DNA of 64,000 bases, taken from the NCBI GenBank assembly GCA_903837345.1, contig CAILUG010000056.1:1-64000 (forward strand). The letters run 5' to 3'. Below are positions 1-64,000 of this stretch, one piece after another (positions within the stretch are counted from its first letter, which is position 1; each line of letters starts with the position of its first letter). Position numbers and translations under genes: made by a program. Source of the stretch: an uncultured Gammaproteobacteria bacterium. Its GTDB lineage: Bacteria; Pseudomonadota; Gammaproteobacteria; Pseudomonadales; Pseudohongiellaceae. The notes under the pieces are model-generated. The model was not told the DNA's origin and searched no databases. It worked only from the letters and a program-made list of their open reading frames with translations.

Positions 1-83
1 AGTACGTCCCTGTAGCTTGTCTTCGGCCATCCCTGGCCTCAGACAGTTTCAGAAGCGTCTCGCGGCCCAAGGCTCTCAGGTTC
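1..83 (-). repeat. Hairpin repeat, copy D (cut by window edge)
   Basis: The reverse complement aligns nearly base for base, with a few substitutions, to the segment at 37386-37469. The shared core ends in CTACAGGGACGTACT. One stem arm, GTTTCAGAAG, lies at 46-55 and the outer arm GCCCAAG at 65-71. Their partners would lie before position 1, so the element continues out of the window. It is a dispersed non-coding repeat of unknown function. Confidence 0.75.
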
Positions 84-151
84 AGTGCGTATTTCTAACT
101 TTATGATGCTTGCTAACGAGGGCTTGGTATAACAGTCGCCTGTTGGCACTA

Positions 152-459
152 TTATACGCGCGATGCCCAATAATCGGGGTGGCGTGAATGATGGGCAACG
201 GCAAAAACAACAATGCCTTCCCGGTCCGGGCGATAAACAACAGAAAACGGGAATCTTTAGAAAACGGGAATCTTTTGGCGAAGACGCGCTTGGTATTCTT
301 CGTAGCGGGAGAACCGGATTCCGGGAACGCCAAGGCTCTGGCCGTTGCTTCTTCAATCTCTTTGGCAAATGCTGCGCCCAGCCCTGACTCTTGCTGATTG
401 TAATAAACCACTTCCTTGAGGAATTCGCGCCGCGCTGGCGCGATAATTTTCGCACGCAT
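152..459 (-). pseudogene. ParE/RelE-type toxin, frameshifted by a 17-bp duplication
   Basis: This is the toxin half of a type II toxin-antitoxin pair. RelE/ParE proteins are about 95 residues and act on ribosome-bound mRNA or on gyrase. The start matches the family (ARREFLKEVVYY) and the frame holds through KRFPFS. A perfect 17-bp tandem duplication at 242-275 then shifts it. Removing one copy restores a family-like C-terminus (FSVVYRPDREGIVVFAVAHH and a stop at 152-154), giving a 96-residue protein. As it stands, translation leaves the family frame and runs on to about position 82. The ATG overlaps the antitoxin stop (TGATG), the usual coupled arrangement. The toxin is probably inactive in this isolate. 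A sequencing error is unlikely to produce a perfect 17-mer duplication but cannot be excluded. Confidence 0.82.
242..275. repeat. Perfect 17-bp tandem duplication inside the toxin gene
   Basis: The unit AGAAAACGGGAATCTTT occurs twice with no mismatch (242-258 and 259-275). Seventeen is not a multiple of three, so the duplication alone explains the frameshift in the ParE-like gene. The exact identity suggests a recent slippage or duplication event. Confidence 0.95.
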
Positions 460-686
460 CACTTGGCTATACGTTTGGCTTCCGCAAAGACATCCTCGGC
501 GGCATACGCCGGAATATCACCTCGATCATATGCTGCAACACGCTGTTCAATTTCATGAGCCCACGCCTCTTCAATCTCAGCGATGGGCGCATTCAATGAT
601 TCAAGCATTACCTCCGCCAATTTTGCTCGTTCTTCAGCATTGAGGCTTAGCGCCTGCTCTTCCAACTGCTTAAGTGAAGCTTGCAT
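459..686 (-). CDS. Antitoxin of a ParE/RelE-type pair (addiction-module component family)
   Basis: This 75-residue acidic helical protein matches the short addiction-module component family that sits directly upstream of ParE/RelE toxins. Its N-terminal half (EEQALSLNAEERAKLAEVML) and the central SLNAPIAEIEEAW are typical of that family. I chose the ATG at 686 because GGAGGGG lies just upstream; an in-frame TTG at 701 would add five residues. It should bind and neutralise the toxin encoded next to it, with which it overlaps. Since that toxin is frameshifted, this may be an orphaned antitoxin, possibly one that still binds DNA or protects against related toxins. Confidence 0.8.
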   Translation of the reverse strand: MQASLKQLEEQALSLNAEERAKLAEVMLESLNAPIAEIEEAWAHEIEQRVAAYDRGDIPAYAAEDVFAEAKRIAK

Positions 687-735
687 AGACCCCTCCAACA
701 ATTAGTCCAAAGTGTACGCGTAGTCGTTTGGCTTG

Positions 736-1314
736 TTAAGACTCATGCGCAGTAGTGTTCCCTGACGACATGTCTCCATAAATGCCAAATCTTGCCTCAA
801 CTGGCATTGCGTCTGTTAACAAACCCTTAAGCTCATTAACCGCTAGGAAAACCCTACGCGCATTTCCAAGAGTGATCTCCCGTTCAAGTTTTGAACGCGG
901 GGTATCAAAGGCGGTCTTTTCCAATGCAACTTCAGGCAATACACTCTCTTTAATAATTGATTCTGGCTTAGCGTGAGCAATGTCATTCCTAAAACCACCT
1001 AAGAACGCCAAGGTATTCCAAGGCTCTTTCTTCACATCTCGTTGAATTTGGAGCTGCTCTACAAGTACATCTATCTTTTCATGAGGGCGAAGTCGTTCAA
1101 ACGAAGGCCAGTCGGCCACAATACGGCTCCCTACTGCGTTTACCAGCGATTCAACAGCTAGGGCTGTCATTACCATTGCGGCCAGGCATTTATTGAAACG
1201 ACCAATCTGTATCTCGTCTGCAGACGAAATTTCCAATTCGGCAGCATGTAATAGCATATGGTGAGCGAAAAACTCTCGCTCCTCAACTTTTCGGAAAAGT
1301 TTTGGCGTAGTCAT
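736..1314 (-). CDS. HEPN-like protein, putative RNase or toxin component
   Basis: The protein has 192 residues and is predicted to be largely helical. It carries RNDIAH, which fits the R-x4-6-H signature of HEPN domains, in the context FLGGFRNDIAHAKPE. HEPN proteins often act as RNases in toxin-antitoxin, abortive-infection and CRISPR-related systems; that role here is inference from the motif. No nucleotidyltransferase (MNT) partner is visible. The gene lies upstream of the antitoxin on the same strand, about 50 nt away. Two 60-nt lines I counted are near 45 percent GC, lower than neighbouring catabolic genes, which suggests acquired DNA. ATG at 1314 is preferred over an upstream TTG. Confidence 0.6.
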   Translation of the reverse strand: MTTPKLFRKVEEREFFAHHMLLHAAELEISSADEIQIGRFNKCLAAMVMTALAVESLVNAVGSRIVADWPSFERLRPHEKIDVLVEQLQIQRDVKKEPWNTLAFLGGFRNDIAHAKPESIIKESVLPEVALEKTAFDTPRSKLEREITLGNARRVFLAVNELKGLLTDAMPVEARFGIYGDMSSGNTTAHES

Positions 1315-1460
1315 AAAGCTCAATATGTTTTCGTGATGAAGGTCTCTTTATCTCGTACGGCCGAGGCAACCTATATTCTCTGGATAAGTCACCAGCATCT
1401 CATTGACCTTACTCGAATTCCATAACCAGCAAAAGCCGAATTGAACACGCTCAATTGTCG

Positions 1461-1576
1461 CAGGAGGGCTTCGGCATGAAGATGGAGGGGACATCTGCGG
1501 CATGGATGCCGCAGACTAAGCCTACAGGGATGTACTCGCGGCGGTCCCCGGAATCTTCATGCCGAAGCCTGACTGC
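1461..1576 (+). repeat. Hairpin repeat, copy A
   Basis: Arms of 17 bp at 1467-1483 (GGCTTCGGCATGAAGAT) and 1553-1569 are perfect inverted repeats. Inside them GGGGAC (1487-1492) pairs with GTCCCC (1544-1549). An inner palindrome at 1495-1514 has 9-bp arms (CTGCGGCAT/ATGCCGCAG). The loop carries the family core CCTACAGGGATGTACT. The same architecture recurs in reverse orientation at 37111-37317. It lies between the HEPN-like gene and the DUF4159 gene and codes for nothing convincing. Confidence 0.85.
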
Positions 1577-1589
1577 TCTGAACGAGAAT

Positions 1590-2444
1590 TCAATGAGTCA
1601 AAGCATAGACCGCGATGTTAACGCCGAGTCTCAGACCCAAGTTGGCTCGCTCAGCCGGATAGCGAGGATCATCCGCCCACTGCAACGAATCCCACACATC
1701 GTTGTTGAACGCAATCAACACCATCAACCGCCCATGATCATCAAAGATGCCGCGCCAGTGCGGATCACGCCCGTCACTGAACCAGCCACCCCCGCCCCCC
1801 AGCAACGAATTCATGTTGGGAATCTGCGTCTGCTTCAACGGCGGAATGTCGTAGACGGTATGGAACACCGGATGGTCGCCTTCAACATCGACAATCGGCA
1901 ATTCAGGAAAAATCTTTTTCAGGCCGTCAACAAACGGCGGCCACACTTCCGAACCGAAAAAACTGTCGGCAAACAGGAAGCCGCCCTTGAGCAGGTAGTT
2001 GCGGATGTTCCTGGCCTGTTCATCCGAGAGACTCCAATAGCCCGCGAGCCCCACCACCAGAAACGGAAAGTAGCCCATCGATTCGGCGTCATCGGGATTT
2101 ACTGCCTGCTCCACCGAGCGCACATCCAGCGTGGTGAAGCGGCGCAAGGTGCGGGCAAAGATGCGATCGCCGTCGGGATAGTCTACCGACCAGCTGGTGC
2201 CGCCCGCCTCCCAGTTGCCGCCGCCACCGCGGCGGCGACCCATGCGCATTTTTGACGGATACATCAGCCGGCCGGTGATGAAATCACCGGGTTGCTCCCA
2301 GTCGGGCGGCAAGCGCACGTCGGCGTTCCATTCAAAGCTTTCGTATTGGCGGAACGGGGGCTGCGCCAGCACAATTGCCGGCAACGAAGCCAGCAGCAGG
2401 CCGAGACCGAGCGCGAGGGAAAAACCTGATCGACTGAGTTTCAT
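1590..2444 (-). CDS. Exported DUF4159 domain protein
   Basis: The protein has 284 residues with a Sec signal peptide (hydrophobic stretch in the first 28 residues, ending near VLAQPP). The rest resembles DUF4159, a glutamine-amidotransferase-like fold found in exported proteins of unknown function. Features include GGNWEAGGTSWSVDYPDGDR and later GGFLFADSFFGSEVW and GDHPVFHTVYDIP. Catalytic residues are not established for this family. It is divergent from the CoA-ligase fusion, with only 14 to 47 bp between the two starts, so the two promoters must overlap or share elements. A Gly-Arg rich segment (RMGRRRGGGG) lies near residue 70. Confidence 0.75.
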   Translation of the reverse strand: MKLSRSGFSLALGLGLLLASLPAIVLAQPPFRQYESFEWNADVRLPPDWEQPGDFITGRLMYPSKMRMGRRRGGGGNWEAGGTSWSVDYPDGDRIFARTLRRFTTLDVRSVEQAVNPDDAESMGYFPFLVVGLAGYWSLSDEQARNIRNYLLKGGFLFADSFFGSEVWPPFVDGLKKIFPELPIVDVEGDHPVFHTVYDIPPLKQTQIPNMNSLLGGGGGWFSDGRDPHWRGIFDDHGRLMVLIAFNNDVWDSLQWADDPRYPAERANLGLRLGVNIAVYALTH

Positions 2445-2458
2445 GGCTGGCGTGTAGA

Positions 2459-5164
2459 ATGCGGCTGCTGAGTGGTTACAAAACTAATCCAATGTCCTTG
2501 TCGGCTTCAAGCATTACTCCGTTTGTTACGCGTGAGTTACTTCAATACAACGCCAGGCTTCACCCTGCGCTGGTGGTGCTGAAGTTCGACACCGGCGAGC
2601 GCTACACCTCCATGGAGCTGCTGGCAGCCGTGCAGCGCCATGCCGCCGGCTTGCAGGCGCTGGGCGTAAAACAGGACGATTTTGTGCTCAGCTGGCTCCC
2701 CAACGGGCCGCTGGCGGTGCTGGTATGGCTGGCGCTGAACCATCTGGGCGCCGTCTATGTGCCGATCAACACCGCCTACAAGGGCCGTTTGCTGCAGCAT
2801 GTGATCAATAACAGCGGTGCCCGGCTGATGATCGCGGATGGCGCCCTGGTCGAACGGCTGGCCGCCATCAATACCGGCCAGTTGCAGCAAGTGGTGATAG
2901 CCGGAACTGTGCAAACAAAGTTGCCGGGGCTGGCCTTGCTGCCGGCGGCCTTGCTGACCGCCAATGCCGGGGCCCTGCTGCCGCCGCTGCGCACCATCCA
3001 GCCTTGGGATACCCAATGTGTGATCTTCACCTCCGGCACTACCGGCCCTTCCAAGGGCGTGCTGTGTTCCTATCGCCATACCTTTACCGCCGCGCAGGAA
3101 TTCCGGCATGTCGGCCCCGGCGACTGCAATCTGGTGGCGCTGCCGATGTTTCATATCGGCGGCGTACTCGGCATCAACTTCGCGCTGATCCATGCCGGCA
3201 CTGCCGCTGTGGTGCAACGCTTCCGCACGGAAACTTTCTGGGACACCGTGCGTGAGCTGGAAGTCACCGCCGTGGGCCTGCTCGGTACCATGGTGCAATT
3301 CCTGATGCAGCAGCCGGTGCGCGCCGATGAAAAACAGCACACGATCCGCACCGCGGTGATCGCGCCCTTCGGTGACGAGGCGCTGGCGTTTGCCAAGCGC
3401 TTCAATATCCAGGTGTTCACCGAATTCAACATGACGGAACTGTCGGTGCCGCTGTGGGCCGGCCCCAATCCAGCTGCGCGCGGCAGTTGCGGCCGGCCGC
3501 GAGCAGGTGTGCAACTGCGGCTGGTGGATGCATTCGACAATGAAGTGGCAGCTGGTGAGATCGGCGAGCTTCTGATTCGTACCGACGAACCGTGGACCTT
3601 GAGCCACGGTTATCTCAACGATCCGGTAGCCACTGCCCACAGCTGGCGCAACGGCTGGTTCCACACCGGCGATCTGTTCCGCCACGACAGTGATCACAAT
3701 TATTTCTTCGTCGATCGCGTCAAGGACATGATCCGCCGGCGTGGCGAAAACATTTCGTCGTTTGAAGTGGAAGCTGAACTGCTGGCATATCCGGGCGTGA
3801 AAGCTGCCGCCGCAGTGGCGGTGCCAGGCGATGGCGGTGAAGATGAAGTGCTGGCGGTGCTGGCGCCACAAGCAGGCGTGCTGCTCGACCCGGCCGCGAT
3901 TGTCAGCTTCCTGCAACCGCGCATGGCCGCGTTCATGATTCCGCGCTATATCCGCCTGCTGGATGAACTGCCGCTGACGCCGTCGCAGAAAATCGAGAAA
4001 CATGTGTTGCGGGCGCAAGGGGTTACTGACGACACCTGGGATCGAGTGGGAAATTGGTGTCAGAGTCAAAGGGTCACAACCAACATCGAACCCTCACTTA
4101 CTGCAAGACCCTTTGACTCTGACACCAATTTCCCTGACACCCATTTCCCCACAGGCCCGCTCGCCGGCGTCAAGGTAGTGGAATTCGCCGGCCTCGGCCC
4201 GGCGCCGTTCTGCTGCATGTTGCTCTCAGACATGGGCGCCCAGGTGACACGCATCGACCGCCCTGGCACCGTTTACAAAGCCGCCGATGTGGAAGCGCGA
4301 GGGCGCAGTTCTGTACCTATCGATCTGAAAACAACGGAAGGCAAAGCACAGGCACTCACACTGATAAAACAGGCCGACATGCTGATCGAAGGCTTTCGCC
4401 CCGGCGTGATGGAGCGACTCGGGCTTGGGCCAGAACTTGCAATGCAACTCAACCCGCGCCTTGTCTATGGCCGCATGACCGGCTGGGGTCAGAGCGGCCC
4501 GCTCGCCAACAAGGCCGGTCATGATCTCAACTACCTCGCCATCACCGGCGCGCTGCATGCACTTGGCACCCAAGACAAACCTGCCGTGCCACTCAACCTG
4601 ATCGCCGACTTCGGCGGGGGTGCACTGTATCTGGCGATGGGCGTGTTGGCCGCGTTGCATCACTCACAAAAAACCGGACACGGCCAGGTAATCGACACTG
4701 CGATGACCGATGGTGTGCTCTCGATGATGAGCATGATCTACGGCGACTTCGCCGACGGCCGCTGGATCGACGAGCGCGCCAGCAATGTCATCGACGGCGC
4801 CGCGCCGTTCTACAATGTCTATCAATGCAAGGATGGCAAGTGGCTGAGCCTGGCTGCGATTGAACCGCAGTTTCACGCGAAGTTTCTGGAAGTCGCCCAA
4901 CTCGGTGACAGCGTGCTCAAAGACCAGTGGAACCGCGAACTATGGCCACTGCAAAAACAGCAACTGGAAATTTTCTTTCGCACTCGTACGCGTGATGCGT
5001 GGTGCAGGCAGTTCGAAGGCCATGATGTGTGCATTGCACCGGTGCTCAGCCTCACGGAAGCCAGCGCGCACCCGCACAATCTCGCCAGAAGTGCTTTCAT
5101 CGAGAAAGACGGCATCCTGCAACCGGCGCCAGCACCACGATTCTCCGGGCCAAAACCGCGCTAG
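2459..5164 (+). CDS. Fusion: acyl-CoA ligase (CaiC-like) + CoA-transferase family III / alpha-methylacyl-CoA racemase-like
   Basis: The protein has 901 residues and two enzymes in one frame. Residues about 20-525 are an ANL-superfamily ligase with the AMP-binding loop TSGTTGPSKG (191-200), GWFHTGDL and the A8-like DRVKDMIRRRGENIS. It would activate a carboxylic acid as an acyl-CoA. Residues about 560-895 resemble alpha-methylacyl-CoA racemase: LAGVKVVEFAGLGPAPF at the start and the three MCR catalytic residues, His688 (AGHDLNY), Asp717 (ADFGGG) and Glu802 (AAIEPQF). Together they could activate a branched acid and then epimerise it or transfer its CoA. The linker holds an 87-nt palindromic repeat that is translated. 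An alternative ATG lies at 2492. The substrate is unknown; carnitine-like, steroid side-chain or aryl-propionate acids are all possible. Confidence 0.85.
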   Translation: MRLLSGYKTNPMSLSASSITPFVTRELLQYNARLHPALVVLKFDTGERYTSMELLAAVQRHAAGLQALGVKQDDFVLSWLPNGPLAVLVWLALNHLGAVYVPINTAYKGRLLQHVINNSGARLMIADGALVERLAAINTGQLQQVVIAGTVQTKLPGLALLPAALLTANAGALLPPLRTIQPWDTQCVIFTSGTTGPSKGVLCSYRHTFTAAQEFRHVGPGDCNLVALPMFHIGGVLGINFALIHAGTAAVVQRFRTETFWDTVRELEVTAVGLLGTMVQFLMQQPVRADEKQHTIRTAVIAPFGDEALAFAKRFNIQVFTEFNMTELSVPLWAGPNPAARGSCGRPRAGVQLRLVDAFDNEVAAGEIGELLIRTDEPWTLSHGYLNDPVATAHSWRNGWFHTGDLFRHDSDHNYFFVDRVKDMIRRRGENISSFEVEAELLAYPGVKAAAAVAVPGDGGEDEVLAVLAPQAGVLLDPAAIVSFLQPRMAAFMIPRYIRLLDELPLTPSQKIEKHVLRAQGVTDDTWDRVGNWCQSQRVTTNIEPSLTARPFDSDTNFPDTHFPTGPLAGVKVVEFAGLGPAPFCCMLLSDMGAQVTRIDRPGTVYKAADVEARGRSSVPIDLKTTEGKAQALTLIKQADMLIEGFRPGVMERLGLGPELAMQLNPRLVYGRMTGWGQSGPLANKAGHDLNYLAITGALHALGTQDKPAVPLNLIADFGGGALYLAMGVLAALHHSQKTGHGQVIDTAMTDGVLSMMSMIYGDFADGRWIDERASNVIDGAAPFYNVYQCKDGKWLSLAAIEPQFHAKFLEVAQLGDSVLKDQWNRELWPLQKQQLEIFFRTRTRDAWCRQFEGHDVCIAPVLSLTEASAHPHNLARSAFIEKDGILQPAPAPRFSGPKPR
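4048..4134 (+). repeat. REP-like palindrome inserted in frame in the fusion linker
   Basis: Two 28-bp arms (4048-4075 and 4107-4134) are perfect reverse complements of each other around a 31-nt spacer. The arm contains TTGGTGTCAGAGTCAAAGGG, which I recognise as a motif common in dispersed palindromic repeats of proteobacteria. Total length is 87 nt, a multiple of three, so the reading frame stays open through it. A partial third copy (TGACACCCATTTCCC) follows at 4135. Confidence 0.88.
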
Positions 5165-5183
5165 TTCCGCTTTTCCCCGGGTT

Positions 5184-6020
5184 TCAACCTTTGCGGGCAG
5201 CAGGATCACCAGTCGGCGGTGGTGCATGGTCAACTGCTGCCGGCGGACCGAGCAGCTCGGTGAATATCGGTTTCAACGCATCGGCCCACAGCTGATAGGC
5301 ACTGGCCGACAAGTGCAACCCGTCCACTGACTTGTCTTTGGCGAGCTGACCGTTGGCGTCGGCCAATACATGATTGATATTGACGAAGCGGATCTGCTTG
5401 CCATCAGCCAGGGCCGCCAATTCGTGGTTGATGCCATTGATCACAATGTTGTATTGCGGTTTGTCGCTGCGCAGGAACACGCCGGTGACCACGATGGTGG
5501 CGGCGGGTGCTTTGGCACGGCAACTGTTGATCAGGGCTTTGATGCCGGCAGTAATCAGATCAATCTGCGCCTGATCGCCGGGCATATCACCGAGGTTATT
5601 GGTGCCTGCCTGAATCGCTATCACCTTGGGATGCACACCCTCAAACTCGCCATGCTCCAGGCGCCACAGCATGTTTTCGGTGCGATCACCGCCCCAACCG
5701 AAATCGGCGGCATTCCAGCCATGGAAATTCCGGTTCCAGTTGGCGAGCAATTCCGGATAGTCGAGCGCGCCCCAGCGGCGGGTGATGGAATCGCCGATGA
5801 AGTAGACATCAATGATGCCGGCGTGGGCTTTGGTGATCAGCTCACGATGGGCGGCCTGCGAGTTGGCATCAGTGCGCGACTGCGGCCTCGTCGTCGAGCC
5901 GGAAGCAACAATCACTGCCAGAGGTGGCTGTTGCGCCGAAGCAGATAAACCATACGACAGCGCCAAGCCCAGACAGAGTGCATTGACCAGCCATGCAAGC
6001 TGCCCTTTCACGCCATTCAT
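5184..6020 (-). CDS. Exported SGNH/GDSL hydrolase
   Basis: The protein has 278 residues with a signal peptide (cleavage likely after SASAQ near residue 29). SGNH block I is FIGDSIT with the nucleophile Ser, block III is AGTNN with the Asn, and block V is DGLHLS with the Asp-His pair. The DFGWGGDRTENMLWRL segment resembles bacterial PAF-acetylhydrolase-like esterases, which remove acyl or acetyl groups, often from carbohydrates. Its start overlaps the stop of the CE15-like esterase by 4 nt (ATGA). The two are therefore translationally coupled and probably act together outside the cytoplasm. The C-terminus is Pro-rich. The exact substrate cannot be read from the sequence. Confidence 0.85.
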   Translation of the reverse strand: MNGVKGQLAWLVNALCLGLALSYGLSASAQQPPLAVIVASGSTTRPQSRTDANSQAAHRELITKAHAGIIDVYFIGDSITRRWGALDYPELLANWNRNFHGWNAADFGWGGDRTENMLWRLEHGEFEGVHPKVIAIQAGTNNLGDMPGDQAQIDLITAGIKALINSCRAKAPAATIVVTGVFLRSDKPQYNIVINGINHELAALADGKQIRFVNINHVLADANGQLAKDKSVDGLHLSASAYQLWADALKPIFTELLGPPAAVDHAPPPTGDPAARKG

Positions 6021-7465
6021 CGCGAAGCCACACCCACCTTGAGTTCACGCGAAGCCCACGGAATGAAGTATTTCCAGTTGGGCCCGTCAGTGTGGCCGCC
6101 ATCATGCTGGCGCCAGGCCAGCTGGCCATCCAGCAAACCGTGATTCACTGCCGGCATTTTCGCAGTCTGGTAATTTTCGTTGGTACCAATGTCCTTCGCA
6201 CCCAGCAGCGTGAACACCTTGCCGGCGGCCACGGTGGCCATGTAGCTGCCCTGCTGATCGAGCCACAGCGCATCGCCTTTTTCCGGCACGCCATAGCTGA
6301 CAAAGGTGGGCCGCGGCGCACACAGTGCAATCAGCATGTGCGAATCGATCGGCAGATTTTTGGCATTCATGCTGCCGAAAGCGGATTCAGCGGTGCCGTA
6401 TTTGAGGAAGTTGCCGGCCATCCAGTGATATTCCCCGGAGCCGGTGAGGTTCTCCACCATCTCGCCGAAATTGCGGCGATAAGGTGAGGCGCCACCTTCA
6501 CCGGAGGAACCAATCAGCACCACTGCAAAGCGCGGCTCGAATGCCATTGTCACCAGTGCCGCCTTGCCATAACGCGACACTCCATCTATACCCACACGTT
6601 TGGCATCCACTGCCGGAAAAGTTTCCAGATAATCCAGCGCCCGCGCTGCACCCCACGACCACGCGCGCAGTGCGCCCCAGTCATCGGGCTTGCGCGGCTG
6701 GCCTTTGTTGACGAGACCGATGATGCCGCGCGTGAGACCAGCACCATTATCGGCCTGATAGCTGGTGGGATTCAGATAAGCCACGCCCCAGCCGGCCGCC
6801 ACCAGTTGCTCGCCGGCAGGTGGATCGCTGGCCACTGGTGCAGCGCCGGGTGGGCCGAAGGTTGGCACAGGTTCATTCCCAACAGCCTGCTGCAACTTGC
6901 GACCACCGAAGATGATCATCACCGGCACCGGGCCTTTGGCGTTTTTGGGCAACACCAGATTGAGATCGATATTCACGTCGATGGCGGGATAGCTGCTGTT
7001 GTCGACATGACCAACCAGATGTCTGCCCATCACCTCGACAGTTCCCAGCTTGCCCTCAGCAGTTGCTTCCATCTCCCAATGCACTACCGGCACCCTGGCT
7101 GGAATGCGACCGATGATTTCACGCTCAAACGCTTCCACAATTTGCGGACGCCGTTGTTTCCACCATTGATCCGCAGTGGTAATTGCAGTGCCGTTGTCGA
7201 GCTTCAACAGCTGCGGCCACACCGGATACGGATTGGCTTTGGCTTCATCCACATTGGCAAAATCGGGATCAGTTTCCTTGCCGCTCGGCCCGCGCCGTAA
7301 TTGGGTGATGCCGAGCTGTGTCAGCATGTTCTGGTGGTCTTCGGCAGTGGTCCACTCGTGAACGGCGACTGCAGACGAACTTGCCTGGGCCAACAACTGG
7401 CCTGATGCCGAGAGCATTACCAGTGCAGCAATCCAGGGCTTGATTGCGGGATTTGCAAGTATCAT
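6017..7465 (-). CDS. Exported CE15-type glucuronoyl esterase-like hydrolase
   Basis: The protein has 482 residues with a signal peptide (first 27 residues). An alpha/beta-hydrolase follows, with the CE15-like nucleophile motif GVSRYGK (Ser297); the family consensus is GCSRxGK, so Cys is replaced by Val here. A probable acid residue is Glu323 in SSGEGGAS. The catalytic His is probably in GGHTDGPNW near the C-terminus. CE15 enzymes cleave ester bonds between lignin alcohols and glucuronic acid on xylan, although several bacterial members have other substrates. The downstream SGNH hydrolase is coupled to it. A hairpin overlaps its Shine-Dalgarno site. I am confident of the family and less so of lignin-carbohydrate ester activity. 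Confidence 0.82.
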   Translation of the reverse strand: MILANPAIKPWIAALVMLSASGQLLAQASSSAVAVHEWTTAEDHQNMLTQLGITQLRRGPSGKETDPDFANVDEAKANPYPVWPQLLKLDNGTAITTADQWWKQRRPQIVEAFEREIIGRIPARVPVVHWEMEATAEGKLGTVEVMGRHLVGHVDNSSYPAIDVNIDLNLVLPKNAKGPVPVMIIFGGRKLQQAVGNEPVPTFGPPGAAPVASDPPAGEQLVAAGWGVAYLNPTSYQADNGAGLTRGIIGLVNKGQPRKPDDWGALRAWSWGAARALDYLETFPAVDAKRVGIDGVSRYGKAALVTMAFEPRFAVVLIGSSGEGGASPYRRNFGEMVENLTGSGEYHWMAGNFLKYGTAESAFGSMNAKNLPIDSHMLIALCAPRPTFVSYGVPEKGDALWLDQQGSYMATVAAGKVFTLLGAKDIGTNENYQTAKMPAVNHGLLDGQLAWRQHDGGHTDGPNWKYFIPWASRELKVGVASR

Positions 7466-7469
7466 GGCA

Positions 7470-7499
7470 GGCCCCTGTCATTGTTGTCTTTAAGGGGCC
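7470..7499 (-). promoter_or_regulatory. Hairpin covering the Shine-Dalgarno of the CE15-like gene
   Basis: On the minus strand GGCCCCT (7499-7493) can pair with AGGGGCC (7476-7470). The latter contains the AGGGG ribosome-binding sequence placed just before the ATG at 7465. A 7-bp GC-rich stem with a 16-nt loop could hide the site. Regulation is inference from this pairing only. Confidence 0.45.
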
Positions 7500-7656
7500 C
7501 TAGAATACGCGTGTGGTCATTGGATATTCAACCTGGATGCAGGTTACTGCTCCGAAGAATGCTGCGTAGTTGTTGCGTACTCCTGATTTGCCCCCCAGGA
7601 ACGCAACGGTTAAGCTTCGCGGGATTGCAGTTCGATTTTCAGTTCACGGACCAAAC

Positions 7657-8778
7657 ATGAATCCCGGCATTACCAAGGACCCCGAGTTCATCCCCCAAAT
7701 GGAGCCCTCCATCGGCGATGAAGAGCGCAAGGCCGTTGCCGACTACATGGCCGCACCGGGCTGGCTGACGGAATTCCGCAATACCGCGCAGTTTGAACAA
7801 GCAGTGGCGCAATATTGCAATTGCGAGCACGCCATTGCAGTGAACAGCGGCACGGTGGCGCTGCTTATGGCGGCGCTGGCGCTGGATCTCGGCCCCGGCG
7901 ATGAAGTCATCGTGCCCAACTTCACTATGATCGCCACGCCCAATTCGGTAAAGCTGCCAGGCGCCACACCGGTGCTGGTGGATGTGGAACCAGACACTCT
8001 CTGCCTTGATATTGAAAAAGCCAAAGCCGCAATTACCAGCAGGACCAAAGCCATATTTCTGGTTGCGATCAACGGCCGCTATCCGGCAGCAGGTATCGAG
8101 GCCTTTGTCGATCTGTGTCGTGAGCGCGGCATTGCGCTGGTGGAAGATGCGGCACAGGCACTGGGATCCCGTTATCCCGACGGCTTCCACATGGGCACCA
8201 AGGCATCCATGGGTTGCCTGTCTTTTTCCTCTCCCAAAATCATCACCACCGGCCAGGGCGGCATGCTGCTTACCAACGATGCCCGCCTCGCCGACAAACT
8301 GCGACGGCTGAAGGATTTCGGGCGCAGTGGTGGCGGCAATGATCTGCATCCAACCATTGGCTACAACTTCAAGTTTACCGGGCTGCAGGCCTGCATCGGT
8401 CTGGCGCAGCTGGAAAAACTGGCCGCGCGCGTGCTGCGCAAAAAGGCCATCTGGCAACGCTACCGGTCAGGATTGGCAGGCATCAGTGGTATCAAGTTGT
8501 TCGACATGGACATCGTAAACTGCGTGCCATGGTTCATCGATGTGCTGGCCGACCGCCGCGACGAACTGCAGGAATATTTGCGGCAACACAATATCGGCAC
8601 CAGGCTGATGTATCCGCCAATCAACGCACAGCAATGCTATCGGGTGGCCGGGAGTTTTCCGGTATCGGAAACTGCGGGCAGGCGTGGCTTGTGGCTGCCT
8701 TCTGCCTCACAGTTGAGTGATGCAGAGGTCGACAGGGTGTGCACAACCATACGCAGGTTCTGTCACGAACAGCAATGA
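7657..8778 (+). CDS. DegT/DnrJ/EryC1/StrS sugar aminotransferase (GDP-perosamine synthase-like)
   Basis: This is a PLP enzyme of 373 residues from the ATG at 7657; an upstream in-frame start at 7570 would add 29 residues that do not look like family sequence. The PLP lysine lies in SFSSPKIITTGQGGM, the standard SFxxxKxITTGEGG block of the family. HAIAVNSGTVALLMAALAL and GPGDEVIVPNFTMIA are also canonical. These enzymes aminate keto-deoxy sugar nucleotides. The adjacent convergent gmd gene makes GDP-4-keto-6-deoxymannose, so GDP-perosamine synthesis is a reasonable inference, though the sugar is not proven. It is preceded by a roughly 190-nt leader shared with the divergent CE15 gene. Confidence 0.82.
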   Translation: MNPGITKDPEFIPQMEPSIGDEERKAVADYMAAPGWLTEFRNTAQFEQAVAQYCNCEHAIAVNSGTVALLMAALALDLGPGDEVIVPNFTMIATPNSVKLPGATPVLVDVEPDTLCLDIEKAKAAITSRTKAIFLVAINGRYPAAGIEAFVDLCRERGIALVEDAAQALGSRYPDGFHMGTKASMGCLSFSSPKIITTGQGGMLLTNDARLADKLRRLKDFGRSGGGNDLHPTIGYNFKFTGLQACIGLAQLEKLAARVLRKKAIWQRYRSGLAGISGIKLFDMDIVNCVPWFIDVLADRRDELQEYLRQHNIGTRLMYPPINAQQCYRVAGSFPVSETAGRRGLWLPSASQLSDAEVDRVCTTIRRFCHEQQ

Positions 8779-8789
8779 TTCCGCATGAA

Positions 8790-9764
8790 CTAGCTTTTCT
8801 TCAGCTTGTTCATCCAGTATTCAATCATTTCAATCATCATCTCTTCGAAACTGATTTCAGGCTGCCAGCCCAGCACAGTACGGATCTTGGTAGCGTCGCC
8901 TTTCAGAAAGGGCAACTCTTCCGGGCGGAAGAACTTGGGATTGATCCTGATGTAATCCTGGTAGTTGAGCCCGAGCTGGCTGAACACGAAATCACACATA
9001 TCACGCACAGAACGCGTCACGCCGGTGGCCACCACAAATTCATCGGGCTCGCTGTGGTTCAGAATCATGTGCATGGCTCTCACATAGTCGCGGCTGTGGC
9101 CCCAGTCGCGGTGCGAATCCATATTGCCCATCTCCAGATGCGACAACATGCCCAGCTTGATCATGACCGCCCCTTTGACAACCTTGCCGGTTACAAAATT
9201 GGAACCACGCAACGCTGACTCATGGTTGAACAGAATGCCATTGGAGGCGAACAGTTTGTAGGCTTTGCGGTAGTTTCTGACGATGTGATACGCAAACAAT
9301 TTGGCACAACCATAGGGGCTGGTGGGCAGCATGGTGGTGGTTTCCCGCTGGCACGAATCCGCATCGATGCCGGTGCCAAACATCTCCGAACTTGAGGCCT
9401 GATAGAAACGCGCTTGAGGGCACTCCAGCCGGTATGCCTCCAGCATGTTCAGTGTTCCCATGGCATTGGTGTTGGCGGTGTAAAGCGGAATCTCGAAACT
9501 GATCCTTACATGCGACTGGGCGGCGAGATGGTAGATTTCATCCGGCTGGATTTCCCGCAGCAACCTGGAAATCGCGGATGAATGTTCAAGATCGCCGTAA
9601 TAGGTTTTGATCTCGTTGGTGAGATCGTCGATGCGCAGTTCCTGATGCTCCGGGATCGAGTTGCGGCGGACGATGCCATGCACTTCGTATCCTTTGTTCA
9701 GCAACAGGCGCGCCAGCGTTGAGCCATCCTGTCCGTTGATACCTGTTATAAATGCCTTTCGCAC
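8790..9764 (-). CDS. gmd: GDP-mannose 4,6-dehydratase
   Basis: The protein has 324 residues and converts GDP-mannose to GDP-4-keto-6-deoxymannose in the cytoplasm. It is an extended SDR with the NADP-binding TGINGQDGS, YGDLEHSS, YHLAAQSHVRISFE, the catalytic Ser/Thr in SSSEMFG, and SPYGCAK with the Tyr-xxx-Lys pair. NHESALRGSNFVT and RDWGHSRDYV are Gmd-specific. The start is GTG at 9764 with AGGGAG six nt upstream. It faces the DegT aminotransferase across 11 bp and sits downstream of a cupin gene. The product can feed GDP-perosamine, GDP-rhamnose or GDP-fucose pathways; no fucose synthase is seen here. Confidence 0.95.
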   Translation of the reverse strand: MRKAFITGINGQDGSTLARLLLNKGYEVHGIVRRNSIPEHQELRIDDLTNEIKTYYGDLEHSSAISRLLREIQPDEIYHLAAQSHVRISFEIPLYTANTNAMGTLNMLEAYRLECPQARFYQASSSEMFGTGIDADSCQRETTTMLPTSPYGCAKLFAYHIVRNYRKAYKLFASNGILFNHESALRGSNFVTGKVVKGAVMIKLGMLSHLEMGNMDSHRDWGHSRDYVRAMHMILNHSEPDEFVVATGVTRSVRDMCDFVFSQLGLNYQDYIRINPKFFRPEELPFLKGDATKIRTVLGWQPEISFEEMMIEMIEYWMNKLKKS

Positions 9765-9808
9765 TGCCGCTCCCTAATTAGCCAGGAATTACCCTTCCAA
9801 ACACAAAT

Positions 9809-10219
9809 TCAAATAAAAACCTTGTCCTGCTGCTGCCCGGTATAGGGGCCGGTCTTGTATTCATATACCAGCGTGTCGGGCACCAGCGCCACGTAATTGT
9901 GTCCACCCTGCAATGTGAAACTGCAATCCCCGGGCAACAATGTGTGGTCTTCCAGAAACTGGCCGTCCACATCAAAAAACAGACACTTGACCTCTCCCGC
10001 AATTACCACCCAGCTTTCCTGTGCAATCACTGAGTCCGGCCCGGTTTTCCACACATGCTGGTGTGGCTTGAAGGTTTGCCCCTCCCTGAGATTCAGCGCC
10101 GAACATTGCAGGAATTGCTCGGCCGGGACCAGATCCAGCCTGCCTTCCTTCATTTCCGATTTCCTGAACACCATATGCAACAAGGTGCCGGGCTTGCAAC
10201 GGGAAAAAATCTTGTCCAT
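9809..10219 (-). CDS. Single-domain cupin protein
   Basis: The protein has 136 residues and a cupin beta-barrel. Likely metal ligands are the two His of KPHQHVWK, the Glu of AQESWVVI and the His of GGHNYVAL. GEVKCLFFDVDGQ and LLPGDCSFTL match the second cupin block (PGD turn). Small cupins of this type occur in surface polysaccharide clusters, sometimes as sugar-nucleotide isomerases or epimerases. Lying 44 nt upstream of gmd on the same strand, it probably shares that pathway. I cannot assign a reaction. Confidence 0.7.
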   Translation of the reverse strand: MDKIFSRCKPGTLLHMVFRKSEMKEGRLDLVPAEQFLQCSALNLREGQTFKPHQHVWKTGPDSVIAQESWVVIAGEVKCLFFDVDGQFLEDHTLLPGDCSFTLQGGHNYVALVPDTLVYEYKTGPYTGQQQDKVFI

Positions 10220-10391
10220 TCAAAAGTTCTTGTATCAACCCTGGATAAGCTGCTGTTTTACCAGCGATCCATCCAACGCGAAAGCGAATACTGTATTTGG
10301 CTCAGGGTAGCCCAGCTTTTTGCCGGATACTCGGGAAAATATCCCGACTCCCGGTTCAGGGACTGATACATCTGCTGGTGACAGTTTTGGG

Positions 10392-11315
10392 TCACGGCCA
10401 AATTGGTATGATCGTTTTCACTTCGCCGGTTTTGAGCCAGTGCGCACATTCCGGGGTCAGGTGGCGGGCCGCGATGTCATCGGCTTTCTGCACTTCGGCT
10501 GGGGTCAGCACGTCCTTCCAGCGCCCATTGGTGCCCTTGTTGACGAAACTGCTGCCGCCGCCCTTGAATACTGCGTCCATCATTTCAAACCTGGAGGCTT
10601 GCTGTTTCATGTAATCCAGCGAGCAATGTTCAAGAATCTGCGGCCAGTTCGCCTCATCCACGGCAATGCCCAGAAAACCGGCAATTCGGCTGATTTCAGC
10701 CCTGGTATTTGCGCGCAGATTGTTGAAATGCACCAGCAGCACATTGGGCAGCTGACGAATGTTCCACCACGATTGCACGTTACTCCAGAACGGCCAGAAC
10801 TGGCCGGCGTCGGTATCGAGGAATTCATGGTAGTAGGCGCGGATGTCGTCCACCGGCGGCAATAGCGGCGGCCCCACCAGCCCCGGTGTATTGTTGAACA
10901 TCTCGTAAGCCTGTGGCGTGAAATGCGTATGGTGGTGATGCATGCTCCAGACCACGTCGCGGGTATCACGGGCGATGTAGATGTATTTGGCCGCGGGTGA
11001 AAACACCAGCGCATCCACTGGCAGATGGGTTTTGATGAAGCGGCGATGCTGCTGCGCTTCCAGTTGTTGGTAAACTTCCTCTTTCGGCATCACCCGCAGA
11101 TCCAGCCACGGTGACGCCGAGAATGCAAAATCGGTGTTGGCGCCATTGCTCACCAGTTGGCCAAGGATCTGCTGCATCCAGGTGGTACCCGACTTGGCCC
11201 AGGTGCCGATCACGATGTCATCGTCACGAAACCGGAAGTCGTCCCAGCGGGTGGAATCCATGTGGTGGTTGTGGATATCGCGGGTTTTCTTCGGCCATGC
11301 AAACGTAGTGCTCAC
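10392..11315 (-). CDS. Sulfotransferase (PAPS-dependent, cytosolic type)
   Basis: The protein has 307 residues. The 5'-phosphosulfate loop is WAKSGTTWMQQIL, the 3'-phosphate site includes ARDTRDVVWSM, and a C-terminal VNKGTNGRWKDVL matches the RKGxxGDWK region that holds PAPS. It should transfer sulfate from PAPS to a hydroxyl group of a small acceptor. I chose the GTG at 11315 because GAGGGGG precedes it by six nt and the protein then begins STTFAWPKKTRDIHNHH, as homologs do. An upstream ATG would overlap the preceding gene. It is the last gene of a three-gene operon with an MBL hydrolase and a GMC oxidoreductase. Confidence 0.85.
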   Translation of the reverse strand: MSTTFAWPKKTRDIHNHHMDSTRWDDFRFRDDDIVIGTWAKSGTTWMQQILGQLVSNGANTDFAFSASPWLDLRVMPKEEVYQQLEAQQHRRFIKTHLPVDALVFSPAAKYIYIARDTRDVVWSMHHHHTHFTPQAYEMFNNTPGLVGPPLLPPVDDIRAYYHEFLDTDAGQFWPFWSNVQSWWNIRQLPNVLLVHFNNLRANTRAEISRIAGFLGIAVDEANWPQILEHCSLDYMKQQASRFEMMDAVFKGGGSSFVNKGTNGRWKDVLTPAEVQKADDIAARHLTPECAHWLKTGEVKTIIPIWP

Positions 11316-11335
11316 GCTTTGCCCCCTCAAGTTTG

Positions 11336-12217
11336 CTATTTCTTCTGCTGCAACCTGCAACCATGCGCATCACGCACCACATAACCACCGGTGGGCTCAT
11401 TGAAGTGACTGCCTATGATGTAGGTGTCGCTGTTGGCCACTTTGTTGACGAAACCCACGCGGGTCTGTGCAGCCTGATCCTTGTCCATGTCGAAACGGGC
11501 CGGATCGCCCGGCAATTCAAGCTGGATCGGGTGATGCATCATGTCGCCGGTGACAATGGCGCGTTCGCCCTTTGATTCGATGCAGATGCTGACGTGGCCG
11601 GGCGTGTGGCCGGGTGTTGGCATCAGAGTAAGTTCGGGACAGATCTTGTGATCGGGCTCGATCAGGTCAACCAGACCGGCATCCAGCACCGGCTGAATTG
11701 CATCCGACATGTGATTGAGATCGTGATAGCCGTGCGTTTCGTTCAGCATCTGCCAGTGCGCATATTCCTTGCGCCCAAACAGGTAGCGCGCATTGGGGAA
11801 GGTGGGCACCCACTTGCCGTTGACGAGATGGGTGTTCCAGCCAACGTGATCGAAATGCAGATGTGTGCACAGCACCGTATCGATGTTTTCCGGCTTGAAA
11901 CCGGCATGGGCGAGATCGGCGAGGAAGCTGGTCTGCATGTTGGTGAACACCGGGAACTCGCGCTGGCGGTCGTTGCCGATGCAGGTATCCAGCATGATCT
12001 GCCGTGTTTTGGTACGCATCACAAAACACTGGAACGAGATCAGCATCTTGCCTTCCTTCGTTGCGTAGTGCGGAATCAGCCAGGGATAGGCCTGCACGGT
12101 GGCCGGAGTGGCATCCGGCAACAGCATCGTGATGTCGTCTTCCCACGCGTTCACTTCCACCAGGCGTGTGATTTCAACGTCGCCGATCTTCCAGGTGCGC
12201 ATATGTTCGATGGCCAT
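11336..12217 (-). CDS. MBL-fold hydrolase, lactonase/arylsulfatase-like
   Basis: The protein has 293 residues and a complete metallo-beta-lactamase metal site: HLHFDHVGW (HxHxDH), GHTPGH, the bridging Asp in TGDMMHH, and a distal His in GSHFNEP. Sequences of this shape include N-acyl-homoserine lactonase-like and other ester or lactone hydrolases. The start is ATG at 12217 with AGGGGA upstream. It lies 20 nt from the GMC oxidoreductase and 20 nt from the sulfotransferase, so the three are one operon. An oxidoreductase, a hydrolase and a sulfotransferase together suggest modification of a hydroxylated small molecule, which is inference. Confidence 0.85.
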   Translation of the reverse strand: MAIEHMRTWKIGDVEITRLVEVNAWEDDITMLLPDATPATVQAYPWLIPHYATKEGKMLISFQCFVMRTKTRQIMLDTCIGNDRQREFPVFTNMQTSFLADLAHAGFKPENIDTVLCTHLHFDHVGWNTHLVNGKWVPTFPNARYLFGRKEYAHWQMLNETHGYHDLNHMSDAIQPVLDAGLVDLIEPDHKICPELTLMPTPGHTPGHVSICIESKGERAIVTGDMMHHPIQLELPGDPARFDMDKDQAAQTRVGFVNKVANSDTYIIGSHFNEPTGGYVVRDAHGCRLQQKK

Positions 12218-12237
12218 GGCTTGGTCCCCTGTTCTTG

Positions 12238-13851
12238 TTATGGATTGACGGAAAGTAGCATATCTGCCGCCTTTTCCGCGATGGCGACAACGCTGGCATT
12301 GGTATTGGCACCGACCAGCTGCGGGTAGATTGAGGCATCGGCCACCCGCAGACCTTGCAGTCCATGCACTTTCAATTCGTGGTTCACCACGGCATCCGCA
12401 TCAGGACCCATGCGGCAGGTGCAGCCCGGGTGATGCACGGTGGCAAGTGTGTTGCGCACATAGCCTTCAAGTCCGGCATCGCTCTGCACTGACTTGCCCG
12501 GCAAACGCTCATGGGCTTGAAAAGGCTGGAAGCCGGCTGACCCCAGAATACTGCGTGCCAGCTTCAAACCGGTGACCAGTGTATCGATATCTTTTTGTGC
12601 AGAACCAAGGGCCGGATCAATCAATGGTTGCGACAGCGGATCATTGCTGCCCACTTTTACAGTTCCGCGACTCTGCGGATACAGGCAAACCAGGCTGATT
12701 GCATAACCGTGACCAAGCGGCAACGGAAACGGTTTGACATTGCGACGCGCTGGTTGAAACACCACCTGCATGTCAGGCCGGTCAAGTCCACTTTGCGTTT
12801 TTATGTAGGCATTGGTCTCGAACAGGTTGCTGCCCAGCGGGCCGGTGCCAGCCACCAGATATTCCAGGCCATTCCACAGATCACGGGCGGCGGCGCGCCA
12901 TGACAAACCGTAGGAAGCGCTGTCCCTGGTATCCATTGCGACATAGGTAGCCGGATGATCTGCCAGATTGCGACCAACGCCTGGCAACTGATGTTGCGGT
13001 TTGATACCTGCCCGTTCCAGCTCGGCACTGTCACCGATACCGGAATGCAGCAGGATGTGCGGGGAATGGAAAGTGCCGGCACTCAGCACGACTTCGCGCT
13101 CTGCACGCAAGGTTTGCACACCTTGCGCCGTCTGGATTTCCACACCTGTTGCAATGCCGTTCTGCAACAGAATCCTGCGTGTCATGGTGTTGGTGAGCAC
13201 AGTCAGGTTCTTGCGCTGCAACACCGGCCGCAGATACGCGCTGGCAGTCGACACACGACGACCGTTGGCGATGGTGCCCTGCCGGTAGCCATAGCCTTCC
13301 GGTTCAGCCACATTGAAATCTTCACAGTGCGGGAAACCGAGTTCACTCATGCTGCGATTGAATATTTCGCACAGGGAATTTGGCCGCTTGATGAAATTAA
13401 CCGCCATCGGCCCGCCAGTGCGGTGCACTGAAGAATTGCCATAGTGCTCGTTGTGTTCCGACCGCAAAAAATACGGCAACAATTCCTGATAGCTCCAGCC
13501 GTGGTTGCCGCGTGCGGCCCAGTCATCGTAATCGCGCGCCGGTCCCCTGTAGTAGGCCATGCCGTTGATCGAACCGCTGCCACCCACCACCTTGCCACGC
13601 GGCAACGCAATCACGCGATTGTTGAGCGCAGCTTGCGGCGTGGTGGTGAGCCCCCAGCCAAAGCGTTCGCTCATGATGGCGGCGCCCACTGCTGCCGGAA
13701 TGCTGATGTACGGATGCTGCTCGGAACCACCGGCTTCGATCAGGCATACACGATGCGCAGGATTCTCCGAAAGCCGCGCCGCCAGCACGCAGCCGGCAGT
13801 GCCGGCACCGATGATGAGGTAGTCGTAGGTTGGTGTTGCAGAAGTAGTCAT
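12238..13851 (-). CDS. GMC-family FAD-dependent oxidoreductase
   Basis: The protein has 537 residues, the usual length for choline dehydrogenase / alcohol dehydrogenase relatives. The FAD-binding motif IIGAGTAGCVLAARLSE is at the N-terminus, GGSGSINGM is the first GMC signature and HSPHILLHSGIG the second. The catalytic His lies in TVHHPGCTCRMG, and the C-terminal Asn-rich turn is LVGANTNASVVAIAEKAAD. It oxidises an alcohol to an aldehyde or ketone; the substrate is not evident. It is the first gene of the minus-strand operon with the MBL hydrolase and sulfotransferase. No signal peptide is visible, so it is cytoplasmic. Confidence 0.92.
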   Translation of the reverse strand: MTTSATPTYDYLIIGAGTAGCVLAARLSENPAHRVCLIEAGGSEQHPYISIPAAVGAAIMSERFGWGLTTTPQAALNNRVIALPRGKVVGGSGSINGMAYYRGPARDYDDWAARGNHGWSYQELLPYFLRSEHNEHYGNSSVHRTGGPMAVNFIKRPNSLCEIFNRSMSELGFPHCEDFNVAEPEGYGYRQGTIANGRRVSTASAYLRPVLQRKNLTVLTNTMTRRILLQNGIATGVEIQTAQGVQTLRAEREVVLSAGTFHSPHILLHSGIGDSAELERAGIKPQHQLPGVGRNLADHPATYVAMDTRDSASYGLSWRAAARDLWNGLEYLVAGTGPLGSNLFETNAYIKTQSGLDRPDMQVVFQPARRNVKPFPLPLGHGYAISLVCLYPQSRGTVKVGSNDPLSQPLIDPALGSAQKDIDTLVTGLKLARSILGSAGFQPFQAHERLPGKSVQSDAGLEGYVRNTLATVHHPGCTCRMGPDADAVVNHELKVHGLQGLRVADASIYPQLVGANTNASVVAIAEKAADMLLSVNP

Positions 13852-14143
13852 TGAGACTAAACAGCCTTGTTCTTGTTGGTGGCGAGTATAGCCAATTATC
13901 AGTCACTGCGATTTCGGTGAATAATAAGTTTGACTTGTCAAGCATTACTCTATAGAGTGCGATGCAGCTAGAAAAACCGGCTCATATTTACTTTCCCTTC
14001 GTAGCAATTCCCAAATTCTCCGTTTAAAAAGTTTCATATCCCAGTAAGTTTTTAGCTACAACCAAGCCTTATCAACGTTATCTATATATTATCGATAAAC
14101 GCTCGACCAAGGCTTACCCATGTTTATTAAATAGGTTATTCAA

Positions 14144-14353
14144 ATGTCAAATAAAGTATCCGGAACCGTCAAATGGTTCAACGAAGCCAAAGGTTTCGGT
14201 TTCATCGCCCAATCTTCCGGCCCAGATGTGTTCGCACATTTCAGCGCCATCTCCAGCCCGGGTTTCAAAACCCTGGCCGAAGGCCAGAAAGTTGAGTTCA
14301 CCGTAGTACAGGGCCAGAAAGGCCCACAGGCCGAGAACATCGTAGCTCTGTAA
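14144..14353 (+). CDS. Cold-shock protein, CspA family
   Basis: The protein has 69 residues and one cold-shock domain. RNP1 is KGFGFI and RNP2 is VFAHF; the more common form is VFVHF. It binds single-stranded RNA and DNA and acts as an RNA chaperone. The gene stands alone with a non-coding leader of up to 292 nt, AT-rich near the start codon, consistent with the long structured leaders of cspA genes. It ends in a strong intrinsic terminator 20 nt after the stop. A TTTGAC / TATAGA pair at 13929 and 13951 (16-nt spacing) could be its promoter, but this is weak evidence. Confidence 0.95.
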
Positions 14354-14372
14354 GCCACGATTTCCGGTCCGG

Positions 14373-14401
14373 AAAAAAGCAAGCTTCGGCTTGCTTTTTT
14401 T
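14373..14401 (+). terminator. Intrinsic terminator of the cold-shock gene
   Basis: A perfect 12-bp stem (14373-14384 with 14389-14400) closes on a UUCG tetraloop and ends in a run of seven T. The stem is A/T-tailed, so it could also work on the other strand. Confidence 0.95.
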
Positions 14402-14544
14402 ATGAACGGGAAAAAGCTCCATTTACTGGATCTTTGCGCGGAACCGGTGGAACTGCTTCGAACGCCGCAGGCGCTTCTGGTTTTGCAAAGTCTGGCCAAT
14501 AATAGACCGATGTCAATTCTGCCAACTTGAACCAGGTACTACCG

Positions 14545-15735
14545 ATGGAATTCAAAGACACCCTCGCTGCCCGCAATGCAAGCTTTCCACTGCAAGGCCA
14601 CTATGAGCCCAAATACCGGCCCGTGGTCGACGCCTTTGTTGAAAATTTCTTGGTAGAAGATGAAGTTGGTGCCGGTGTCAGCATCATGGTGCAGGGCAGG
14701 ACCGTGATTGATCTGTGGGGCGGCTGGCGCAACAGTGCAATGTCTACACCGTGGGATGCAGCAACCACTGTGTGCATGATGTCGGTGGCCAAGGGAGTTA
14801 CCGCCATCTGTTTCAACATGCTGATCGAGCGTGGCTTGATTCATCCCGGTGACCCGGTCATCAAGTATTGGCCCGAGTACGGTCAGAACGGCAAGCAGAA
14901 GACACTGGTGCGGCACTTCCTCGACCACACTGCCGCAGTGCCGGTGCTGACCACTGACAAACTCTGGCCCGGCGCGATGTTTGATCGCGAAGCCATGATC
15001 CACGCCCTCGAAATACAGGAGCCATTGTGGGAGATAGGCACCAAGGCCGCCTACCACGTGCATCACCAGGGCTTTCTGCTGGGCGAACTGATGCGTCGCG
15101 TCACCGGCATGACGGTGGGCCCGTTCCTGCGCAAGCAGATCACGGATCCACTCAAGGCCGAGTATTACATCGGCCGCATGAGTGCCGCCGAACAGGCGAC
15201 TGTTGCGGAAGTGATGCCCAACATGAATGCGCGCCTGTTCGCTGCCAAGGATCATGAAGACCAGACCTCGCTGCGCTCACTCGCCTTCAAACAGAATCCG
15301 CTTGAAGCGTGGGCAACCACCATGAACAGCTCAATCTGGAAGACCTGCGAAATCGCCAGTGGCAGCGGTCATGGCAATGCGCGCGGCGTGGCGAAGATTT
15401 ATGGCGCGCTCGGCAACGGCGGCTCGCTGGATGGCGTGAAACTGATGGGCAAGCCCGGCATCGAGGCGATGATTGTTGAACAGCACAACCAGACGGAAGC
15501 GCTGCAGGATCGCCCCTATCACCAGGCACTCGGTGTTCTGCTCAACACGCCGGAAGCGGTGTTCATGGGCCCCAACCTGCGCAGTTTCGGCCACCATGGT
15601 CTCGGTGGTTCCCTCGGCTTCTGCGATCCGGATGCCGGCATCGGCTTCGCCTATTGCTGCAACAAGATGCATGCGGTGGGCACCAACGGACCACGGGCCG
15701 CACGCTTGATCAATGCGTTGTACGGCTGCGGCTAA
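14545..15735 (+). CDS. Serine hydrolase of the beta-lactamase / EstB type
   Basis: The protein has 396 residues from the ATG at 14545; a TTG at 14527 is an alternative. The class C-like catalytic SxxK is SVAKG, preceded by the usual CMM and followed by a helix. A Tyr in AAYHVHHQGFLLGEL is the probable general base, and FGHHGLGGSLGF is the C-terminal glycine-rich block. Members are esterases or transesterases, not true beta-lactamases. No signal peptide is seen, so a cytoplasmic esterase is likely. It converges on the SDR gene with a 4-nt overlap. It may serve the neighbouring catabolic genes. Confidence 0.85.
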   Translation: MEFKDTLAARNASFPLQGHYEPKYRPVVDAFVENFLVEDEVGAGVSIMVQGRTVIDLWGGWRNSAMSTPWDAATTVCMMSVAKGVTAICFNMLIERGLIHPGDPVIKYWPEYGQNGKQKTLVRHFLDHTAAVPVLTTDKLWPGAMFDREAMIHALEIQEPLWEIGTKAAYHVHHQGFLLGELMRRVTGMTVGPFLRKQITDPLKAEYYIGRMSAAEQATVAEVMPNMNARLFAAKDHEDQTSLRSLAFKQNPLEAWATTMNSSIWKTCEIASGSGHGNARGVAKIYGALGNGGSLDGVKLMGKPGIEAMIVEQHNQTEALQDRPYHQALGVLLNTPEAVFMGPNLRSFGHHGLGGSLGFCDPDAGIGFAYCCNKMHAVGTNGPRAARLINALYGCG

Positions 15736-16487
15736 CCCGCCGAAGAAGCACCGCCATCGACATTGAAGATTTCACCATTGACGAAGCTGGCCTCCTTGCT
15801 TAGCAGGAACGCAATGGCGTTGTTGTTGTCTTCATAGGTGCCGATGCGGCGCAGCGGATTTGAAGCGGCGCGTTTTTCGTACACCTCTTTGGTGTTGAGG
15901 CCGAGCGCACCTGGCGTCGGAACCGAGGCCGGCGATACTGCATTCACACGGATGCCTTTTGGTCCAAGTTCGGCGCCCAGCACTTTGGTCAGCACAGTCA
16001 CTGCGCCTTTCACTGCGCTGTAGGCAGAGGTGTTGGGATAGCCACGATGCGCCACCGGCGACGACATGTTGATGATGCTGGCACCACGTTCCTTGTCGTA
16101 ATGTTTCAGCAAAGCCTGCGCCGACCAGAATGGCGCCTTGATACCGACCGCCAGCATTGCCGTCAGCCGGGCATCCTCCACCTGCTCCACCGGGCAGTAA
16201 TGCAGAATCATCGCATTGTTGATGATGGCGTCGATGCGGCCGCCCTTGCTGGCAAAGTCGTCGGCTACCTGCAGGAAGGTGGCCTGATCAGCCAGGTCAC
16301 CCACGTAGGCATGGGCCTCATAGCCCTTGGCTATCAGATCAGCCACGGTAGCGGTGCAGGTGGCAGTATCAATATCGGCCACGCCGACAATGGCGCCACA
16401 GGCCGCCAGATGCTCGGCCAGATGCTGGCCCAGGCCGCGGCCGGCGCCGGTGATGAGAATGTAGTGCTGGCTTAAGTCAGGTTTCAT
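15732..16487 (-). CDS. Short-chain dehydrogenase/reductase
   Basis: The protein has 251 residues from the ATG at 16487 (GGGAGA lies upstream; a longer frame from 16523 has no family support). TGAGRGLG binds NAD(P), followed by NNAMI, the catalytic Ser in NMSSPVAHRG and YSAVK with the Tyr-Lys pair. PEF-like SPASVPTPGALG and the C-terminal FNVDGGASS are typical of classical SDRs. The substrate is probably a hydroxyl or keto compound of the adjacent catabolic genes. It is divergent from the carboxymuconolactone decarboxylase-like operon, with about 100 nt between them. Confidence 0.9.
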   Translation of the reverse strand: MKPDLSQHYILITGAGRGLGQHLAEHLAACGAIVGVADIDTATCTATVADLIAKGYEAHAYVGDLADQATFLQVADDFASKGGRIDAIINNAMILHYCPVEQVEDARLTAMLAVGIKAPFWSAQALLKHYDKERGASIINMSSPVAHRGYPNTSAYSAVKGAVTVLTKVLGAELGPKGIRVNAVSPASVPTPGALGLNTKEVYEKRAASNPLRRIGTYEDNNNAIAFLLSKEASFVNGEIFNVDGGASSAG

Positions 16488-16588
16488 TATTGTTGTCTCC
16501 CGTTGATCTTGTATGATGCCCATACTAGTGAATTCACCTTCACGATAACAACATTCCCGTCAACTTTGCCTCACTATCAGGAGCCCGC

Positions 16589-17035
16589 ATGTCCACCGAT
16601 TCCCGCAAAGCCCTCCGCGCCCTTGGCCTGAAAACCCGCACCGAAGTGCTGGGCCAGAAATACGTCGATGCCGCCATGAACAACCGCAATGCCTTCAACA
16701 GCGGCCTGCAGGAATTGCTGAACGAATACTGTTGGGGCGCCGGCTGGAACGGCCCCGGCCTCAGCCGCAAGGAGCGCAGCCTGATCAATCTGGCGATGCT
16801 GACCGCGCTCGGCAAAACCCATGAAGTGGCCACTCATGTGCGTGGCGCCAAGAACAACGGCCTCACCAATGACCAGATTGCAGCAGTGTTGCTGCAAACT
16901 GCGGTGTACTGTGGTGTGCCTGCCGCGGTGGACAGTTTTCGCGCTGCCAATACCGTGATCCAGGAGTGGGATGCCGAGCATGCCGTCAAAGCCGCAGCAC
17001 CTGCCAAAGCCCCGAAAAAAGCCAAGAAGAAGTAA
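16589..17035 (+). CDS. Carboxymuconolactone decarboxylase family protein
   Basis: The protein has 148 residues and resembles 4-carboxymuconolactone decarboxylase / AhpD-like proteins (KERSLINLAMLTALGKTHEVATH, then AVYCGVPAAVDSFR). It has a single Cys at the position where AhpD-type members have CxxC, so it is more like the decarboxylase branch. The C-terminus ends in an unusual Ala-Lys-Pro-rich tail of about 17 residues (KAAAPAKAPKKAKKK). CAGGAG precedes the ATG. It heads a tight operon with a 6-nt gap to the next gene. A role in ring-cleavage product metabolism is likely, but other gamma-lactone decarboxylations are possible. Confidence 0.85.
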   Translation: MSTDSRKALRALGLKTRTEVLGQKYVDAAMNNRNAFNSGLQELLNEYCWGAGWNGPGLSRKERSLINLAMLTALGKTHEVATHVRGAKNNGLTNDQIAAVLLQTAVYCGVPAAVDSFRAANTVIQEWDAEHAVKAAAPAKAPKKAKKK

Positions 17036-17041
17036 CACTGC

Positions 17042-17947
17042 ATGACGATTTCGAACATCACTCCGCCGGCAACAATCGGCTTCATCGGCCTTGGCAACAT
17101 GGGCTACCCCATGGCCAAACTGCTGGCTGCTGCCGGTTATAAACTCTGCGTCAGCGATCTCAACGCCGAGGCTGTAAAAAAGTTCTGCGCTGAAACCGGC
17201 GCGCTCGCTTCGACCAGGCTGTCCGATCTGGGCCAGCAAAGTCGGGTTGTAATCACGATGCTGCCTGACGGCAAAGCCGTGCGCAAAGTGTTGATGGAAC
17301 CGGATGGAGTTGTAAGCACCCTGCAGAAAGGCGCGATATTGATCGACATGAGTTCCAGTTCGCCAGTCGACACCCGCGTGCTGGCGCAGGAATTGAAAAT
17401 CAAGGGCTTTGAGATGATCGATGCCCCGGTATCCGGTGGCGTGGTCAAGGCAGTATCAGGTGGACTTGCCATCATGGCCGGCGGCGACAGTGCTGCCATT
17501 GCGGCTTGCCAGTCGCTGCTGGAAAAAATGGGCAAGGTGTTCGCCACCGGCGGCTGTGGCTCCGGCCATGCGATGAAGGCGATCAACAATTTCCTGTCGG
17601 CCACCACGCTGGCGATCACTTCCGAGGCGGTGATTGCCGGCGAAAAATTCGGGCTTGATCCCAAAGTGATGGTCGACATCATCAACGCCTCCACTGGCCG
17701 CAGCAACAGCAGCGAACACAAATTCCCCACCTTTGTGCTGCCGCGCAAATTCACTTCCGGTTTTTATCTGTGCCTGATGGCAAAAGATTTGCGTTTTGCG
17801 AAAGCGCTGGTGGATTCGGTGCAGGAGTCCAACATCTTCGTTGATGCCATCTCCAAACTGTATGACGACGCCGAAGCCAAACTGGGCCCGATGGCCGACA
17901 ACATCGACATCCACCGTTATCTGGAACATCTCGCCGCCAAAGAGTAA
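17042..17947 (+). CDS. 3-hydroxyisobutyrate dehydrogenase-family oxidoreductase
   Basis: The protein has 301 residues. The N-terminal Rossmann motif GFIGLGNMGYPMAKLL, the substrate-binding block DAPVSGG and the catalytic Lys in GHAMKAINN place it in the beta-hydroxyacid dehydrogenase family. It should oxidise a beta-hydroxy acid, or reduce the semialdehyde, with NAD(P). It is second in the catabolic operon, with 2 nt to the next gene. In this family substrates range from 3-hydroxyisobutyrate to tartronate semialdehyde and lignin-derived intermediates, so the specific reaction is open. Confidence 0.9.
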   Translation: MTISNITPPATIGFIGLGNMGYPMAKLLAAAGYKLCVSDLNAEAVKKFCAETGALASTRLSDLGQQSRVVITMLPDGKAVRKVLMEPDGVVSTLQKGAILIDMSSSSPVDTRVLAQELKIKGFEMIDAPVSGGVVKAVSGGLAIMAGGDSAAIAACQSLLEKMGKVFATGGCGSGHAMKAINNFLSATTLAITSEAVIAGEKFGLDPKVMVDIINASTGRSNSSEHKFPTFVLPRKFTSGFYLCLMAKDLRFAKALVDSVQESNIFVDAISKLYDDAEAKLGPMADNIDIHRYLEHLAAKE

Positions 17948-17949
17948 AC

Positions 17950-18744
17950 ATGCCCACCCTGCAACCTTTCAAAGTCTACGCCATCCGCTATGCAACCGTA
18001 GCGCGCCATGCCAGCGAGAATTTCATCGGTGGCGATCCGCACGAGCGCGGCATGGACATGGATTATTTCGTCTGGGTGGCGATCAGCGACAGCAAGACCT
18101 GGGTGATCGACACCGGCTTCAACAAGGCTGCAGCCCAGAGACGCAAACGCAATTTCCTGCGTTGCCCTACCGAAGGACTCAAACTGCTGGGCGTCGATGC
18201 TGCCGGCGTGGAAGACCTGATCGTCACGCATTTGCACTACGACCACATCGGCAATTTCGATCTGTTCCCCAAGGCCCGCTTCCATCTGCAGGATGCCGAG
18301 CTCAGCTATGCCACCGGCCGCTACATGACCAAACCATTTTTCAGCGGGGCTTACGAAGTCGAGGAAGTGGTCGCGATGGTGCGCAATGTTTACGCCGGCC
18401 GCGTCAGTTTCCACGCCGGTGATGTACAGCTGGCCCCCAATATTTCCGTGCACCTGATTGGCGGCCATACCCAAGGCCTGCAATGCGTGCGCCTGTGGAC
18501 TGCCTGCGGCTGGCTGGTACTCGCCTCCGATGCCAGCCACTACCTTGCCAACATGAACGAAGGCCGCCCCTTCCCCATCGTCGCCGAAGTCACCACCATG
18601 GTGGACGGCTGGGACAAACTGCGCTCACTGGCCGATGACTCCGCCCTTGTCATCCCCGGCCATGATCCGGAAGTGATGAAACGCTTCAAGGCCCCGTCTC
18701 CCGCAATGGAAGGAATTGTTGTTAGACTTGATCAGCAAGAATAA
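17950..18744 (+). CDS. MBL-fold hydrolase, N-acyl-homoserine lactonase-like
   Basis: The protein has 264 residues. The metal motif HLHYDHIGNFD (HxHxDH), GGHTQGLQ, the bridging Asp in LASDASHY and a C-terminal GHDPEVM are all present. The overall layout resembles AttM/AiiB-type lactonases, although here it sits between a dehydrogenase and a P450. It is probably a lactone or ester hydrolase of the same catabolic route rather than a quorum-quenching enzyme. It lies 2 nt after the preceding stop, so it is surely cotranscribed. Confidence 0.87.
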   Translation: MPTLQPFKVYAIRYATVARHASENFIGGDPHERGMDMDYFVWVAISDSKTWVIDTGFNKAAAQRRKRNFLRCPTEGLKLLGVDAAGVEDLIVTHLHYDHIGNFDLFPKARFHLQDAELSYATGRYMTKPFFSGAYEVEEVVAMVRNVYAGRVSFHAGDVQLAPNISVHLIGGHTQGLQCVRLWTACGWLVLASDASHYLANMNEGRPFPIVAEVTTMVDGWDKLRSLADDSALVIPGHDPEVMKRFKAPSPAMEGIVVRLDQQE

Positions 18745-18762
18745 TTACAGAGACTGCAAACC

Positions 18763-19956
18763 ATGACACTTCCCGTCCCACCCAACTGCCCCCGCTCCGA
18801 CATGGACATCTTCTGCATGGATGCCATTCTGCACCCCGACAATTATGACGTAGTGCTGCGCGAAATGGCGCCGGTGGTGTACCTCAACAAGTACGACATG
18901 TATGTGACCGGCCGCCACGAGCACAGCCAGAAAATTCTTGCCAATGACGACCAGTTCTCGGCGTTCAAACGCCCGTTCTTCGAACCCAAATCGGTACGCG
19001 CCGACATCCTGATCACCGACGACCGTCCCAAGCATCCGCGCGTGCGACGTCCGATCCAGCGCGCCATGTCACCCGCAGTAATGCGGGAAATGAAGGAGCA
19101 ATTCACGGCAGAGGCGGAAAGGCTGGTGGCCGGAATCATGGCCAAAGGCACTGTTGAACTCGAAGGACGCCGCGACCTGGTCGGCAAATATGTGCTGAAA
19201 GTATTTCCCGATGTGATCGGCCTGCCGGCAGCAGGTCGTGAAAACCTGCTCGACTATGGTGATGTGGTCTTCAATACCTTCGGCCCCGAGAACGAGCTCT
19301 ACCATCAAACCCTGTCCAGGGCCGGCCCGGTGCTGGAGTGGGTCGTGCAGGCCTGCAAACGCGAAAACCTGGCTCCCGGAATGATGGGCGTCAAAATGTA
19401 CGAAGCAGCGGATACCGGTGAAATCACCCATGACGAAGCCATGCTGCTGGTGCTGTCGATCCTCTCGGCCGGCAGTGATTCCACCATCGTGTCGCTGATG
19501 AACACGTTGGCGGCGTTCGCCAAATTCCCGGAACAATGGCAGCATCTGCGCAACAATCCGGCCCTGATGCGCACCGTGCTGGAAGAAAGCCTGCGTTATG
19601 AATCCATCACCCGCTTCCTGGGCCGTGGCGTGATCAGTGATTTTGATATTGAAGGCGTGATCGTGCCGGCCGAAGCCAAGATTGGAGCCATGATGTATGC
19701 CGCTGGCCGCGACCCGCGCCGCTGGGACCATGCCGACCAGTTCGACATCACCCGTCAGGTGGTTGGTCACATCGGCTTTGGCACCGGTATCCATGCCTGT
19801 GTGGGCCAGTCAGTGGCACGTCTGGAAGCTGAATGTCTGTTTGGCGCCCTGGTCAAGCGGGTGTCCAGCATTGAAGTGCTGGGCGAAGCCAAACCCATCA
19901 TCAATAATATTGCGCATGGCGCCTTCGGGTTACCACTGCGTTTGCATGCTGTGTAA
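18763..19956 (+). CDS. Cytochrome P450 (CYP199-like, soluble bacterial)
   Basis: The protein has 397 residues. The heme ligand is Cys346 in FGTGIHACVGQ, the I-helix has AGSDST (236-241) and the ExxR motif is Glu275-Ser-Leu-Arg278. No membrane anchor is visible, as in class I bacterial P450s that take electrons from a ferredoxin and its reductase. None of those partners is encoded nearby. Its general shape resembles CYP199-type enzymes that O-demethylate para-substituted benzoates, but the subfamily is a guess. It ends the four-gene operon and would supply hydroxylation or demethylation. Confidence 0.9.
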   Translation: MTLPVPPNCPRSDMDIFCMDAILHPDNYDVVLREMAPVVYLNKYDMYVTGRHEHSQKILANDDQFSAFKRPFFEPKSVRADILITDDRPKHPRVRRPIQRAMSPAVMREMKEQFTAEAERLVAGIMAKGTVELEGRRDLVGKYVLKVFPDVIGLPAAGRENLLDYGDVVFNTFGPENELYHQTLSRAGPVLEWVVQACKRENLAPGMMGVKMYEAADTGEITHDEAMLLVLSILSAGSDSTIVSLMNTLAAFAKFPEQWQHLRNNPALMRTVLEESLRYESITRFLGRGVISDFDIEGVIVPAEAKIGAMMYAAGRDPRRWDHADQFDITRQVVGHIGFGTGIHACVGQSVARLEAECLFGALVKRVSSIEVLGEAKPIINNIAHGAFGLPLRLHAV

Positions 19957-19993
19957 AAGAACCCGCCGTCGCCGCTGAAGTACAGGGTGTTCA

Positions 19994-20524
19994 ATGCGAA
20001 ACAAAGCCATAAGCATACGACCAGCCATGCGTGGAGACTTCGACGCTATCGAAGCTGTGCACCAGGCTGCCTTTTCCGTGTCGGATTTCGGCTATAACGG
20101 CGAAGGACTGCTGGCGCGTCAGCTGCATGAGACAGGTGATGCAGTGGTATCACTGCTGGCTGAAGTCGAGGGAACTCCAGTTGGCCATGTTCTGTTCAGT
20201 CACATACGTGTGGAAGCTGATGGACATCCACTGGTAGCCGCCGCACTGGCTCCGCTCGGCGTGGTGCCTGAGTGGCAGGATCGTGGCATTGGCGCCGATC
20301 TGATCAAGGCCGGACTGGCTGCTCTCAAACCGCAGGGTGTACAGCTGGTTTTCGTAGTGGGCAACACCACCTACTACCCACGCTTCGGCTTCAAAGTGGA
20401 ACTGGCCAAACCGTTTGACTCTCCTTACACCGGCCCGTATTTCATGGCGCTGTCGCTGGATTCAAATCTGCTTATCCCGGAAAAAGGCAGCGCCGAATTT
20501 GCGCCGGCCTTCGCCAACTTCTAG
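19994..20524 (+). CDS. GNAT-family N-acetyltransferase (YhbS-like)
   Basis: The protein has 176 residues. The acetyl-CoA binding segment LGVVPEWQDRGIGADLIKAGL has the Q/RxxGxG/A signature, followed by VFVVGNTTYYPRFGF, typical of YhbS-like members. The acceptor cannot be told from the sequence. It follows the P450 gene by 37 nt on the same strand and may be cotranscribed. About 100 nt downstream lies the terminator of the opposing small peptide gene. Confidence 0.87.
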   Translation: MRNKAISIRPAMRGDFDAIEAVHQAAFSVSDFGYNGEGLLARQLHETGDAVVSLLAEVEGTPVGHVLFSHIRVEADGHPLVAAALAPLGVVPEWQDRGIGADLIKAGLAALKPQGVQLVFVVGNTTYYPRFGFKVELAKPFDSPYTGPYFMALSLDSNLLIPEKGSAEFAPAFANF

Positions 20525-20623
20525 TCATCAACCGTATCCAGTACTGCCAGCGCCCGCGGCGTTCGAAGCGGCCTCACCAGAACAGCGCCAATTACTGACC
20601 AGTAGCATCATGTTCCGTTCATG

Positions 20624-20655
20624 AAAAAAAGAAGGGAGCCACGCGGGCTCCCTTC
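20624..20655 (-). terminator. Intrinsic terminator of the 24-aa peptide gene
   Basis: On the minus strand a 10-bp stem (GAAGGGAGCC with GGCTCCCTTC, 20655-20646 with 20640-20631) is followed directly by CTTTTTTT. It lies 45 nt after the peptide stop codon. A separate 16-bp perfect palindrome, CAGTTCCATGGAACTG, lies between them at 20665-20680. Confidence 0.92.
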
Positions 20656-20700
20656 AGTGATTGGCAGTTCCATGGAACTGTCAAAAGACAGAGGCTGTTA

Positions 20701-20775
20701 CTACGAAGCGGCTGTCGCTGCTTGCATTGTTACATATCCCGTATCCATCTGGAACTTACACATACCACTAGACAT
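20701..20775 (-). CDS. 24-residue peptide gene with full expression signals
   Basis: The frame runs from ATG at 20775 to TAG at 20701 and encodes 24 residues. It begins MSSGMCKFQMD, has one Cys (position 6), one Tyr (position 14), four Met, and ends in an Ala-rich tail (AATAAS). I do not recognise the family. The length matches PqqA, but the Glu-xxx-Tyr pair that PQQ is made from is absent. What makes it convincing is the context: a TTGACA promoter with 17-nt spacing, a dyad-symmetric operator, a 13-nt perfect anti-16S sequence 7 nt before the ATG, and a strong terminator. No maturation enzyme is adjacent; the nearest same-strand gene is an MFS transporter upstream. It could be a modified-peptide precursor, a small regulatory protein or a leader peptide. 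Confidence 0.68.
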   Translation of the reverse strand: MSSGMCKFQMDTGYVTMQAATAAS

Positions 20776-20776
20776 T

Positions 20777-20789
20777 GGATCACCTCCTT
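20777..20789 (-). promoter_or_regulatory. Full-length Shine-Dalgarno of the peptide gene
   Basis: AAGGAGGTGATCC on the minus strand is the exact complement of the 16S rRNA 3' end over 13 nt. The AGGAGG core is 7 nt from the ATG, the ideal distance. So long a match is rare and implies very strong translation initiation. Confidence 0.9.
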
Positions 20790-20803
20790 TACCTGCGTTG
20801 TTG

Positions 20804-20835
20804 AACATGGGTAAAGGCTAGCCAACGCCCATGTT
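20804..20835 (-). promoter_or_regulatory. 32-bp dyad-symmetric operator over the peptide promoter
   Basis: Outer arms AACATGGG (20804-20811) and CCCATGTT (20828-20835) and a central GGCTAGCC (20816-20823) share one symmetry centre at 20819.5. The dyad covers the -10 hexamer and the likely start site, where a repressor dimer would block transcription. The regulator is unknown. Confidence 0.65.
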
Positions 20836-20843
20836 GCTGTCAA
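20815..20843 (-). promoter_or_regulatory. Sigma-70-type promoter of the peptide gene
   Basis: TTGACA (20843-20838) is a perfect -35 box; 17 nt later TAGCCT (20820-20815) is a partial -10 box (three of six consensus bases). Transcription would begin near 20808, giving a leader of about 33 nt. Confidence 0.65.
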
Positions 20844-20918
20844 CGCATCCTCAACAAAATTTTGATTTTGCCTTTACTCCCATCTCTTGAGTTATCGGCC
20901 TTGAAGCCTGAACAACAA

Positions 20919-22169
20919 CTAGCGTCCGGTTTTGTGTTTCAGTGCCAGCAGTGCAACCAGCGTTACCAGACCGGCTCCGCTCAGATAGTAGCCCACTGCT
21001 GCGATACCAAACCTGGCGGCCAGCGCGGTGGCGATATAGGGTGCCAGCGAACCTCCGAGAATGCCTGCAAAATTGAATGCCAGCGAAGCGCCCGTATAAC
21101 GCACCGCAGTAGGGAAAGTATCAGCGAGGGCAGTGCCGAGTGGTCCATAGGTAAGTCCCATGGCTGCCAGGCCCAGCGACAGCATCAGCAACACACTGCC
21201 CTTGTCTCCGGCACTGAACAGCGATCCGAAGGCAAGACCGTACACGATGATTGCCAGCGTGGCAGCAATCAGCATGGGCATGCTGCCAATGCGCCCGGCT
21301 ATCCTGGCAGACAATGGAATGCCAAGTCCGAAAAAAACCACTGCGATGATCTGCAGGATCAGGAAGTCCTGACGCACATAGCCGAGACTTTGCGTGCCAT
21401 AGCTCAGCGTAAACACTGTCATCAGATAGAAGATCGCAAAGGTAGTAACAGCAGCCAGTGTCGCCAGCACCAGCACAGCAGCGTGGTCGCGCATTACGGT
21501 GATGAGAGGCACTTCCACGCGTTCGTTGCGATCCAGCGCTTCCTGGAAGGCTGGCGTTTCAGTGAGTTGCAGCCGCACATAAAGCCCGACAAATACCAGC
21601 AGCAAACTGGCCAGAAACGGAATGCGCCAACCCCAGCCGAGAAACTGCTTGTCATCCAGCATGGTGCCCAGCAACACGAACAAGCCGTTGGCAACAATGA
21701 AACCTATCGGCGCGCCCAACTGCGGGAACATGCCATACCACTCACGTTTTCCTGCAGGAGCATTTTCCGTGGCGAGCAATACTGCTCCACCCCATTCTCC
21801 ACCCAAGCCTATGCCTTGCCCGAACCGGCACAATGCCAAAAGTGCCGGAGCCGCCACACCGATGCTGGCATAGGTCGGCAACAAGCCAATGCACACGGTG
21901 GAAAGTCCCATCGTCAGCAACGCCGCCACCAATGTGGCTTTGCGGCCGATGCGATCACCGAAATGTCCGAACACTGCCGAGCCAACCGGACGCGCCAGGA
22001 AAGCCAGCGCAAAAGTAGCCAGCGACTGCAAGGTGGCAGTGGCGGGATTACTGCCCGGAAAAAACAAGGCAGGAAACACCAGAACCGCAGCCGTGCCGTA
22101 GATGTAGAAGTCGTAAAATTCGATGGTGGTGCCGATAAGGCTGGCAAACAGGATATGACGATGATTCAT
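20919..22169 (-). CDS. MFS transporter, metabolite:H+ symporter type
   Basis: The protein has 416 residues and about 12 membrane helices. The start, IGTTIEFYDFYIYGTAAVLVF, and the loop motif GDRIGRKATL are typical of the ShiA/ProP-like metabolite:H+ symporter family, as is FGQGIGLGGEWGGA. Substrates of relatives include shikimate, proline/betaine, citrate and alpha-ketoglutarate. Its ATG overlaps the stop of the hybrid kinase gene by 4 nt, so kinase and transporter are one operon. That suggests the kinase senses the same ligand the transporter imports. Confidence 0.9.
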   Translation of the reverse strand: MNHRHILFASLIGTTIEFYDFYIYGTAAVLVFPALFFPGSNPATATLQSLATFALAFLARPVGSAVFGHFGDRIGRKATLVAALLTMGLSTVCIGLLPTYASIGVAAPALLALCRFGQGIGLGGEWGGAVLLATENAPAGKREWYGMFPQLGAPIGFIVANGLFVLLGTMLDDKQFLGWGWRIPFLASLLLVFVGLYVRLQLTETPAFQEALDRNERVEVPLITVMRDHAAVLVLATLAAVTTFAIFYLMTVFTLSYGTQSLGYVRQDFLILQIIAVVFFGLGIPLSARIAGRIGSMPMLIAATLAIIVYGLAFGSLFSAGDKGSVLLMLSLGLAAMGLTYGPLGTALADTFPTAVRYTGASLAFNFAGILGGSLAPYIATALAARFGIAAVGYYLSGAGLVTLVALLALKHKTGR

Positions 22170-24844
22170 GAGCTGGAGACAGGTTGTTCCTGGATCAGGT
22201 TTTTGATGCTGGCAAGCAGTGTAGCCGGCGAATAGGGTTTGGCAAGGAAGACAGCACGCTCCTGCATCAGCTCACTCAACGCCATTTCGTCGTTGGCATA
22301 GCCGGAAGTGAACAGCACCGGGGTGCCGGGGAACAGGCTCTGGAATTGTTCACCCAGCTTGATGCCACTGATGTCGCCCAGCACCACGTCCGTGAACAAC
22401 AGATCAATCTTGCCGACATGCTGTCTGACCAGTTGCATGGCTCGCTCGCCGGAATCACATTCGATTACGTTGATGCCCATGCCCTGCAACACCAGACTGG
22501 CAAAACTGCGCACTTCATGCTCGTCTTCCACCACCAGTACCGTGAGTGGTCCGTAGCTTGCCAGGTCTGCATCGGTCAGGGTTTCGGCAACTTCGGCAGC
22601 CTTGGCAGTCGTGATTGGCAAATACAGTGTGAAACTGGTTCCAACATTGTGTTCGGAACGGAAAGTTATAGCGCCATTGCATTGTTTGATGATGCCGTAA
22701 ACAGTAGCCAGACCGAAACCGGTTCCGCGCTCACCCTTGGTGGTGAAGAACGGCTCAAATATCTTGCTTTGCACGTCCATGCCCATTCCGATGCCGTTAT
22801 CGCTCACCTCCAGCCTGATGTAACTGCCTTTCTCCAGATTGAGCTGGCCAGCTTCTTCGGCATTGATCTGACAATGTCCGGTGGCAATCTGGAACTCGCC
22901 TCCGCCAGGCATTGCGTCTCTGGCATTGGCAACCAGGTTCATCAGCACCTGATGCAATTGGCCAGAGTCAGCCATTGTCATTACCGGCTCTCTGCACAAG
23001 AAAGTATGCAGGGTTACTTTTTCGCCCAGCAGGCGGCGGAACATGGACGCCGAATCCGCAATGATCCTGTTCACATCAAGCGGCTCCATTTTCACCATGC
23101 GACGACGGCTGAATGTCAGCAACTGGTTGGTGAGTTCCCCTGCACGCGAACAGGCGTGGTTGATTTCCCTGTAGACGTTGATCTGCTGGTCATCCTGTGC
23201 GGCATTTTGCAGCAACAGTTCGCTGTAGCCGTTTATCACGGTCAACAAATTATTGAAATCGTGGGCAATCGCGCCGGAAAAGCGGCCAATGGATTCCAGC
23301 CTTTGCGAATGCTGCAGTTGCTGCTCCATGAGTTCCTTTTCCTTGGCAATGCGCTTGCGTTCAGTGATATCGACCAGCGTCACCTGCAGGAGCAGGTCAT
23401 TGCCAAAAATGATTGGCACCATATGGGTTTCGGCATCCCATAGCGTGCCGTCGGGGCGTTGCATCAGCCAGTCGGTGACCAAAGGCTTCCTGTCTGATTT
23501 CAGCCGCTCATGCACGGCATCCATACATTCACTGGTTGTACGGCCGTCAGGCTGGACCGGGGCTGAAACGGCCAGTGGAGTCTTGCCAATCAGCTCCTCG
23601 ACTTTCTGGAAGCCCATCAAACGCACGGCAACATTGTTGACATCGACAATTTTCCGGATATCCAGATTGAAGATGACTTCCGCAAACTGTGATTGGGAGA
23701 ATATCTGGTTCCGTACCTGTTCCGACTGTCTCACTTTTCGTTGCAGGAGGTTGGTCCTTGCGTAAGCCAGCATCAGCGCCCCGGCAACCAGGAACATCAG
23801 CAGTGCCAGTGCGCCCCGATGCTGCTGCACAAACTGGCTGACGGTAACCTCGCCGTATCCGGCAAATGGCGCCACCTTCAGTTCTTTCATCAGGTCGGCC
23901 ACCGCATCATATTCAAGCGGTGCAGTAAAACTGCCGACATTGATGGCTTTGGCCTCTTCACTACCGGGCTTTATGGAAAGCAGGGCAATCATCAGGCGTG
24001 AAACCAGGCGTTCGTCATCCATGTCAACCTGGGCAAAAGCGACTTCAGGATAGATGCGAGTGCTGAAATCCACCGGGTACCTGGCGTCGCTGTACGGATT
24101 CGGCAGCTTCAGCACACGCAGTGGCACCGCGCATTCGCCACGGTAATGCTCGAAAAAGCTGGTAGGCAAGACGCCGATTTCGGTGTTGCCGTTGCACACG
24201 CCATTCACTATGTCCTGATAGGAAAAATCGAAGTTCAATGCGGCAAAATCGTTTTCAGTGATGCCGATATCGTGCCATTCACGCAAGGCTGCCAGCCAGC
24301 CGCCCAGGGCCAACCGCGACAATGCTCTTACCTTGTGCCGGCGCGCATCGCCCAAAGTCTGCAAATCAAGGCGGTCTGCGCGCACGAAAACAGAGCTGGC
24401 CAGCCATGGAAACATCCGGCCATTCACCTCCTGGGTTACTGTTGCTATCGGACGCAACTGGTGACGCTGGTAAAGCTGGACGTAGGCTACCGGTGTGACA
24501 AACGCGAATTGCACGGAGCGGACATCGACGGCAGCAATCATGGCGTCGATGGAGTCATAGGTGATTACATTGAAATGGTAACCAGGGATCTGGCTGTCGA
24601 GATAGTTGCTGAATATCGTGGTGTTGCCACTTCCGCTCAATCCGATCTGGCCACCCACAAATCCGATATTGAGGGTTTGCGGGTTGAGGTTTTGCGTTTG
24701 TACACTTTGCGCTTGTACACTTTGCGCTTGTACACTTTGCGCTTGTACACTTTGCGCTTGTATAACAGTGGCTGTCAGGCAACAGACCAATGCAAGCACT
24801 TGCAGGCAGCATTTCAATACAGGATTTTTGTAATCTGCCCGCAT
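22166..24844 (-). CDS. Hybrid histidine kinase with PhnD-like periplasmic sensor
   Basis: The protein has 892 residues from the ATG at 24844. The frame is open further up to a GTG at 24904, but that would overlap the preceding cyclophilin gene. In order it has a signal peptide, a five-residue repeat tract (VQAQS), a PhnD-like substrate-binding domain (LNIGFVGGQIG, NGVCNGNTEIGVLP), a membrane helix (ALLMFLVAGALMLAYAR), a PAS domain, HisKA with His528 (GAIAHDFNNLL), HATPase (NARDAMPGG, GTGFGLATVYG) and a C-terminal receiver with Asp819 (LLFTDVVLG). It should bind a ligand in the periplasm and relay phosphate to a partner. No DNA-binding output is adjacent; the MFS transporter is coupled downstream. 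Confidence 0.9.
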   Translation of the reverse strand: MRADYKNPVLKCCLQVLALVCCLTATVIQAQSVQAQSVQAQSVQAQSVQTQNLNPQTLNIGFVGGQIGLSGSGNTTIFSNYLDSQIPGYHFNVITYDSIDAMIAAVDVRSVQFAFVTPVAYVQLYQRHQLRPIATVTQEVNGRMFPWLASSVFVRADRLDLQTLGDARRHKVRALSRLALGGWLAALREWHDIGITENDFAALNFDFSYQDIVNGVCNGNTEIGVLPTSFFEHYRGECAVPLRVLKLPNPYSDARYPVDFSTRIYPEVAFAQVDMDDERLVSRLMIALLSIKPGSEEAKAINVGSFTAPLEYDAVADLMKELKVAPFAGYGEVTVSQFVQQHRGALALLMFLVAGALMLAYARTNLLQRKVRQSEQVRNQIFSQSQFAEVIFNLDIRKIVDVNNVAVRLMGFQKVEELIGKTPLAVSAPVQPDGRTTSECMDAVHERLKSDRKPLVTDWLMQRPDGTLWDAETHMVPIIFGNDLLLQVTLVDITERKRIAKEKELMEQQLQHSQRLESIGRFSGAIAHDFNNLLTVINGYSELLLQNAAQDDQQINVYREINHACSRAGELTNQLLTFSRRRMVKMEPLDVNRIIADSASMFRRLLGEKVTLHTFLCREPVMTMADSGQLHQVLMNLVANARDAMPGGGEFQIATGHCQINAEEAGQLNLEKGSYIRLEVSDNGIGMGMDVQSKIFEPFFTTKGERGTGFGLATVYGIIKQCNGAITFRSEHNVGTSFTLYLPITTAKAAEVAETLTDADLASYGPLTVLVVEDEHEVRSFASLVLQGMGINVIECDSGERAMQLVRQHVGKIDLLFTDVVLGDISGIKLGEQFQSLFPGTPVLFTSGYANDEMALSELMQERAVFLAKPYSPATLLASIKNLIQEQPVSSS
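24691..24765. repeat. 15-bp coding minisatellite, five units
   Basis: The unit TTTGCGCTTGTACAC occurs three times perfectly and twice with changes. On the minus strand it encodes VQAQS repeats straight after the signal peptide of the hybrid kinase. Its length is a multiple of three, so gain or loss of units keeps the frame. Confidence 0.95.
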
Positions 24845-24884
24845 GCGGATCAATCGCGCTGGTGGAACTTCATGAAATGGATGT

Positions 24885-25589
24885 TCATTCGGCAATTTCA
24901 GCACTGAGGATCATGGTAGGTTTTTGATCGAGCGAATTCAAATAGGTTTCACCATTCTTCCACAACCGGTCCTGGTCCAGTCCCATGCCAGGCTCACCCA
25001 CTTCAGCAAATCTTTCTACAACGTCCATGCCACTGACAACCTTGCCAAAGGTCGTGAAGTTGTACATACGGGCGGCAAGCCGGTTGTTTTCGGTGTAATT
25101 GATAAACACCTGGGTGGCGTTGGTATCCGCACCTGCCTTGGCAAAAGCAAGAGTGCCACGCTCCAGTGCGAACAATGAAAGATCATCCTTGAAATAGCTG
25201 TTTTCCCGGGCCTTGTACGGTTCCCGCCAGTTTATGCCGAACTGGGCCACGAAACCCGGAACCACCCGCGATACCGGTGTGTTGTTGTAGAAGCCGGATT
25301 TTACCAGCTCAAGAAAACGTTGCGCGGCGTTGGGAGCGGCGGCCGGATAGACCTCAATCCTGATTTCACCTGCGGTAGTACGCATGCGAACGGTTTTTTT
25401 GTCCTTGAGCAGTGGCACCTGCGACTCAAGACCCGGCAATGGATTCAGGGCCGGCGCGACAGCAACTGTTGCTGTTGCCGGCGCTTTGGCTTCAGCTGCC
25501 TGCAATGGCTGTGACCCGGCACTGAACAACAGGCCGGCAAGCCACAGGCCAACAAGGAACTGCAAGGTAAGCTTGGTGTGAACGATCAT
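24885..25589 (-). CDS. Exported cyclophilin-type peptidyl-prolyl isomerase
   Basis: The protein has 234 residues from the ATG at 25589, which gives a clean Sec signal peptide (TLQFLVGLWLAGLLFSAGS); a longer frame from 25667 does not. The cyclophilin core includes NAAQRFLELVKSGFYNNTPVSR, VVPGFVAQFG and FTTFGKVVSGMDVVERF. It speeds folding of proteins at proline bonds in the periplasm. An Ala-rich linker separates signal and domain. The stop lies about 40 nt before the kinase start, so it may lead the cyclophilin - kinase - MFS operon. Confidence 0.9.
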   Translation of the reverse strand: MIVHTKLTLQFLVGLWLAGLLFSAGSQPLQAAEAKAPATATVAVAPALNPLPGLESQVPLLKDKKTVRMRTTAGEIRIEVYPAAAPNAAQRFLELVKSGFYNNTPVSRVVPGFVAQFGINWREPYKARENSYFKDDLSLFALERGTLAFAKAGADTNATQVFINYTENNRLAARMYNFTTFGKVVSGMDVVERFAEVGEPGMGLDQDRLWKNGETYLNSLDQKPTMILSAEIAE

Positions 25590-25717
25590 GTCCAGTACTC
25601 CGGCGCCGGCAACTATGCCTGTATGCTGGCAAAGAGAATACCAGAGTAACCCGCAGCTTCCAGCCAATCAGTCCCGATGAGCCGGAAAATTTGCCGAACT
25701 GCCCATGTACCAGGGAC

Positions 25718-26953
25718 TCAATCGTGCAAACGATCCCAGATCCCGGCAAAAAGCTGATGGTTCTCGGTGAACAACTGCAACAGGCGCGGGTCATAATGGG
25801 CCTTGGGATTGATGCGCTCATCACCCACAGTCAGAATCTGCACGGTCTTTTCATGACTGAAGCCGCTCTTGTAGGGCCGCGATGACCGCAACGCATCATA
25901 CACATCGGCGATTTGCACAATGCGGGCAGACAGCGGGATTTCCTCACCCTTCAAGCCGGATGGATAACCGGTGCCATCCCATCTTTCATGATGGTGGTGG
26001 GCTATTTCTGCACCCATCGTCAAACGTGCGGATGCAGACAGTATCTGGAAGCCGTAAACGGTGTGCTGGTCCATTTCCAGACGTTCATCCGGGTTCAGCG
26101 GCCCCTGCTTCTTGAGCACAGCCGCATCGACACTCATTTTTCCGACGTCGTGCAATTGGGCGCTATAACGGATTTCATCACACCATGCTTGCGGCATGCC
26201 GGCCAGGCGGGCCAGCTCGTAACTGTATTCGTTGACGCGGACGATGTGCTGCCCGGTTTCCTCATCATGAATCTCGGCCGCCCGTGCCAGCAGCCTGATC
26301 GACACCTGGAATGCCTCTTCGGTTTCATGGTGCAAATCGATGATCTGTTGCCGCTGCAAAGCCAGCATGCGATTGCGTTCGCGCAGGGTGCGGTTCTTCT
26401 GTTCTATGCGTTCAAGCATCATTGCGCGCTCGATCGAACCACCGGCCACCCTGGCAATGGGGGTGACCAGCTTGATGAACTCTCGCGGAAACGGAGTGGG
26501 CGACTTGCGTTTGTCCGGCCGGCAATTGATCAATTGCACCACGCCGATGATGCGATCCTGGTAATTGCGCAACGGAAAACACAACATCGACTTCGTGCGA
26601 TAATCACTTCTTTCAAAACGCGGGTCAAAACTGTAGTTGCTGCCGGACGGAATCCGGTAGACATCATTCAACAACAGTATGTCTCCGGTCTGGGCCACAT
26701 GCCCGGCGATGGTGCCCTTGCCCACCGGAATGTCAAAGTCGGATTTCTTGAGCTTGACCGTATCATTCTGCAGACACACGGGTTTCAAATGGCGTTTGCC
26801 GCGGGTATTGTGAAGTATGAAGATGGTGCCGGCCTCGGCCTTGGTCATGTTGCGACTTATTTGCAACAGACTGTCCAGCAATGCCTCAACGGATTGCTTG
26901 CCCTGAGCCTCCATGAACTCGAGAAATTCCAGCACCTTGTCAGTAACAGACAC
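25718..26953 (-). CDS. GAF + HD-GYP protein, putative cyclic-di-GMP phosphodiesterase
   Basis: The protein has 411 residues. An N-terminal GAF sensor (about 15-175; ending IIGVVQLINC) leads through a short coiled coil (ERIEQKNRTLRERNRM) to an HD-GYP domain (about 210-400). The metal-binding HD is in QLHDVGKMS, a His-rich AHHHHERWDGTGYP holds the GYP motif, and AARIV-like ARIVQIADVYDAL follows. All key HD-GYP residues appear intact, so it should degrade cyclic di-GMP to pGpG or GMP. It is cytoplasmic and probably transcribed alone. Confidence 0.92.
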   Translation of the reverse strand: MSVTDKVLEFLEFMEAQGKQSVEALLDSLLQISRNMTKAEAGTIFILHNTRGKRHLKPVCLQNDTVKLKKSDFDIPVGKGTIAGHVAQTGDILLLNDVYRIPSGSNYSFDPRFERSDYRTKSMLCFPLRNYQDRIIGVVQLINCRPDKRKSPTPFPREFIKLVTPIARVAGGSIERAMMLERIEQKNRTLRERNRMLALQRQQIIDLHHETEEAFQVSIRLLARAAEIHDEETGQHIVRVNEYSYELARLAGMPQAWCDEIRYSAQLHDVGKMSVDAAVLKKQGPLNPDERLEMDQHTVYGFQILSASARLTMGAEIAHHHHERWDGTGYPSGLKGEEIPLSARIVQIADVYDALRSSRPYKSGFSHEKTVQILTVGDERINPKAHYDPRLLQLFTENHQLFAGIWDRLHD

Positions 26954-27055
26954 TCTTTTTTACTCCCATGTTCTTATTCTCATGGATCTGCCAGCGGTAA
27001 CTGCATATTGCTGGCAAAATTGGCACAAGCAGCAAAGCGAGGCAATCAGTAGCCT

Positions 27056-28114
27056 GTGAACAGTACCGAAGATTCAACCCCTGAACCCGGCCCGGACCAG
27101 GCGCTCCTGCCTGCCCAGGATGTGCTTCCCGAAAAATACACGATGTTCAGCAACCGGCTGCTCAAAGTCTGGCAGCATCGTCGCCGCAAGGCCAGACAAC
27201 AGAATGTGGACTGTTACCGTTTGTATGATCTGGATCTGCCGGAATTCCCGCTCTGCATCGATCTGTATGAAAACCACGTGCATGTGGCGGAATATCGGCG
27301 CAACCATTCACTGACTGAAGCAGAACATCAAAGCTGGCTGACGAACAGCTGTTTTTGCATCAGCAGGGTGCTGGGCATTCCGGTAGACAACATCCACGTC
27401 AAGCAACGTAATGTGATTGCCGACCGGCGTGACCAGTATCGTCATGATGACAAGGGTGGCACCCAGCTGATAGTAAGCGAACACGGTGCCCGTTTCCTGC
27501 TTAATTTGACTGATTATCTGGATGTGGGCCTCTTTCTCGACCACCGTCCCACCCGACAACTGGTGCGAGCCCAAAGCCGTGGTCTGGTGGTACTCAACCT
27601 GTTTGCCTATACCGGCTCGTTTTCAGTCAACGCCGCACTGGGGGGCGCCAGCAGGGTGCTGACGGTGGATTTGTCCAACACCTATCTCGATTGGGCCAGG
27701 GAGAATTTCAGGCTCAATCACCTGGCCGTGAACGCAGCAGATTTCATCGCCGCCGACGTAATGGCGTGGCTGCCGACAGTACCGGCCGCCAGCGTGGATC
27801 TGATCGTGTGCGATCCTCCCACTTTCAGCAACAGCAAGAAGATGCAGGGTGTGTTTGATGTACAGCGGGATCATCCGGCGCTGCTGAATGAATGCCTGCG
27901 TCTGTTGAGACCGGGCGGGAAAATCTATTTCAGCACCAACAACCGCAAATTCCGCCTCTATGATTTGCATCTGCAGACCACTGACATCCAGGACCTTACC
28001 CGCCAGACCACTGGCTTTGATTTTGAAGGCAAACTGGACCGCCAGTGTTTTCTGCTGCGACGGACAGCCCCACTGACCCCGCCACGCTCCTCGCCATGGC
28101 CGCAAATGGATTGA
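27056..28114 (+). CDS. Class I SAM-dependent rRNA methyltransferase (RlmK/RlmI-like)
   Basis: The protein has 352 residues with a GTG start. The region from NVDCYRLYDLDLPEFPLCIDLY onward resembles the C-terminal half of RlmL (RlmK), which makes m7G2069 in 23S rRNA. The SAM-binding motif I is LNLFAYTGSFSVNAALGGA and motif IV is CDPPTFSNS. The RlmL THUMP/MTase half is absent, so this is a stand-alone enzyme of the RlmI/RlmK group. It is divergent from the HD-GYP gene with about 100 nt between them and converges on the Hsp20-like gene. Confidence 0.88.
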   Translation: MNSTEDSTPEPGPDQALLPAQDVLPEKYTMFSNRLLKVWQHRRRKARQQNVDCYRLYDLDLPEFPLCIDLYENHVHVAEYRRNHSLTEAEHQSWLTNSCFCISRVLGIPVDNIHVKQRNVIADRRDQYRHDDKGGTQLIVSEHGARFLLNLTDYLDVGLFLDHRPTRQLVRAQSRGLVVLNLFAYTGSFSVNAALGGASRVLTVDLSNTYLDWARENFRLNHLAVNAADFIAADVMAWLPTVPAASVDLIVCDPPTFSNSKKMQGVFDVQRDHPALLNECLRLLRPGGKIYFSTNNRKFRLYDLHLQTTDIQDLTRQTTGFDFEGKLDRQCFLLRRTAPLTPPRSSPWPQMD

Positions 28115-28170
28115 ATACCGGATTTGAGGCAGAAGTTTCCCAGTCTCCTGAAGCCTGGTCATACGGCCGC

Positions 28171-28923
28171 CTATAGCTGCGGCCGTTTGCCCTGTTTGGG
28201 CAGCGTAATCACGGTTTGATCACTCTTTGATTCAGTGCGAATGCCGAGCACGTCTACGTCTCCCGGCAGCTTGAAGGTGCGGGCAAACTGACGCGTTTGC
28301 AGCGACTGCAAGCGGTTACCCTGATTCTGCTTCTGCTGCTCGACCGTCACCTTGCCTTCCACCGTCAGATCACGCCCCTTCACAGAGGTGTTGATTTCGA
28401 CCTTGCTGCCCTTTGGAATATTGATGGTGACCTGATAGCTGTCAGCATTCTCCCTGAAAGCAAATTCAGGATCGTCGCCGAAACCCATGCTGCTGCCGAA
28501 TCCGAACCCGCGCCGGAACGGATCCAGGTCAAACGGGGAGACTCCTGATTCGTCAATACCCAGTCCGGACAACAGGTCCTGCATGTGCTTGTGCATTTCC
28601 TGCTGCATTTTCTGCATGTCGGCGAAGGGATCCTGGCCGCCCCAGAACGGGTCGATAGCTGATGGAGGGCTTACTGGTGAAGGGCCTTGTGGAGCCAGCG
28701 GAGAATTCTGCTGCAGTGGTGCAGCAGTAACCGGAGGTGGTGCCAGCGGTGCCGTGTTGGACGGCGCAGCGGCAGACTGTAAAGTGCTCTGACTAGCCAA
28801 CTGTTGCTGCAACGCGACGACTTGCTGTTGCAACTGGTGCGTATTCCAGCTTTGCCAGCCCAACAAGCCCACTGCTGCCACCGCCAGAGCGGATGCCAGT
28901 ACAACGGTGATTCTGGTTTGCAT
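28171..28923 (-). CDS. Membrane-anchored small heat-shock protein (Hsp20 fold)
   Basis: The protein has 250 residues. An N-terminal membrane helix (VVLASALAVAAVGLLGW) leads to a short coiled coil (NTHQLQQQVVALQQQLA), a Pro/Ala-rich linker, then an alpha-crystallin-like domain from about 155 (FRENADSYQVTINIPKGSKVEIN, GRDLTVEG, FARTFKLPGDVDV). Ordinary Hsp20 proteins are soluble chaperones of 140-170 residues; here the domain is tethered and probably periplasmic. AGGAGG lies before the ATG. The domain call is solid, the location an inference. Confidence 0.82.
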   Translation of the reverse strand: MQTRITVVLASALAVAAVGLLGWQSWNTHQLQQQVVALQQQLASQSTLQSAAAPSNTAPLAPPPVTAAPLQQNSPLAPQGPSPVSPPSAIDPFWGGQDPFADMQKMQQEMHKHMQDLLSGLGIDESGVSPFDLDPFRRGFGFGSSMGFGDDPEFAFRENADSYQVTINIPKGSKVEINTSVKGRDLTVEGKVTVEQQKQNQGNRLQSLQTRQFARTFKLPGDVDVLGIRTESKSDQTVITLPKQGKRPQL

Positions 28924-29031
28924 AGGTCCTCCTCAATAACCATGGATATGCAGCTCCTTAGATCATTGCTGAGGCAAAATATTTCAACGGGAAATTGTGA
29001 AAAAATCGTAAAAATAACCGTGAGCGATGAA

Positions 29032-29790
29032 CTACCACGTCCACTGGTATGCGAGATAACACGAAAACTTGTTGGTCAAACTGGTATTGGTCAGTCCCCT
29101 GCCGGCGGAAAACAACAAATGGTTATGTTCATCAAAGTTGTAGGTGCCGCCCAGATTGAAACCGTTGCTGGCACCTGCTCCGGGCACCTGCTCGGTACTA
29201 TGGAACAGTTCACCGCCCAGGCTCAGATGTTCCGAAATTTCCCGCTGCAATTGCCAGCCGAACAGCCAGTGGTTGCTGAAGCCCTCGGCGCGGTTGAACC
29301 AGTAACCTCCCCCGCCGTAGCTCTGCCACTCTCCCCATCTTTTTTGCAGCCACACAGGCAGAAACAGCTGGGTAGCACCATTGCCCAGCCCTTTCCCGGC
29401 ATCTCCGGTATGGGTGATGACCAGCGGGAAAATTCCTGCCATTGGTGTGCTGCCGGTTTCTTGCAGAAAGCGGTATTTGACGCCGAGTTCGACATCACCC
29501 AGACCACTCTGGCGAGGCATGTTGTCACTGCGGTTGAATACGTAGGGAACGATGAAATGGAGCTGCACATCAGGTGCCGCACCATAGTTGTATTCAAGCT
29601 GCGACAACGTACCACTGGTGCCGTCAGCAGTGTGTGTCTGCTGGGATGCGATGTATAACTCGTGATGCTGGTACTCGACCGGCTCCGGATCATCTGTAAT
29701 GAACGGCGGACCGGCCATGACCAGGCCAGCAGCGAAACCAGGCGCAATGGCAGACCAGCGCGCAACTTTTCCGGGACGGAATGACTTCAC
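29032..29790 (-). CDS. Exported protein, probable outer-membrane beta-barrel
   Basis: The protein has 252 residues from the GTG at 29790. A longer frame runs back into the tRNA and starts MRVQVSPSAPF, a typical false start, so I reject it. The chosen start gives a signal peptide (KVARWSAIAPGFAAGLVMA). Alternating hydrophobic/polar stretches, many aromatic residues and a C-terminal CYLAYQWTW ending in an aromatic fit an outer-membrane barrel. GLGDVELGVKYRF resembles the transporter-like phenol-degradation (MetA-pathway) family. The function is unknown. It is read from the region just downstream of tRNA-Leu. Confidence 0.7.
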   Translation of the reverse strand: MKSFRPGKVARWSAIAPGFAAGLVMAGPPFITDDPEPVEYQHHELYIASQQTHTADGTSGTLSQLEYNYGAAPDVQLHFIVPYVFNRSDNMPRQSGLGDVELGVKYRFLQETGSTPMAGIFPLVITHTGDAGKGLGNGATQLFLPVWLQKRWGEWQSYGGGGYWFNRAEGFSNHWLFGWQLQREISEHLSLGGELFHSTEQVPGAGASNGFNLGGTYNFDEHNHLLFSAGRGLTNTSLTNKFSCYLAYQWTW

Positions 29791-29826
29791 GGGTAACAAC
29801 CACAGGTAACAACAAGGGGTTATGAA

Positions 29827-29911
29827 TGGTGCGGACGGAGAGACTTGAACTCTCATACCGTGAGGTGCTGGAACCTAAATCCAGTGCGTCTGCCAGTTTC
29901 GCCACGTCCGC
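29827..29911 (-). tRNA. tRNA-Leu (anticodon UAG)
   Basis: The 85-nt sequence folds as a class II tRNA. The acceptor stem is GCGGACG with CGTCCGC, the discriminator base is A and the 3' CCA is encoded. The anticodon stem CTGGA/TCCAG closes a seven-base loop, TTTAGGT, with anticodon TAG. A long variable arm (CACCTCACGGTATG region) and a TPsiC loop GTTCAAG complete it. It reads CUA and other CUN leucine codons. Confidence 0.97.
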
Positions 29912-29950
29912 ATTACAAGGGGGGATTATAGCCGTTTATTTGCCGGCTTT

Positions 29951-30727
29951 TTATTTGCCAACTTTCTGTTGCAGCGCATTAATGCTGTTTTGCAAGCCGG
30001 CGATGGTCTGGTTCATCTGCAGACGAAAGACATTGATCGACTCGATATCCTGCTCGGTACCATGCAGACGCTTCTCCGTATCCGCCTCCACCTTGTTCAT
30101 GGCTACTTTGACGCGGTTGAGATCGGCATTGAGCTGGGTCAGCTGCTGCCCCAGATTATCCATGCCTGCTGAATTGCGAACCAACTGGTCGATTTTCGTC
30201 TGTGCGCTTGCCAGCTGGGTGTTGTGCTGGTTGAGCTGGGTGCCCTGGCTGGCAACGGCGGTTTGCAGATCCGTGGCGGATTTCTGCACCACGGTTACAG
30301 CCGCGCTCAGTTTTTCGACTTCAGCCCGCATGGTATTGCGCGCAGCCCACAGTTTGTCGATTTCGGCAAAATTGGAATCCACTTTCTGCAACAAACCCAT
30401 CGCCGATTTCCTGGTGGTTTCATCCATCTGGTTGAGCGTACCTTCCAGCGAGATGATGCGATTGGTGGCGGACAGTAGCTCAGCCTTGGTCTGCTCGCCC
30501 TGCTGATAGAAATAATAGCCGGCCCCGCCGCTGGCACACATGCCGAGAAACAGCAGCACCAGGAAAAAAATGACGGTGCCACTGGTGCCCCCACCCGTAC
30601 CTTCCGGGGCAGAATCGCCGCGCGGCGGCTGGGAAGTGCCCCGTTTCTGTTTGCGGTGGAATACCAGCTCGTCACGTTCTGGCACGAGGCTGGGGATGTT
30701 GTCGATGTCGTCTTGATTTGAGCTCAT
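29951..30727 (-). CDS. Single-pass membrane protein with long coiled coil
   Basis: The protein has 258 residues. A polar N-terminus (about 50 residues, cytoplasmic) leads to one membrane helix (TVIFFLVLLFLGMCASGGAGYYF) and then about 185 residues of heptad-rich coiled coil outside the cytoplasm (TSLEGTLNQMDE-like and LQTAVASQGTQLNQHNTQLA). I do not recognise a named family. The arrangement suggests a periplasmic spacer or scaffold at the cell envelope. It lies 39 nt upstream of the tRNA on the same strand and may share a transcript with it. Confidence 0.75.
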   Translation of the reverse strand: MSSNQDDIDNIPSLVPERDELVFHRKQKRGTSQPPRGDSAPEGTGGGTSGTVIFFLVLLFLGMCASGGAGYYFYQQGEQTKAELLSATNRIISLEGTLNQMDETTRKSAMGLLQKVDSNFAEIDKLWAARNTMRAEVEKLSAAVTVVQKSATDLQTAVASQGTQLNQHNTQLASAQTKIDQLVRNSAGMDNLGQQLTQLNADLNRVKVAMNKVEADTEKRLHGTEQDIESINVFRLQMNQTIAGLQNSINALQQKVGK

Positions 30728-30807
30728 GGCTGCAAATTATACGGATTCTTGCGCGGTGAAACAGCGGTTTTTTGGATTTTTTCCGGCATTTGCCGGCAGA
30801 TCAATCC

Positions 30808-31761
30808 TCATATGTTTTCATCGTTGTCGCCGGTCAGGGACTGTTTCTGCAGCATCCGGTAACCAAGCGCGCTTATCAGCGCAAGAATCACGAACTGGAT
30901 CAGCCGGTCTATCATCATCACCGCCAAAAGCTGCACTTTCGGCAAATGCAGATCGGCCAGCAATTGCCACAGTACCAGCTCTCTCACACCAAGATTGGAA
31001 GGGGTCAATGCAATGATCAGCGACAGATTGGCAACCACCGCCATCAACAGCAGATAGGCGACCGGCACCTCCAGTCCATAGACCGAACACAACACCCCCA
31101 ACACCATTGCCTGCAATGGAATATTCAATATGGCTTGCAGGTTCAACTGCCAGATTTCACGCCAGTTGGTGGCTGTAATCACGGCCTTGATGTTGCCAAG
31201 CCAGCGCTGCAGCGGCAAAGGCAGCCAGCTCAGCTCTGCCAGCACAAACAGCAGCACCACCACGGCGGCCACCACCAGCAACGTGCCGAGCACCAGCAAC
31301 CAGTGCACCCACGGCAGCTGTATTTGGTAGCGCAGTTGCCAAACAAGTCCGAACAACAGCCCAAAACAGGCATTACCGGCCAGAGCCAGCAGACTGACCC
31401 AGCCTTGCAGACCCAGACTGACGCTGGGTGAGAGCCCATAGTGTTGCTGGTAGAACCACAGCTTGCCGCTGTAATAACCAGCCCGCAGCACGGTGACATA
31501 GCCAAGAATGGAGGCGTAGGCATTGATGACCAGCATCTCGGTCAGGGTCGGCCTGGTGCCGCGCCGCCATTGCACCTGGCAGGCCATCAGCGCATTGAGC
31601 CAGTAGCAGCCGAGATAACCCGACACCACCCACAGCCATTGCCAGAGGGAGATTTTGGCAGTCAACGCCAGGGTATCGCGGTTGTACCAGCAAAACCCTG
31701 CCGCAAACACCAGGATCGCCAGCAGCAGGAAGCGTTTCAGCAAACGGGCAATACGGGACAT
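30808..31761 (-). CDS. Multi-spanning membrane protein, lysylphosphatidylglycerol synthase TM-type
   Basis: The protein has 317 residues and about eight membrane helices. It resembles the UPF0104/LPG synthase transmembrane domain (the flippase half of MprF), without the soluble transferase domain. Diagnostic points are GYLGCYWLNALM, the Arg-Ala-Gly turn in LRAGYYSGKLWFYQQ and TPSNLGVRELVLWQLL. Such stand-alone proteins are often encoded with glycosyltransferases. Here a sugar-nucleotide cluster follows, so transport of a lipid-linked sugar is plausible. That role is inference. Confidence 0.82.
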   Translation of the reverse strand: MSRIARLLKRFLLLAILVFAAGFCWYNRDTLALTAKISLWQWLWVVSGYLGCYWLNALMACQVQWRRGTRPTLTEMLVINAYASILGYVTVLRAGYYSGKLWFYQQHYGLSPSVSLGLQGWVSLLALAGNACFGLLFGLVWQLRYQIQLPWVHWLLVLGTLLVVAAVVVLLFVLAELSWLPLPLQRWLGNIKAVITATNWREIWQLNLQAILNIPLQAMVLGVLCSVYGLEVPVAYLLLMAVVANLSLIIALTPSNLGVRELVLWQLLADLHLPKVQLLAVMMIDRLIQFVILALISALGYRMLQKQSLTGDNDENI

Positions 31762-31899
31762 CTACGATTCCTTGGGCCGAAATCTGGACAGTTACAGGGT
31801 GGGGCGATGAAGACCCCGCTAGTATTCGGGCGTTGGCGCGGGGCCGCAAGCCCTGCGCTGCTATGATAGAGTCAGCCCGTCATCCTCCAGGGCAGCAAC

Positions 31900-32979
31900 A
31901 TGATCCACATTTTCATCGGCACCAAGGCCCAGCTGATCAAGATGGCACCGGTCATGCGCGTGTTGCAGGATCGTGGCCATGAGTACAACTTCATCTACAG
32001 TGGCCAGCACCGCGACACTGTCGACGACATTCTTGCCAACTTCGGGATCAGCAAGAAACCGGATGTTACGCTATACCATGGCCGTGACATCACCGGCATC
32101 GTGCAGATGGGCAAGTGGGCATTCGGCATCGTACGCAAATATTCCTCGGCTGAACACGCCGGCGAACTGTTCCGCAATGACAAGAACGGCATTGTGCTCA
32201 ATCATGGTGATACTTTTTCCACCCTGCTTGGGTCGTGGCTGGCCAAACGTCATGGCCTCAAGAGCGCACATGTGGAATCAGGCCTGCGCTCGCACAATAT
32301 CTTCCACCCGTTTCCGGAAGAACTGACACGACTCGCCACATTCCGGCTTTCCGACTATTTCTTCGCTCCCGGCGAATGGGCCCTGGCCAATCTGGCCGGC
32401 TACCAGGGCGTGAAAATCAACACCGGACACAACACTCTGAGTGATGCCTTGCGCCACACCTCGCAATTGACCGCAGCCTCACGAGCGCCTGGCTACGGGC
32501 TGGTATCGATACACCGGTTTGAAAACATATTTTTCCGCAAGCGGCTTGAGCTCATCGTCGACATGCTGCTTGCTTCCGACCCGGCGCGCCCCAAGCTGTT
32601 CATCCTGCACAAACCCACGGAAAAGAAACTGCGGGAATTTGGCCTCTACGAGCGACTGGCGGCCTGTGGCCATATCGAGCTGCATCCCCGCTACGATTAT
32701 TTCCGTTTCATCTCGCTGTTGCGCGGCAGTGATTACCTCATCACCGACGGTGGCAGCAATCAGGAGGAATGTTCCTATCTGGGGCTGCCCTGCCTCTTGA
32801 TGCGCAAGGCCACAGAGCGCCAGGAAGGGCTGGGACACAACACCGTGCTCAGTGGTTATGATGAACAGACAGTGCGCGCTTTCATGGATCAGCCCGAGCT
32901 CTACCGCCGCGAACCGCTGCAAATGCTGCATTCACCCAGCGAGCTTATTGTTGACTCATTGCAGGCATTCATCGGTTAA
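31900..32979 (+). CDS. UDP-N-acetylglucosamine 2-epimerase-like enzyme
   Basis: The protein has 359 residues with the GT-B-like WecB/NeuC fold. The start IGTKAQLIKMAPVMRVLQ matches WecB, as do AHVESGLRS, FAPGEWALANL and TDGGSNQEECSYLGLPCL. WecB itself gives UDP-ManNAc; this one is more divergent, with SGQHRDTVDDILANFGI near the N-terminus. It would supply a sugar nucleotide for a surface glycan. It is read on the plus strand between minus-strand glycan genes, so it has its own promoter. Confidence 0.82.
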   Translation: MIHIFIGTKAQLIKMAPVMRVLQDRGHEYNFIYSGQHRDTVDDILANFGISKKPDVTLYHGRDITGIVQMGKWAFGIVRKYSSAEHAGELFRNDKNGIVLNHGDTFSTLLGSWLAKRHGLKSAHVESGLRSHNIFHPFPEELTRLATFRLSDYFFAPGEWALANLAGYQGVKINTGHNTLSDALRHTSQLTAASRAPGYGLVSIHRFENIFFRKRLELIVDMLLASDPARPKLFILHKPTEKKLREFGLYERLAACGHIELHPRYDYFRFISLLRGSDYLITDGGSNQEECSYLGLPCLLMRKATERQEGLGHNTVLSGYDEQTVRAFMDQPELYRREPLQMLHSPSELIVDSLQAFIG

Positions 32980-32999
32980 AAAATCGGCTGCAATGCCTG

Positions 33000-33719
33000 C
33001 TATTTCGTTGCAGTGATAAACATCCTGGCCTTGAAGAAGCGGCCAAGCCATGGCACGCGTGAAAGTGGATGCAGCAGGCGCAGGATGTTGTAGTGCGGCA
33101 GATAGCCGACCTCGACATTGGTGAAGCCGCTTTGTTGCAGCAGCAGGCTTTGCTGCCTTGAGTTTCTCACCGCGACATGTTCGGGAAACTGTTTCAGGAT
33201 GAAACCCCTGTCTTTCATTATCTCCACAAAAAATTCTGCATTGGGAGTATGCAAATACAGCACACCGCCGGGTTTGAGGCTTGCATGGATCGCACGCAGG
33301 ATGGACAGCAACTCCTGGTCGTACACATGCTCCGAAAAATCCAGACATAACGCCATATCCAGCGTCCCGGGTCGCAGCGCACAAAAATCCTGCACGCTCT
33401 GCTGCAATAATTCGGCCTGATTGAATCCAAGACGCTGTTTGCGCTGTTCGGCCTTGGCCAGCAGCGGCGCAGACAAGTCAATTCCAAAATATTGTTTGAC
33501 CCTGCTCCTGTCCAGAAACTCCAGCACCATCGCGCTGCCACAGCCAAAATCCCCTACAACACAGGCGGGTGGCAGCACAACGTGGCCCAGCAGGTTCTGC
33601 AAACGGTCAAGATTTTTCCGGGATTCGAACCTTTCCGCATAATCTGCGCCGTGCAGATTATTCAGCTCTACGTCTGACAACTCTTCCGACAACTCATCCG
33701 GCAAGGCTTTTCTGGTCAT
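33000..33719 (-). CDS. Class I SAM-dependent methyltransferase
   Basis: The protein has 239 residues from the ATG at 33719; an in-frame GTG at 33731 would add four. SAM motif I is VGDFGCGSAM, motif II-like YFGIDLSAPLL and motif post-I LDMALCLDFSEHV. The C-terminus has LKPGGVLYLHTPNAEFF, typical of methyltransferases of the Methyltransf_11/25 type. Within the glycan cluster it may methylate a sugar or a lipid-linked intermediate. The substrate is unknown. It is 31 nt downstream of the GT39-like gene and probably shares its operon. Confidence 0.85.
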   Translation of the reverse strand: MTRKALPDELSEELSDVELNNLHGADYAERFESRKNLDRLQNLLGHVVLPPACVVGDFGCGSAMVLEFLDRSRVKQYFGIDLSAPLLAKAEQRKQRLGFNQAELLQQSVQDFCALRPGTLDMALCLDFSEHVYDQELLSILRAIHASLKPGGVLYLHTPNAEFFVEIMKDRGFILKQFPEHVAVRNSRQQSLLLQQSGFTNVEVGYLPHYNILRLLHPLSRVPWLGRFFKARMFITATK

Positions 33720-33750
33720 GTCGATCCACACTGCAAGGTGAACAGTTCAT

Positions 33751-35292
33751 TCATTTTGCACCTGCCTGCACTGCGCCGTCAGCCGGCAAGCCCAGTATCC
33801 CCACTCCATTGCCCCTGAGCACCATCTGATAGCCCAGCGCATTCAACTCCTTGTCGCCCGGGAAATAGGTGCGCCATTCAAATCCCTGGTAGTGCACCAG
33901 CAGGGCCTGGCCGGCCTGCACATTCTGCTGCATTACCTTCAGTTCATTGCCATAGTCCGGATTGGCCAACTGCGTGGTGGGTGCGTATTTGCGGGGATAT
34001 TCCCGGATATTGAGCCCGGTCTGCATCCGCAAATAATCCGGCGCGTTGGAATATACAATCTTGCCATCAAGTCCTGCCACATCCTCTATGCGCGATACTT
34101 GCGCCATGTAGGCGCTGAGATAACCTGTGCCCCGCTCATGGGCTGTGCTTATGCTTGGCCAGAGATTCAGCAACCCCGACCCCAACATCATCAGCAGCGC
34201 CAGTGCAGCCACCCACTTTTTGCGGGATTCGCTACCCAGCATTTCAATTGCACAGCAGAGCAGCATCAGCAGGATGAACAGCCATGCTGACACGAAGATG
34301 CGTTCATCAAAAGGAATGTAGGCATCAAAAAAGGATTTCGATAACAGGATGAACAGGATGTACACAACCGCATGGCACACACTGACCACCACCAGCCACT
34401 GCAGCCGTACACTGCTTTGCGCATATGCCCGCAGTGTCAACCACAAGACCGCCACGGTCGCAACAAGAGTGATCGCGGAAACCAGGTTTGGCTGTACCAG
34501 CCCCAACCATGACAACACTTCCAGCAGCAACAACTGCAGATCCGCGCCGGTTACCAGATGCACCACCAATTCCCGGTTGGTAGTTTCATTGCGGACAAAA
34601 TGGTTGACGATGATCCAGAGCAAAAACGGCAATACCGCCACCATACCGAATGCAAAAGCATTGCGAATACGTTGTTGCCAATGCACTGCAGGCAGCACCA
34701 GCAACACCAAAGCCGCCGCACCTATCCAGGCAACGCCGGCATAACGGAACATCAGGGCCGTTGCCGCCAACAGTGCAGCTCCGGACAATTGGCGGAGGTT
34801 GTTTGGCGCTTCAATGAAACGCAACAGACACAAGAGACTCAGCTGCTGGCACAACAGAAACGGCCCTTCCGACCAGGCATAGAAATTTACCTGCCACAAA
34901 TTGAAGCTGCACAGCAGCACCACACCGCCAAGCAACGGCAACCAGCTCAGTCTTCCGCACACATGTCGCAGCAAAGTCATGGCAGCCGCCAGGTTGCCGG
35001 CCAGCAACAGGCATTGCAGCACACGCGTGGCAGCCTTGATTTCCAGACCCGACAAAAAACCCAGCTTCAGCAGCAGTGGATACGCGGGCGCCCATTGGGT
35101 CGGCAATTTGAAAAGATCCGGGAGTGAGTGCAGCCGGCGGGCGGCGGCTATGTATTCGGCAGAATCAGGCGAGACGCCAACGCCCCAGGTTGCGGCGTAC
35201 CACACTGACATTGCTCCCGCCCCGCACACCAGCAGTTGCAGCAGCCACAACAATGTCTGACGGTGCCTGGCAATGAGTGTGGATGCAGTCAC
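33751..35292 (-). CDS. Multi-spanning membrane glycosyltransferase-like protein
   Basis: The protein has 513 residues and about 11 membrane helices, with a GTG start. The first periplasmic loop carries GVGVSPDSAEYIAAARRLHSL, the acidic-residue pattern seen in GT39/ArnT-type transferases that use polyprenyl-phosphate sugars. The C-terminal soluble domain (from about 420) has YSNAPDYLRMQTG and ends with EWRTYFPGDKELNALGY. It may transfer a sugar to a surface glycan or protein. The GT2 gene upstream is of the type that makes polyprenyl-phosphate sugars, a natural partner. Confidence 0.72.
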   Translation of the reverse strand: MTASTLIARHRQTLLWLLQLLVCGAGAMSVWYAATWGVGVSPDSAEYIAAARRLHSLPDLFKLPTQWAPAYPLLLKLGFLSGLEIKAATRVLQCLLLAGNLAAAMTLLRHVCGRLSWLPLLGGVVLLCSFNLWQVNFYAWSEGPFLLCQQLSLLCLLRFIEAPNNLRQLSGAALLAATALMFRYAGVAWIGAAALVLLVLPAVHWQQRIRNAFAFGMVAVLPFLLWIIVNHFVRNETTNRELVVHLVTGADLQLLLLEVLSWLGLVQPNLVSAITLVATVAVLWLTLRAYAQSSVRLQWLVVVSVCHAVVYILFILLSKSFFDAYIPFDERIFVSAWLFILLMLLCCAIEMLGSESRKKWVAALALLMMLGSGLLNLWPSISTAHERGTGYLSAYMAQVSRIEDVAGLDGKIVYSNAPDYLRMQTGLNIREYPRKYAPTTQLANPDYGNELKVMQQNVQAGQALLVHYQGFEWRTYFPGDKELNALGYQMVLRGNGVGILGLPADGAVQAGAK

Positions 35293-35304
35293 AGTCTGTG
35301 CAGT

Positions 35305-35991
35305 TCAGCGAAACAGGTTGTATTTGAGAATACAGTAAATTGCGCGAATTCCGTCCTTCCAGCCGATTTTCTTGCCTTCGGCATAGGTGCGTCCGTAGTA
35401 GGAAATACCGACTTCAAAGATGCGCAGGTTGCGGCGCGCGAGCTTGGCGGTGATTTCCGGTTCGAACCCGAAACGGTTTTCTTCAATCGGTATCGACTGG
35501 ATCACCTCGCGACGGAACACCTTGTAACAGGTTTCCATGTCGGTCAGGTTCAGATTGGTGAACATGTTGGACAACAAGGTCAGCATGCCATTGCCGATCC
35601 GGTGCCAGAAGTACAGTACCCGGTGCGGTGCGGCGCCTATAAAGCGGGAACCGAACACAACGTCAGCCTTGCCTTGCGCGATTGGCTCCACCAGCAATGC
35701 ATATTCGTTGGGATCGTATTCAAGATCAGCATCCTGGATTATCACCACATCGCCGGTAGCATGCTGAAAACCGGTGCGCAGTGCTGCACCTTTGCCCTGG
35801 TTCACCTGGTGATAAATGATCTGGCTGACCTGCCCCTGCAGTTTCGCCAGTTCGGCATGGGTACCATCCCGTGAACAGTCATCAACAATGATGATCTCCT
35901 TGTCGGGATAGGGGGCCGCGTTGACTGCAGCCACCAGTGATGCAATCGTGTGCTCTTCGTTGTAGCAGGGAATGATGATGGACAGTTTCAT
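35305..35991 (-). CDS. Glycosyltransferase family 2 (polyprenyl-phosphate sugar synthase-like)
   Basis: The protein has 228 residues and a GT-A fold. [16 protein letters not shown] is the GT2 start, followed by [20 protein letters not shown] and the metal-binding DXD-like QDADLEYDP. It resembles dolichol/undecaprenyl-phosphate mannose synthases. No C-terminal membrane helices are seen, so it is a peripheral enzyme. It lies 12 nt from the GT39-like gene and 13 nt from the UXS gene, so all are one operon. The sugar donor is not determined. Confidence 0.88.
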
Positions 35992-36004
35992 GCAGTGGCG
36001 TTTC

Positions 36005-36982
36005 CTATACTGCTATCAGGCGTTTGAAATAGTCGATTACATGGGTCAGGCCCTGCTCCAGCTGTATGCGAGGCTCCCAGTCGAGGACCGACTTGGCCAG
36101 CGTGATGTCGGGCTTGCGCTGTTTCGGGTCATCCTGCGGCAATGGCTGAAACACCAGTTTCGATTTTGAGCCAGTCAGCTTCAGCACCAGCTCGGCCAGT
36201 TGACGAATTGTGAATTCGCCAGGATTGCCAAGATTGACCGGGCCGGTGGTCTGGTCCTGGTTCATCAGTCGCACGAAGGCTTCGATCATGTCGTCGACAT
36301 AGCAGAATGAACGTGTCTGGTTGCCTTCGCCATAGATGGTGATGTCCTGTCCCTGCAGTGCCTGCACCACAAAATTGCTGACCACGCGGCCGTCATTCGG
36401 ATGCATGCGCGGACCATAACAGTTGAATATGCGTGCGACCCGGATTTCCACCTGATGCTGGCGGTGATAATCGAAAAACAGGGTTTCGGCGCAGCGCTTG
36501 CCTTCATCGTAACAACTGCGCGGGCCTATTGTATTGACTCGGCCCAGATAGCTTTCCGGTTGCGGACTGATTTCGGGATCACCATACACTTCCGAGGTGG
36601 ATGCCTGGAAAATGCGGGCTCGGGTGCGCTTGGCCAGCCCCAGCATGTTGATGCTGCCGTGCACTGCGGTTTTCACTGTCTGTACCGGGTCATGCTGGTA
36701 ATGCACTGGCGAGGCCGGGCAAGCCAGGTTGTAGATCTGGTCCACTTCCAGATAAAGCGGGAAGGTGATGTCGTGGCGCAGCAACTCGAAACGGCGATGC
36801 TCCAGCAAGTGCTCTACATTGCTTTTGTTGCCGGTGAAGAAATTGTCGGCGCAGATGACTTCGTGACCATCATTGAGCAGGCGTTCGCACAGATGCGAAC
36901 CCAGAAACCCGGCGCCGCCGGTCACCAGAATGCGCTGACCAAGCAGGTCGTGGCTACGAAGTTTGGCTCGTGAATAACTCAA
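36005..36982 (-). CDS. UDP-glucuronate decarboxylase (UXS), UDP-xylose-forming
   Basis: The protein has 325 residues and an extended SDR fold. [15 protein letters not shown] is the NAD-binding loop, [16 protein letters not shown] is UXS-specific, [10 protein letters not shown] holds the Thr/Ser and SCYDEGKR holds the Tyr and Lys. [21 protein letters not shown] is also UXS-specific. It converts UDP-glucuronate to UDP-xylose in the cytoplasm. The start is TTG at 36982 with AAGGA seven nt before it; there is no good upstream ATG. It heads the minus-strand glycan operon. Confidence 0.92.
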
Positions 36983-37110
36983 TCGGGATTCCTTGTTGTC
37001 TGGCCCACTGTCGCCGCCGACTATAGCCCACCCTCCCGGGCAAGTCGAAACAACAGCGTCACAATTTCGGCAAGAATTTCCGGTTCTCGCCTTTTATATT
37101 TGAAACGGAT

Positions 37111-37317
37111 TAGAGCAGTCGGGCTTCTCCGTGAAGATTACGGGGACACGCATGAAGTACCGGCTACCCCGGCCCAGCCACTCGGCATAGCCGAGTGTCG
37201 TTCAGCAAAGCACAAAGCTACGCTTTGTAAACGCTTTGCTTCACCCCTGTAGCTCCCTGCGGCCATCCATGGCCGCAGAGGTCCCCTCCACCTTCACGGA
37301 GAAGCCTTCTTCCAAAT
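37111..37317 (-). repeat. Hairpin repeat, copy B (long form)
   Basis: Arms of 15 bp (GGCTTCTCCGTGAAG, 37122-37136, and its complement 37292-37306) enclose GGGGAC (37142-37147) with GTCCCC (37281-37286). The apex has a 10-bp-arm palindrome at 37257-37278 (CTGCGGCCAT/ATGGCCGCAG). Two further hairpins, CACTCGGC/GCCGAGTG (37179-37197) and ACAAAGC/GCTTTGT (37212-37228), are inserted relative to copy A. It is in reverse orientation to copy A. Confidence 0.85.
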
Positions 37318-37385
37318 ACAGTTTGCATTCCCAAAGGCCACTGGTATTCGCCTGTTTTCATTTCGACACTGAAAAATCTTGCTCC

Positions 37386-37503
37386 GAACTTGAGAGCCTT
37401 GGGCCGCCAAGCACTTCTGAAACCGTCGGAGGCCAGGGATGGCCGGAGGCGAGCCTACAGGGACGTACTTGTGGCGCGTTTCAGAAGCCTGTCTCTGCCC
37501 AAG
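37386..37503 (+). repeat. Hairpin repeat, copy C
   Basis: An outer pair CTTGGGC/GCCCAAG (37398-37404 with 37497-37503) and an inner pair CTTCTGAAAC/GTTTCAGAAG (37414-37423 with 37478-37487) fold into one hairpin. The loop has GGCCAGGGATGGCC and the family core CCTACAGGGACGTACT. About 84 nt align with copy D at 1-83. It lies 100 nt upstream of the 201-aa membrane protein gene. Confidence 0.85.
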
Positions 37504-37550
37504 ACTGTGCGTTGAGCCGTGGTCATCGTGCGCACCATGCACTACCAAAT

Positions 37551-37567
37551 ACTTTAATTTGCAAAGT
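37551..37567 (+). promoter_or_regulatory. Operator-like palindrome upstream of the winged-helix operon
   Basis: ACTTTAATTTGCAAAGT has 5-bp perfect arms and lies 39 nt before the ATG of the membrane-protein/regulator operon. A near-identical site is found at 38607-38623. TTGACA at 37570-37575 could be a -35 element. Autoregulation by the winged-helix protein is inference. Confidence 0.55.
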
Positions 37568-37605
37568 ACTTGACAGTATATTAATTACCCCGGAAACTTT
37601 GCGAC

Positions 37606-38211
37606 ATGAATAACAAGCCCAATACCAGGTCCGACTCGCCAGTCCCTCTGCACGGGGTCGCTGCCGACAACCTGCGTTTCATCCGCGCCACGATGGAGAG
37701 TGCCACAGCCTTTACCGGCGTTTCCGGCAAAGGCTATGTGCTGGCCGGGCTTACCGCCAGTGTTGCTGCCTGGATAGCTGCCTTGCAGCAGACCAGCACC
37801 GGCTGGCTGCTGGTCTGGCTGCTGGAGGCCCTGCTCGCCGCCAGCGTGATGCTGATGCTGACCTCCGAGAAAGCCCGGGTTCAGGGCAAGTCGCTGTGGT
37901 CCGGCAGTGGTCGCAAATTGCTGTTTGCGTTTCTGCCCACCATGGCGGTTGGTGCGATTGTCACCCTCGCCTTTCAATTACAAGGCAATACGCTGCTGCT
38001 GTCCGGGTTGTGGCTGATTCTGTATGGCGCTGCCGTGATGACTGCAGGCGCTCATTCAATCAAACCGATCCCGGTGATGGGTTTGCTGTTCATTCTGCTG
38101 GGCAGTCTGCAGCTGTTGGGACTGGCACCGATGAACCTGAGCATGGGACTTGGCTTCGGCGGGCTCCATGTTGTATTCGGCATTCTGATCTGGAGGCGTC
38201 ATGGCGGCTAG
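37606..38211 (+). CDS. Membrane protein of unknown function, paired with regulator
   Basis: The protein has 201 residues: a polar N-terminal 45 residues, then about six membrane helices (for instance LAGLTASVAAWIAAL and LLLSGLWLILYGAAVMTA). I recognise no catalytic motif. Its 3' end overlaps the regulator gene by 11 nt, so the two are cotranscribed and probably linked in function. It is preceded by the operator-like palindrome. Similar small membrane proteins next to HTH_27 regulators are known, but their role is not. Confidence 0.75.
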   Translation: MNNKPNTRSDSPVPLHGVAADNLRFIRATMESATAFTGVSGKGYVLAGLTASVAAWIAALQQTSTGWLLVWLLEALLAASVMLMLTSEKARVQGKSLWSGSGRKLLFAFLPTMAVGAIVTLAFQLQGNTLLLSGLWLILYGAAVMTAGAHSIKPIPVMGLLFILLGSLQLLGLAPMNLSMGLGFGGLHVVFGILIWRRHGG

Positions 38212-38581
38212 TTCGCGCACCACCAAACCTGTTACTCCCGCAAAACCGGTGAAACCGGCACTGAAAGTGGCCAAGAACGAACCTGCCACCGGTCTCGACA
38301 AACTGATTCATGAGCGTACACGTCTGGCTCTGGTCAGTGCTCTCGCTGCCAACAGTGTGATGACCTTCAATGACTTGAAATCATTGTTGCAAATCACTGA
38401 TGGCAACCTCAGCGTGCACGCCCGCAAGCTGGAAGAGGCCGGCTATCTGGAATGCAGCAAGGGTTATGAAGGTCGGCTGCCCCGCACTGAATACAGATTA
38501 AGTGCAAGCGGGCGCACAGCACTGCAGAAATATGTAACCCATATGGAAGCGCTGCTGGGTGCAGTAAAAAGATCCGGCTGA
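38201..38581 (+). CDS. Winged-helix transcriptional regulator (HTH_27-like)
   Basis: The protein has 126 residues. A Lys/Pro-rich N-terminal 30 residues lead to a winged-helix domain: LDKLIHERTRLALVSALAAN, then the recognition helix region TDGNLSVHARKLEEAGY and the wing KGYEGRLPRTEYRLSASG. This matches the HTH_27/MarR-like small regulators. The two palindromes at 37551 and 38607 are likely binding sites, giving autoregulation and control of the following membrane genes. The effector is unknown. Confidence 0.87.
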   Translation: MAASSRTTKPVTPAKPVKPALKVAKNEPATGLDKLIHERTRLALVSALAANSVMTFNDLKSLLQITDGNLSVHARKLEEAGYLECSKGYEGRLPRTEYRLSASGRTALQKYVTHMEALLGAVKRSG

Positions 38582-38606
38582 TCACGGCGCATTTTTTTGA
38601 CCATTA

Positions 38607-38623
38607 ACTTTGAATTTTAAAGT
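38607..38623 (+). promoter_or_regulatory. Second operator-like palindrome, same motif
   Basis: ACTTTGAATTTTAAAGT, extended by one more base pair on each side, matches the site at 37551-37567 in the form ACTTT(N)7AAAGT with a shared following CTT. It lies 27 nt before the ATG of the next gene and would let one regulator control both units. Confidence 0.6.
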
Positions 38624-38650
38624 TCTTTGAGAACAACAGGTGAACCAGTC

Positions 38651-38968
38651 ATGAACCCGACAATTTCCGATTCACCCTTCGCGTTGCTGAAACTGCCCAG
38701 CGCCTGGCTGCCACTGGTGTTGTCATTTGCAGTCATTCTGATGCTGATTGGCTTCCTGGTTTTCGTGGGCAAGCCAGAGATACCTGCACAAGATGAAGGT
38801 GTCGGTGCACACATGTTCCAGATACTTATGGGGGCACAACTGCCAATCGTCGGATATTTCATGCTGAGGTGGCTGCCCAGATATCCGGCCAAAGGCATGG
38901 TTGTACTCGCTCTGGTGCTGGTGGGCTGGGTACTCGCCTGTCTGCCTGTCTATTTGCTGGGACTTTGA
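38651..38968 (+). CDS. Small membrane protein (105 aa)
   Basis: The protein has 105 residues and three membrane helices (LPLVLSFAVILMLIGFLVFV, LMGAQLPIVGYFML and VVLALVLVGWVLACLPVYLL). I chose the ATG at 38651; an upstream in-frame start has no support. No family is recognised. It is first of a three-gene run (10 nt to the next gene) ending in a DUF4173 protein, and lies behind the second operator. Confidence 0.75.
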   Translation: MNPTISDSPFALLKLPSAWLPLVLSFAVILMLIGFLVFVGKPEIPAQDEGVGAHMFQILMGAQLPIVGYFMLRWLPRYPAKGMVVLALVLVGWVLACLPVYLLGL

Positions 38969-38978
38969 GGAGGTGTCG

Positions 38979-39197
38979 ATGAAACCTGTCTGGTACAAAA
39001 AATTCGGCTGGCTGTTTTTGCCCATCAGTTGGGAAGGTTGGTTGTTGGCGCTGTTGGGTCTGTTGTTCTGTGTGCAGGTGTTTATCGCGATAGACCGCCA
39101 TTCCCACTCGGTAAGCGACACGTTTTACGGTATTTTCCCGTATTTCGCCTGTTGCTTCCTGCTGCTCGACTGGGTGGCACGCCATCGCTCGGAGTAA
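38979..39197 (+). CDS. Small membrane protein (72 aa)
   Basis: The protein has 72 residues and two membrane helices (GWLLALLGLLFCVQVFIAI and GIFPYFACCFLLLDWVA). A strong GAGGAGG precedes the ATG, which is why I prefer this start. Family unknown. It sits between the 105-aa membrane protein and the DUF4173 gene, 6 nt from the latter. It may be a subunit of a membrane complex with them. Confidence 0.75.
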   Translation: MKPVWYKKFGWLFLPISWEGWLLALLGLLFCVQVFIAIDRHSHSVSDTFYGIFPYFACCFLLLDWVARHRSE

Positions 39198-39203
39198 GAT
39201 TGC

Positions 39204-40670
39204 ATGATGCCGGTTTTGATCAACTCCACTCCCAGGCAAACCCTGTCGCTGGCAGTTGTGCTGGGGCTGGTGGGCGACCAGCTGGTCTGGGGCGCGGGTC
39301 TGACCGGACCGGTGCTGCTGATCTGGCTGAGCATGCTGGTGCTCGTTGCCGCCTGGCTGGCCCGTTACAACAACTGGTGCAGACAACTGTTGCTGTGGGG
39401 TGGTGTAGCCGTGCTGGCAGCAGCGATGCGGCTGTTGCTGACCTTACCCATAGTTGACCTGGCCATGCTGGCAATCATGGTTGCTGCCGCCGCACAGATT
39501 CTGCTGCGTACCGCGGGATTCAGTTTTCGGCAAGCGGATGCCTGGCAGCAAGTGCTGGCACATCTGGCCGTACCACTGCAGACCTTGCTTGGCGGCTTTC
39601 CGGTTCTGGGCAGGCTGGAGTTCAAACCAGCCCCTGCACATCCTGCCATTTACGCGGGGTTGCGAGGCTTGTTGTTTGCCAGCCCGCTGCTGCTGGCGTT
39701 TACGTTGTTGTTTTCTGCCGCTGATATCACCTTTGAAAATTATCTGACGCAACTCCCTGCACTGTTCTTGCCGACCATGCTCCAGCATCTGCTGCTGGTG
39801 CTGTTGATCAGCTGGCTCGCACTCGGCCTGCTGGCCAGCGCCTGGCAACCTCGCACTGCCCGTGCCAGCCCGGTCATGGCTTCCAGACTGGGAGCAACCG
39901 AAACCCTGGTCATGATGGGCTTGCTGACGCTGCTGTTCATCAGCTTCGCATCATTGCAGTTAAGTCATCTGTTGCGTGATGCCACTGGTATCGCGCTGAC
40001 CACGGGTCTCTCAACAGCCGAATATGCGCGTTATGGCTTCTTCCAGTTGGTGTGGATAGCAGCACTCGCACTCCTGATGCTGCAAGTACTGTCTGCCTGC
40101 ATCGATAACCAGCGTTTATTCGCAGGTTTTGGCGCGGTGCTGCTGTTGTGTGTGCTGATCGTGCTGGCCTCTGCCGTACAACGCATGCAGTTCTATATCC
40201 AGAGTTTCGGGCTCAGCATTGATCGGGTGGTGGCAAGCACGGTGATGCTGTGGCTGGCGGCAAGTCTGCTGTTGTTCGCTGCTACCATGCTGCGCAACCG
40301 GCCTGAGGGTTTTGCTTCCGGCACAGTCAGCCTCGGCATTGCAATCTGTTTTGGCCTGGCACTGGTGAACCCGGCGGCACTGGTGGCTCGCATCAACATC
40401 GACCGCTCGCTCAACCAGCAGCAAATACTGGATCTGGGCTATCTGATCCAGCTCGGACCTGATGCAACACCCACCTTGCTGGAATATTGGCCGCAACTTG
40501 CGCATGACACGCAATGCGGAGTTGCCAATGACCTTGTCCGGAAGTGGCTGACCAATGACAACACCAATGTGCAGCAAATGCAGGATTGGCGACACTGGAA
40601 TCTTGCCAATTACCGGGCACTGACAGTGGTGCAGGCCCACCGTCAACAGCTTCTGGCAGCATGCCAGTAG
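39204..40670 (+). CDS. DUF4173-like multi-spanning membrane protein
   Basis: The protein has 488 residues and about 11 membrane helices. The segment GLSTAEYARYGFFQLVWIA matches the T/S-AEYARRGFFEL signature of DUF4173/DUF4153 proteins. The C-terminal 90 residues are soluble (QILDLGYLIQLGPDATPTLL). The role is unknown. In other genomes such proteins are encoded beside HTH regulators and small membrane proteins, as here. It is the last gene of its unit and converges on the hybrid kinase gene (16 nt). Confidence 0.82.
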   Translation: MMPVLINSTPRQTLSLAVVLGLVGDQLVWGAGLTGPVLLIWLSMLVLVAAWLARYNNWCRQLLLWGGVAVLAAAMRLLLTLPIVDLAMLAIMVAAAAQILLRTAGFSFRQADAWQQVLAHLAVPLQTLLGGFPVLGRLEFKPAPAHPAIYAGLRGLLFASPLLLAFTLLFSAADITFENYLTQLPALFLPTMLQHLLLVLLISWLALGLLASAWQPRTARASPVMASRLGATETLVMMGLLTLLFISFASLQLSHLLRDATGIALTTGLSTAEYARYGFFQLVWIAALALLMLQVLSACIDNQRLFAGFGAVLLLCVLIVLASAVQRMQFYIQSFGLSIDRVVASTVMLWLAASLLLFAATMLRNRPEGFASGTVSLGIAICFGLALVNPAALVARINIDRSLNQQQILDLGYLIQLGPDATPTLLEYWPQLAHDTQCGVANDLVRKWLTNDNTNVQQMQDWRHWNLANYRALTVVQAHRQQLLAACQ

Positions 40671-40686
40671 CAGCCGTCCCCCGGAT

Positions 40687-42468
40687 TTAACGATCCAGTT
40701 TGCGCAAAATGGTAGTCACCAGTTCTGCGGGATGGAATGGCTTGCGGACACAGGTCAGCTCACCAACTTGAATACCACGCAGCAACAATTCCTCATCGAC
40801 ATAGCCGGAGCAAAGCACGACTTCAATGCCTGGACGAACTTCAAGCAATCGCTCAATCACCCTCGCCGAGGATGCGCCTGGCATCACACCATCCAGACAC
40901 AGCAAATCAAAATGCACAGCCGCATTTTCGATCTTGCGCAAGGCTTCATCACCATTGGTGGCGGTTATCACCTTGAATCCGGCATGTTCCAGCGTGGCTG
41001 TGATGGTGCCGAGCACCGCCAGCTGATCATCGACCACCAGAATGGTGAGACCAGTGCCGCTCTCCACCCGCAATTTACCCTGGCTCGCCACCGGTACTGC
41101 GTCCGCGGTATCAGAGGCAGCAGCACGGGGCAGCAACAAAATCATGTTTGTGCCCTTGCCCGCAGCCGATTCAACCTTGATGGAACCACCGGCATCCAGC
41201 ACCATGCTCTGCACCAGCGTAAGTCCCAGTCCGCTTCCACTGCCAGCCCGCTTGGTGGTGAAAAACGGCTCAAACATGCGTTTGAGAGTTGCCTCATCCA
41301 GCCCGGCTCCGGAGTCCTGGACACCCAGCACCACCATTTCCTGCAGCTGGTCCTCAGTTGCCTCCAGCAACCGCACGCTGATCTCGATGCTGCCAGCACC
41401 AGTTATGGCATCGCGGGCGTTTGCCACAAGGTTCAGCAGCATGCGCTCAAGAGTGAAAGGCACGATGCGAACCAGTGCATGCACGGCATCAACCCTGACA
41501 GACAGCCGGATATCATCAGGTACCAGTCGTTGCAGCGTCGGTTTCATGCGCTCAAGGTACTCACCAAGATCAACAATTTTTGCCGATGAAGGATCCTTGC
41601 GACTCAGCATCAGCAGTTCCTGTGTCAACTCCGATGAATGCAGGGATGCACCTTGTATTTGTGTCAGAAAATTGTGGACCTCGGGATCCAGTCCCGGCTT
41701 TTGCAGCGCCAGTTCGGTATTGCCCATGATGACAGTAAGGATGTTGTTGAAATCGTGGGCCACACCGCCTGCCAGACGGCCGAGGGATTCCAGCCGGTGT
41801 GATTCGGCCAGCGCAAGCCTGGCTGACTCGCGTTCGGCTTCCGCATTCAGTTTCAGCTGGTTGGTAGCCAGTTCCCTGTCCCGTGCCAGTTGCAGATCAC
41901 GGGTTTCCAGTTCAAGCCGTTCGCAAACAAAAATTACCGCTGTGGCCGTACCTCCGCCAAATACCAGCAAGGCCAGGGCACCACGAATCCAGGGGTTGGC
42001 ATAGTTGGGATCCCAGTTGCTGAATTCCACCGGGGGTGCCAGTCCATGGAGCACCACGAACCCGGCAATCGCAAGTGACAACAAAGAGAGCAACAGACAA
42101 ACCAGGCTTCCGATCCTGCCGAAAAACAGCCCTGACAGTACAATCATCAGAATTGGAATCGCACCCGTGGCGGTAATGAGACCACCCCGCAATTGCAGCG
42201 CCATGGTGGTCAACCCCAACAACAGCAGAAACAAAAAAGCTGTTGCCTGGAACGACAACCATCTGCGCAACAGACACAGCAAAGGAAACAGCAGGGTTCC
42301 TGCGGTGACAGCGACCACCATTGCTGTCGCATTGCGATGAACAAAGGCATTCACCAGCACCAGCGAACTCAGCAAGGGCACACCAAAAGCCGAGAGCAGC
42401 AGTGCTTTATCGAGCACTTCCCGGCCCAGGCGTTGCAAAGGGGTTCCACCCGGCATTTCAGAATTCAT
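40687..42468 (-). CDS. Membrane hybrid histidine kinase (HisKA, HATPase, receiver)
   Basis: The protein has 593 residues. About six membrane helices occupy residues 20-190 (MIVLSGLFFGRIGSL, LALLVFGGGTATAVIFV) without a large outside domain, so it probably senses within the membrane. A coiled coil leads to HisKA with His238 (GGVAHDFNNIL), HATPase (NARDAITGAG, GSGSGLGLTLV) and a C-terminal receiver with Asp526 (LCLDGVMPG) and Lys in VRKPF. It would autophosphorylate and pass phosphate to its own receiver and then to a partner. No response regulator is adjacent. Confidence 0.9.
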   Translation of the reverse strand: MNSEMPGGTPLQRLGREVLDKALLLSAFGVPLLSSLVLVNAFVHRNATAMVVAVTAGTLLFPLLCLLRRWLSFQATAFLFLLLLGLTTMALQLRGGLITATGAIPILMIVLSGLFFGRIGSLVCLLLSLLSLAIAGFVVLHGLAPPVEFSNWDPNYANPWIRGALALLVFGGGTATAVIFVCERLELETRDLQLARDRELATNQLKLNAEAERESARLALAESHRLESLGRLAGGVAHDFNNILTVIMGNTELALQKPGLDPEVHNFLTQIQGASLHSSELTQELLMLSRKDPSSAKIVDLGEYLERMKPTLQRLVPDDIRLSVRVDAVHALVRIVPFTLERMLLNLVANARDAITGAGSIEISVRLLEATEDQLQEMVVLGVQDSGAGLDEATLKRMFEPFFTTKRAGSGSGLGLTLVQSMVLDAGGSIKVESAAGKGTNMILLLPRAAASDTADAVPVASQGKLRVESGTGLTILVVDDQLAVLGTITATLEHAGFKVITATNGDEALRKIENAAVHFDLLCLDGVMPGASSARVIERLLEVRPGIEVVLCSGYVDEELLLRGIQVGELTCVRKPFHPAELVTTILRKLDR

Positions 42469-42520
42469 CTGCTGCTCTTCTGGCTGTCTTAGTGGAAGCA
42501 GTCATGCAACTGAATGCAGC

Positions 42521-43012
42521 TTATTTGGCTTCAGCCTGCTGTTTCATGACTTTCAGCATTCCTTCGAACTGGGTCCGACGACGGGCAACATCTGCATCCT
42601 TGGCGGCCTGGTCGGCCTTGTCGGATTCATCCACCATCAATGTGTACAGGATTTTGGAAGTGGTTTTACTGACAGGCTTTGCTTCCATATAACCGTGGTA
42701 TTGATCATAGAACTTGCCCTCTACTACCGGCTGATCGTAGCCATAGGACAGCTCGGTTTTGCCCACCAGGATTTCCTTGATGCGGCCACCGGCCAACGAC
42801 CTTACCGTGCCAATACCACCATCCCCTGACACAATCTCGCAGGTCAGTTGTGGAGCCCATTTGGCAATATCACAGTATCCGCCCACTTTGGCCCACACTT
42901 CCGCAGCCGGTTTGGCAACATCGATTTCCATTTTGATGGCTACATATTCCGGCGCTGCCTGGATCGACATTGAAAATGCCAGCGCTAGCAGTGCAGTTAT
43001 TGGGCGATACAT
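42521..43012 (-). CDS. Exported SRPBCC / START-like lipid-binding protein
   Basis: The protein has 163 residues with a signal peptide (ITALLALAFSMSIQAAPE). The rest resembles the polyketide cyclase/SRPBCC fold (KMEIDVAKPAAEVWAKVGGYCDIAKW), a pocket for hydrophobic ligands. It might carry or modify a small molecule in the periplasm. Divergent from the DUF1592 operon, with about 235 nt between them. Ligand unknown. Confidence 0.82.
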   Translation of the reverse strand: MYRPITALLALAFSMSIQAAPEYVAIKMEIDVAKPAAEVWAKVGGYCDIAKWAPQLTCEIVSGDGGIGTVRSLAGGRIKEILVGKTELSYGYDQPVVEGKFYDQYHGYMEAKPVSKTTSKILYTLMVDESDKADQAAKDADVARRRTQFEGMLKVMKQQAEAK

Positions 43013-43187
43013 GGCTTGTTCCTCTAAAAGTTATGAATGGTTTCTGCTGATTGTGACAAAAGTGTGCAAACAATGCCGAGGGGCCATACTGTCAGTCCTA
43101 TCCGCAATGCAGGCTGGAGTATAGAGCAGGCCCGCAGGTGCCAAAAGCGGCATTGCAGCTGCTTTGCCAATTTTCGATCCCGGGGCA

Positions 43188-43216
43188 TTCGGTGAAATGC
43201 CAAGACGGTTTATACT
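43188..43216 (+). promoter_or_regulatory. Probable promoter of the DUF1592 operon
   Basis: TATACT at 43211-43216 is a good -10 box (five of six) with a weak -35 (TTCGGT) 17 nt before it. The ATG follows at 43249 after GAGGGG. It lies in the divergent gap to the SRPBCC gene. Confidence 0.4.
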
Positions 43217-43248
43217 CAGTCTGACGTCACACCTTGAGGGGATACACA

Positions 43249-45687
43249 ATGATGAGCCGCAGCTTGCGTGCAGCCATGGTTTTGGCAGCGGGTGGTTTTA
43301 TGACCATGCCCGGTGCGTGGGCGGCTGAGACTGACCAGAAGCAGTGGCATACCATCGAAACCTATTGTTACAAGTGCCACAACTCCGAAGACTGGGCCGG
43401 CAGTGTGGCATTTGATGTGCTTTCACCCGACAAGATCGTACCCGAAGCCAAAACCTTCGAAGAAGCCATCCGCAAACTGCGTGGTGGCCTGATGCCGCCC
43501 CCGGGCAATGATCGCCCTTCCAATCCCGAGGTCGCTTCCCTAGCCAAATGGATAGCGAACAAGATCGACAGCGCTGCCACACAGGCACCTGCCGGCCGGG
43601 TGCCGTTGCATCGCCTCAATCGCCGCGAATATGCCAATGCAATTCGTGATCTGCTCGGCCTCAACATCAATGTCGAGAAGTATTTGCCCACTGACAACCT
43701 CAAGAACGGGTATGACAACAATGCCGAAGCACTGCAGGTGTCACCTGCTTTCATCGATCAATACCTGAATGCTGCCCGCAGCATCTCGCACGATGCGATT
43801 GGCGACCGTCGCCCGATTCCCATCATGGAAACCTACGGCAACGTGGCTGACATGATCATATCGTTGCCGCCTCGCGGCATTGATGGCACCGGCACCCAGG
43901 AACGTCACAGCCAGGGCATGCCTTTCGGTACCCGCGGCGGTGTCAGCGTTGAACATAATTTCCTGGCTGACGGCGAATATGAACTTTCCATAGGTGATCT
44001 GGCACTGGCGCGCGAAGTGCCAAACCTGGAATTCGAACATACGCTGGTGGCACTGATGGATGGCAAAGAGTTCTATCGCACCGTGCTCGGCGGCGAACAG
44101 GACCACAAGTGGATAGACCAGATCCTTGATGATGCAGTAGCCCAGATCAATGCACGCTTGAAAGGCATCCGTTTTCACGCCACTGCCGGCCAGCACACTG
44201 TGAGTGTCACATTCATTCAGCGCACACTGGCGGAAAGTGATGAACGCTCCCCTGTCGCGGCGCTGGAAGGGGGGCAGGCACGGGTGCCGGCAATACATGC
44301 ATTGCAATTGCGAGGTCCACTGACGGTGACCGGCATGAGTGAATCAGAAAGCCGCAAACATATCTTTGTGTGTTACCCGCGCGAAATTGCCGAAGAAAGT
44401 GCCTGCGCCAAAAACATCATCGTCCACATGGCAGAACGCGCCTTCAGACGACCACTCAGCGAGCAGGACACCAATGAACTGTTGGCATTTTACGAGAAGA
44501 GCCGCAAAAACCAGGATTTTGAATCAGGCGTCCGCGATGCCCTGAGTGCCATTCTGGTCAGTCCGCACTTTATTTACCGGGCTGAATCCGGCGCGCAAGG
44601 CAAAGAGACACTGGCGCTGGGCGATTTTGAACTGGCTTCCAGATTGTCGTTTTTCATCTGGAGCAGTGTGCCGGATGAAGAATTGCTGAAGCTGGCAAGC
44701 AATGGCCAGTTGCATGAGCCGGCGGTGATGAGGAAACAGATTGCCCGCATGCTGGCCGATCAACGCTCCAAATCGCTGGTGAAGGATTTTTCCGCACAGT
44801 GGCTGAATCTGGCAAAACTTGACGAGATCAAACCCAATGCAGGATTGTTCCGTTTTGCCAGTGGCCGGCTTGATCCCCGTCCCATGTTCAAAGAGGAATT
44901 GAACCTATTCATCGACAGTGTGCTGCGCAGCGACCAACCGGTCACCAAACTGCTTGATGCCGACTACACCTTCCTGAATGAACGCCTGGCCATGCAATAC
45001 GGCATGGAAAACATCAAGGGCAGTCACTTCCGCAAGGTGCAGCTGCCTGACAACAAACGCAATGGCTTGCTTGGCAAAGGTGCGATCCTGATGCTGACTG
45101 CCAACCCCAACCGCAACTCACCGGTGCTGCGTGGCTCCTGGATTCTGGACAAACTTTTGGCCACACCACCCACCCCGCCCCCACTCAACGTGAATACCGA
45201 TATTTCGGTGCGTGCAGGTGAAGCGCCAACCACCGTGCGAGCCCGCATGGAAAAGCATCGCGCCAATCCCACTTGTTTTGGCTGCCATGGCGTGCTGGAT
45301 CCACTCGGTTTTGCACTGGAAAACTTCAACACGGTTGGCCAGTACCGCACGTTTGATCCGGACACCCAGACAGCCATCGACGCATCGGGCGTACTGCCTG
45401 ACGGCAAAGCCATCAAAGGCCCGGCTGATCTGGTGCAGGCGCTGATGGCCCGCTCCGACATGTTTGTCGAATCACTGACCCAGAACCTGATGACCTATGC
45501 TCTGGGCCGCGAGATCAATTACAAGGACATGCCGACTGTACGCAAAATAGCCGGTGCGGCAGCCAAAGATGGCAACCGTTTTGAAAGCATTGTTTACAAC
45601 ATTGTGATGAGCAACGCATTCGAGATGAGAGAAGGCAATGTTTCCGACATCGGGAAAGACGGCTCCAAACAGCAGGCTTCCTTGTAA
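43249..45687 (+). CDS. Exported DUF1587/DUF1592/DUF1588/DUF1585-type cytochrome-like protein
   Basis: The protein has 812 residues with a signal peptide (VLAAGGFMTMPGAWAA). A c-type heme motif, Cys40-Tyr-Lys-Cys43-His44, lies near the N-terminus. RLNRREYANAIRDLLGL marks DUF1587, RAFRRPLSEQDTNELLAFY marks DUF1592, and a second heme-like motif, CFGCHGVLDPLGFALENF, marks DUF1588. DUF1585 forms the C-terminus (LTQNLMTYALGREI). The set is known from planctomycetes and marine gammaproteobacteria and suggests an exported redox protein; the reaction is not known. It leads an operon with DUF1552, ankyrin and MBL-like genes. The ATG at 43249 fits the GAGGGG Shine-Dalgarno. Confidence 0.88.
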   Translation: MMSRSLRAAMVLAAGGFMTMPGAWAAETDQKQWHTIETYCYKCHNSEDWAGSVAFDVLSPDKIVPEAKTFEEAIRKLRGGLMPPPGNDRPSNPEVASLAKWIANKIDSAATQAPAGRVPLHRLNRREYANAIRDLLGLNINVEKYLPTDNLKNGYDNNAEALQVSPAFIDQYLNAARSISHDAIGDRRPIPIMETYGNVADMIISLPPRGIDGTGTQERHSQGMPFGTRGGVSVEHNFLADGEYELSIGDLALAREVPNLEFEHTLVALMDGKEFYRTVLGGEQDHKWIDQILDDAVAQINARLKGIRFHATAGQHTVSVTFIQRTLAESDERSPVAALEGGQARVPAIHALQLRGPLTVTGMSESESRKHIFVCYPREIAEESACAKNIIVHMAERAFRRPLSEQDTNELLAFYEKSRKNQDFESGVRDALSAILVSPHFIYRAESGAQGKETLALGDFELASRLSFFIWSSVPDEELLKLASNGQLHEPAVMRKQIARMLADQRSKSLVKDFSAQWLNLAKLDEIKPNAGLFRFASGRLDPRPMFKEELNLFIDSVLRSDQPVTKLLDADYTFLNERLAMQYGMENIKGSHFRKVQLPDNKRNGLLGKGAILMLTANPNRNSPVLRGSWILDKLLATPPTPPPLNVNTDISVRAGEAPTTVRARMEKHRANPTCFGCHGVLDPLGFALENFNTVGQYRTFDPDTQTAIDASGVLPDGKAIKGPADLVQALMARSDMFVESLTQNLMTYALGREINYKDMPTVRKIAGAAAKDGNRFESIVYNIVMSNAFEMREGNVSDIGKDGSKQQASL

Positions 45688-45738
45688 CAACAAAAAAGTA
45701 ACAACAAAAATGTAACAACCGAAATGCAACAACCCGAC
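45684..45738 (+). repeat. 14-nt tandem repeat between operon genes
   Basis: The unit GTAACAACAAAAAA occurs about three and a half times, with drift (GTAACAACAAAAAT, GTAACAACCGAAAT, then GCAACAACCCGAC). The first copy contains the stop codon of the DUF1592 gene. The A-rich, unstructured tract spans most of the gap to the DUF1552 gene and may set translation or mRNA stability. Confidence 0.8.
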
Positions 45739-45767
45739 TATCAACACAGGTAACCAGGACGACGCTT

Positions 45768-47048
45768 ATGTTTATCAGCAAAAAACATCTTTCCAGAAGA
45801 ACTCTCCTGAAAGGCGCTGGTGTCTCTCTTGCTCTTCCTTTGCTGGATGCGATGATTCCGGCCGGTACAGCGCTGGCCGATACCGCGGCTGCCAAGAGCC
45901 CGCGACTGCTCTATGTCTATTTTCCGCATGGTGCGGTGATGCAGGATTGGGTGCCCAAGCAGACCGGTAAAAATTTTCCATACTCGCGCATTCTGAAGCC
46001 GCTGGAATCCCTGAATGATTATGTGACGGTGGTCAGCGGCCTGCGCAACAAGGGCGGTGAAAGTTCGAATCCGCACGGCATCATTGAAGAAACCTGGCTG
46101 TCTTGCGTCGCGCCCGACAGCAAAGACAAGGACGCCAAAGGCACACGCGGAGTAACTGCTGACCAGCTGGCAGCCAGGGTGATCGGCAAGACCACCACAC
46201 TGCCCTCGCTGGAATTGTGCGGCGAACCCGGCGGCGCCATTTCCTATCGCACCCCGCAGCAGCCGCTGCCACTGGAAGGCAATCCGCGCAAAGTGTTCTA
46301 TACGATGTTCGGCCAGGGCGACAACTATGAAGATCGCATCGGCATCCTGCAGCAATCCACCAGCTTGCTGGACTACGCAAGAGAAGCCACCAACAGCCTC
46401 AATCGCAAACTCGATGCTTCCGACCGTGCACTCGTCAACAACTATCTTGATTCGATACGTGAAGTGGAAACCCGCATCCAGAAACTGGAAGCAAGTGCCC
46501 GTGGGCTCCACGACCTTCCCAATTCTCCGCTCGGCCCACCCGATGACTTCACTGAATTGCTGGATATCCAGTTTGAAATGCTGGCGCTGGCCTTCCAGAC
46601 CAACCAGACCCGCGTCGCCACCATGCGCATGGTCAAGGAAGCCAGCATGCGTGTGTACTCCAATGTCGGCGTGGACGAAGCCTTCCATCCGCTGTCACAC
46701 CACCAGAATCTGCAGGAAAAATTCGACAAACTGGTATTGATACAGGCTTATCACACCTCACGCATGGCCAAATTTGCCGAACGCCTCAAAAAGATTCCTG
46801 ATGGTGAAGGCTCGGTGCTCGACAACTCCATCATTCTGTTCGGCAGCAACATGAGCAACAGTGACCGTCACAACAACGATCCTTTGCCCTCGGTGCTGAT
46901 CGGAAAAGGCGGCGGGATCAAAGGTGGCCAGCATCTGCATTACCCGCAGGACACACCACATTCCCAGCTCTTGCACACCATGCTTGATCGCGCCGGCGTT
47001 CACGTCGACAGTTTCGCTGACAGCCCTGGCCCCTTCTCGGAAGTTTAA
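45768..47048 (+). CDS. Tat-exported DUF1552 protein
   Basis: The protein has 426 residues. A twin-arginine signal (SRRTLLKGAGVSLALPLL) at the N-terminus indicates export in folded form. The body matches DUF1552, an alkaline-phosphatase-like or sulfatase-like fold: PRLLYVYFPHGAVMQDWVP, VVSGLRNKGGESSNPHG and the C-terminal FGSNMSNSDRHNNDPLPSVLIGK with possible metal ligands. DUF1552 genes nearly always lie beside DUF1592 genes, so the two probably form one system. Function unknown. The gap to the ankyrin gene is 2 nt. Confidence 0.88.
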   Translation: MFISKKHLSRRTLLKGAGVSLALPLLDAMIPAGTALADTAAAKSPRLLYVYFPHGAVMQDWVPKQTGKNFPYSRILKPLESLNDYVTVVSGLRNKGGESSNPHGIIEETWLSCVAPDSKDKDAKGTRGVTADQLAARVIGKTTTLPSLELCGEPGGAISYRTPQQPLPLEGNPRKVFYTMFGQGDNYEDRIGILQQSTSLLDYAREATNSLNRKLDASDRALVNNYLDSIREVETRIQKLEASARGLHDLPNSPLGPPDDFTELLDIQFEMLALAFQTNQTRVATMRMVKEASMRVYSNVGVDEAFHPLSHHQNLQEKFDKLVLIQAYHTSRMAKFAERLKKIPDGEGSVLDNSIILFGSNMSNSDRHNNDPLPSVLIGKGGGIKGGQHLHYPQDTPHSQLLHTMLDRAGVHVDSFADSPGPFSEV

Positions 47049-47050
47049 GC

Positions 47051-48559
47051 ATGAAATCAGTTGGCAACCTGTTCAAGGCAACCACTTTCAGTGCGCTGAT
47101 CCTCAGCGCAACCACTGTGTTCGCAATCGAAGTGCCAGCCGATGCCGGCGCCAGCTGGCGTGGTCCCGATGGCAGTACCGCCCTGCAATGGGCTGTATAC
47201 AACGGTGACCTCGCAAAAGTGAAACAGTTGATCAGGCAGGGTACTGATGTAATGGCTGTCAACAATTACGGTGCCAGTGCCATGCAGTTGGCTGCAGAAG
47301 TGGCCGACCCTGCCATGCTGAAACTGTTGCTGGATGCCGGTGCCAACGCCGATTCACCCAATCCTGAAGGACAAACCGCGCTGATGCTGGTTGCCCGCAC
47401 CGGCAATGTGGAAGCCGCCAGATTGCTGGTTAATCACAAGGCCACCATTGATGCGCGTGAACAGTTCGGCGAGCAAACTGCATTGATGTGGGCCACTGCC
47501 CGCCGTCACCCCGAGATGATGCAATTCCTCATTGAAAAAGGTGCCGACGTCAACGCCCGCTCCAAAATGCGCGATTATCAACGTCATCTCACAGCAGAGA
47601 GCCGCGCCAAGAATCTGGATTCCGGTGGACTCACTCCGCTGCTGTACGCAATAAGGGAAAACTGCGCTGCCTGTGTCAAATTGCTGCTGGATAAAAAAGC
47701 CGATGTGAATCTGCCTGATCCTGACGGCGTGTCACCGCTTCTGCTTTCAATCCTCAATACCAACTGGGACATTTCCAGACTGCTGCTCGAAGCAGGCGCC
47801 GATGTTGATCAGTGGGATATCTACGGCCAGTCTCCGCTTTATGCGATGGCCAGTCGGGCCGGTGGTGCAGGTGCCGGCGGTGGTGGCGTATTCGGCCGCG
47901 GCGGCGGTGGCTCTTCCGGTGACAAGCTGAACGAGACCCGTCCCGCAGCCATCCTGCAAATGCTGTTCGACCGGGGCGCCAATGTGAACATGCAGCTGTT
48001 CATGCGCCCCGCCAAACAGCGCGGTGGCGGCACTTCGCGCGGCACAACTCCACTGCATGCCGCAGTGGGCAATGGCGACCTGGAAACCGTCAAGCAACTT
48101 ATCGCCCATGGCGCCGATGTAAACCTGAACGATGCCGACAATGAATCAGCCCTGATGCTGGTCATGCAGAGCCGCAACGAGCAAAACGCCCTGCTGATCA
48201 TGGACGAGCTGCACAAGGCCGGCATGGAACCCAATGCCAACGCCCTCTATCACCACCTGCAACGCACTCGCGGTGGCACTGCCCTGCATTATGCTGTGCG
48301 TGCGGGCTGGAAACGCGCCATCGACAAACTGGTCGAATACAAGATTGACCTGAACATCAAGGATCCGGACGGGTTGACCGCCCTTGATTATGCCATGGCC
48401 CGCGGTTACATCCCGTTCCTGGGGATGCGCCAACCGGCACGCAAGGATATTGCCGAACAATTGCGCAAAGCCGGAGCCACCGCAGAACTGGAAAAAGAAC
48501 CCTACTGGCCGCCGGTTGGCCCGCCCATTGGTTACGAAGCCACTATCTGGCCCCTGTAA
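47051..48559 (+). CDS. Exported ankyrin-repeat protein
   Basis: The protein has 502 residues with a signal peptide (ATTFSALILSATTVFA). About seven to eight ankyrin repeats follow (for instance GPDGSTALQWAVYNGDLAKV and NPEGQTALMLVARTGNVEAA), so it probably works in the periplasm as a protein-binding scaffold. A flexible Gly-rich insert (GGAGAGGGGVFGRGGGG) splits the array near residue 275. It is cotranscribed with DUF1592 and DUF1552 genes and may hold them together. Exported ankyrin proteins are uncommon in bacteria. Confidence 0.88.
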   Translation: MKSVGNLFKATTFSALILSATTVFAIEVPADAGASWRGPDGSTALQWAVYNGDLAKVKQLIRQGTDVMAVNNYGASAMQLAAEVADPAMLKLLLDAGANADSPNPEGQTALMLVARTGNVEAARLLVNHKATIDAREQFGEQTALMWATARRHPEMMQFLIEKGADVNARSKMRDYQRHLTAESRAKNLDSGGLTPLLYAIRENCAACVKLLLDKKADVNLPDPDGVSPLLLSILNTNWDISRLLLEAGADVDQWDIYGQSPLYAMASRAGGAGAGGGGVFGRGGGGSSGDKLNETRPAAILQMLFDRGANVNMQLFMRPAKQRGGGTSRGTTPLHAAVGNGDLETVKQLIAHGADVNLNDADNESALMLVMQSRNEQNALLIMDELHKAGMEPNANALYHHLQRTRGGTALHYAVRAGWKRAIDKLVEYKIDLNIKDPDGLTALDYAMARGYIPFLGMRQPARKDIAEQLRKAGATAELEKEPYWPPVGPPIGYEATIWPL

Positions 48560-48593
48560 TCGCAGCAGTCCCAATTTCTGGAGATACAAGAAA

Positions 48594-49508
48594 GTGATTC
48601 GTCGCAAGTTGCTGCATGTCTCATCGGTCGTTCTGGTTGCACTGGGTGTCGGCTTCATCTGGCAGCCCGTGAATGCAGCAGGTACGGATGACATCAAGGT
48701 CAGTGCACTGGGCACCGGCATCTATCTGTTGCAGGGCGCCGGCAGCAATGTGGTTGCAATGACGGGCAAGGACGGTGCGCTCGTCATCGATGGCGGTTTG
48801 CCGGAGCACAGCGAAGCGCTCTATCAGGCCATCCTCAAGGCAACCGGTTCCAGCCGCATCAATACACTGTTCAATACCCACTGGCATCCTGAGCAGCTTG
48901 GGCTGAACCAGAGAGCGAGTCGTGATGGCGCCACCATCATTGCCCATGCAGAGACCCTGATGTTCCTCAAGCACAAAGTCACATCAACCCTGGTAAAAGG
49001 CAGTTTTGGTCCCTTGCCGGAAAAAGAACGCCCCAACAAGACTTTCACGAAAGAAGGCACTCTGCAGTTTGACGGCCATACTGTCGACTATGGCTATTTG
49101 CCGGCAGCGCATACCAATGGCGATCTCTACGTATATTTCCGCGACCAGAACCTGCTGGTGGCCGGTGGTGCTGTCGGCTCGGACAGCTGGCCGCTGGTTG
49201 ATTATCGCAATGGTGCTTTCATTGGCGGTGTGGTGCGTGCGCATCAAAAACTGGCCGGCATGGTGAAAGCAGATACCAAAGTGATCCCGGCTCAGGGTCG
49301 TCTCCTGACAGGCGCCGAACTTGTCACCCAACGCGACATGTACGAGAAGCTGTTTCTGGATCTCAATGCGCTGATGAACAAAGGCATGGGCTTCAACGAC
49401 ATCGTGGCCACCAATCCGCTCAAAGGCTATGAGAGCCAATATGGCGATCCTTCCGTTTTCCTGGACGGTCTTTACCGCAGCCAGGAAATGGCTTATGTAC
49501 CTGACTGA
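48594..49508 (+). CDS. Exported MBL-fold protein with degraded metal site
   Basis: The protein has 304 residues from the GTG at 48594, with GGAG upstream and a signal peptide (VVLVALGVGFIWQPVNAA). The fold is clearly metallo-beta-lactamase, close to exported hydrolases with an NTHWHxDHTGGN motif. Here the motif is NTHWHPEQLGLN: Asp is replaced by Glu100 and the following His by Gln101. The bridging Asp of the GD motif is lost (VAGGAV), and the final His is Gln234 (PAQGR). His96, His98, His118 and His173 remain. It is thus probably not a normal dinuclear hydrolase. It closes the DUF1592 operon, 34 nt after the ankyrin gene. Confidence 0.85.
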   Translation: MIRRKLLHVSSVVLVALGVGFIWQPVNAAGTDDIKVSALGTGIYLLQGAGSNVVAMTGKDGALVIDGGLPEHSEALYQAILKATGSSRINTLFNTHWHPEQLGLNQRASRDGATIIAHAETLMFLKHKVTSTLVKGSFGPLPEKERPNKTFTKEGTLQFDGHTVDYGYLPAAHTNGDLYVYFRDQNLLVAGGAVGSDSWPLVDYRNGAFIGGVVRAHQKLAGMVKADTKVIPAQGRLLTGAELVTQRDMYEKLFLDLNALMNKGMGFNDIVATNPLKGYESQYGDPSVFLDGLYRSQEMAYVPD

Positions 49509-49535
49509 AAGTTTGGCGGTTAGTCGGGGTACCGG

Positions 49536-49877
49536 TTACAACAAGCTGTTATAGCTGCTCTCGCTGAATCCCAGCAGCAAACGCGAACCGGTATCCAGTA
49601 GCGGACGCCTGATGATGGAAGGTTGCTCCTGCATCAGCCGCAAGGCACTGGCTTCTCCCACATTGATTCGCTCTGCTTCGCTGAGCTTGCGCCAGGTGGT
49701 ACCGCGCTGGTTCAGCACATTTTCATAACCGAACTCGCGACACCAGCGCTTGAGGGTTGGCACATCGATGCCGGCTTTTTTGAAGTCATGGAAGTGATAA
49801 TCGATGCCGTGCTGTTCCAGCCATGCCTTGGCTTTTTTTACAGTGTCGCAGTTGGGAATTCCGTACAGTGTGAGCAT
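49536..49877 (-). CDS. ArsC-family reductase-like protein (YffB/Spx type)
   Basis: The protein has 113 residues with a thioredoxin-like fold. The single redox Cys lies in YGIPNCDTVKKAKAWLE; other ArsC-type features are YHFHDFKKAGI and the IIRRPLLDTG turn. YffB-like members are often called arsenate reductases, but most lack that activity and may be glutathione-dependent thiol reductases. It converges on the MBL gene and is transcribed alone. Confidence 0.88.
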   Translation of the reverse strand: MLTLYGIPNCDTVKKAKAWLEQHGIDYHFHDFKKAGIDVPTLKRWCREFGYENVLNQRGTTWRKLSEAERINVGEASALRLMQEQPSIIRRPLLDTGSRLLLGFSESSYNSLL

Positions 49878-50041
49878 GGGAGAATACTGTGATACGTCGG
49901 CGAGAGATTATCCTTGGCACGTCTTTCCTGGCAGAAAAGCTTACAACAAAACAACCCGGTCTTTACAACCTGCAACTGTTACCGGCGAGGCTCTGGAACG
50001 GGCAGGATACTTTTCTCCCGCATCCTGCCCGCAACCATTGA

Positions 50042-50920
50042 CTATCTTATCATTGAGCCGTCATCAGCCGCCTGCGGCGAAGGAGTGGTGCCGAGATTGA
50101 CGCTCAAGGTATGTACACTGCGCACCTTGCCATCCACGTAGCGGAAGGTGTGTGAGTCAGGCATGCCGGTGCTGCTGTTGCCGAAGCGGCAGAATACATT
50201 GATGACTCCGGCTTCCTCATCCACAAGATAGTCACGATTCACGATGTAAAGCACACCAGCGGGGATTCCCACTTCACACGATGCATCCGGCTTGCCATCC
50301 CGGTTGGTATAAGCCCCGCCTTCAAGCCGTGCGCACGGCACACCCCATGGCACCGAGGTGAACTTGTCGGAGAAGAAATCCAGGTAGGCGTTGGCGCCCC
50401 GGATCATTTCCGCCGCCGGCGTCTGCTGATACTTGTGCAGCGGACTCCAGTTTTCCGGTTTGGAGAATTTCAGGTAGGCATTGGCATTGAACAGCCAGTC
50501 GCCCTTGTCTGTTACCAGGCTGTCGACACGTATGATCTTGCCCTGGTGCATGTACAGACGCGTGCCGATGACATAGGGATGACCGGCATCGGTAACGATT
50601 ATTTCAGAGAAGGACTTGCAGCGCTTTGCGTCATGGAAACTGCGCGCCTGGTCGATTTTCAATGCGGTATTCCACAGGCCCTTGTCTTTGGCAACATCGC
50701 TCATGTTTTCGAGGAAGCGGGCTTTGGGGTCTAGCGGCAGACCGGAGATGTCACCTTTTTTCTGGGCAGCAATATAGGCATCAGCGGCCGCTTGCAGCTC
50801 TGCACGGGTGCAGGTGGGCTGGTCAACCAGCGGTGCGAAAGGTGAAGGAGCCGCGGGCTGGGCCAGTGCGGGAGTAGCGAGCAACACGCCAAGTATCAGT
50901 GTCAAAAATCTTGTTTTCAT
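50042..50920 (-). CDS. Exported protein of unknown function
   Basis: The protein has 292 residues with a signal peptide (LILGVLLATPALAQ). The body has paired cysteines (CTRAELQAAADAYIAAQKKG, VPCARLEGGAY, SCEVGIPAG, VFCRFGNSS) that could form disulfides. ADAYIAAQKKGD and RYVDGKVRSVHTL suggest an SnoaL/NTF2-like component, possibly the DUF8021 group, but I am not sure. It lies downstream of the flagellin on the same strand, separated by a terminator-like hairpin, so it is probably independent. Confidence 0.7.
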   Translation of the reverse strand: MKTRFLTLILGVLLATPALAQPAAPSPFAPLVDQPTCTRAELQAAADAYIAAQKKGDISGLPLDPKARFLENMSDVAKDKGLWNTALKIDQARSFHDAKRCKSFSEIIVTDAGHPYVIGTRLYMHQGKIIRVDSLVTDKGDWLFNANAYLKFSKPENWSPLHKYQQTPAAEMIRGANAYLDFFSDKFTSVPWGVPCARLEGGAYTNRDGKPDASCEVGIPAGVLYIVNRDYLVDEEAGVINVFCRFGNSSTGMPDSHTFRYVDGKVRSVHTLSVNLGTTPSPQAADDGSMIR

Positions 50921-51067
50921 TTTTTAATTCTGCCTGGGTCAAAACGGTGACCGAAGCATATGCGCTGGATTTCGCGATGGTCAAATGAATTAAATCCCGT
51001 AAACGGCAATACCCGCACTCCAGCAGGAATCCGGGTTCCGGTTTCGGATCAGCGAGTGGAGAAAGCC

Positions 51068-51100
51068 TGGTGCAACAGTTCATCCTGAACTGCTGCACCA
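51068..51100 (-). terminator. Hairpin terminator of the flagellin gene
   Basis: On the minus strand TGGTGCA and CAGTTCA pair with TGAACTG and TGCACCA (51100-51068), giving a long stem with one small bulge. It lies 14 nt after the flagellin stop. The T-run after it is weak (GGCTTTCTCC), so a mixed or Rho-aided terminator is possible. Confidence 0.6.
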
Positions 51101-51113
51101 TCAGTATGGCAAA

Positions 51114-52517
51114 TCAGCCTTTGAGCAGAGCCAGCACGCCTTGCGGCAGCTGGTTGGCTTGCGCCAGCATCGCGGTACCAGCCTGTTGCAGAATCTGCGT
51201 TTTGGTCAGGTTGGCCGTTTCTGAGGCGAAGTCCGTGTCCTGGATACGTGAACGGGCAGCTGACAAGCTCTCGGAAGAGGTCTGCAAACTCGTTACCACG
51301 GATTCAAAACGGTTCTGCACTGCACCCAGGATGGCGCGGGTTCCGTTCACCGAGTTCAAGGCTCCGTCTACTGCTGCGATCATGGCATTGGCGCCCGCAA
51401 CTGTTGATACATCCAGCGTGTTGCCGGTGGAAGCAGTAGTACCAGCTGTCAGACCGGCATAGGCTGCATGGTTGCCGCCTACTGTGATGTCTTTGGCTGC
51501 GGAGGTCAGAGTAATCGAGCCTTTGTTGGTACCTACACCGCTGGCGACACCACCAGTGCCTGAACCGGTAAGTGACTTGCTGATTACTACGTTGTTGCCG
51601 GAAGCATCAATGAAGGTCTTGTTACCAGCAGCAAAACTGCCAGTCATGGTGATACCAGCTGAAGCCAATGCAGTGTTAACGGCACCGCTGCTTGCTGTCA
51701 TTGCCGAATCCATCATTGCACCAGTGATACCTGAACCTGCATCGGTAGCTGTGATAGCAACACCAGCTACAGTCAAGGTATAGGCATCGCCACTGGAGCT
51801 GCCGGATACCGCAAATGTACCGGTATTGACGCTGGTAGTTGCGGTGGCAGTTACAGAAGAGTCGGCAGCGTGAATGGCAGCTGCTTCGTCTTTGGCTGTG
51901 CCGGTGGCAACAGCAGCAACGGCTTTGCCGTTGATAGTGAGGTCACCTGTGCCCAGAGCCTGGGTAACAGCTGTGCCGGCTACTGTGGCAGAACCGTTGT
52001 CCAGACCAAGGCCGCCTTTGGTGGCATTGGATATCGAAGCGAGCACGATGGTATCTCCCACATTCGCTCCCACCTGGAAAGATTGTGAAGAGAAACTGCC
52101 ATCCAGCAATTGCACACCATTGAAATTGGTCTGGTTGGCAATACGATCTATTTCACTGACGAGCTGTGAAACTTCCTGCTGCATTGCAGCACGATCGGAC
52201 GAGCTGTTGGTGGCGTTGGCCGACTGTACCGACAGTTCGCGGATACGCTGCAGGTTGTTGGTAACTTCACCAAGCGAACCTTCTGCAGTCTGCGCCAAAG
52301 AAATGCCATCGTTGGAATTGCGCACCGCCTGGTTCAATCCGTTGATCTGTGCGGTAAAGCGTTGTGATATTGCCAGACCGGCAGCATCATCCTTGGCGCT
52401 GTTGATGCGCATGCCTGAAGACAGCCTTTGCAAGGATGTGCTCAGTGCAGTTTGTGATCTGTTCAAATTACGTTGTGCGTTTAATGATGCGATGTTGGTT
52501 GAGATTACCTGTGCCAT
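51114..52517 (-). CDS. fliC: Flagellin
   Basis: The protein has 467 residues and forms the flagellar filament. The N-terminal D0/D1 region is canonical ([56 protein letters not shown]) and so is the C-terminus ([20 protein letters not shown], ending LLKG). The centre (about 170-380) is Ala/Thr/Ser/Gly-rich and poorly conserved, as is usual for the exposed D2/D3 part. No other flagellar gene lies nearby, no FliS or FliD, so this is a stand-alone locus. GGGGAT lies before the ATG. I could not find a convincing sigma-28 or sigma-54 box upstream. Confidence 0.95.
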
Positions 52518-52727
52518 ACATATATCCCCGAAAGTGATGCCCCAACCTGCTCGAAATACAAGACGGCGGTTAAGTGCGGTTAAAAGAAAGAACTGCGTGT
52601 TGCTGATTTAAATTACGACAGCAACAAATTTTTCCTTTAGAAATTTTTTTTACTCGCGAAGAATGAAGCAAGGGATTGTAATGAATGAAGTTTATGGCAG
52701 CGCAGGCAGCGGCAAAAACCGGCCGTA

Positions 52728-52752
52728 GCGGCAAGAAATTGCCGCCTTTTTT
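52728..52752 (+). terminator. Intrinsic terminator-like hairpin upstream of the flagellin
   Basis: GCGGCAA (52728-52734), a GAAA tetraloop, TTGCCGC (52739-52745) and then CTTTTTT form a compact plus-strand terminator. No plus-strand gene ends here. On the minus strand the same hairpin, with TTTTT about 10 nt on, could end the tannase-type gene. The rest of the gene-free stretch 52518-52820 is the flagellin leader and I see nothing else in it. Confidence 0.6.
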
Positions 52753-52820
52753 GCCGCCTTAATTGCCGGTACTTGCCACGTCAGTTGCAGTGGCCGGAAC
52801 ATTGGAATCCAGCTCTGCTG

Positions 52821-54503
52821 TTATTTGCTGTTGAGACAAACTGCAGAACTGCCACCGCCCTTGTCTGCTGTGGCAACAAGAATATTTTTTTGACAACCGG
52901 AGGCAGCACCAGCGGTGTATTTCCCGGCCTGGCAGCTTTCATTGCCTGGCCCGCCCTGCTCGGGCCATGAACACAGCAAACGGGTAGACACCACTGCGTC
53001 ATCCCGGATTTCGACACTGTGCAGATGCACCAGCGGCCGTTGTGTTTCCACCCAATGATCCAGTGCATTCAACATGTCATTGTCGATATCGGGTTGTGGC
53101 GCTTCCAGCGCGGCATTGCCGAATACGGTAGCGCCAGGACCTCCTCCGCAATGGCCCATGCCGGGTACTACAAACAAGCGATAGAACTCATCCACCGCCT
53201 GTGCACCCATCTGCGTTACCACCTTGTCATGGTAGTTGATGGAATCAATCGGGCTCACCGACGGGTCTGCCCAGCCATGGTACACAATCAGTTTGCCGCC
53301 ACGATTGTGGAATTGCGAAAGATCGGGATTGATTGAATCCACCACCGCACCCAATTTCAGGTCAGCCTTGCGGATCTCATCGACAAAATCAAATTTCCAC
53401 ACATCGAACTCGTCGCTGTCATCCACCCAGTATCGCCAGAAATCTCCCCGCGCCGGATTATTGCCGAGAAAGCCGCCCCATCCGTTTTCCGAACCAGGCT
53501 GCAACCCAGGGTAGAGCTGTTCGCCTGTGCGGGGATTGCGCAGGCCCTGATAGATTTTTTCCAGTGCAGTGATTTGCAATCCGGAAAGACACTCCCCGCT
53601 GTTGCCGTCCTTGCAGGCTAGTGCCGCAAAATCCATGGCCGACCATGTGCACTGGCGCGGATCTTCGATCACACCGTCACGGCGTCCGTCCAGCGCATCA
53701 CATTTTTCCATCACGCGATCACGTATCAGTGGCATCTGCTGTTGGGTAACCAATGCCTTGTTGTCACCCGGCAGGTGGTTGGCCTGATAAAGCCACAATG
53801 ATTGTGCGCTCCAGCGAATGCGGTTGTTGGCCGGATCGCCGGCAATGATACCGTCGTAATCGGCCGGATAGCGCTGGGCTTCTGCCAGCCCCTGATGACC
53901 ACCGGTGCTGCAACCATAGTAATAGGAACGTGCAGGAGCCTGTTGCATCAGCGCAACAATCATCTGTTTGGCAGCCACAGTGATCACATGGATGGAGCGT
54001 TCGCCCCAATCACGGATTTTTTCGGGATGACCGCGCCCGAAACTCACATCGCCGCCATTGCGACCCGAGTGACCAGTGTCGCCGCCTACTACAGCATAAC
54101 CGCGACGCAGCGCCATCATCATGTCGTTGTAACTGAGGGCCGGGTTGTAGCCGCCGTTGCCGGTACCTACCAGCTTGCCGTTCCAGGTGCCTGGTGCAGG
54201 CAGCCAGACTTCCATATTTATCTGTGAATCTTCACCGGCTGAAGCAACGGCCTTTACCCTGCACACACGCTGCAGTGTTGCTTCCGGCACATCGCCTGGC
54301 GGCGGCAAATCCTCGGGCCACTGCCCGGGGGTGATCACGTCGATGGTTTGCAGTTGCAAGCTCTGGCCAAGCAAGGATGCAAGCGCATCGGCCTGGCAAA
54401 AATGGTCTGGCGCCTGCGCCAACTGCTGGGCTCGCGCTGCACTTAGCCACAACAGCAAGGCAACAACGAACAGCGGGCAACGTGATGGATGTCTGGTTTT
54501 CAT
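52821..54503 (-). CDS. Exported tannase / feruloyl esterase-family protein
   Basis: The protein has 560 residues with a signal peptide (PLFVVALLLWLSAARAQ). The nucleophile motif is GCSTGGHQG, as in the tannase/feruloyl esterase family, with an Asp after YHGWADPSVSP and His in VPGMGHCGGGPG. Several Cys pairs occur, one next to the nucleophile as in the family's known disulfide (GCSTG, and C in MGHCGGG). It would cut aromatic esters such as feruloyl or galloyl groups from plant material outside the cytoplasm. It is transcribed alone. Confidence 0.9.
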   Translation of the reverse strand: MKTRHPSRCPLFVVALLLWLSAARAQQLAQAPDHFCQADALASLLGQSLQLQTIDVITPGQWPEDLPPPGDVPEATLQRVCRVKAVASAGEDSQINMEVWLPAPGTWNGKLVGTGNGGYNPALSYNDMMMALRRGYAVVGGDTGHSGRNGGDVSFGRGHPEKIRDWGERSIHVITVAAKQMIVALMQQAPARSYYYGCSTGGHQGLAEAQRYPADYDGIIAGDPANNRIRWSAQSLWLYQANHLPGDNKALVTQQQMPLIRDRVMEKCDALDGRRDGVIEDPRQCTWSAMDFAALACKDGNSGECLSGLQITALEKIYQGLRNPRTGEQLYPGLQPGSENGWGGFLGNNPARGDFWRYWVDDSDEFDVWKFDFVDEIRKADLKLGAVVDSINPDLSQFHNRGGKLIVYHGWADPSVSPIDSINYHDKVVTQMGAQAVDEFYRLFVVPGMGHCGGGPGATVFGNAALEAPQPDIDNDMLNALDHWVETQRPLVHLHSVEIRDDAVVSTRLLCSWPEQGGPGNESCQAGKYTAGAASGCQKNILVATADKGGGSSAVCLNSK

Positions 54504-54729
54504 GCCTCTACCTCTGACCAGATTGACCGGGATTGTGCAAATGCACTTTCATGGAAGAGTGGGTACCAGGCTCAAGACTGCATCGAGTTTACTCATGCTT
54601 TGTCGTGTGCGTCCAATAATCCCTGATTCATGTTCTGTTAATTGTCGAACCTGCAGAATGCAGGCATCAACCAGCCGGGGCCTTGATATTTGTACAGGGC
54701 ATACCGGTTCAGGGTTTGCTTCCCCTCTT
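54504..54729 (+). other. Gene-free stretch; candidate small RNA ending at a terminator
   Basis: This stretch has no convincing coding frame. It contains a small hairpin, CCTGCA/TGCAGG (around 54650-54664), and leads directly into a strong plus-strand terminator at 54730. No plus-strand gene lies upstream to be terminated, so a short non-coding RNA is possible. I found no clear promoter, and the 5' end is unknown. Confidence 0.35.
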
Positions 54730-54756
54730 GGCCGGGGTCATCCCGGCCTTTTTTTT
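54730..54756 (+). terminator. Orphan intrinsic terminator
   Basis: GGCCGGG (54730-54736) pairs with CCCGGCC (54742-54748), followed by eight T. The T-run is on the plus strand only. Both flanking genes are read on the minus strand. Confidence 0.85.
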
Positions 54757-54812
54757 GTTTGCCACTGCAGCCAGGACACGCAGGTATAACATCAGAAGCA
54801 GCGGTTCTTGTA

Positions 54813-55727
54813 CTATTTCCGGACGGCTTTCGGCAAGATGCCTTGCAGACGTTTCGAGATCACGCGCCGCCACCAGACAATGACACCACTTACCAGGATC
54901 AGCGTCGGCAGGAAACTGGCGATGATCCAGGCCCAGCGTGTTACTGCAGTTTGTCCGAAGCGTGCGAAATGCACAGCCCGGAAAAACCGTAACCAGCTGG
55001 TGGGACGATGACCATCGGTCAGATCGTCATCAAGCCAGTCAACGATGTGATCGACCAATACCGGAAAACCCAGCTGGAATCCCGACACACCCCACGCCAG
55101 CATCAACAACAATGCCCAGAATCCGAGAAAGGTGTGCAGTTGCCAGATGAGGCCGCGCTTGCTGTTGGGCAGGATCAGCAAACCTTCATACCAGCGTGAG
55201 CGGCCTTGCCACCACAGAATCAGCCCGGTGAAACTCATCAGGATGAACAACAAACCACCCACGCCATTCACCTTGCGGCCGTTGCGTCCCAGCAACAGTT
55301 CAGAGTGCGTATCAGCGAGCCACTCAACTGCCTTGACCGGCCACGGATTGGTAATGCCAAGGTCTTCGCCGGTGAACTGGTTGAAGTAGTGTGAATAAAT
55401 CTTGCCGTCCTTGTTCAGCACCACATAAGTGGCCTGGTTTCGCTCCGCCGAGGGGAAGGTGAAACCAATTTCATAGCCGGCATAAACCTCGGCCATTCTT
55501 TGGGCAGCCTCGGCATCCGTCAGCATCACAGCCCCGGCAGGCGGATTTATGTGCTTGGGCTCGAACCAGCCATAGAACTGCGATTTCAGCAGCAGCGCAC
55601 TGCCGCTGAGACTGATCAGCAGCACATAGAGTCCCAGGCCTATGCCCAGCCACAGATGTATCTGGAACAGCAGTTTTCTGAACCAGTGTGTTTGCGGCGC
55701 CAGCAGCCAGCGTTGCCAATTGTTCAT
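54813..55727 (-). CDS. PepSY-associated membrane protein
   Basis: The protein has 304 residues and four membrane helices. HLWLGIGLGLYVLLISLSGSALLLK is the first helix of the PepSY_TM family, followed by a PepSY-like outside domain (residues about 60-150) and the paired helices GGLLFILMSFTGLILWW and TFLGFWALLLMLAWGVSGF. Conserved His residues (IHLWLG, ADTHSELLLG, QLHTFLGFW) may bind heme or metal. Relatives are encoded with TonB-dependent siderophore receptors and are thought to reduce ferric iron. No receptor is present here. Confidence 0.87.
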   Translation of the reverse strand: MNNWQRWLLAPQTHWFRKLLFQIHLWLGIGLGLYVLLISLSGSALLLKSQFYGWFEPKHINPPAGAVMLTDAEAAQRMAEVYAGYEIGFTFPSAERNQATYVVLNKDGKIYSHYFNQFTGEDLGITNPWPVKAVEWLADTHSELLLGRNGRKVNGVGGLLFILMSFTGLILWWQGRSRWYEGLLILPNSKRGLIWQLHTFLGFWALLLMLAWGVSGFQLGFPVLVDHIVDWLDDDLTDGHRPTSWLRFFRAVHFARFGQTAVTRWAWIIASFLPTLILVSGVIVWWRRVISKRLQGILPKAVRK

Positions 55728-56050
55728 CAGGAGTCATGCCAGTTATGCATCAGCGGCAAGTGTGAAGAAAACGGCGGACAAAGCCAACCCTCATCCTGTT
55801 GCAACCGCTTGCACTCAGGTGAGAGTATCGGGGAAAAACAACAACAGCCTCTCCACATGCAAACGCCCACATTCCCTGCAAAACGCGCCTCCGGCACGTC
55901 CCGCCACCGGCTCCTGCCCAACAGCCTTGCCACCCTTGCCGGCTACACCTTCCTGCATGATCTGCAGATGACCCAGGCAAAATACCGCTCAATTTTCTGC
56001 TGTATTGGTCGTTGTACCATTTGGTATTCCAAAGGTTGTGACAGATCCGC
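55728..56050. other. Gene-free stretch between divergent genes
   Basis: This 323-nt region separates the PepSY membrane protein (minus) and the hybrid kinase (plus) and must hold both promoters. I see no clear -10/-35 pair, repeat, RNA or coding frame with a believable start in it. Confidence 0.6.
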
Positions 56051-58969
56051 ATGGTTTTAGAATTCCTGCAACAGAATACCGATTTCATTGCCTTCGTCAG
56101 CGGCGGCCTCTGGGCCCTTGTGGGGAGCAGTTGCCTCGGTCTGTCCCGATTGAATGGCAACCAAAGCTGGCGCTGGCTTGGGCTGGCAGCGTTCCTGCAG
56201 GCCTTGTATTGCTGGGCCGAAATCGGCCGCTATAGTGCAAATTCTGCAGCGTTATTCAATGTGCTCTCCCCGCTCCTGCTGTCTCTGTCGCTGCTGGGCT
56301 TGCTGGAGTTTGCCCGCCGCGCATGGCAGGAATCCGGCAGAAACAAAATCAGCGTCTGGCTGCATGGTCCGGCCCTGGTGCTGGCTGTGGCCGGCAGCCT
56401 TGCAGCGCATGACCAGGAAAAATGGATCTGGTCTGGTCAGGGGGTGATCGCCACCACGCTGGCCGTTTGCAGTCTGGTGGCGCAGGCGCGCAAACAAACA
56501 TTCAAAGCCGACGCATGGGCCCACATTGGATTGGCAAGCGCTCTGGTTGGCTGCAATCTGGCAGCCGTGCTGTTTGCCATTCCGTTGCTGCGGACTGATC
56601 CCGCACACCCCGGGGAAATCAAACCGCTGCTGGCAATGCCGACTCTGATCCTGCCATTTGTGCTGGCGGCCATGGTATTCACCGAAATCGTATTCAATCG
56701 CAGCCATATCAGGGCCATGTCATATGTCGACAGGACCGACCTCCGCTTTCGCCTGCTCACACAAGTGGTGACCATGTCGTTTGTAATGTTGTTGACCTGG
56801 ATTGCGGTGCAAAAGACCGGCGAACATCGTGACGCCGGGATGCGTCAGGATGTGCAAACCCGGGCAGAGCTGGTAGCCGGCGCCATGAGCAACCACGATT
56901 ATGGTCTGCTGGACTGGAGTGAACGTGATCTGCAGAATCCGGCCTATCAGCGTCTCAAATCCCTGATGATGTCGCTGGTGAAAGCCAACCACGATCTCCG
57001 CTTTGTGTTGCTGGCCGGCTATCGCAATGGCAAGAGCCTGTTCGTGGTGGATTCAGAATCGCCTGAATCGAAGGATTATTCCCCGCCCGGGCAGGCCTAT
57101 GACGAAGCTGATCCCGAATACCTTGCCGGCATGGCATCCCGCCAACCTTTTGTGATGGGACCGGCAATCGACCGCTGGGGCACCTGGATCATTGCCTCAG
57201 TACCTTTGCCGGATCTTGCAGGCACAGGAGCAACCAATATTGAACTGGATATTTCTGCACAAAACTGGTCCAACCAGATCCGGGAAGCCAGGGCTCCAAT
57301 CCTGCTGATTGCGCTGTTGGTTGCCCAGTTACTGGTTTTCTATTCCCATTCCCATGCCAGGGACCTGGAATCCCGGGCTCGCCTGGTAGCGGCCAAGGAG
57401 ACGGCAGAGGCTGCCACCAGAACCAAAGGTGAATTTCTTGCCGTTATGAGCCATGAAATCCGTACGCCGCTGGGGGGCGTGATCGGCATGCTGGAACTGT
57501 TGCGCAATCGTCCGAATTCCCCCGACAGCAGCCGCTACATCAAGTTGGCGCTCGGGAGTGCAGAAACATTGCTGCACATACTCAATGACATTCTGGATGC
57601 GGCGAAAGTGGAATCCGGCATGCTGGTGATTGAACATATCCCTTTTGCTTTCATTGAAGAAATTACTTATGTGCTGGAGGCAATGCGCTCGCGTGCCGAG
57701 TCAAAAGGCATCGCATTTAAATGGACTTTTCCGGAAGGTATTCCACCAGTGGTCATTGGTGATCCGACCCGTGTGAAACAGGTACTTGCCAATCTTTTGA
57801 GCAATGCCATCAAGTTCACCGAGCAAGGAAGTGTCACTGTCTCATTCACCGTTGCCAGCCACGACCTCAACCAGACCAGCATCCGCATCAGTGTGGTTGA
57901 TACCGGCATTGGCATTCCGAAAGATGTGCTGCCCAAGCTGTTCGAGAAATTTGTGCAGGCCGATGCTTCCACCACCCGCAAATTCGGAGGCACCGGACTT
58001 GGACTCACCATCCTGGTCGGGATGGTAGAACGCATGTCCGGCACAGTCGCAGTGCAGAGTGAGTTTGGCAGCGGTACCAGGTTCGATGTAACCATACCTT
58101 TCCAGGTTGCTGAAAAGTCCGCGCTCCATGCTGAAACCGGCGACGCAACCAGCAGGGAAGCCTTGCATTCACTGCATGGTCTTCGTCTGCTCTGTGCCGA
58201 GGATGATCTGGTCAACCGGGAGTATCTGCAAGGTCTTGTTCAAGAACTGGGACTCACAGCCAGGTTTGTTGAAAACGGCCTGGAAGCTGTGGACTTGCTG
58301 GGTCAGCAACATTTCGATGCAGTGCTGATGGATAACCGCATGCCGGTGATGGACGGTTTCCAGGCGACCCGGGGCATTCGCAACGGGACCGGCAGGGTGC
58401 TTGATCCGGACATCTACATCATTGCTGTTACCGCAAATTCGTCTTCAGCCTATCGCGAGGAATGTCTTGCAGCCGGCATGAATGATTTTCTCACCAAGCC
58501 ATTGCGACGCCTGGATCTGGCGGCTGCACTGGCGCGGGTGCCACGCACAAAACGTGCAATCGATGACCAGCAGGATGCCGAGGCACAGCCACCGCAAGGC
58601 ATGACAGAAGCCGAGTTGATGGCGATTTTCGATCAGGATGAACCGCCGGCAGACAACACGCAAAACCATAAATTTGTTGCGCCACCCCAACTGATACGGA
58701 TGTACCTGATGCAGACGCCCCTGAGAATCCGGGAAATGCGCAGTGCGCTGGCGTCAGGTGATTGGTCATTGCTGGGGCGTGCAGCCCATACACTCAAAGG
58801 CAATTCCAGTTATGTTGATGCTGATGACCTGGGTCAGCTGGGCGCGGCTATCGAGCGACTGGTAGATGAAGGAAATATCGGGGAAATCGGTGTGCTGATA
58901 GATGCATTAGAAACAAGATTTGCTGAAATGGAACCCGGCATGTTGGCCGGTATCCGGGATGACGTTTGA
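56051..58969 (+). CDS. Hybrid histidine kinase with receiver and Hpt domains
   Basis: The protein has 972 residues. About seven membrane helices (10-230) are followed by another helix, a periplasmic sensor domain (about 255-410) and a further helix (PILLIALLVAQLLVFY). Then come a coiled coil, HisKA with His468 (MSHEIRTPLGG), HATPase (NLLSNAIKFTE, GGTGLGLTILV), a receiver with Asp761 (LMDNRMPVMDG) and an Hpt domain with His913 (AAHTLKGNSSYVDA). All four phosphorelay residues are in one chain (His-Asp-His), ready to pass phosphate to a response regulator. The two-receiver protein that follows directly is the likely target. Confidence 0.93.
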   Translation: MVLEFLQQNTDFIAFVSGGLWALVGSSCLGLSRLNGNQSWRWLGLAAFLQALYCWAEIGRYSANSAALFNVLSPLLLSLSLLGLLEFARRAWQESGRNKISVWLHGPALVLAVAGSLAAHDQEKWIWSGQGVIATTLAVCSLVAQARKQTFKADAWAHIGLASALVGCNLAAVLFAIPLLRTDPAHPGEIKPLLAMPTLILPFVLAAMVFTEIVFNRSHIRAMSYVDRTDLRFRLLTQVVTMSFVMLLTWIAVQKTGEHRDAGMRQDVQTRAELVAGAMSNHDYGLLDWSERDLQNPAYQRLKSLMMSLVKANHDLRFVLLAGYRNGKSLFVVDSESPESKDYSPPGQAYDEADPEYLAGMASRQPFVMGPAIDRWGTWIIASVPLPDLAGTGATNIELDISAQNWSNQIREARAPILLIALLVAQLLVFYSHSHARDLESRARLVAAKETAEAATRTKGEFLAVMSHEIRTPLGGVIGMLELLRNRPNSPDSSRYIKLALGSAETLLHILNDILDAAKVESGMLVIEHIPFAFIEEITYVLEAMRSRAESKGIAFKWTFPEGIPPVVIGDPTRVKQVLANLLSNAIKFTEQGSVTVSFTVASHDLNQTSIRISVVDTGIGIPKDVLPKLFEKFVQADASTTRKFGGTGLGLTILVGMVERMSGTVAVQSEFGSGTRFDVTIPFQVAEKSALHAETGDATSREALHSLHGLRLLCAEDDLVNREYLQGLVQELGLTARFVENGLEAVDLLGQQHFDAVLMDNRMPVMDGFQATRGIRNGTGRVLDPDIYIIAVTANSSSAYREECLAAGMNDFLTKPLRRLDLAAALARVPRTKRAIDDQQDAEAQPPQGMTEAELMAIFDQDEPPADNTQNHKFVAPPQLIRMYLMQTPLRIREMRSALASGDWSLLGRAAHTLKGNSSYVDADDLGQLGAAIERLVDEGNIGEIGVLIDALETRFAEMEPGMLAGIRDDV

Positions 58970-59740
58970 ATGAAGATGCTGTTGATAGACGATGATGCAG
59001 TTTCGAGGGCTGCCTTGATCGGGATTTTCGGGCCTCCTGCCGGTTGGGAAGTTGTGGAAGCCGAAGATGGCAAACAGGGCCTTGAATTGCTGCTCAAAGG
59101 CCTGAAGCCGGAATTTTGTGTAGTGGATCTGATGATGCCCGTCATGAGCGGTCTGGAGTTTTTGCAGGAGGTCCGCAAGGATCCCTATCTGCAGCCCCTG
59201 AAAGTGATAGTGACCTCTTCCACACGCGACCGTGCGACCATCATGAGTATCGCCAAACTGCATGTGTCCGGCTACCTGCTGAAACCCTACGACGCTGCCA
59301 AAGCCAAAGCAAGCCTGCAGGAATTGATGAATGCGGGTCCTGTCGTTGACAACTTCATAAAAAAAACCGCAAAACACACGCTGCTTGCTGTTGATGACGA
59401 CCCGGTAATGCGGGAAGCAATCGCTTCCATGATGTCGTTCGCATCAGGATGGGAGGTGAAATTTGCCGTGGATGGCAATGATGCCTTCGACTGCCTTTAT
59501 GCCGGCCTGCGACCCGACCTGATTCTTACCGATTTGAACATGGCGAATGTTGACGGCGTGGCTCTCATCAAGCGTATTCGCAAGGACAGGAATTTCGAAC
59601 ATGTGAAAGTAGCTGTGATCACTGGCGCCACTGGTCGGGACGATGCCCACGAGCTGGCCGCACTCAATCTCTATGCCTTCATGCAGAAACCGATGGATTC
59701 CACCAGGCTCTCCAACCTGCTCAGAGGCATTTCCGACTAG
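58970..59740 (+). CDS. Double-receiver response regulator without output domain
   Basis: The protein has 256 residues and two receiver domains in tandem. The first has Asp53 (VVDLMMPVMSG) and the second Asp188 (LTDLNMANVDG); the conserved Lys follow in LLKPYD and MQKPMD. No DNA-binding or enzymatic output domain is present, so it may pass phosphate on, act as a phosphate sink, or bind a protein. Its ATG follows the kinase stop with no gap, so the two are translationally linked and surely partners. Confidence 0.92.
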   Translation: MKMLLIDDDAVSRAALIGIFGPPAGWEVVEAEDGKQGLELLLKGLKPEFCVVDLMMPVMSGLEFLQEVRKDPYLQPLKVIVTSSTRDRATIMSIAKLHVSGYLLKPYDAAKAKASLQELMNAGPVVDNFIKKTAKHTLLAVDDDPVMREAIASMMSFASGWEVKFAVDGNDAFDCLYAGLRPDLILTDLNMANVDGVALIKRIRKDRNFEHVKVAVITGATGRDDAHELAALNLYAFMQKPMDSTRLSNLLRGISD

Positions 59741-60645
59741 CGATTCAGGAAGGTGTACCCCAGTGCGGCCAGTTTGCGTTTGCTGGCCATGGCCAGTTCA
59801 GTCACTCCCTCGACAGAGCCGTCCTGGGACTGCGCGGGATTGAGCTCAACCATCAGCATGAAGTCCTGCCTGGATTTCTCCAGCGCTTCAATGACCCCTT
59901 GCATGTCGACACGACCTTTCCCTACCGGACAGTACCCGTCGTGCTTTTTGCCGCCATCGAAATCCTTGAGATGCACATGCGCGATGACCGGCAGGAAATC
60001 TTTCACCACTTGCACCGGGTCCATGCCGGCACTTTGCAGTTCGCCGGTGTCGGGGCAAAATTTAATATAAGAGGAATTCACCCGATCCATCACAGCGTAG
60101 ATTTCATCTTTCGTCATGATGCAGGAGCCTGTGTGCTGGTGCAGCGCGGCGGTGATACCGATGTCATGCAGCGCTTCACCCATGGCATTGAGTGAATCGA
60201 CAATGGTGCTGCGTTGTTTGCTGAAATCAAAACTGTGGCGGTCGACATTGTCCGGGCCTATCACCGCAATCTTGCCACCGTACTGTTTGATCAGCTGGCC
60301 CCACCGCAAAAGTTTGCTGATTTCATCCTTGCGCTGGCCGGCATTGGTGAGCACCAGCGGGCAATAGGCGGCAGTCAGCGGCAGTTTGGCCTTGGCCAGA
60401 TCCTGGGCCAGCCCACCACGACTGTCCCAAAATTCAAGCACCGAACCAAACGACTCGAAGCCGTGAAAACCGAGACTGCCTACCGCTGCAATTGCCTGTG
60501 GCACATTCTGGGGGGCATAGCCCCAGGTGATGCCGCTATGGCCAACCGTGTGTTTGCGGGATGGAGCAGCTGCGAAAACCGGCAGGCTGGAAGCCAGGAC
60601 GGCACCGATTCCGGTTTTGAGAAACTCCCTGCGTTTGAGAAGCAT
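59737..60645 (-). CDS. Tat-exported TIM-barrel protein (sugar-phosphate isomerase/epimerase family)
   Basis: The protein has 302 residues. The Tat signal is KRREFLKTGIGAVLASSLPVF. The barrel resembles AP-endonuclease-2-like xylose isomerase/epimerase proteins (GFHGFESFG, AALHQHTGSC, IKFCPDTGELQSAGMDP, AHVHLKDFDGG, MVELNPAQSQDG). Metal-binding His, Asp and Glu residues appear in place. An exported member is common in bacteria that degrade plant polymers, but its substrate is unknown. It converges on the double-receiver gene (4-nt overlap) and is divergent from the PQQ dehydrogenase. Confidence 0.85.
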   Translation of the reverse strand: MLLKRREFLKTGIGAVLASSLPVFAAAPSRKHTVGHSGITWGYAPQNVPQAIAAVGSLGFHGFESFGSVLEFWDSRGGLAQDLAKAKLPLTAAYCPLVLTNAGQRKDEISKLLRWGQLIKQYGGKIAVIGPDNVDRHSFDFSKQRSTIVDSLNAMGEALHDIGITAALHQHTGSCIMTKDEIYAVMDRVNSSYIKFCPDTGELQSAGMDPVQVVKDFLPVIAHVHLKDFDGGKKHDGYCPVGKGRVDMQGVIEALEKSRQDFMLMVELNPAQSQDGSVEGVTELAMASKRKLAALGYTFLNR

Positions 60646-60936
60646 AAGCTGAAGGCCCGGTTTATTGCGCCAAGGAGAATACTACATAACCACCTGCCCC
60701 CAAAGGCAAGTGGCGTGGCGGAATTCACTACCGGACATTGGCGGCCATCGATCACATACAATGCCTGGCATTCCACGCTACGCGCTGGTTGTCACGATAC
60801 GTTGACAACAACTGGTAATACCTTGGCCTGTTCCAGGGTGGCAGCGTCACTGCTGGCAGGTATTGGCTATTGCCAGCACCCGCTTGAAAATGACACATTA
60901 GCCCATTAACGGGTTGATTAGTCAGGCGGGAAAGTC

Positions 60937-62997
60937 ATGGTCAAGTCAGGAAATCGGTATTACCGGCAGTTTGGTCGCGGCATTGCGGTACTGTTGCTGC
61001 AGGCGGCATGCACACTGGTCTTTGCGCAAAGCCCTGGCACAGACGCCTTTTCTGCGGCTACGCTCAGCAAAGCCCCTGCGCAAAACTGGCCCACCAACGG
61101 CGGCTCGCTCAGCAATCAGCGCTATTCATCGGTGAAAAGTCTCAATACCGGCAACGTCGGCGGCCTCAAAGGCGTGTGGCACCTCAACCTGCATTCCGGC
61201 GCCGGCCCGCAATATTCGGGCGAGGCACAGCCGCTGGTGCAGAGTGGCATCGCCTACACCATCACCGGTGCCGACGATGTATTCGCGATCGACATCACCA
61301 GCGGCAAGATCCTGTGGCAGTACACCGCCAACCTGCCGCCTGAAATGACCACTGTGTGCTGCGGCTGGACCAGCCGTGGCGTTGCACTGAATGACAAGTA
61401 CGTGTTCGTTGGCCAGCTCGATGGCCAGCTGAAAGCGCTCGACGTTAAAACCGGCAAACAGGTATGGGCAGTGCAGGCCGAGCGCTGGCAGGACGGTTTC
61501 TCGATCCCGGCCGCCCCGCTCTACTACGATGGTCTCGTCATCGTCGGCTTTGCCGGCGGCGAGATCGGTGTGCGCGGCCGCATCAAGGCTTTCGATGCCA
61601 ACACAGGCAAACTGGTGTGGACCTTCTACACCATCCCAGGCCCCGGCGAATTCGGGCATGACACCTGGCAAAGTGACAACGAGCTGTGGAAGAACGGCGG
61701 CGCACCGGTCTGGAATACGCCGGCAGTGGACCCGCAACTGGGCCTGCTCTACTTCTCAACCGGCAACGCCGCACCCGACCAGAACGGCCACTGGCGCAAG
61801 GGCGACAACCTGTTCACCGCCTCCATACTCGCGCTCGACATCAAGACCGGCAAATACAAATGGCACTTCCAGGAAGTGCATCACGACATCTGGGACTACG
61901 ATGCACCCAATCCGGTGATGCTGTTCGACCTTACCCTCGACGGCAAACCTCGCAAGGCGCTGGCGCAGGCCGGCAAGACCGGCTGGTTCTACATTCTTGA
62001 TCGCGTGACAGGACAGCCGCTGGTCGGCATTGATGAAAAACCGGTGCTGCAGGAACCGCGTCAGGCCACTGCCAAGACCCAGCCGTATCCGCGAGGCGAT
62101 GCCTTCATTCCGCAATCGATGCGCATCGCACCGGAAGGCATGAACATGGTCAACGAGGCCCGCATCTTCACCCCTTACTGGACCGATGCGATCCCGATCA
62201 CGCCCGGTGTCGCCGGCGGTGCCAACTGGCCGCCGAGTGCGCATGACCCCAACACCGGTTTCTCGTATGTCTGCGCCACCGATGGTCCCTTCTTGTCCAA
62301 AGCCGTGGACGTCGGCATGGAAGCACCCAAGCCTGGCGATCACTATACCGCCGGCGTGCTGATGGGCCCAGCCATGTACCGCTTCGGCGTCATGGCCGCA
62401 CTCGACATGCGAACCAACAAACTGGTGTGGCAACAGCATCTGCAAGAACCCTGCTACAGCGGCATGACAGTAACCGCTGGGGGCCTTTTGTTCGTTGGCC
62501 GCAATGATGGTCGCCTCACTGCACTTAACAGTGCCGACGGCAAGAAGCTGTGGGAATTCCAGACCGGCGCCGGCATGAATGCGCCAGTCACTGTGTTCGA
62601 ACATCAGGGCAAGACCTATATACTGGCCTACTCCGCCGGCAGCGCGCTCGGCGGCACTGCACATGGCGACAACCTGTGGCTGTTCGGTCTTGATGGCAAG
62701 ATCGACCCGCCCAGCAAAGACGCCGCCAAGCCGGCAGCTCCGGTGGCAATGGCCGCTGGCACTGCTGATCTTGTCGCCGGCAAACAACAGTTCGACACCA
62801 TCTGCAGCGCCTGCCATGGCAACGATGGCAAAAATGGCCACGGTGGTGCCGACCTGACGGTGACCAAACTCACTGTGACACAGATTGCCGAGACCATCGC
62901 CAACGGTCGTAACACGATGCCGGCCTTTGCTTCGGTGTTCAAACCGGAACAGCTGCGGGATGTGGCAGGTTATGTCAGCAAGTCACTGGCGAAGTGA
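60937..62997 (+). CDS. PQQ-dependent alcohol dehydrogenase with C-terminal cytochrome c (lanthanide-type signature)
   Basis: The protein has 686 residues with a signal peptide (GIAVLLLQAACTLVFAQ). An eight-bladed propeller of the methanol/ethanol dehydrogenase family follows. The adjacent-Cys disulfide is in VCCGWTSRG, and W-docking-like repeats (TGKQVWAVQ, TGKLVWTF) recur. The catalytic Asp is in HHDIWDYDAPNP; a second Asp two residues later is the marker of lanthanide-dependent enzymes (XoxF, PedH), where Ca-dependent ones have another residue. A c-type heme motif, CSACH, lies in the C-terminal domain (about 610-686), giving a quinohemoprotein. It oxidises alcohols in the periplasm. No PQQ synthesis gene is in the window. 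Confidence 0.92.
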   Translation: MVKSGNRYYRQFGRGIAVLLLQAACTLVFAQSPGTDAFSAATLSKAPAQNWPTNGGSLSNQRYSSVKSLNTGNVGGLKGVWHLNLHSGAGPQYSGEAQPLVQSGIAYTITGADDVFAIDITSGKILWQYTANLPPEMTTVCCGWTSRGVALNDKYVFVGQLDGQLKALDVKTGKQVWAVQAERWQDGFSIPAAPLYYDGLVIVGFAGGEIGVRGRIKAFDANTGKLVWTFYTIPGPGEFGHDTWQSDNELWKNGGAPVWNTPAVDPQLGLLYFSTGNAAPDQNGHWRKGDNLFTASILALDIKTGKYKWHFQEVHHDIWDYDAPNPVMLFDLTLDGKPRKALAQAGKTGWFYILDRVTGQPLVGIDEKPVLQEPRQATAKTQPYPRGDAFIPQSMRIAPEGMNMVNEARIFTPYWTDAIPITPGVAGGANWPPSAHDPNTGFSYVCATDGPFLSKAVDVGMEAPKPGDHYTAGVLMGPAMYRFGVMAALDMRTNKLVWQQHLQEPCYSGMTVTAGGLLFVGRNDGRLTALNSADGKKLWEFQTGAGMNAPVTVFEHQGKTYILAYSAGSALGGTAHGDNLWLFGLDGKIDPPSKDAAKPAAPVAMAAGTADLVAGKQQFDTICSACHGNDGKNGHGGADLTVTKLTVTQIAETIANGRNTMPAFASVFKPEQLRDVAGYVSKSLAK

Positions 62998-63012
62998 TTT
63001 TGTATTGAATAT

Positions 63013-63522
63013 TCATTTGGCCGGCAGTGCCGGCATCGGCGCAGTCGGTGTCGGCAACACACCCTTGCCATGCGAGGTGGCACCCGCCACCGAGTCACAG
63101 TGCTTGCCTGCTGCCGGCGCGGTGTCGGCAGGACAACGATAAAGTCCCCATTTGCCGCGCCCGCCGCCGGCAAAGCCGTTGCGCAACGGATGGAACCCGA
63201 TGCTGACTATGGTGCCACGCGGAAACCCGTTGACCGTAACGCCGTCGTGCGCAACCGCGGAAGCTGAATCCATCTCGACTGCCCACACAACAGGTTCGCC
63301 CTTGCCATCCTTCATCACCTGGTCACGCGCTTCATTCAGCGGCGATATGAACATCTGCAAATGATTGGGGTTGGGATCGATGCGGGTGACGATGCCGGTC
63401 ATCACATAGGTCTTTTCAGTGTCGTACATGGCGAATGAATGATGCGCCATTGCAGCTACCGGCTGCAGCAGCAATGGTGCCAGCAACCATACCGGCAACG
63501 GGTATCTCATGAAATCTTTCAT
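63013..63522 (-). CDS. Exported DUF6152-like protein
   Basis: The protein has 169 residues from the ATG at 63522, chosen because AGGAGGG precedes it and a signal peptide follows (VWLLAPLLLQPVAAMAHHS). The mature part begins HHSFAMYDTEKTYVMTGIVTRIDPNPNH, a DUF6152-type opening with a possible metal site at the N-terminal His pair. The C-terminus has CPADTAPAAGKHCDSV, with two Cys. It is the partner of the partial gene just upstream (20 nt). Function unknown; it often occurs beside PQQ or DUF1329-like genes. Confidence 0.8.
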   Translation of the reverse strand: MKDFMRYPLPVWLLAPLLLQPVAAMAHHSFAMYDTEKTYVMTGIVTRIDPNPNHLQMFISPLNEARDQVMKDGKGEPVVWAVEMDSASAVAHDGVTVNGFPRGTIVSIGFHPLRNGFAGGGRGKWGLYRCPADTAPAAGKHCDSVAGATSHGKGVLPTPTAPMPALPAK

Positions 63523-63542
63523 CTGTTTGTCCCTCCTGTTAG

Positions 63543-64000
63543 CTAAAGTCCGAAACGGCTTTTTTTCTCTTGTGGCCGCTGCATGCCCTGCTCGTGATAG
63601 TGCTGCCAGATATCGGCCCACGGCCGGCCGAAGATATCGGGAACACGATACTCGATGGTTTGTCCCGGCACTACCGGCGTGGCATGGCCGTCGATCGGGA
63701 AACTTTGCGGAATGCATTCCATCATCGTCATCGGCTCGCCTTCGTTGAGCTCACGCTGTTTGTCCAGCAGATGCAAGATGCGCACGGGTTGCACCAGCGC
63801 CTCGGGGTCGTACAGCACCACTTCATGTTTGAGTCCGATGAATTTGCCCTTGTCATCCTTGCGCGCCGTGTAGATTTCCACTGACTGCATTTTGCTGCTG
63901 AACTCGAAACCACCATGCGAAATCCAGCCCTGGATGTTGGAGGTCCAGGTGATCAGCGCGTCACCGTCCCAGAAACCGATGGTCTCGCCAAACCACTGCG
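63543..64000 (-). CDS. Partial hypothetical protein (N-terminus beyond the window)
   Basis: The frame is open from the stop at 63543 to the window end, 152 codons with no start needed inside. An internal ATG at 63890 is not the true start, because residues before it fit (FWDGDALITWTSNIQGW). The sequence resembles proteins encoded with DUF6152 genes, whose G-x-W-x-GD-T/A-L block is seen here. It ends QRPQEKKSRFGL. I cannot name a function; export and a beta-rich fold are likely. Confidence 0.75.
   Translation of the reverse strand, partial: QWFGETIGFWDGDALITWTSNIQGWISHGGFEFSSKMQSVEIYTARKDDKGKFIGLKHEVVLYDPEALVQPVRILHLLDKQRELNEGEPMTMMECIPQSFPIDGHATPVVPGQTIEYRVPDIFGRPWADIWQHYHEQGMQRPQEKKSRFGL

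Follow-up and report, generated by a model that had tools for sequence, protein, structure and literature searches.

The closest described counterparts of the gene analysed here are the rreB and rreR small mRNAs, with which it shares a free-standing short transcript, a Shine-Dalgarno sequence (SD) extended over the 16S 3' end and a tiny ORF; it differs from them in being gammaproteobacterial, in starting with ATG and in having 24 codons with an MSS core. The rreB RNA is said to bind the 30S subunit strongly and to co-sediment with it, to be weakly translated and, reportedly, to be stabilised once its start codon is removed. To our knowledge, no clamp between the ORF and the 3' UTR figures in the rreB/rreR abstract, which is said to name alphaproteobacterial orders only (reportedly Hahn et al. 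2017, RNA Biol 14:1353). This article on rreB/rreR appears in the reference list of PMC7298713.

A further counterpart is the Caulobacter sRNA CC2171 (Rfam RF01867), which is catalogued as non-coding although an open GTG frame can be made out by eye in its consensus. In the consensus structure, bases past the start codon are paired with those that precede the terminator, an arrangement shared by helix P1 described below. Long-range 5'-3' pairing also occurs in the type I toxin mRNAs hok and aapA1, where a small ORF is gated by such pairing in a way that may resemble our gene; here, however, the SD lies outside the clamp and the family peptides are not uniformly hydrophobic.

Probable kinship with CC2171, rreB and rreR

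We analysed a 64,000-nt stretch of DNA from an uncultured bacterium of the Pseudohongiellaceae, hereafter the window. When 501 bases were searched, the CC2171 model matched over its full length (1-159 of 159) with 32 bits and E 4.2e-5, or E 6.5e-5 when the whole genome was searched, a score below the gathering score of 75. At the gathering threshold, Rfam returned only a tRNA in the window (29830-29911, minus strand). Five further Rfam matches, which lie at the 3' end or on the opposite strand and have E values from 0.3 to 8, were taken as chance. The CC2171 model also matched 13 of 15 further loci, four of them above the cut-off.

Genes of 14 codons with a GTG start (VSYLKRCHLAGIAR in L205, and variants) were found in 7-8 Mb genomes, and those of L205, L206 and L219 matched the CC2171 model at full length with 42-52 bits. 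We take these genes to be rreB of Bradyrhizobium. Upstream of the gene in L205, L206 and L219, at a distance of about 150-165 nt, there is a tRNA gene on the other strand. The 18-codon genes L220, L218 and L208 matched the model at full length as well, and the 18-codon genes with a GTG start (L184-L187, L220) presumably correspond to rreR. We further assume that a 14-aa protein of B. japonicum and an 18-aa protein of Dinoroseobacter shibae are of the same kind as the window gene. Table 1 of PMC7217052 gives both small proteins as unstructured alone, in agreement with the rreB/rreR link. On these sequence comparisons, we place the window gene as a distant gammaproteobacterial member of the extended-SD small mRNA kind (rreB / CC2171). 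Genes under separate names, the CC2171 sRNA and the rreB/rreR small mRNAs, would then be tied to gammaproteobacterial genes for which we found no description.

Layout of the gene and spread of the family

On the minus strand, positions 20843 to 20624 hold a -35 box, an extended SD, 24 codons and a terminator. An earlier note on this DNA had listed these elements, and all of them were located on that strand. P1 and P2 below are helices between the ORF and the 3' UTR, and "own counted" means that the window's own genome is included.

20838..20843, minus strand: -35 box TTGACA, exact in 17 of 20 family loci (own counted)
20815..20820, minus strand: -10-like TAGCCT, weak, with a 17-nt spacer from the -35 box
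20804..20835, minus strand: dyad AACATGGG-16-CCCATGTT, in 1 of 20 family loci
20800..20805, minus strand: TTCAAC box near the probable transcript start; TTCARC in 19 of 20 family loci (own counted)
20776..20790, minus strand: extended SD AAAGGAGGTGATCCA, ending directly before the ATG
20701..20775, minus strand: ORF of 24 codons, ATG...TAG, MSSGMCKFQMDTGYVTMQAATAAS
20764..20769, minus strand: P1 5' strand AGUGGU, codons 3-4, pairing with 20656-20661
20750..20756, minus strand: P2 5' strand AGUUCCA, codons 7-9, 7 bp in the window gene (MFE)
20665..20680, minus strand: 3' UTR CAGTTCCATGGAACTG, potential hairpin that may compete with P2
20666..20672, minus strand: P2 3' strand UGGAACU, pairing with the P2 5' strand
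20656..20661, minus strand: P1 3' strand AUCACU, directly before the terminator (RNAalifold, alignment test, MFE)
20624..20655, minus strand: intrinsic terminator, 10-bp stem and T7 (sequence and terminator scan)

Judged by its sequence, the gene is short and free-standing, with its own promoter, of which the -10 is weak, and its own terminator. A consensus scan of the gene region returned no promoter because of this weak -10; the transcript probably starts near the TTCAAC box. The terminator was found by a scan in which 0.6 per shuffled region are expected, so that alone it is weak evidence. That the elements occur together beyond chance, as the earlier note had argued, is borne out by a 301-nt DNA search, which matched 24 of 57 genomes (own counted), and the complete small gene claimed there agrees with an open frame under selection and the full set of elements. 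The dyad, read there as an operator, fared otherwise: the one family locus of 20 that holds AACATGGG and CCCATGTT is the window's own, so there is no conserved operator, and the dyad was rejected in that role as private to its genome.

The SD is complementary to the 16S 3' tail well past the core and right before the start codon, as compared via the 16S of L232 and L235, and it agrees with 16S antisense stretches in these two other genomes of the class. It is kept across genera in the 301-nt search, where it was not presupposed; most later family members were fetched with a pattern that includes it. TAAAGGAGGTGATCC has one exact site in the genome and a second site with one mismatch, which we take, from its sequence, to fall within an era-like gene. 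TGGATCACCTCCTT, searched to locate the genome's own 16S 3' end, has no copy in the assembly besides the complement within the gene itself, and its longer form has none; that end was not found in the assembly.

The 301-nt search matched 9 of the 10 other genomes of the genus. A 34-nt core with at most three mismatches was found in 21 of 137 genomes of the family, and a 22-nt core with at most two in 25 of 390 genomes of the order. A pattern scan of named genomes gave at least 116 stretches in Gammaproteobacteria and Alphaproteobacteria; the listed matches include, from the former, a record labelled Pseudohongiella, LSUCC0112, LSUCC0096 and Litorivicinus and, from the latter, Agrobacterium, Rhizobium, Phyllobacterium, Pelagibacterium, Hyphomicrobium and SAR116. 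On translation, 115 of 116 listed stretches contained an ORF of 16 to 33 codons, and in the remaining one the ORF runs off the end of the fetched sequence. An Agrobacterium copy was matched by nine plasmid records with no feature listed there (one record examined has two features in total). A viral origin was rejected after an exact search of viral_contigs with one pattern gave 0 matches.

A covariance model, R1, built from 57 members, matched 97 of 398 genomes of the phylum at E <= 0.001, a number that is overstated because some inspected matches are false: among 20 places inspected, 15 look like members, three are something else (the coding genes L213 and L223 and the 16S antisense stretch L224) and two are doubtful (L215, L222). 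The majority of the phylum matches fall outside the window's class. Within the class, R1 matched 12 of 369 genomes; eight matches look real, including L229 with 11 codons only, and the discarded ones are 16S antisense (L232, L235) or large genes (L233, L234). Short R1 matches (27-32 nt) need inspection before acceptance, and those in the rreB-like genomes G542, G772 and G705 span 32 nt only. From the named loci, the family appears scattered in Gammaproteobacteria and present in several alphaproteobacterial lineages. There is usually one copy per genome. G531, of another class, has two distinct members, L208 and L209 (MSHGSAKGSVQFVGETRR and MSHCHALNAASGTTVIASAGWLRA); the two matching places in G137 may belong to a single copy that a contig end interrupts. 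The copy L003, in genome G007 of the window's genus, reads 67 codons with no terminator found and is perhaps degraded.

Reading frame, peptide and pairing with the 3' UTR

For comparison within the family, 113 loci were extracted; 25 more, some of them duplicates, had no terminator found. L015, L138 and L165 were dropped for doubtful terminators, 58 of 110 loci were kept at under 80% identity, and all of these except L014 formed an alignment of 57 members. The frame test used 78 non-redundant members of 128, skipping L047 and short or N-holding stretches. Loci L058-L173 (116 in all) were fetched by the exact pattern GGAGGTGATCYNRTGTCTAGTG, a choice that fixes the SD, MSS and the GUG of P1 in these loci and leaves the frame, P2 and the 3' strands free.

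The earlier note had named conservation of the frame in relatives as a check on the ORF. Beyond codon 5, 77 of the 78 members kept frame 0 open over a minimum of 12 codons, against 42 for each of the other frames; openness over 14 codons was likewise found in 77, compared with a mean of 41.4 and a maximum of 55 in shuffled sequences. The ORF usually has 14-33 codons, and exactly 26 in 30 of the 78 members; L118 (16 codons) and L003 are length outliers. Among 33 close-relative pairs chosen for equal ORF length, changes from codon 12 onward fell evenly on codon positions 1, 2 and 3 (55/55/56). The pN/pS ratio was 0.78 (0.64-0.96) from codon 6 onward, with 0.93 and 0.86 in the off-frames, and 0.74 (0.58-0.98) from codon 12 onward, with 0.88 and 0.78. 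As these intervals lie just below 1, weak purifying selection on the peptide is possible. The MSS(E/D/G) start can be explained as already dictated at the RNA level by the SD and P1, and is largely set by the search pattern. Pfam/NCBIfam gave no family for six family peptides. The motif CARCCN, which encodes Q-P, occurred 26 times in frame 0 (including three beyond the stop codon) compared with 7 and 4 times in the other frames, and 13 cases lie in frame six codons before the stop; this recurrence could be a peptide-level signal.

By eye, the ORFs of L062, L103, L149 and L151 carry CARCCYTCG-like stretches past the P2 5' strand and near the stop, which give Q-P or similar in frame and whose copies could compete for one 3' strand. 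A gammaproteobacterial subgroup (L211, L212, L228) has 18-codon ORFs with a common AMS(E/V)(G/A)R-like C-terminus, a likeness that may be RNA-level because the stretch lies partly in a predicted duplex.

In most members, codons 3-5 (P1) and about 6-11 (P2) can pair with the part of the 3' UTR that directly precedes the terminator, including members in which these segments are unrelated in sequence. P1 was first proposed, unprompted, by RNAalifold. In the 57 aligned members, 96.1% of its cells are paired, compared with 87.7 +/- 1.3 in column shuffles (0 of 500 as high) and at most 48.8% in slid registers; an early loose test gave 6.24 for own partners against 5.73 +/- 0.14 (maximum 6.17) for permuted ones. 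Five pairs are supported, three of them with a 5' side fixed by the search pattern. Covariation lies mostly in the informative pair 39-252 (G-C 24, U-A 18, U-G 3, A-U 2, G-U 1 and unpaired 9 of the 57 members); pairs 40-251 and 41-250 do no better than shuffles, and the count of P1 pairs with two-sided change is not above shuffles, being reached by 136 of 500. The window's P1 consists of five family pairs and one A-U pair, which two other members share.

The sequence of P2 varies widely. Its duplex energy averaged -18.5 kcal/mol with own partners and -11.0 +/- 0.42 with swapped ones (0 of 10,000 permutations as low), and a second scoring gave 17.9 against 12.2 +/- 0.38; the permutations for P1 and P2 do not keep relatedness. 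The difference held both in the 18 members from the window's family and order (own -17.4, swapped -13.0 +/- 0.70) and in the remaining 39 (own -19.1, swapped -11.3 +/- 0.54). It was also present in 20 further members, including rreB-like, 18-codon and CC2171-like genes, that were fetched by R1 instead of the MSS pattern: duplexes of codons 3-13 with the 3' end gave -26.5 with own and -18.6 +/- 0.95 with swapped partners. For this set, 24 of 29 chosen loci were parsed, and L206, L183, L217 and L221 were dropped because their extracted segments overlapped.

The window RNA has a predicted fold of -63.2 (z -3.18, 0 of 200 shuffles), and its MFE structure contains both helices. Single-sequence MFEs contain P1 in 35 and P2 in 43 of the 57 members. 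The fold of Agrobacterium L090 has neither; this RNA may use a local 3' hairpin instead. The P2 5' strand recurs as a second copy in the 3' UTR of the window's relatives (GTTCC...GGAAC), so that a local hairpin could replace P2 during ribosome occupancy. The SD is predicted to be unpaired with a probability of 0.38 and the AUG with one of 0.50, and free 30S docking is therefore not obvious. Internal copies of the 16S anti-SD were rejected as a general lock, being found in 3 of 57 members with 3.9 expected from shuffles. Such copies seen by eye are GGATCACCTCC in the 3' UTR of L207 (minus strand) and UCACCUC within the rreB-like ORF of L205, L206 and L219 (plus strand).

These comparisons support the family, the open frame, the near-neutral peptide, P1 and P2. 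Selection seems to keep the open frame and the RNA clamp, and the peptide itself seems to drift almost freely.

A proposed ribosome-gated RNA and its alternatives

We propose, with a probability of about one half, that the gene encodes a ribosome-gated small RNA in which being translated counts for more than the peptide that results. The transcript would be a free-standing small mRNA of about 180 nt, of the extended-SD kind, whose SD would dock the 30S subunit on the free 16S rRNA 3' end. P1 and P2 would clamp codons 3-5 and about 6-11 to the 3' UTR, and since the clamp begins 6 nt past the A of the start codon, a docked 30S would have to open it to start. The initiating ribosome would then cross the short frame, open the clamp and free the 3' strand, which in the window's own relatives could form the local 3' UTR hairpin. 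The clamped and translated states would differ in RNA stability or activity, a presumed regulatory output. The ORF would thus be selected for being translated, its residues mostly free. The behaviour reported for rreB, that is, 30S binding, weak translation and stabilisation without a start codon, fits this reading. The strong translation suggested in the earlier note is doubtful, given structure from 6 nt past the A of the ATG and the weak translation reported for rreB; the tight control suggested there is plausible via RNA structure and not via the dyad, which occurs at 1 of 20 loci.

A small functional protein acting in trans, with an MSS(E/D/G) start and Q-P near its end, would account for the kept frame and length (30 of 78 ORFs with exactly 26 codons), the in-frame Q-P of the 13 cases and a pN/pS below 1. 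Yet its start is explicable by the SD and P1 and largely pattern-fixed, changes show no codon-position bias at a pN/pS of 0.78, and the six peptides match no family; we consider such a protein unlikely. The unstructured state of the isolated B. japonicum and D. shibae proteins, as given in the table of PMC7217052, also speaks against it. Alternatively, the long SD could act as a decoy that sequesters free 30S subunits or locks them into unproductive complexes and so tunes global translation, with the ORF and the clamp slowing clearance. Complementarity to the 16S tail past the usual SD, kept across genera, is in line with this idea, as is the reported co-sedimentation of weakly translated rreB RNA with 30S, but a gene usually present in one copy per genome would need very high abundance and the open frame would be left unexplained; we rate a decoy as distinctly unlikely. 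The frame is equally unexplained if the RNA is a base-pairing sRNA on other mRNAs, with the ORF secondary or dual in function. In favour of this, CC2171, the family with the best match, is listed as an sRNA and the gene is free-standing with a terminator; in the 57-member alignment, however, no block common between genera was seen by eye outside the SD, P1 and the terminator, and we judge this reading improbable.

The neighbourhood bears on the remaining alternatives. Any one neighbour gene recurs in at most 7 of 78 loci (26 of which are under 4 kb), and the largest recurring group, at these 7, has mixed positions and is of a generic kind. A short ORF with alternative pairings would suit an attenuator-type leader of a neighbouring gene, but the gene has its own terminator, the gene downstream in the window is on the other strand and no neighbour is widely shared; this reading is very improbable, and an operon leader is unlikely for the last of these reasons. 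The sensor leader of the earlier note finds no conserved downstream target, the largest neighbour group being 7 of 78. Its precursor peptide is not upheld either, with near-neutral residues from codon 6, no Pfam/NCBIfam family and no recurring neighbour above 7 of 78. PqqA and other RiPP precursors were rejected, as the residues change near-neutrally, the six peptides match no family and neighbours at the loci recur in 7 of 78 at most.

Returning to the ribosome-gated RNA, a broader and more tentative version, which we hold possible but would not bet on, is that one Alpha- and Gammaproteobacteria RNA family has passage of the ribosome through a near-arbitrary short frame as its selected feature. 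A translation-gated switch, with a full-length 16S docking site and a start codon at the clamp edge, would read out initiation capacity, and the peptide would be a by-product. The family gains a shared architecture supported by covariation. If this reading is true, a frame kept open while its residues are hardly kept would show plainly that translation itself can be what is selected, and would warn that a conserved small ORF need not encode a functional peptide. The searchable literature, which leaves out most subscription journals, gave no account of gammaproteobacterial members or of the ORF-3' UTR clamp, and the window gene is absent from the accessible portions of PMC10117765, PMC5082802, PMC4842269, PMC3927594 and PMC6337395. 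Within that literature, the P1/P2 clamp and the open frame with a near-neutral peptide look new.

By eye, the window also holds a sensor-kinase-like ORF of 912 aa (22166-24904, minus strand), which carries a short tandem repeat (QSVQA) close to the N-terminus; it adjoins the transporter-like gene upstream of the small gene.
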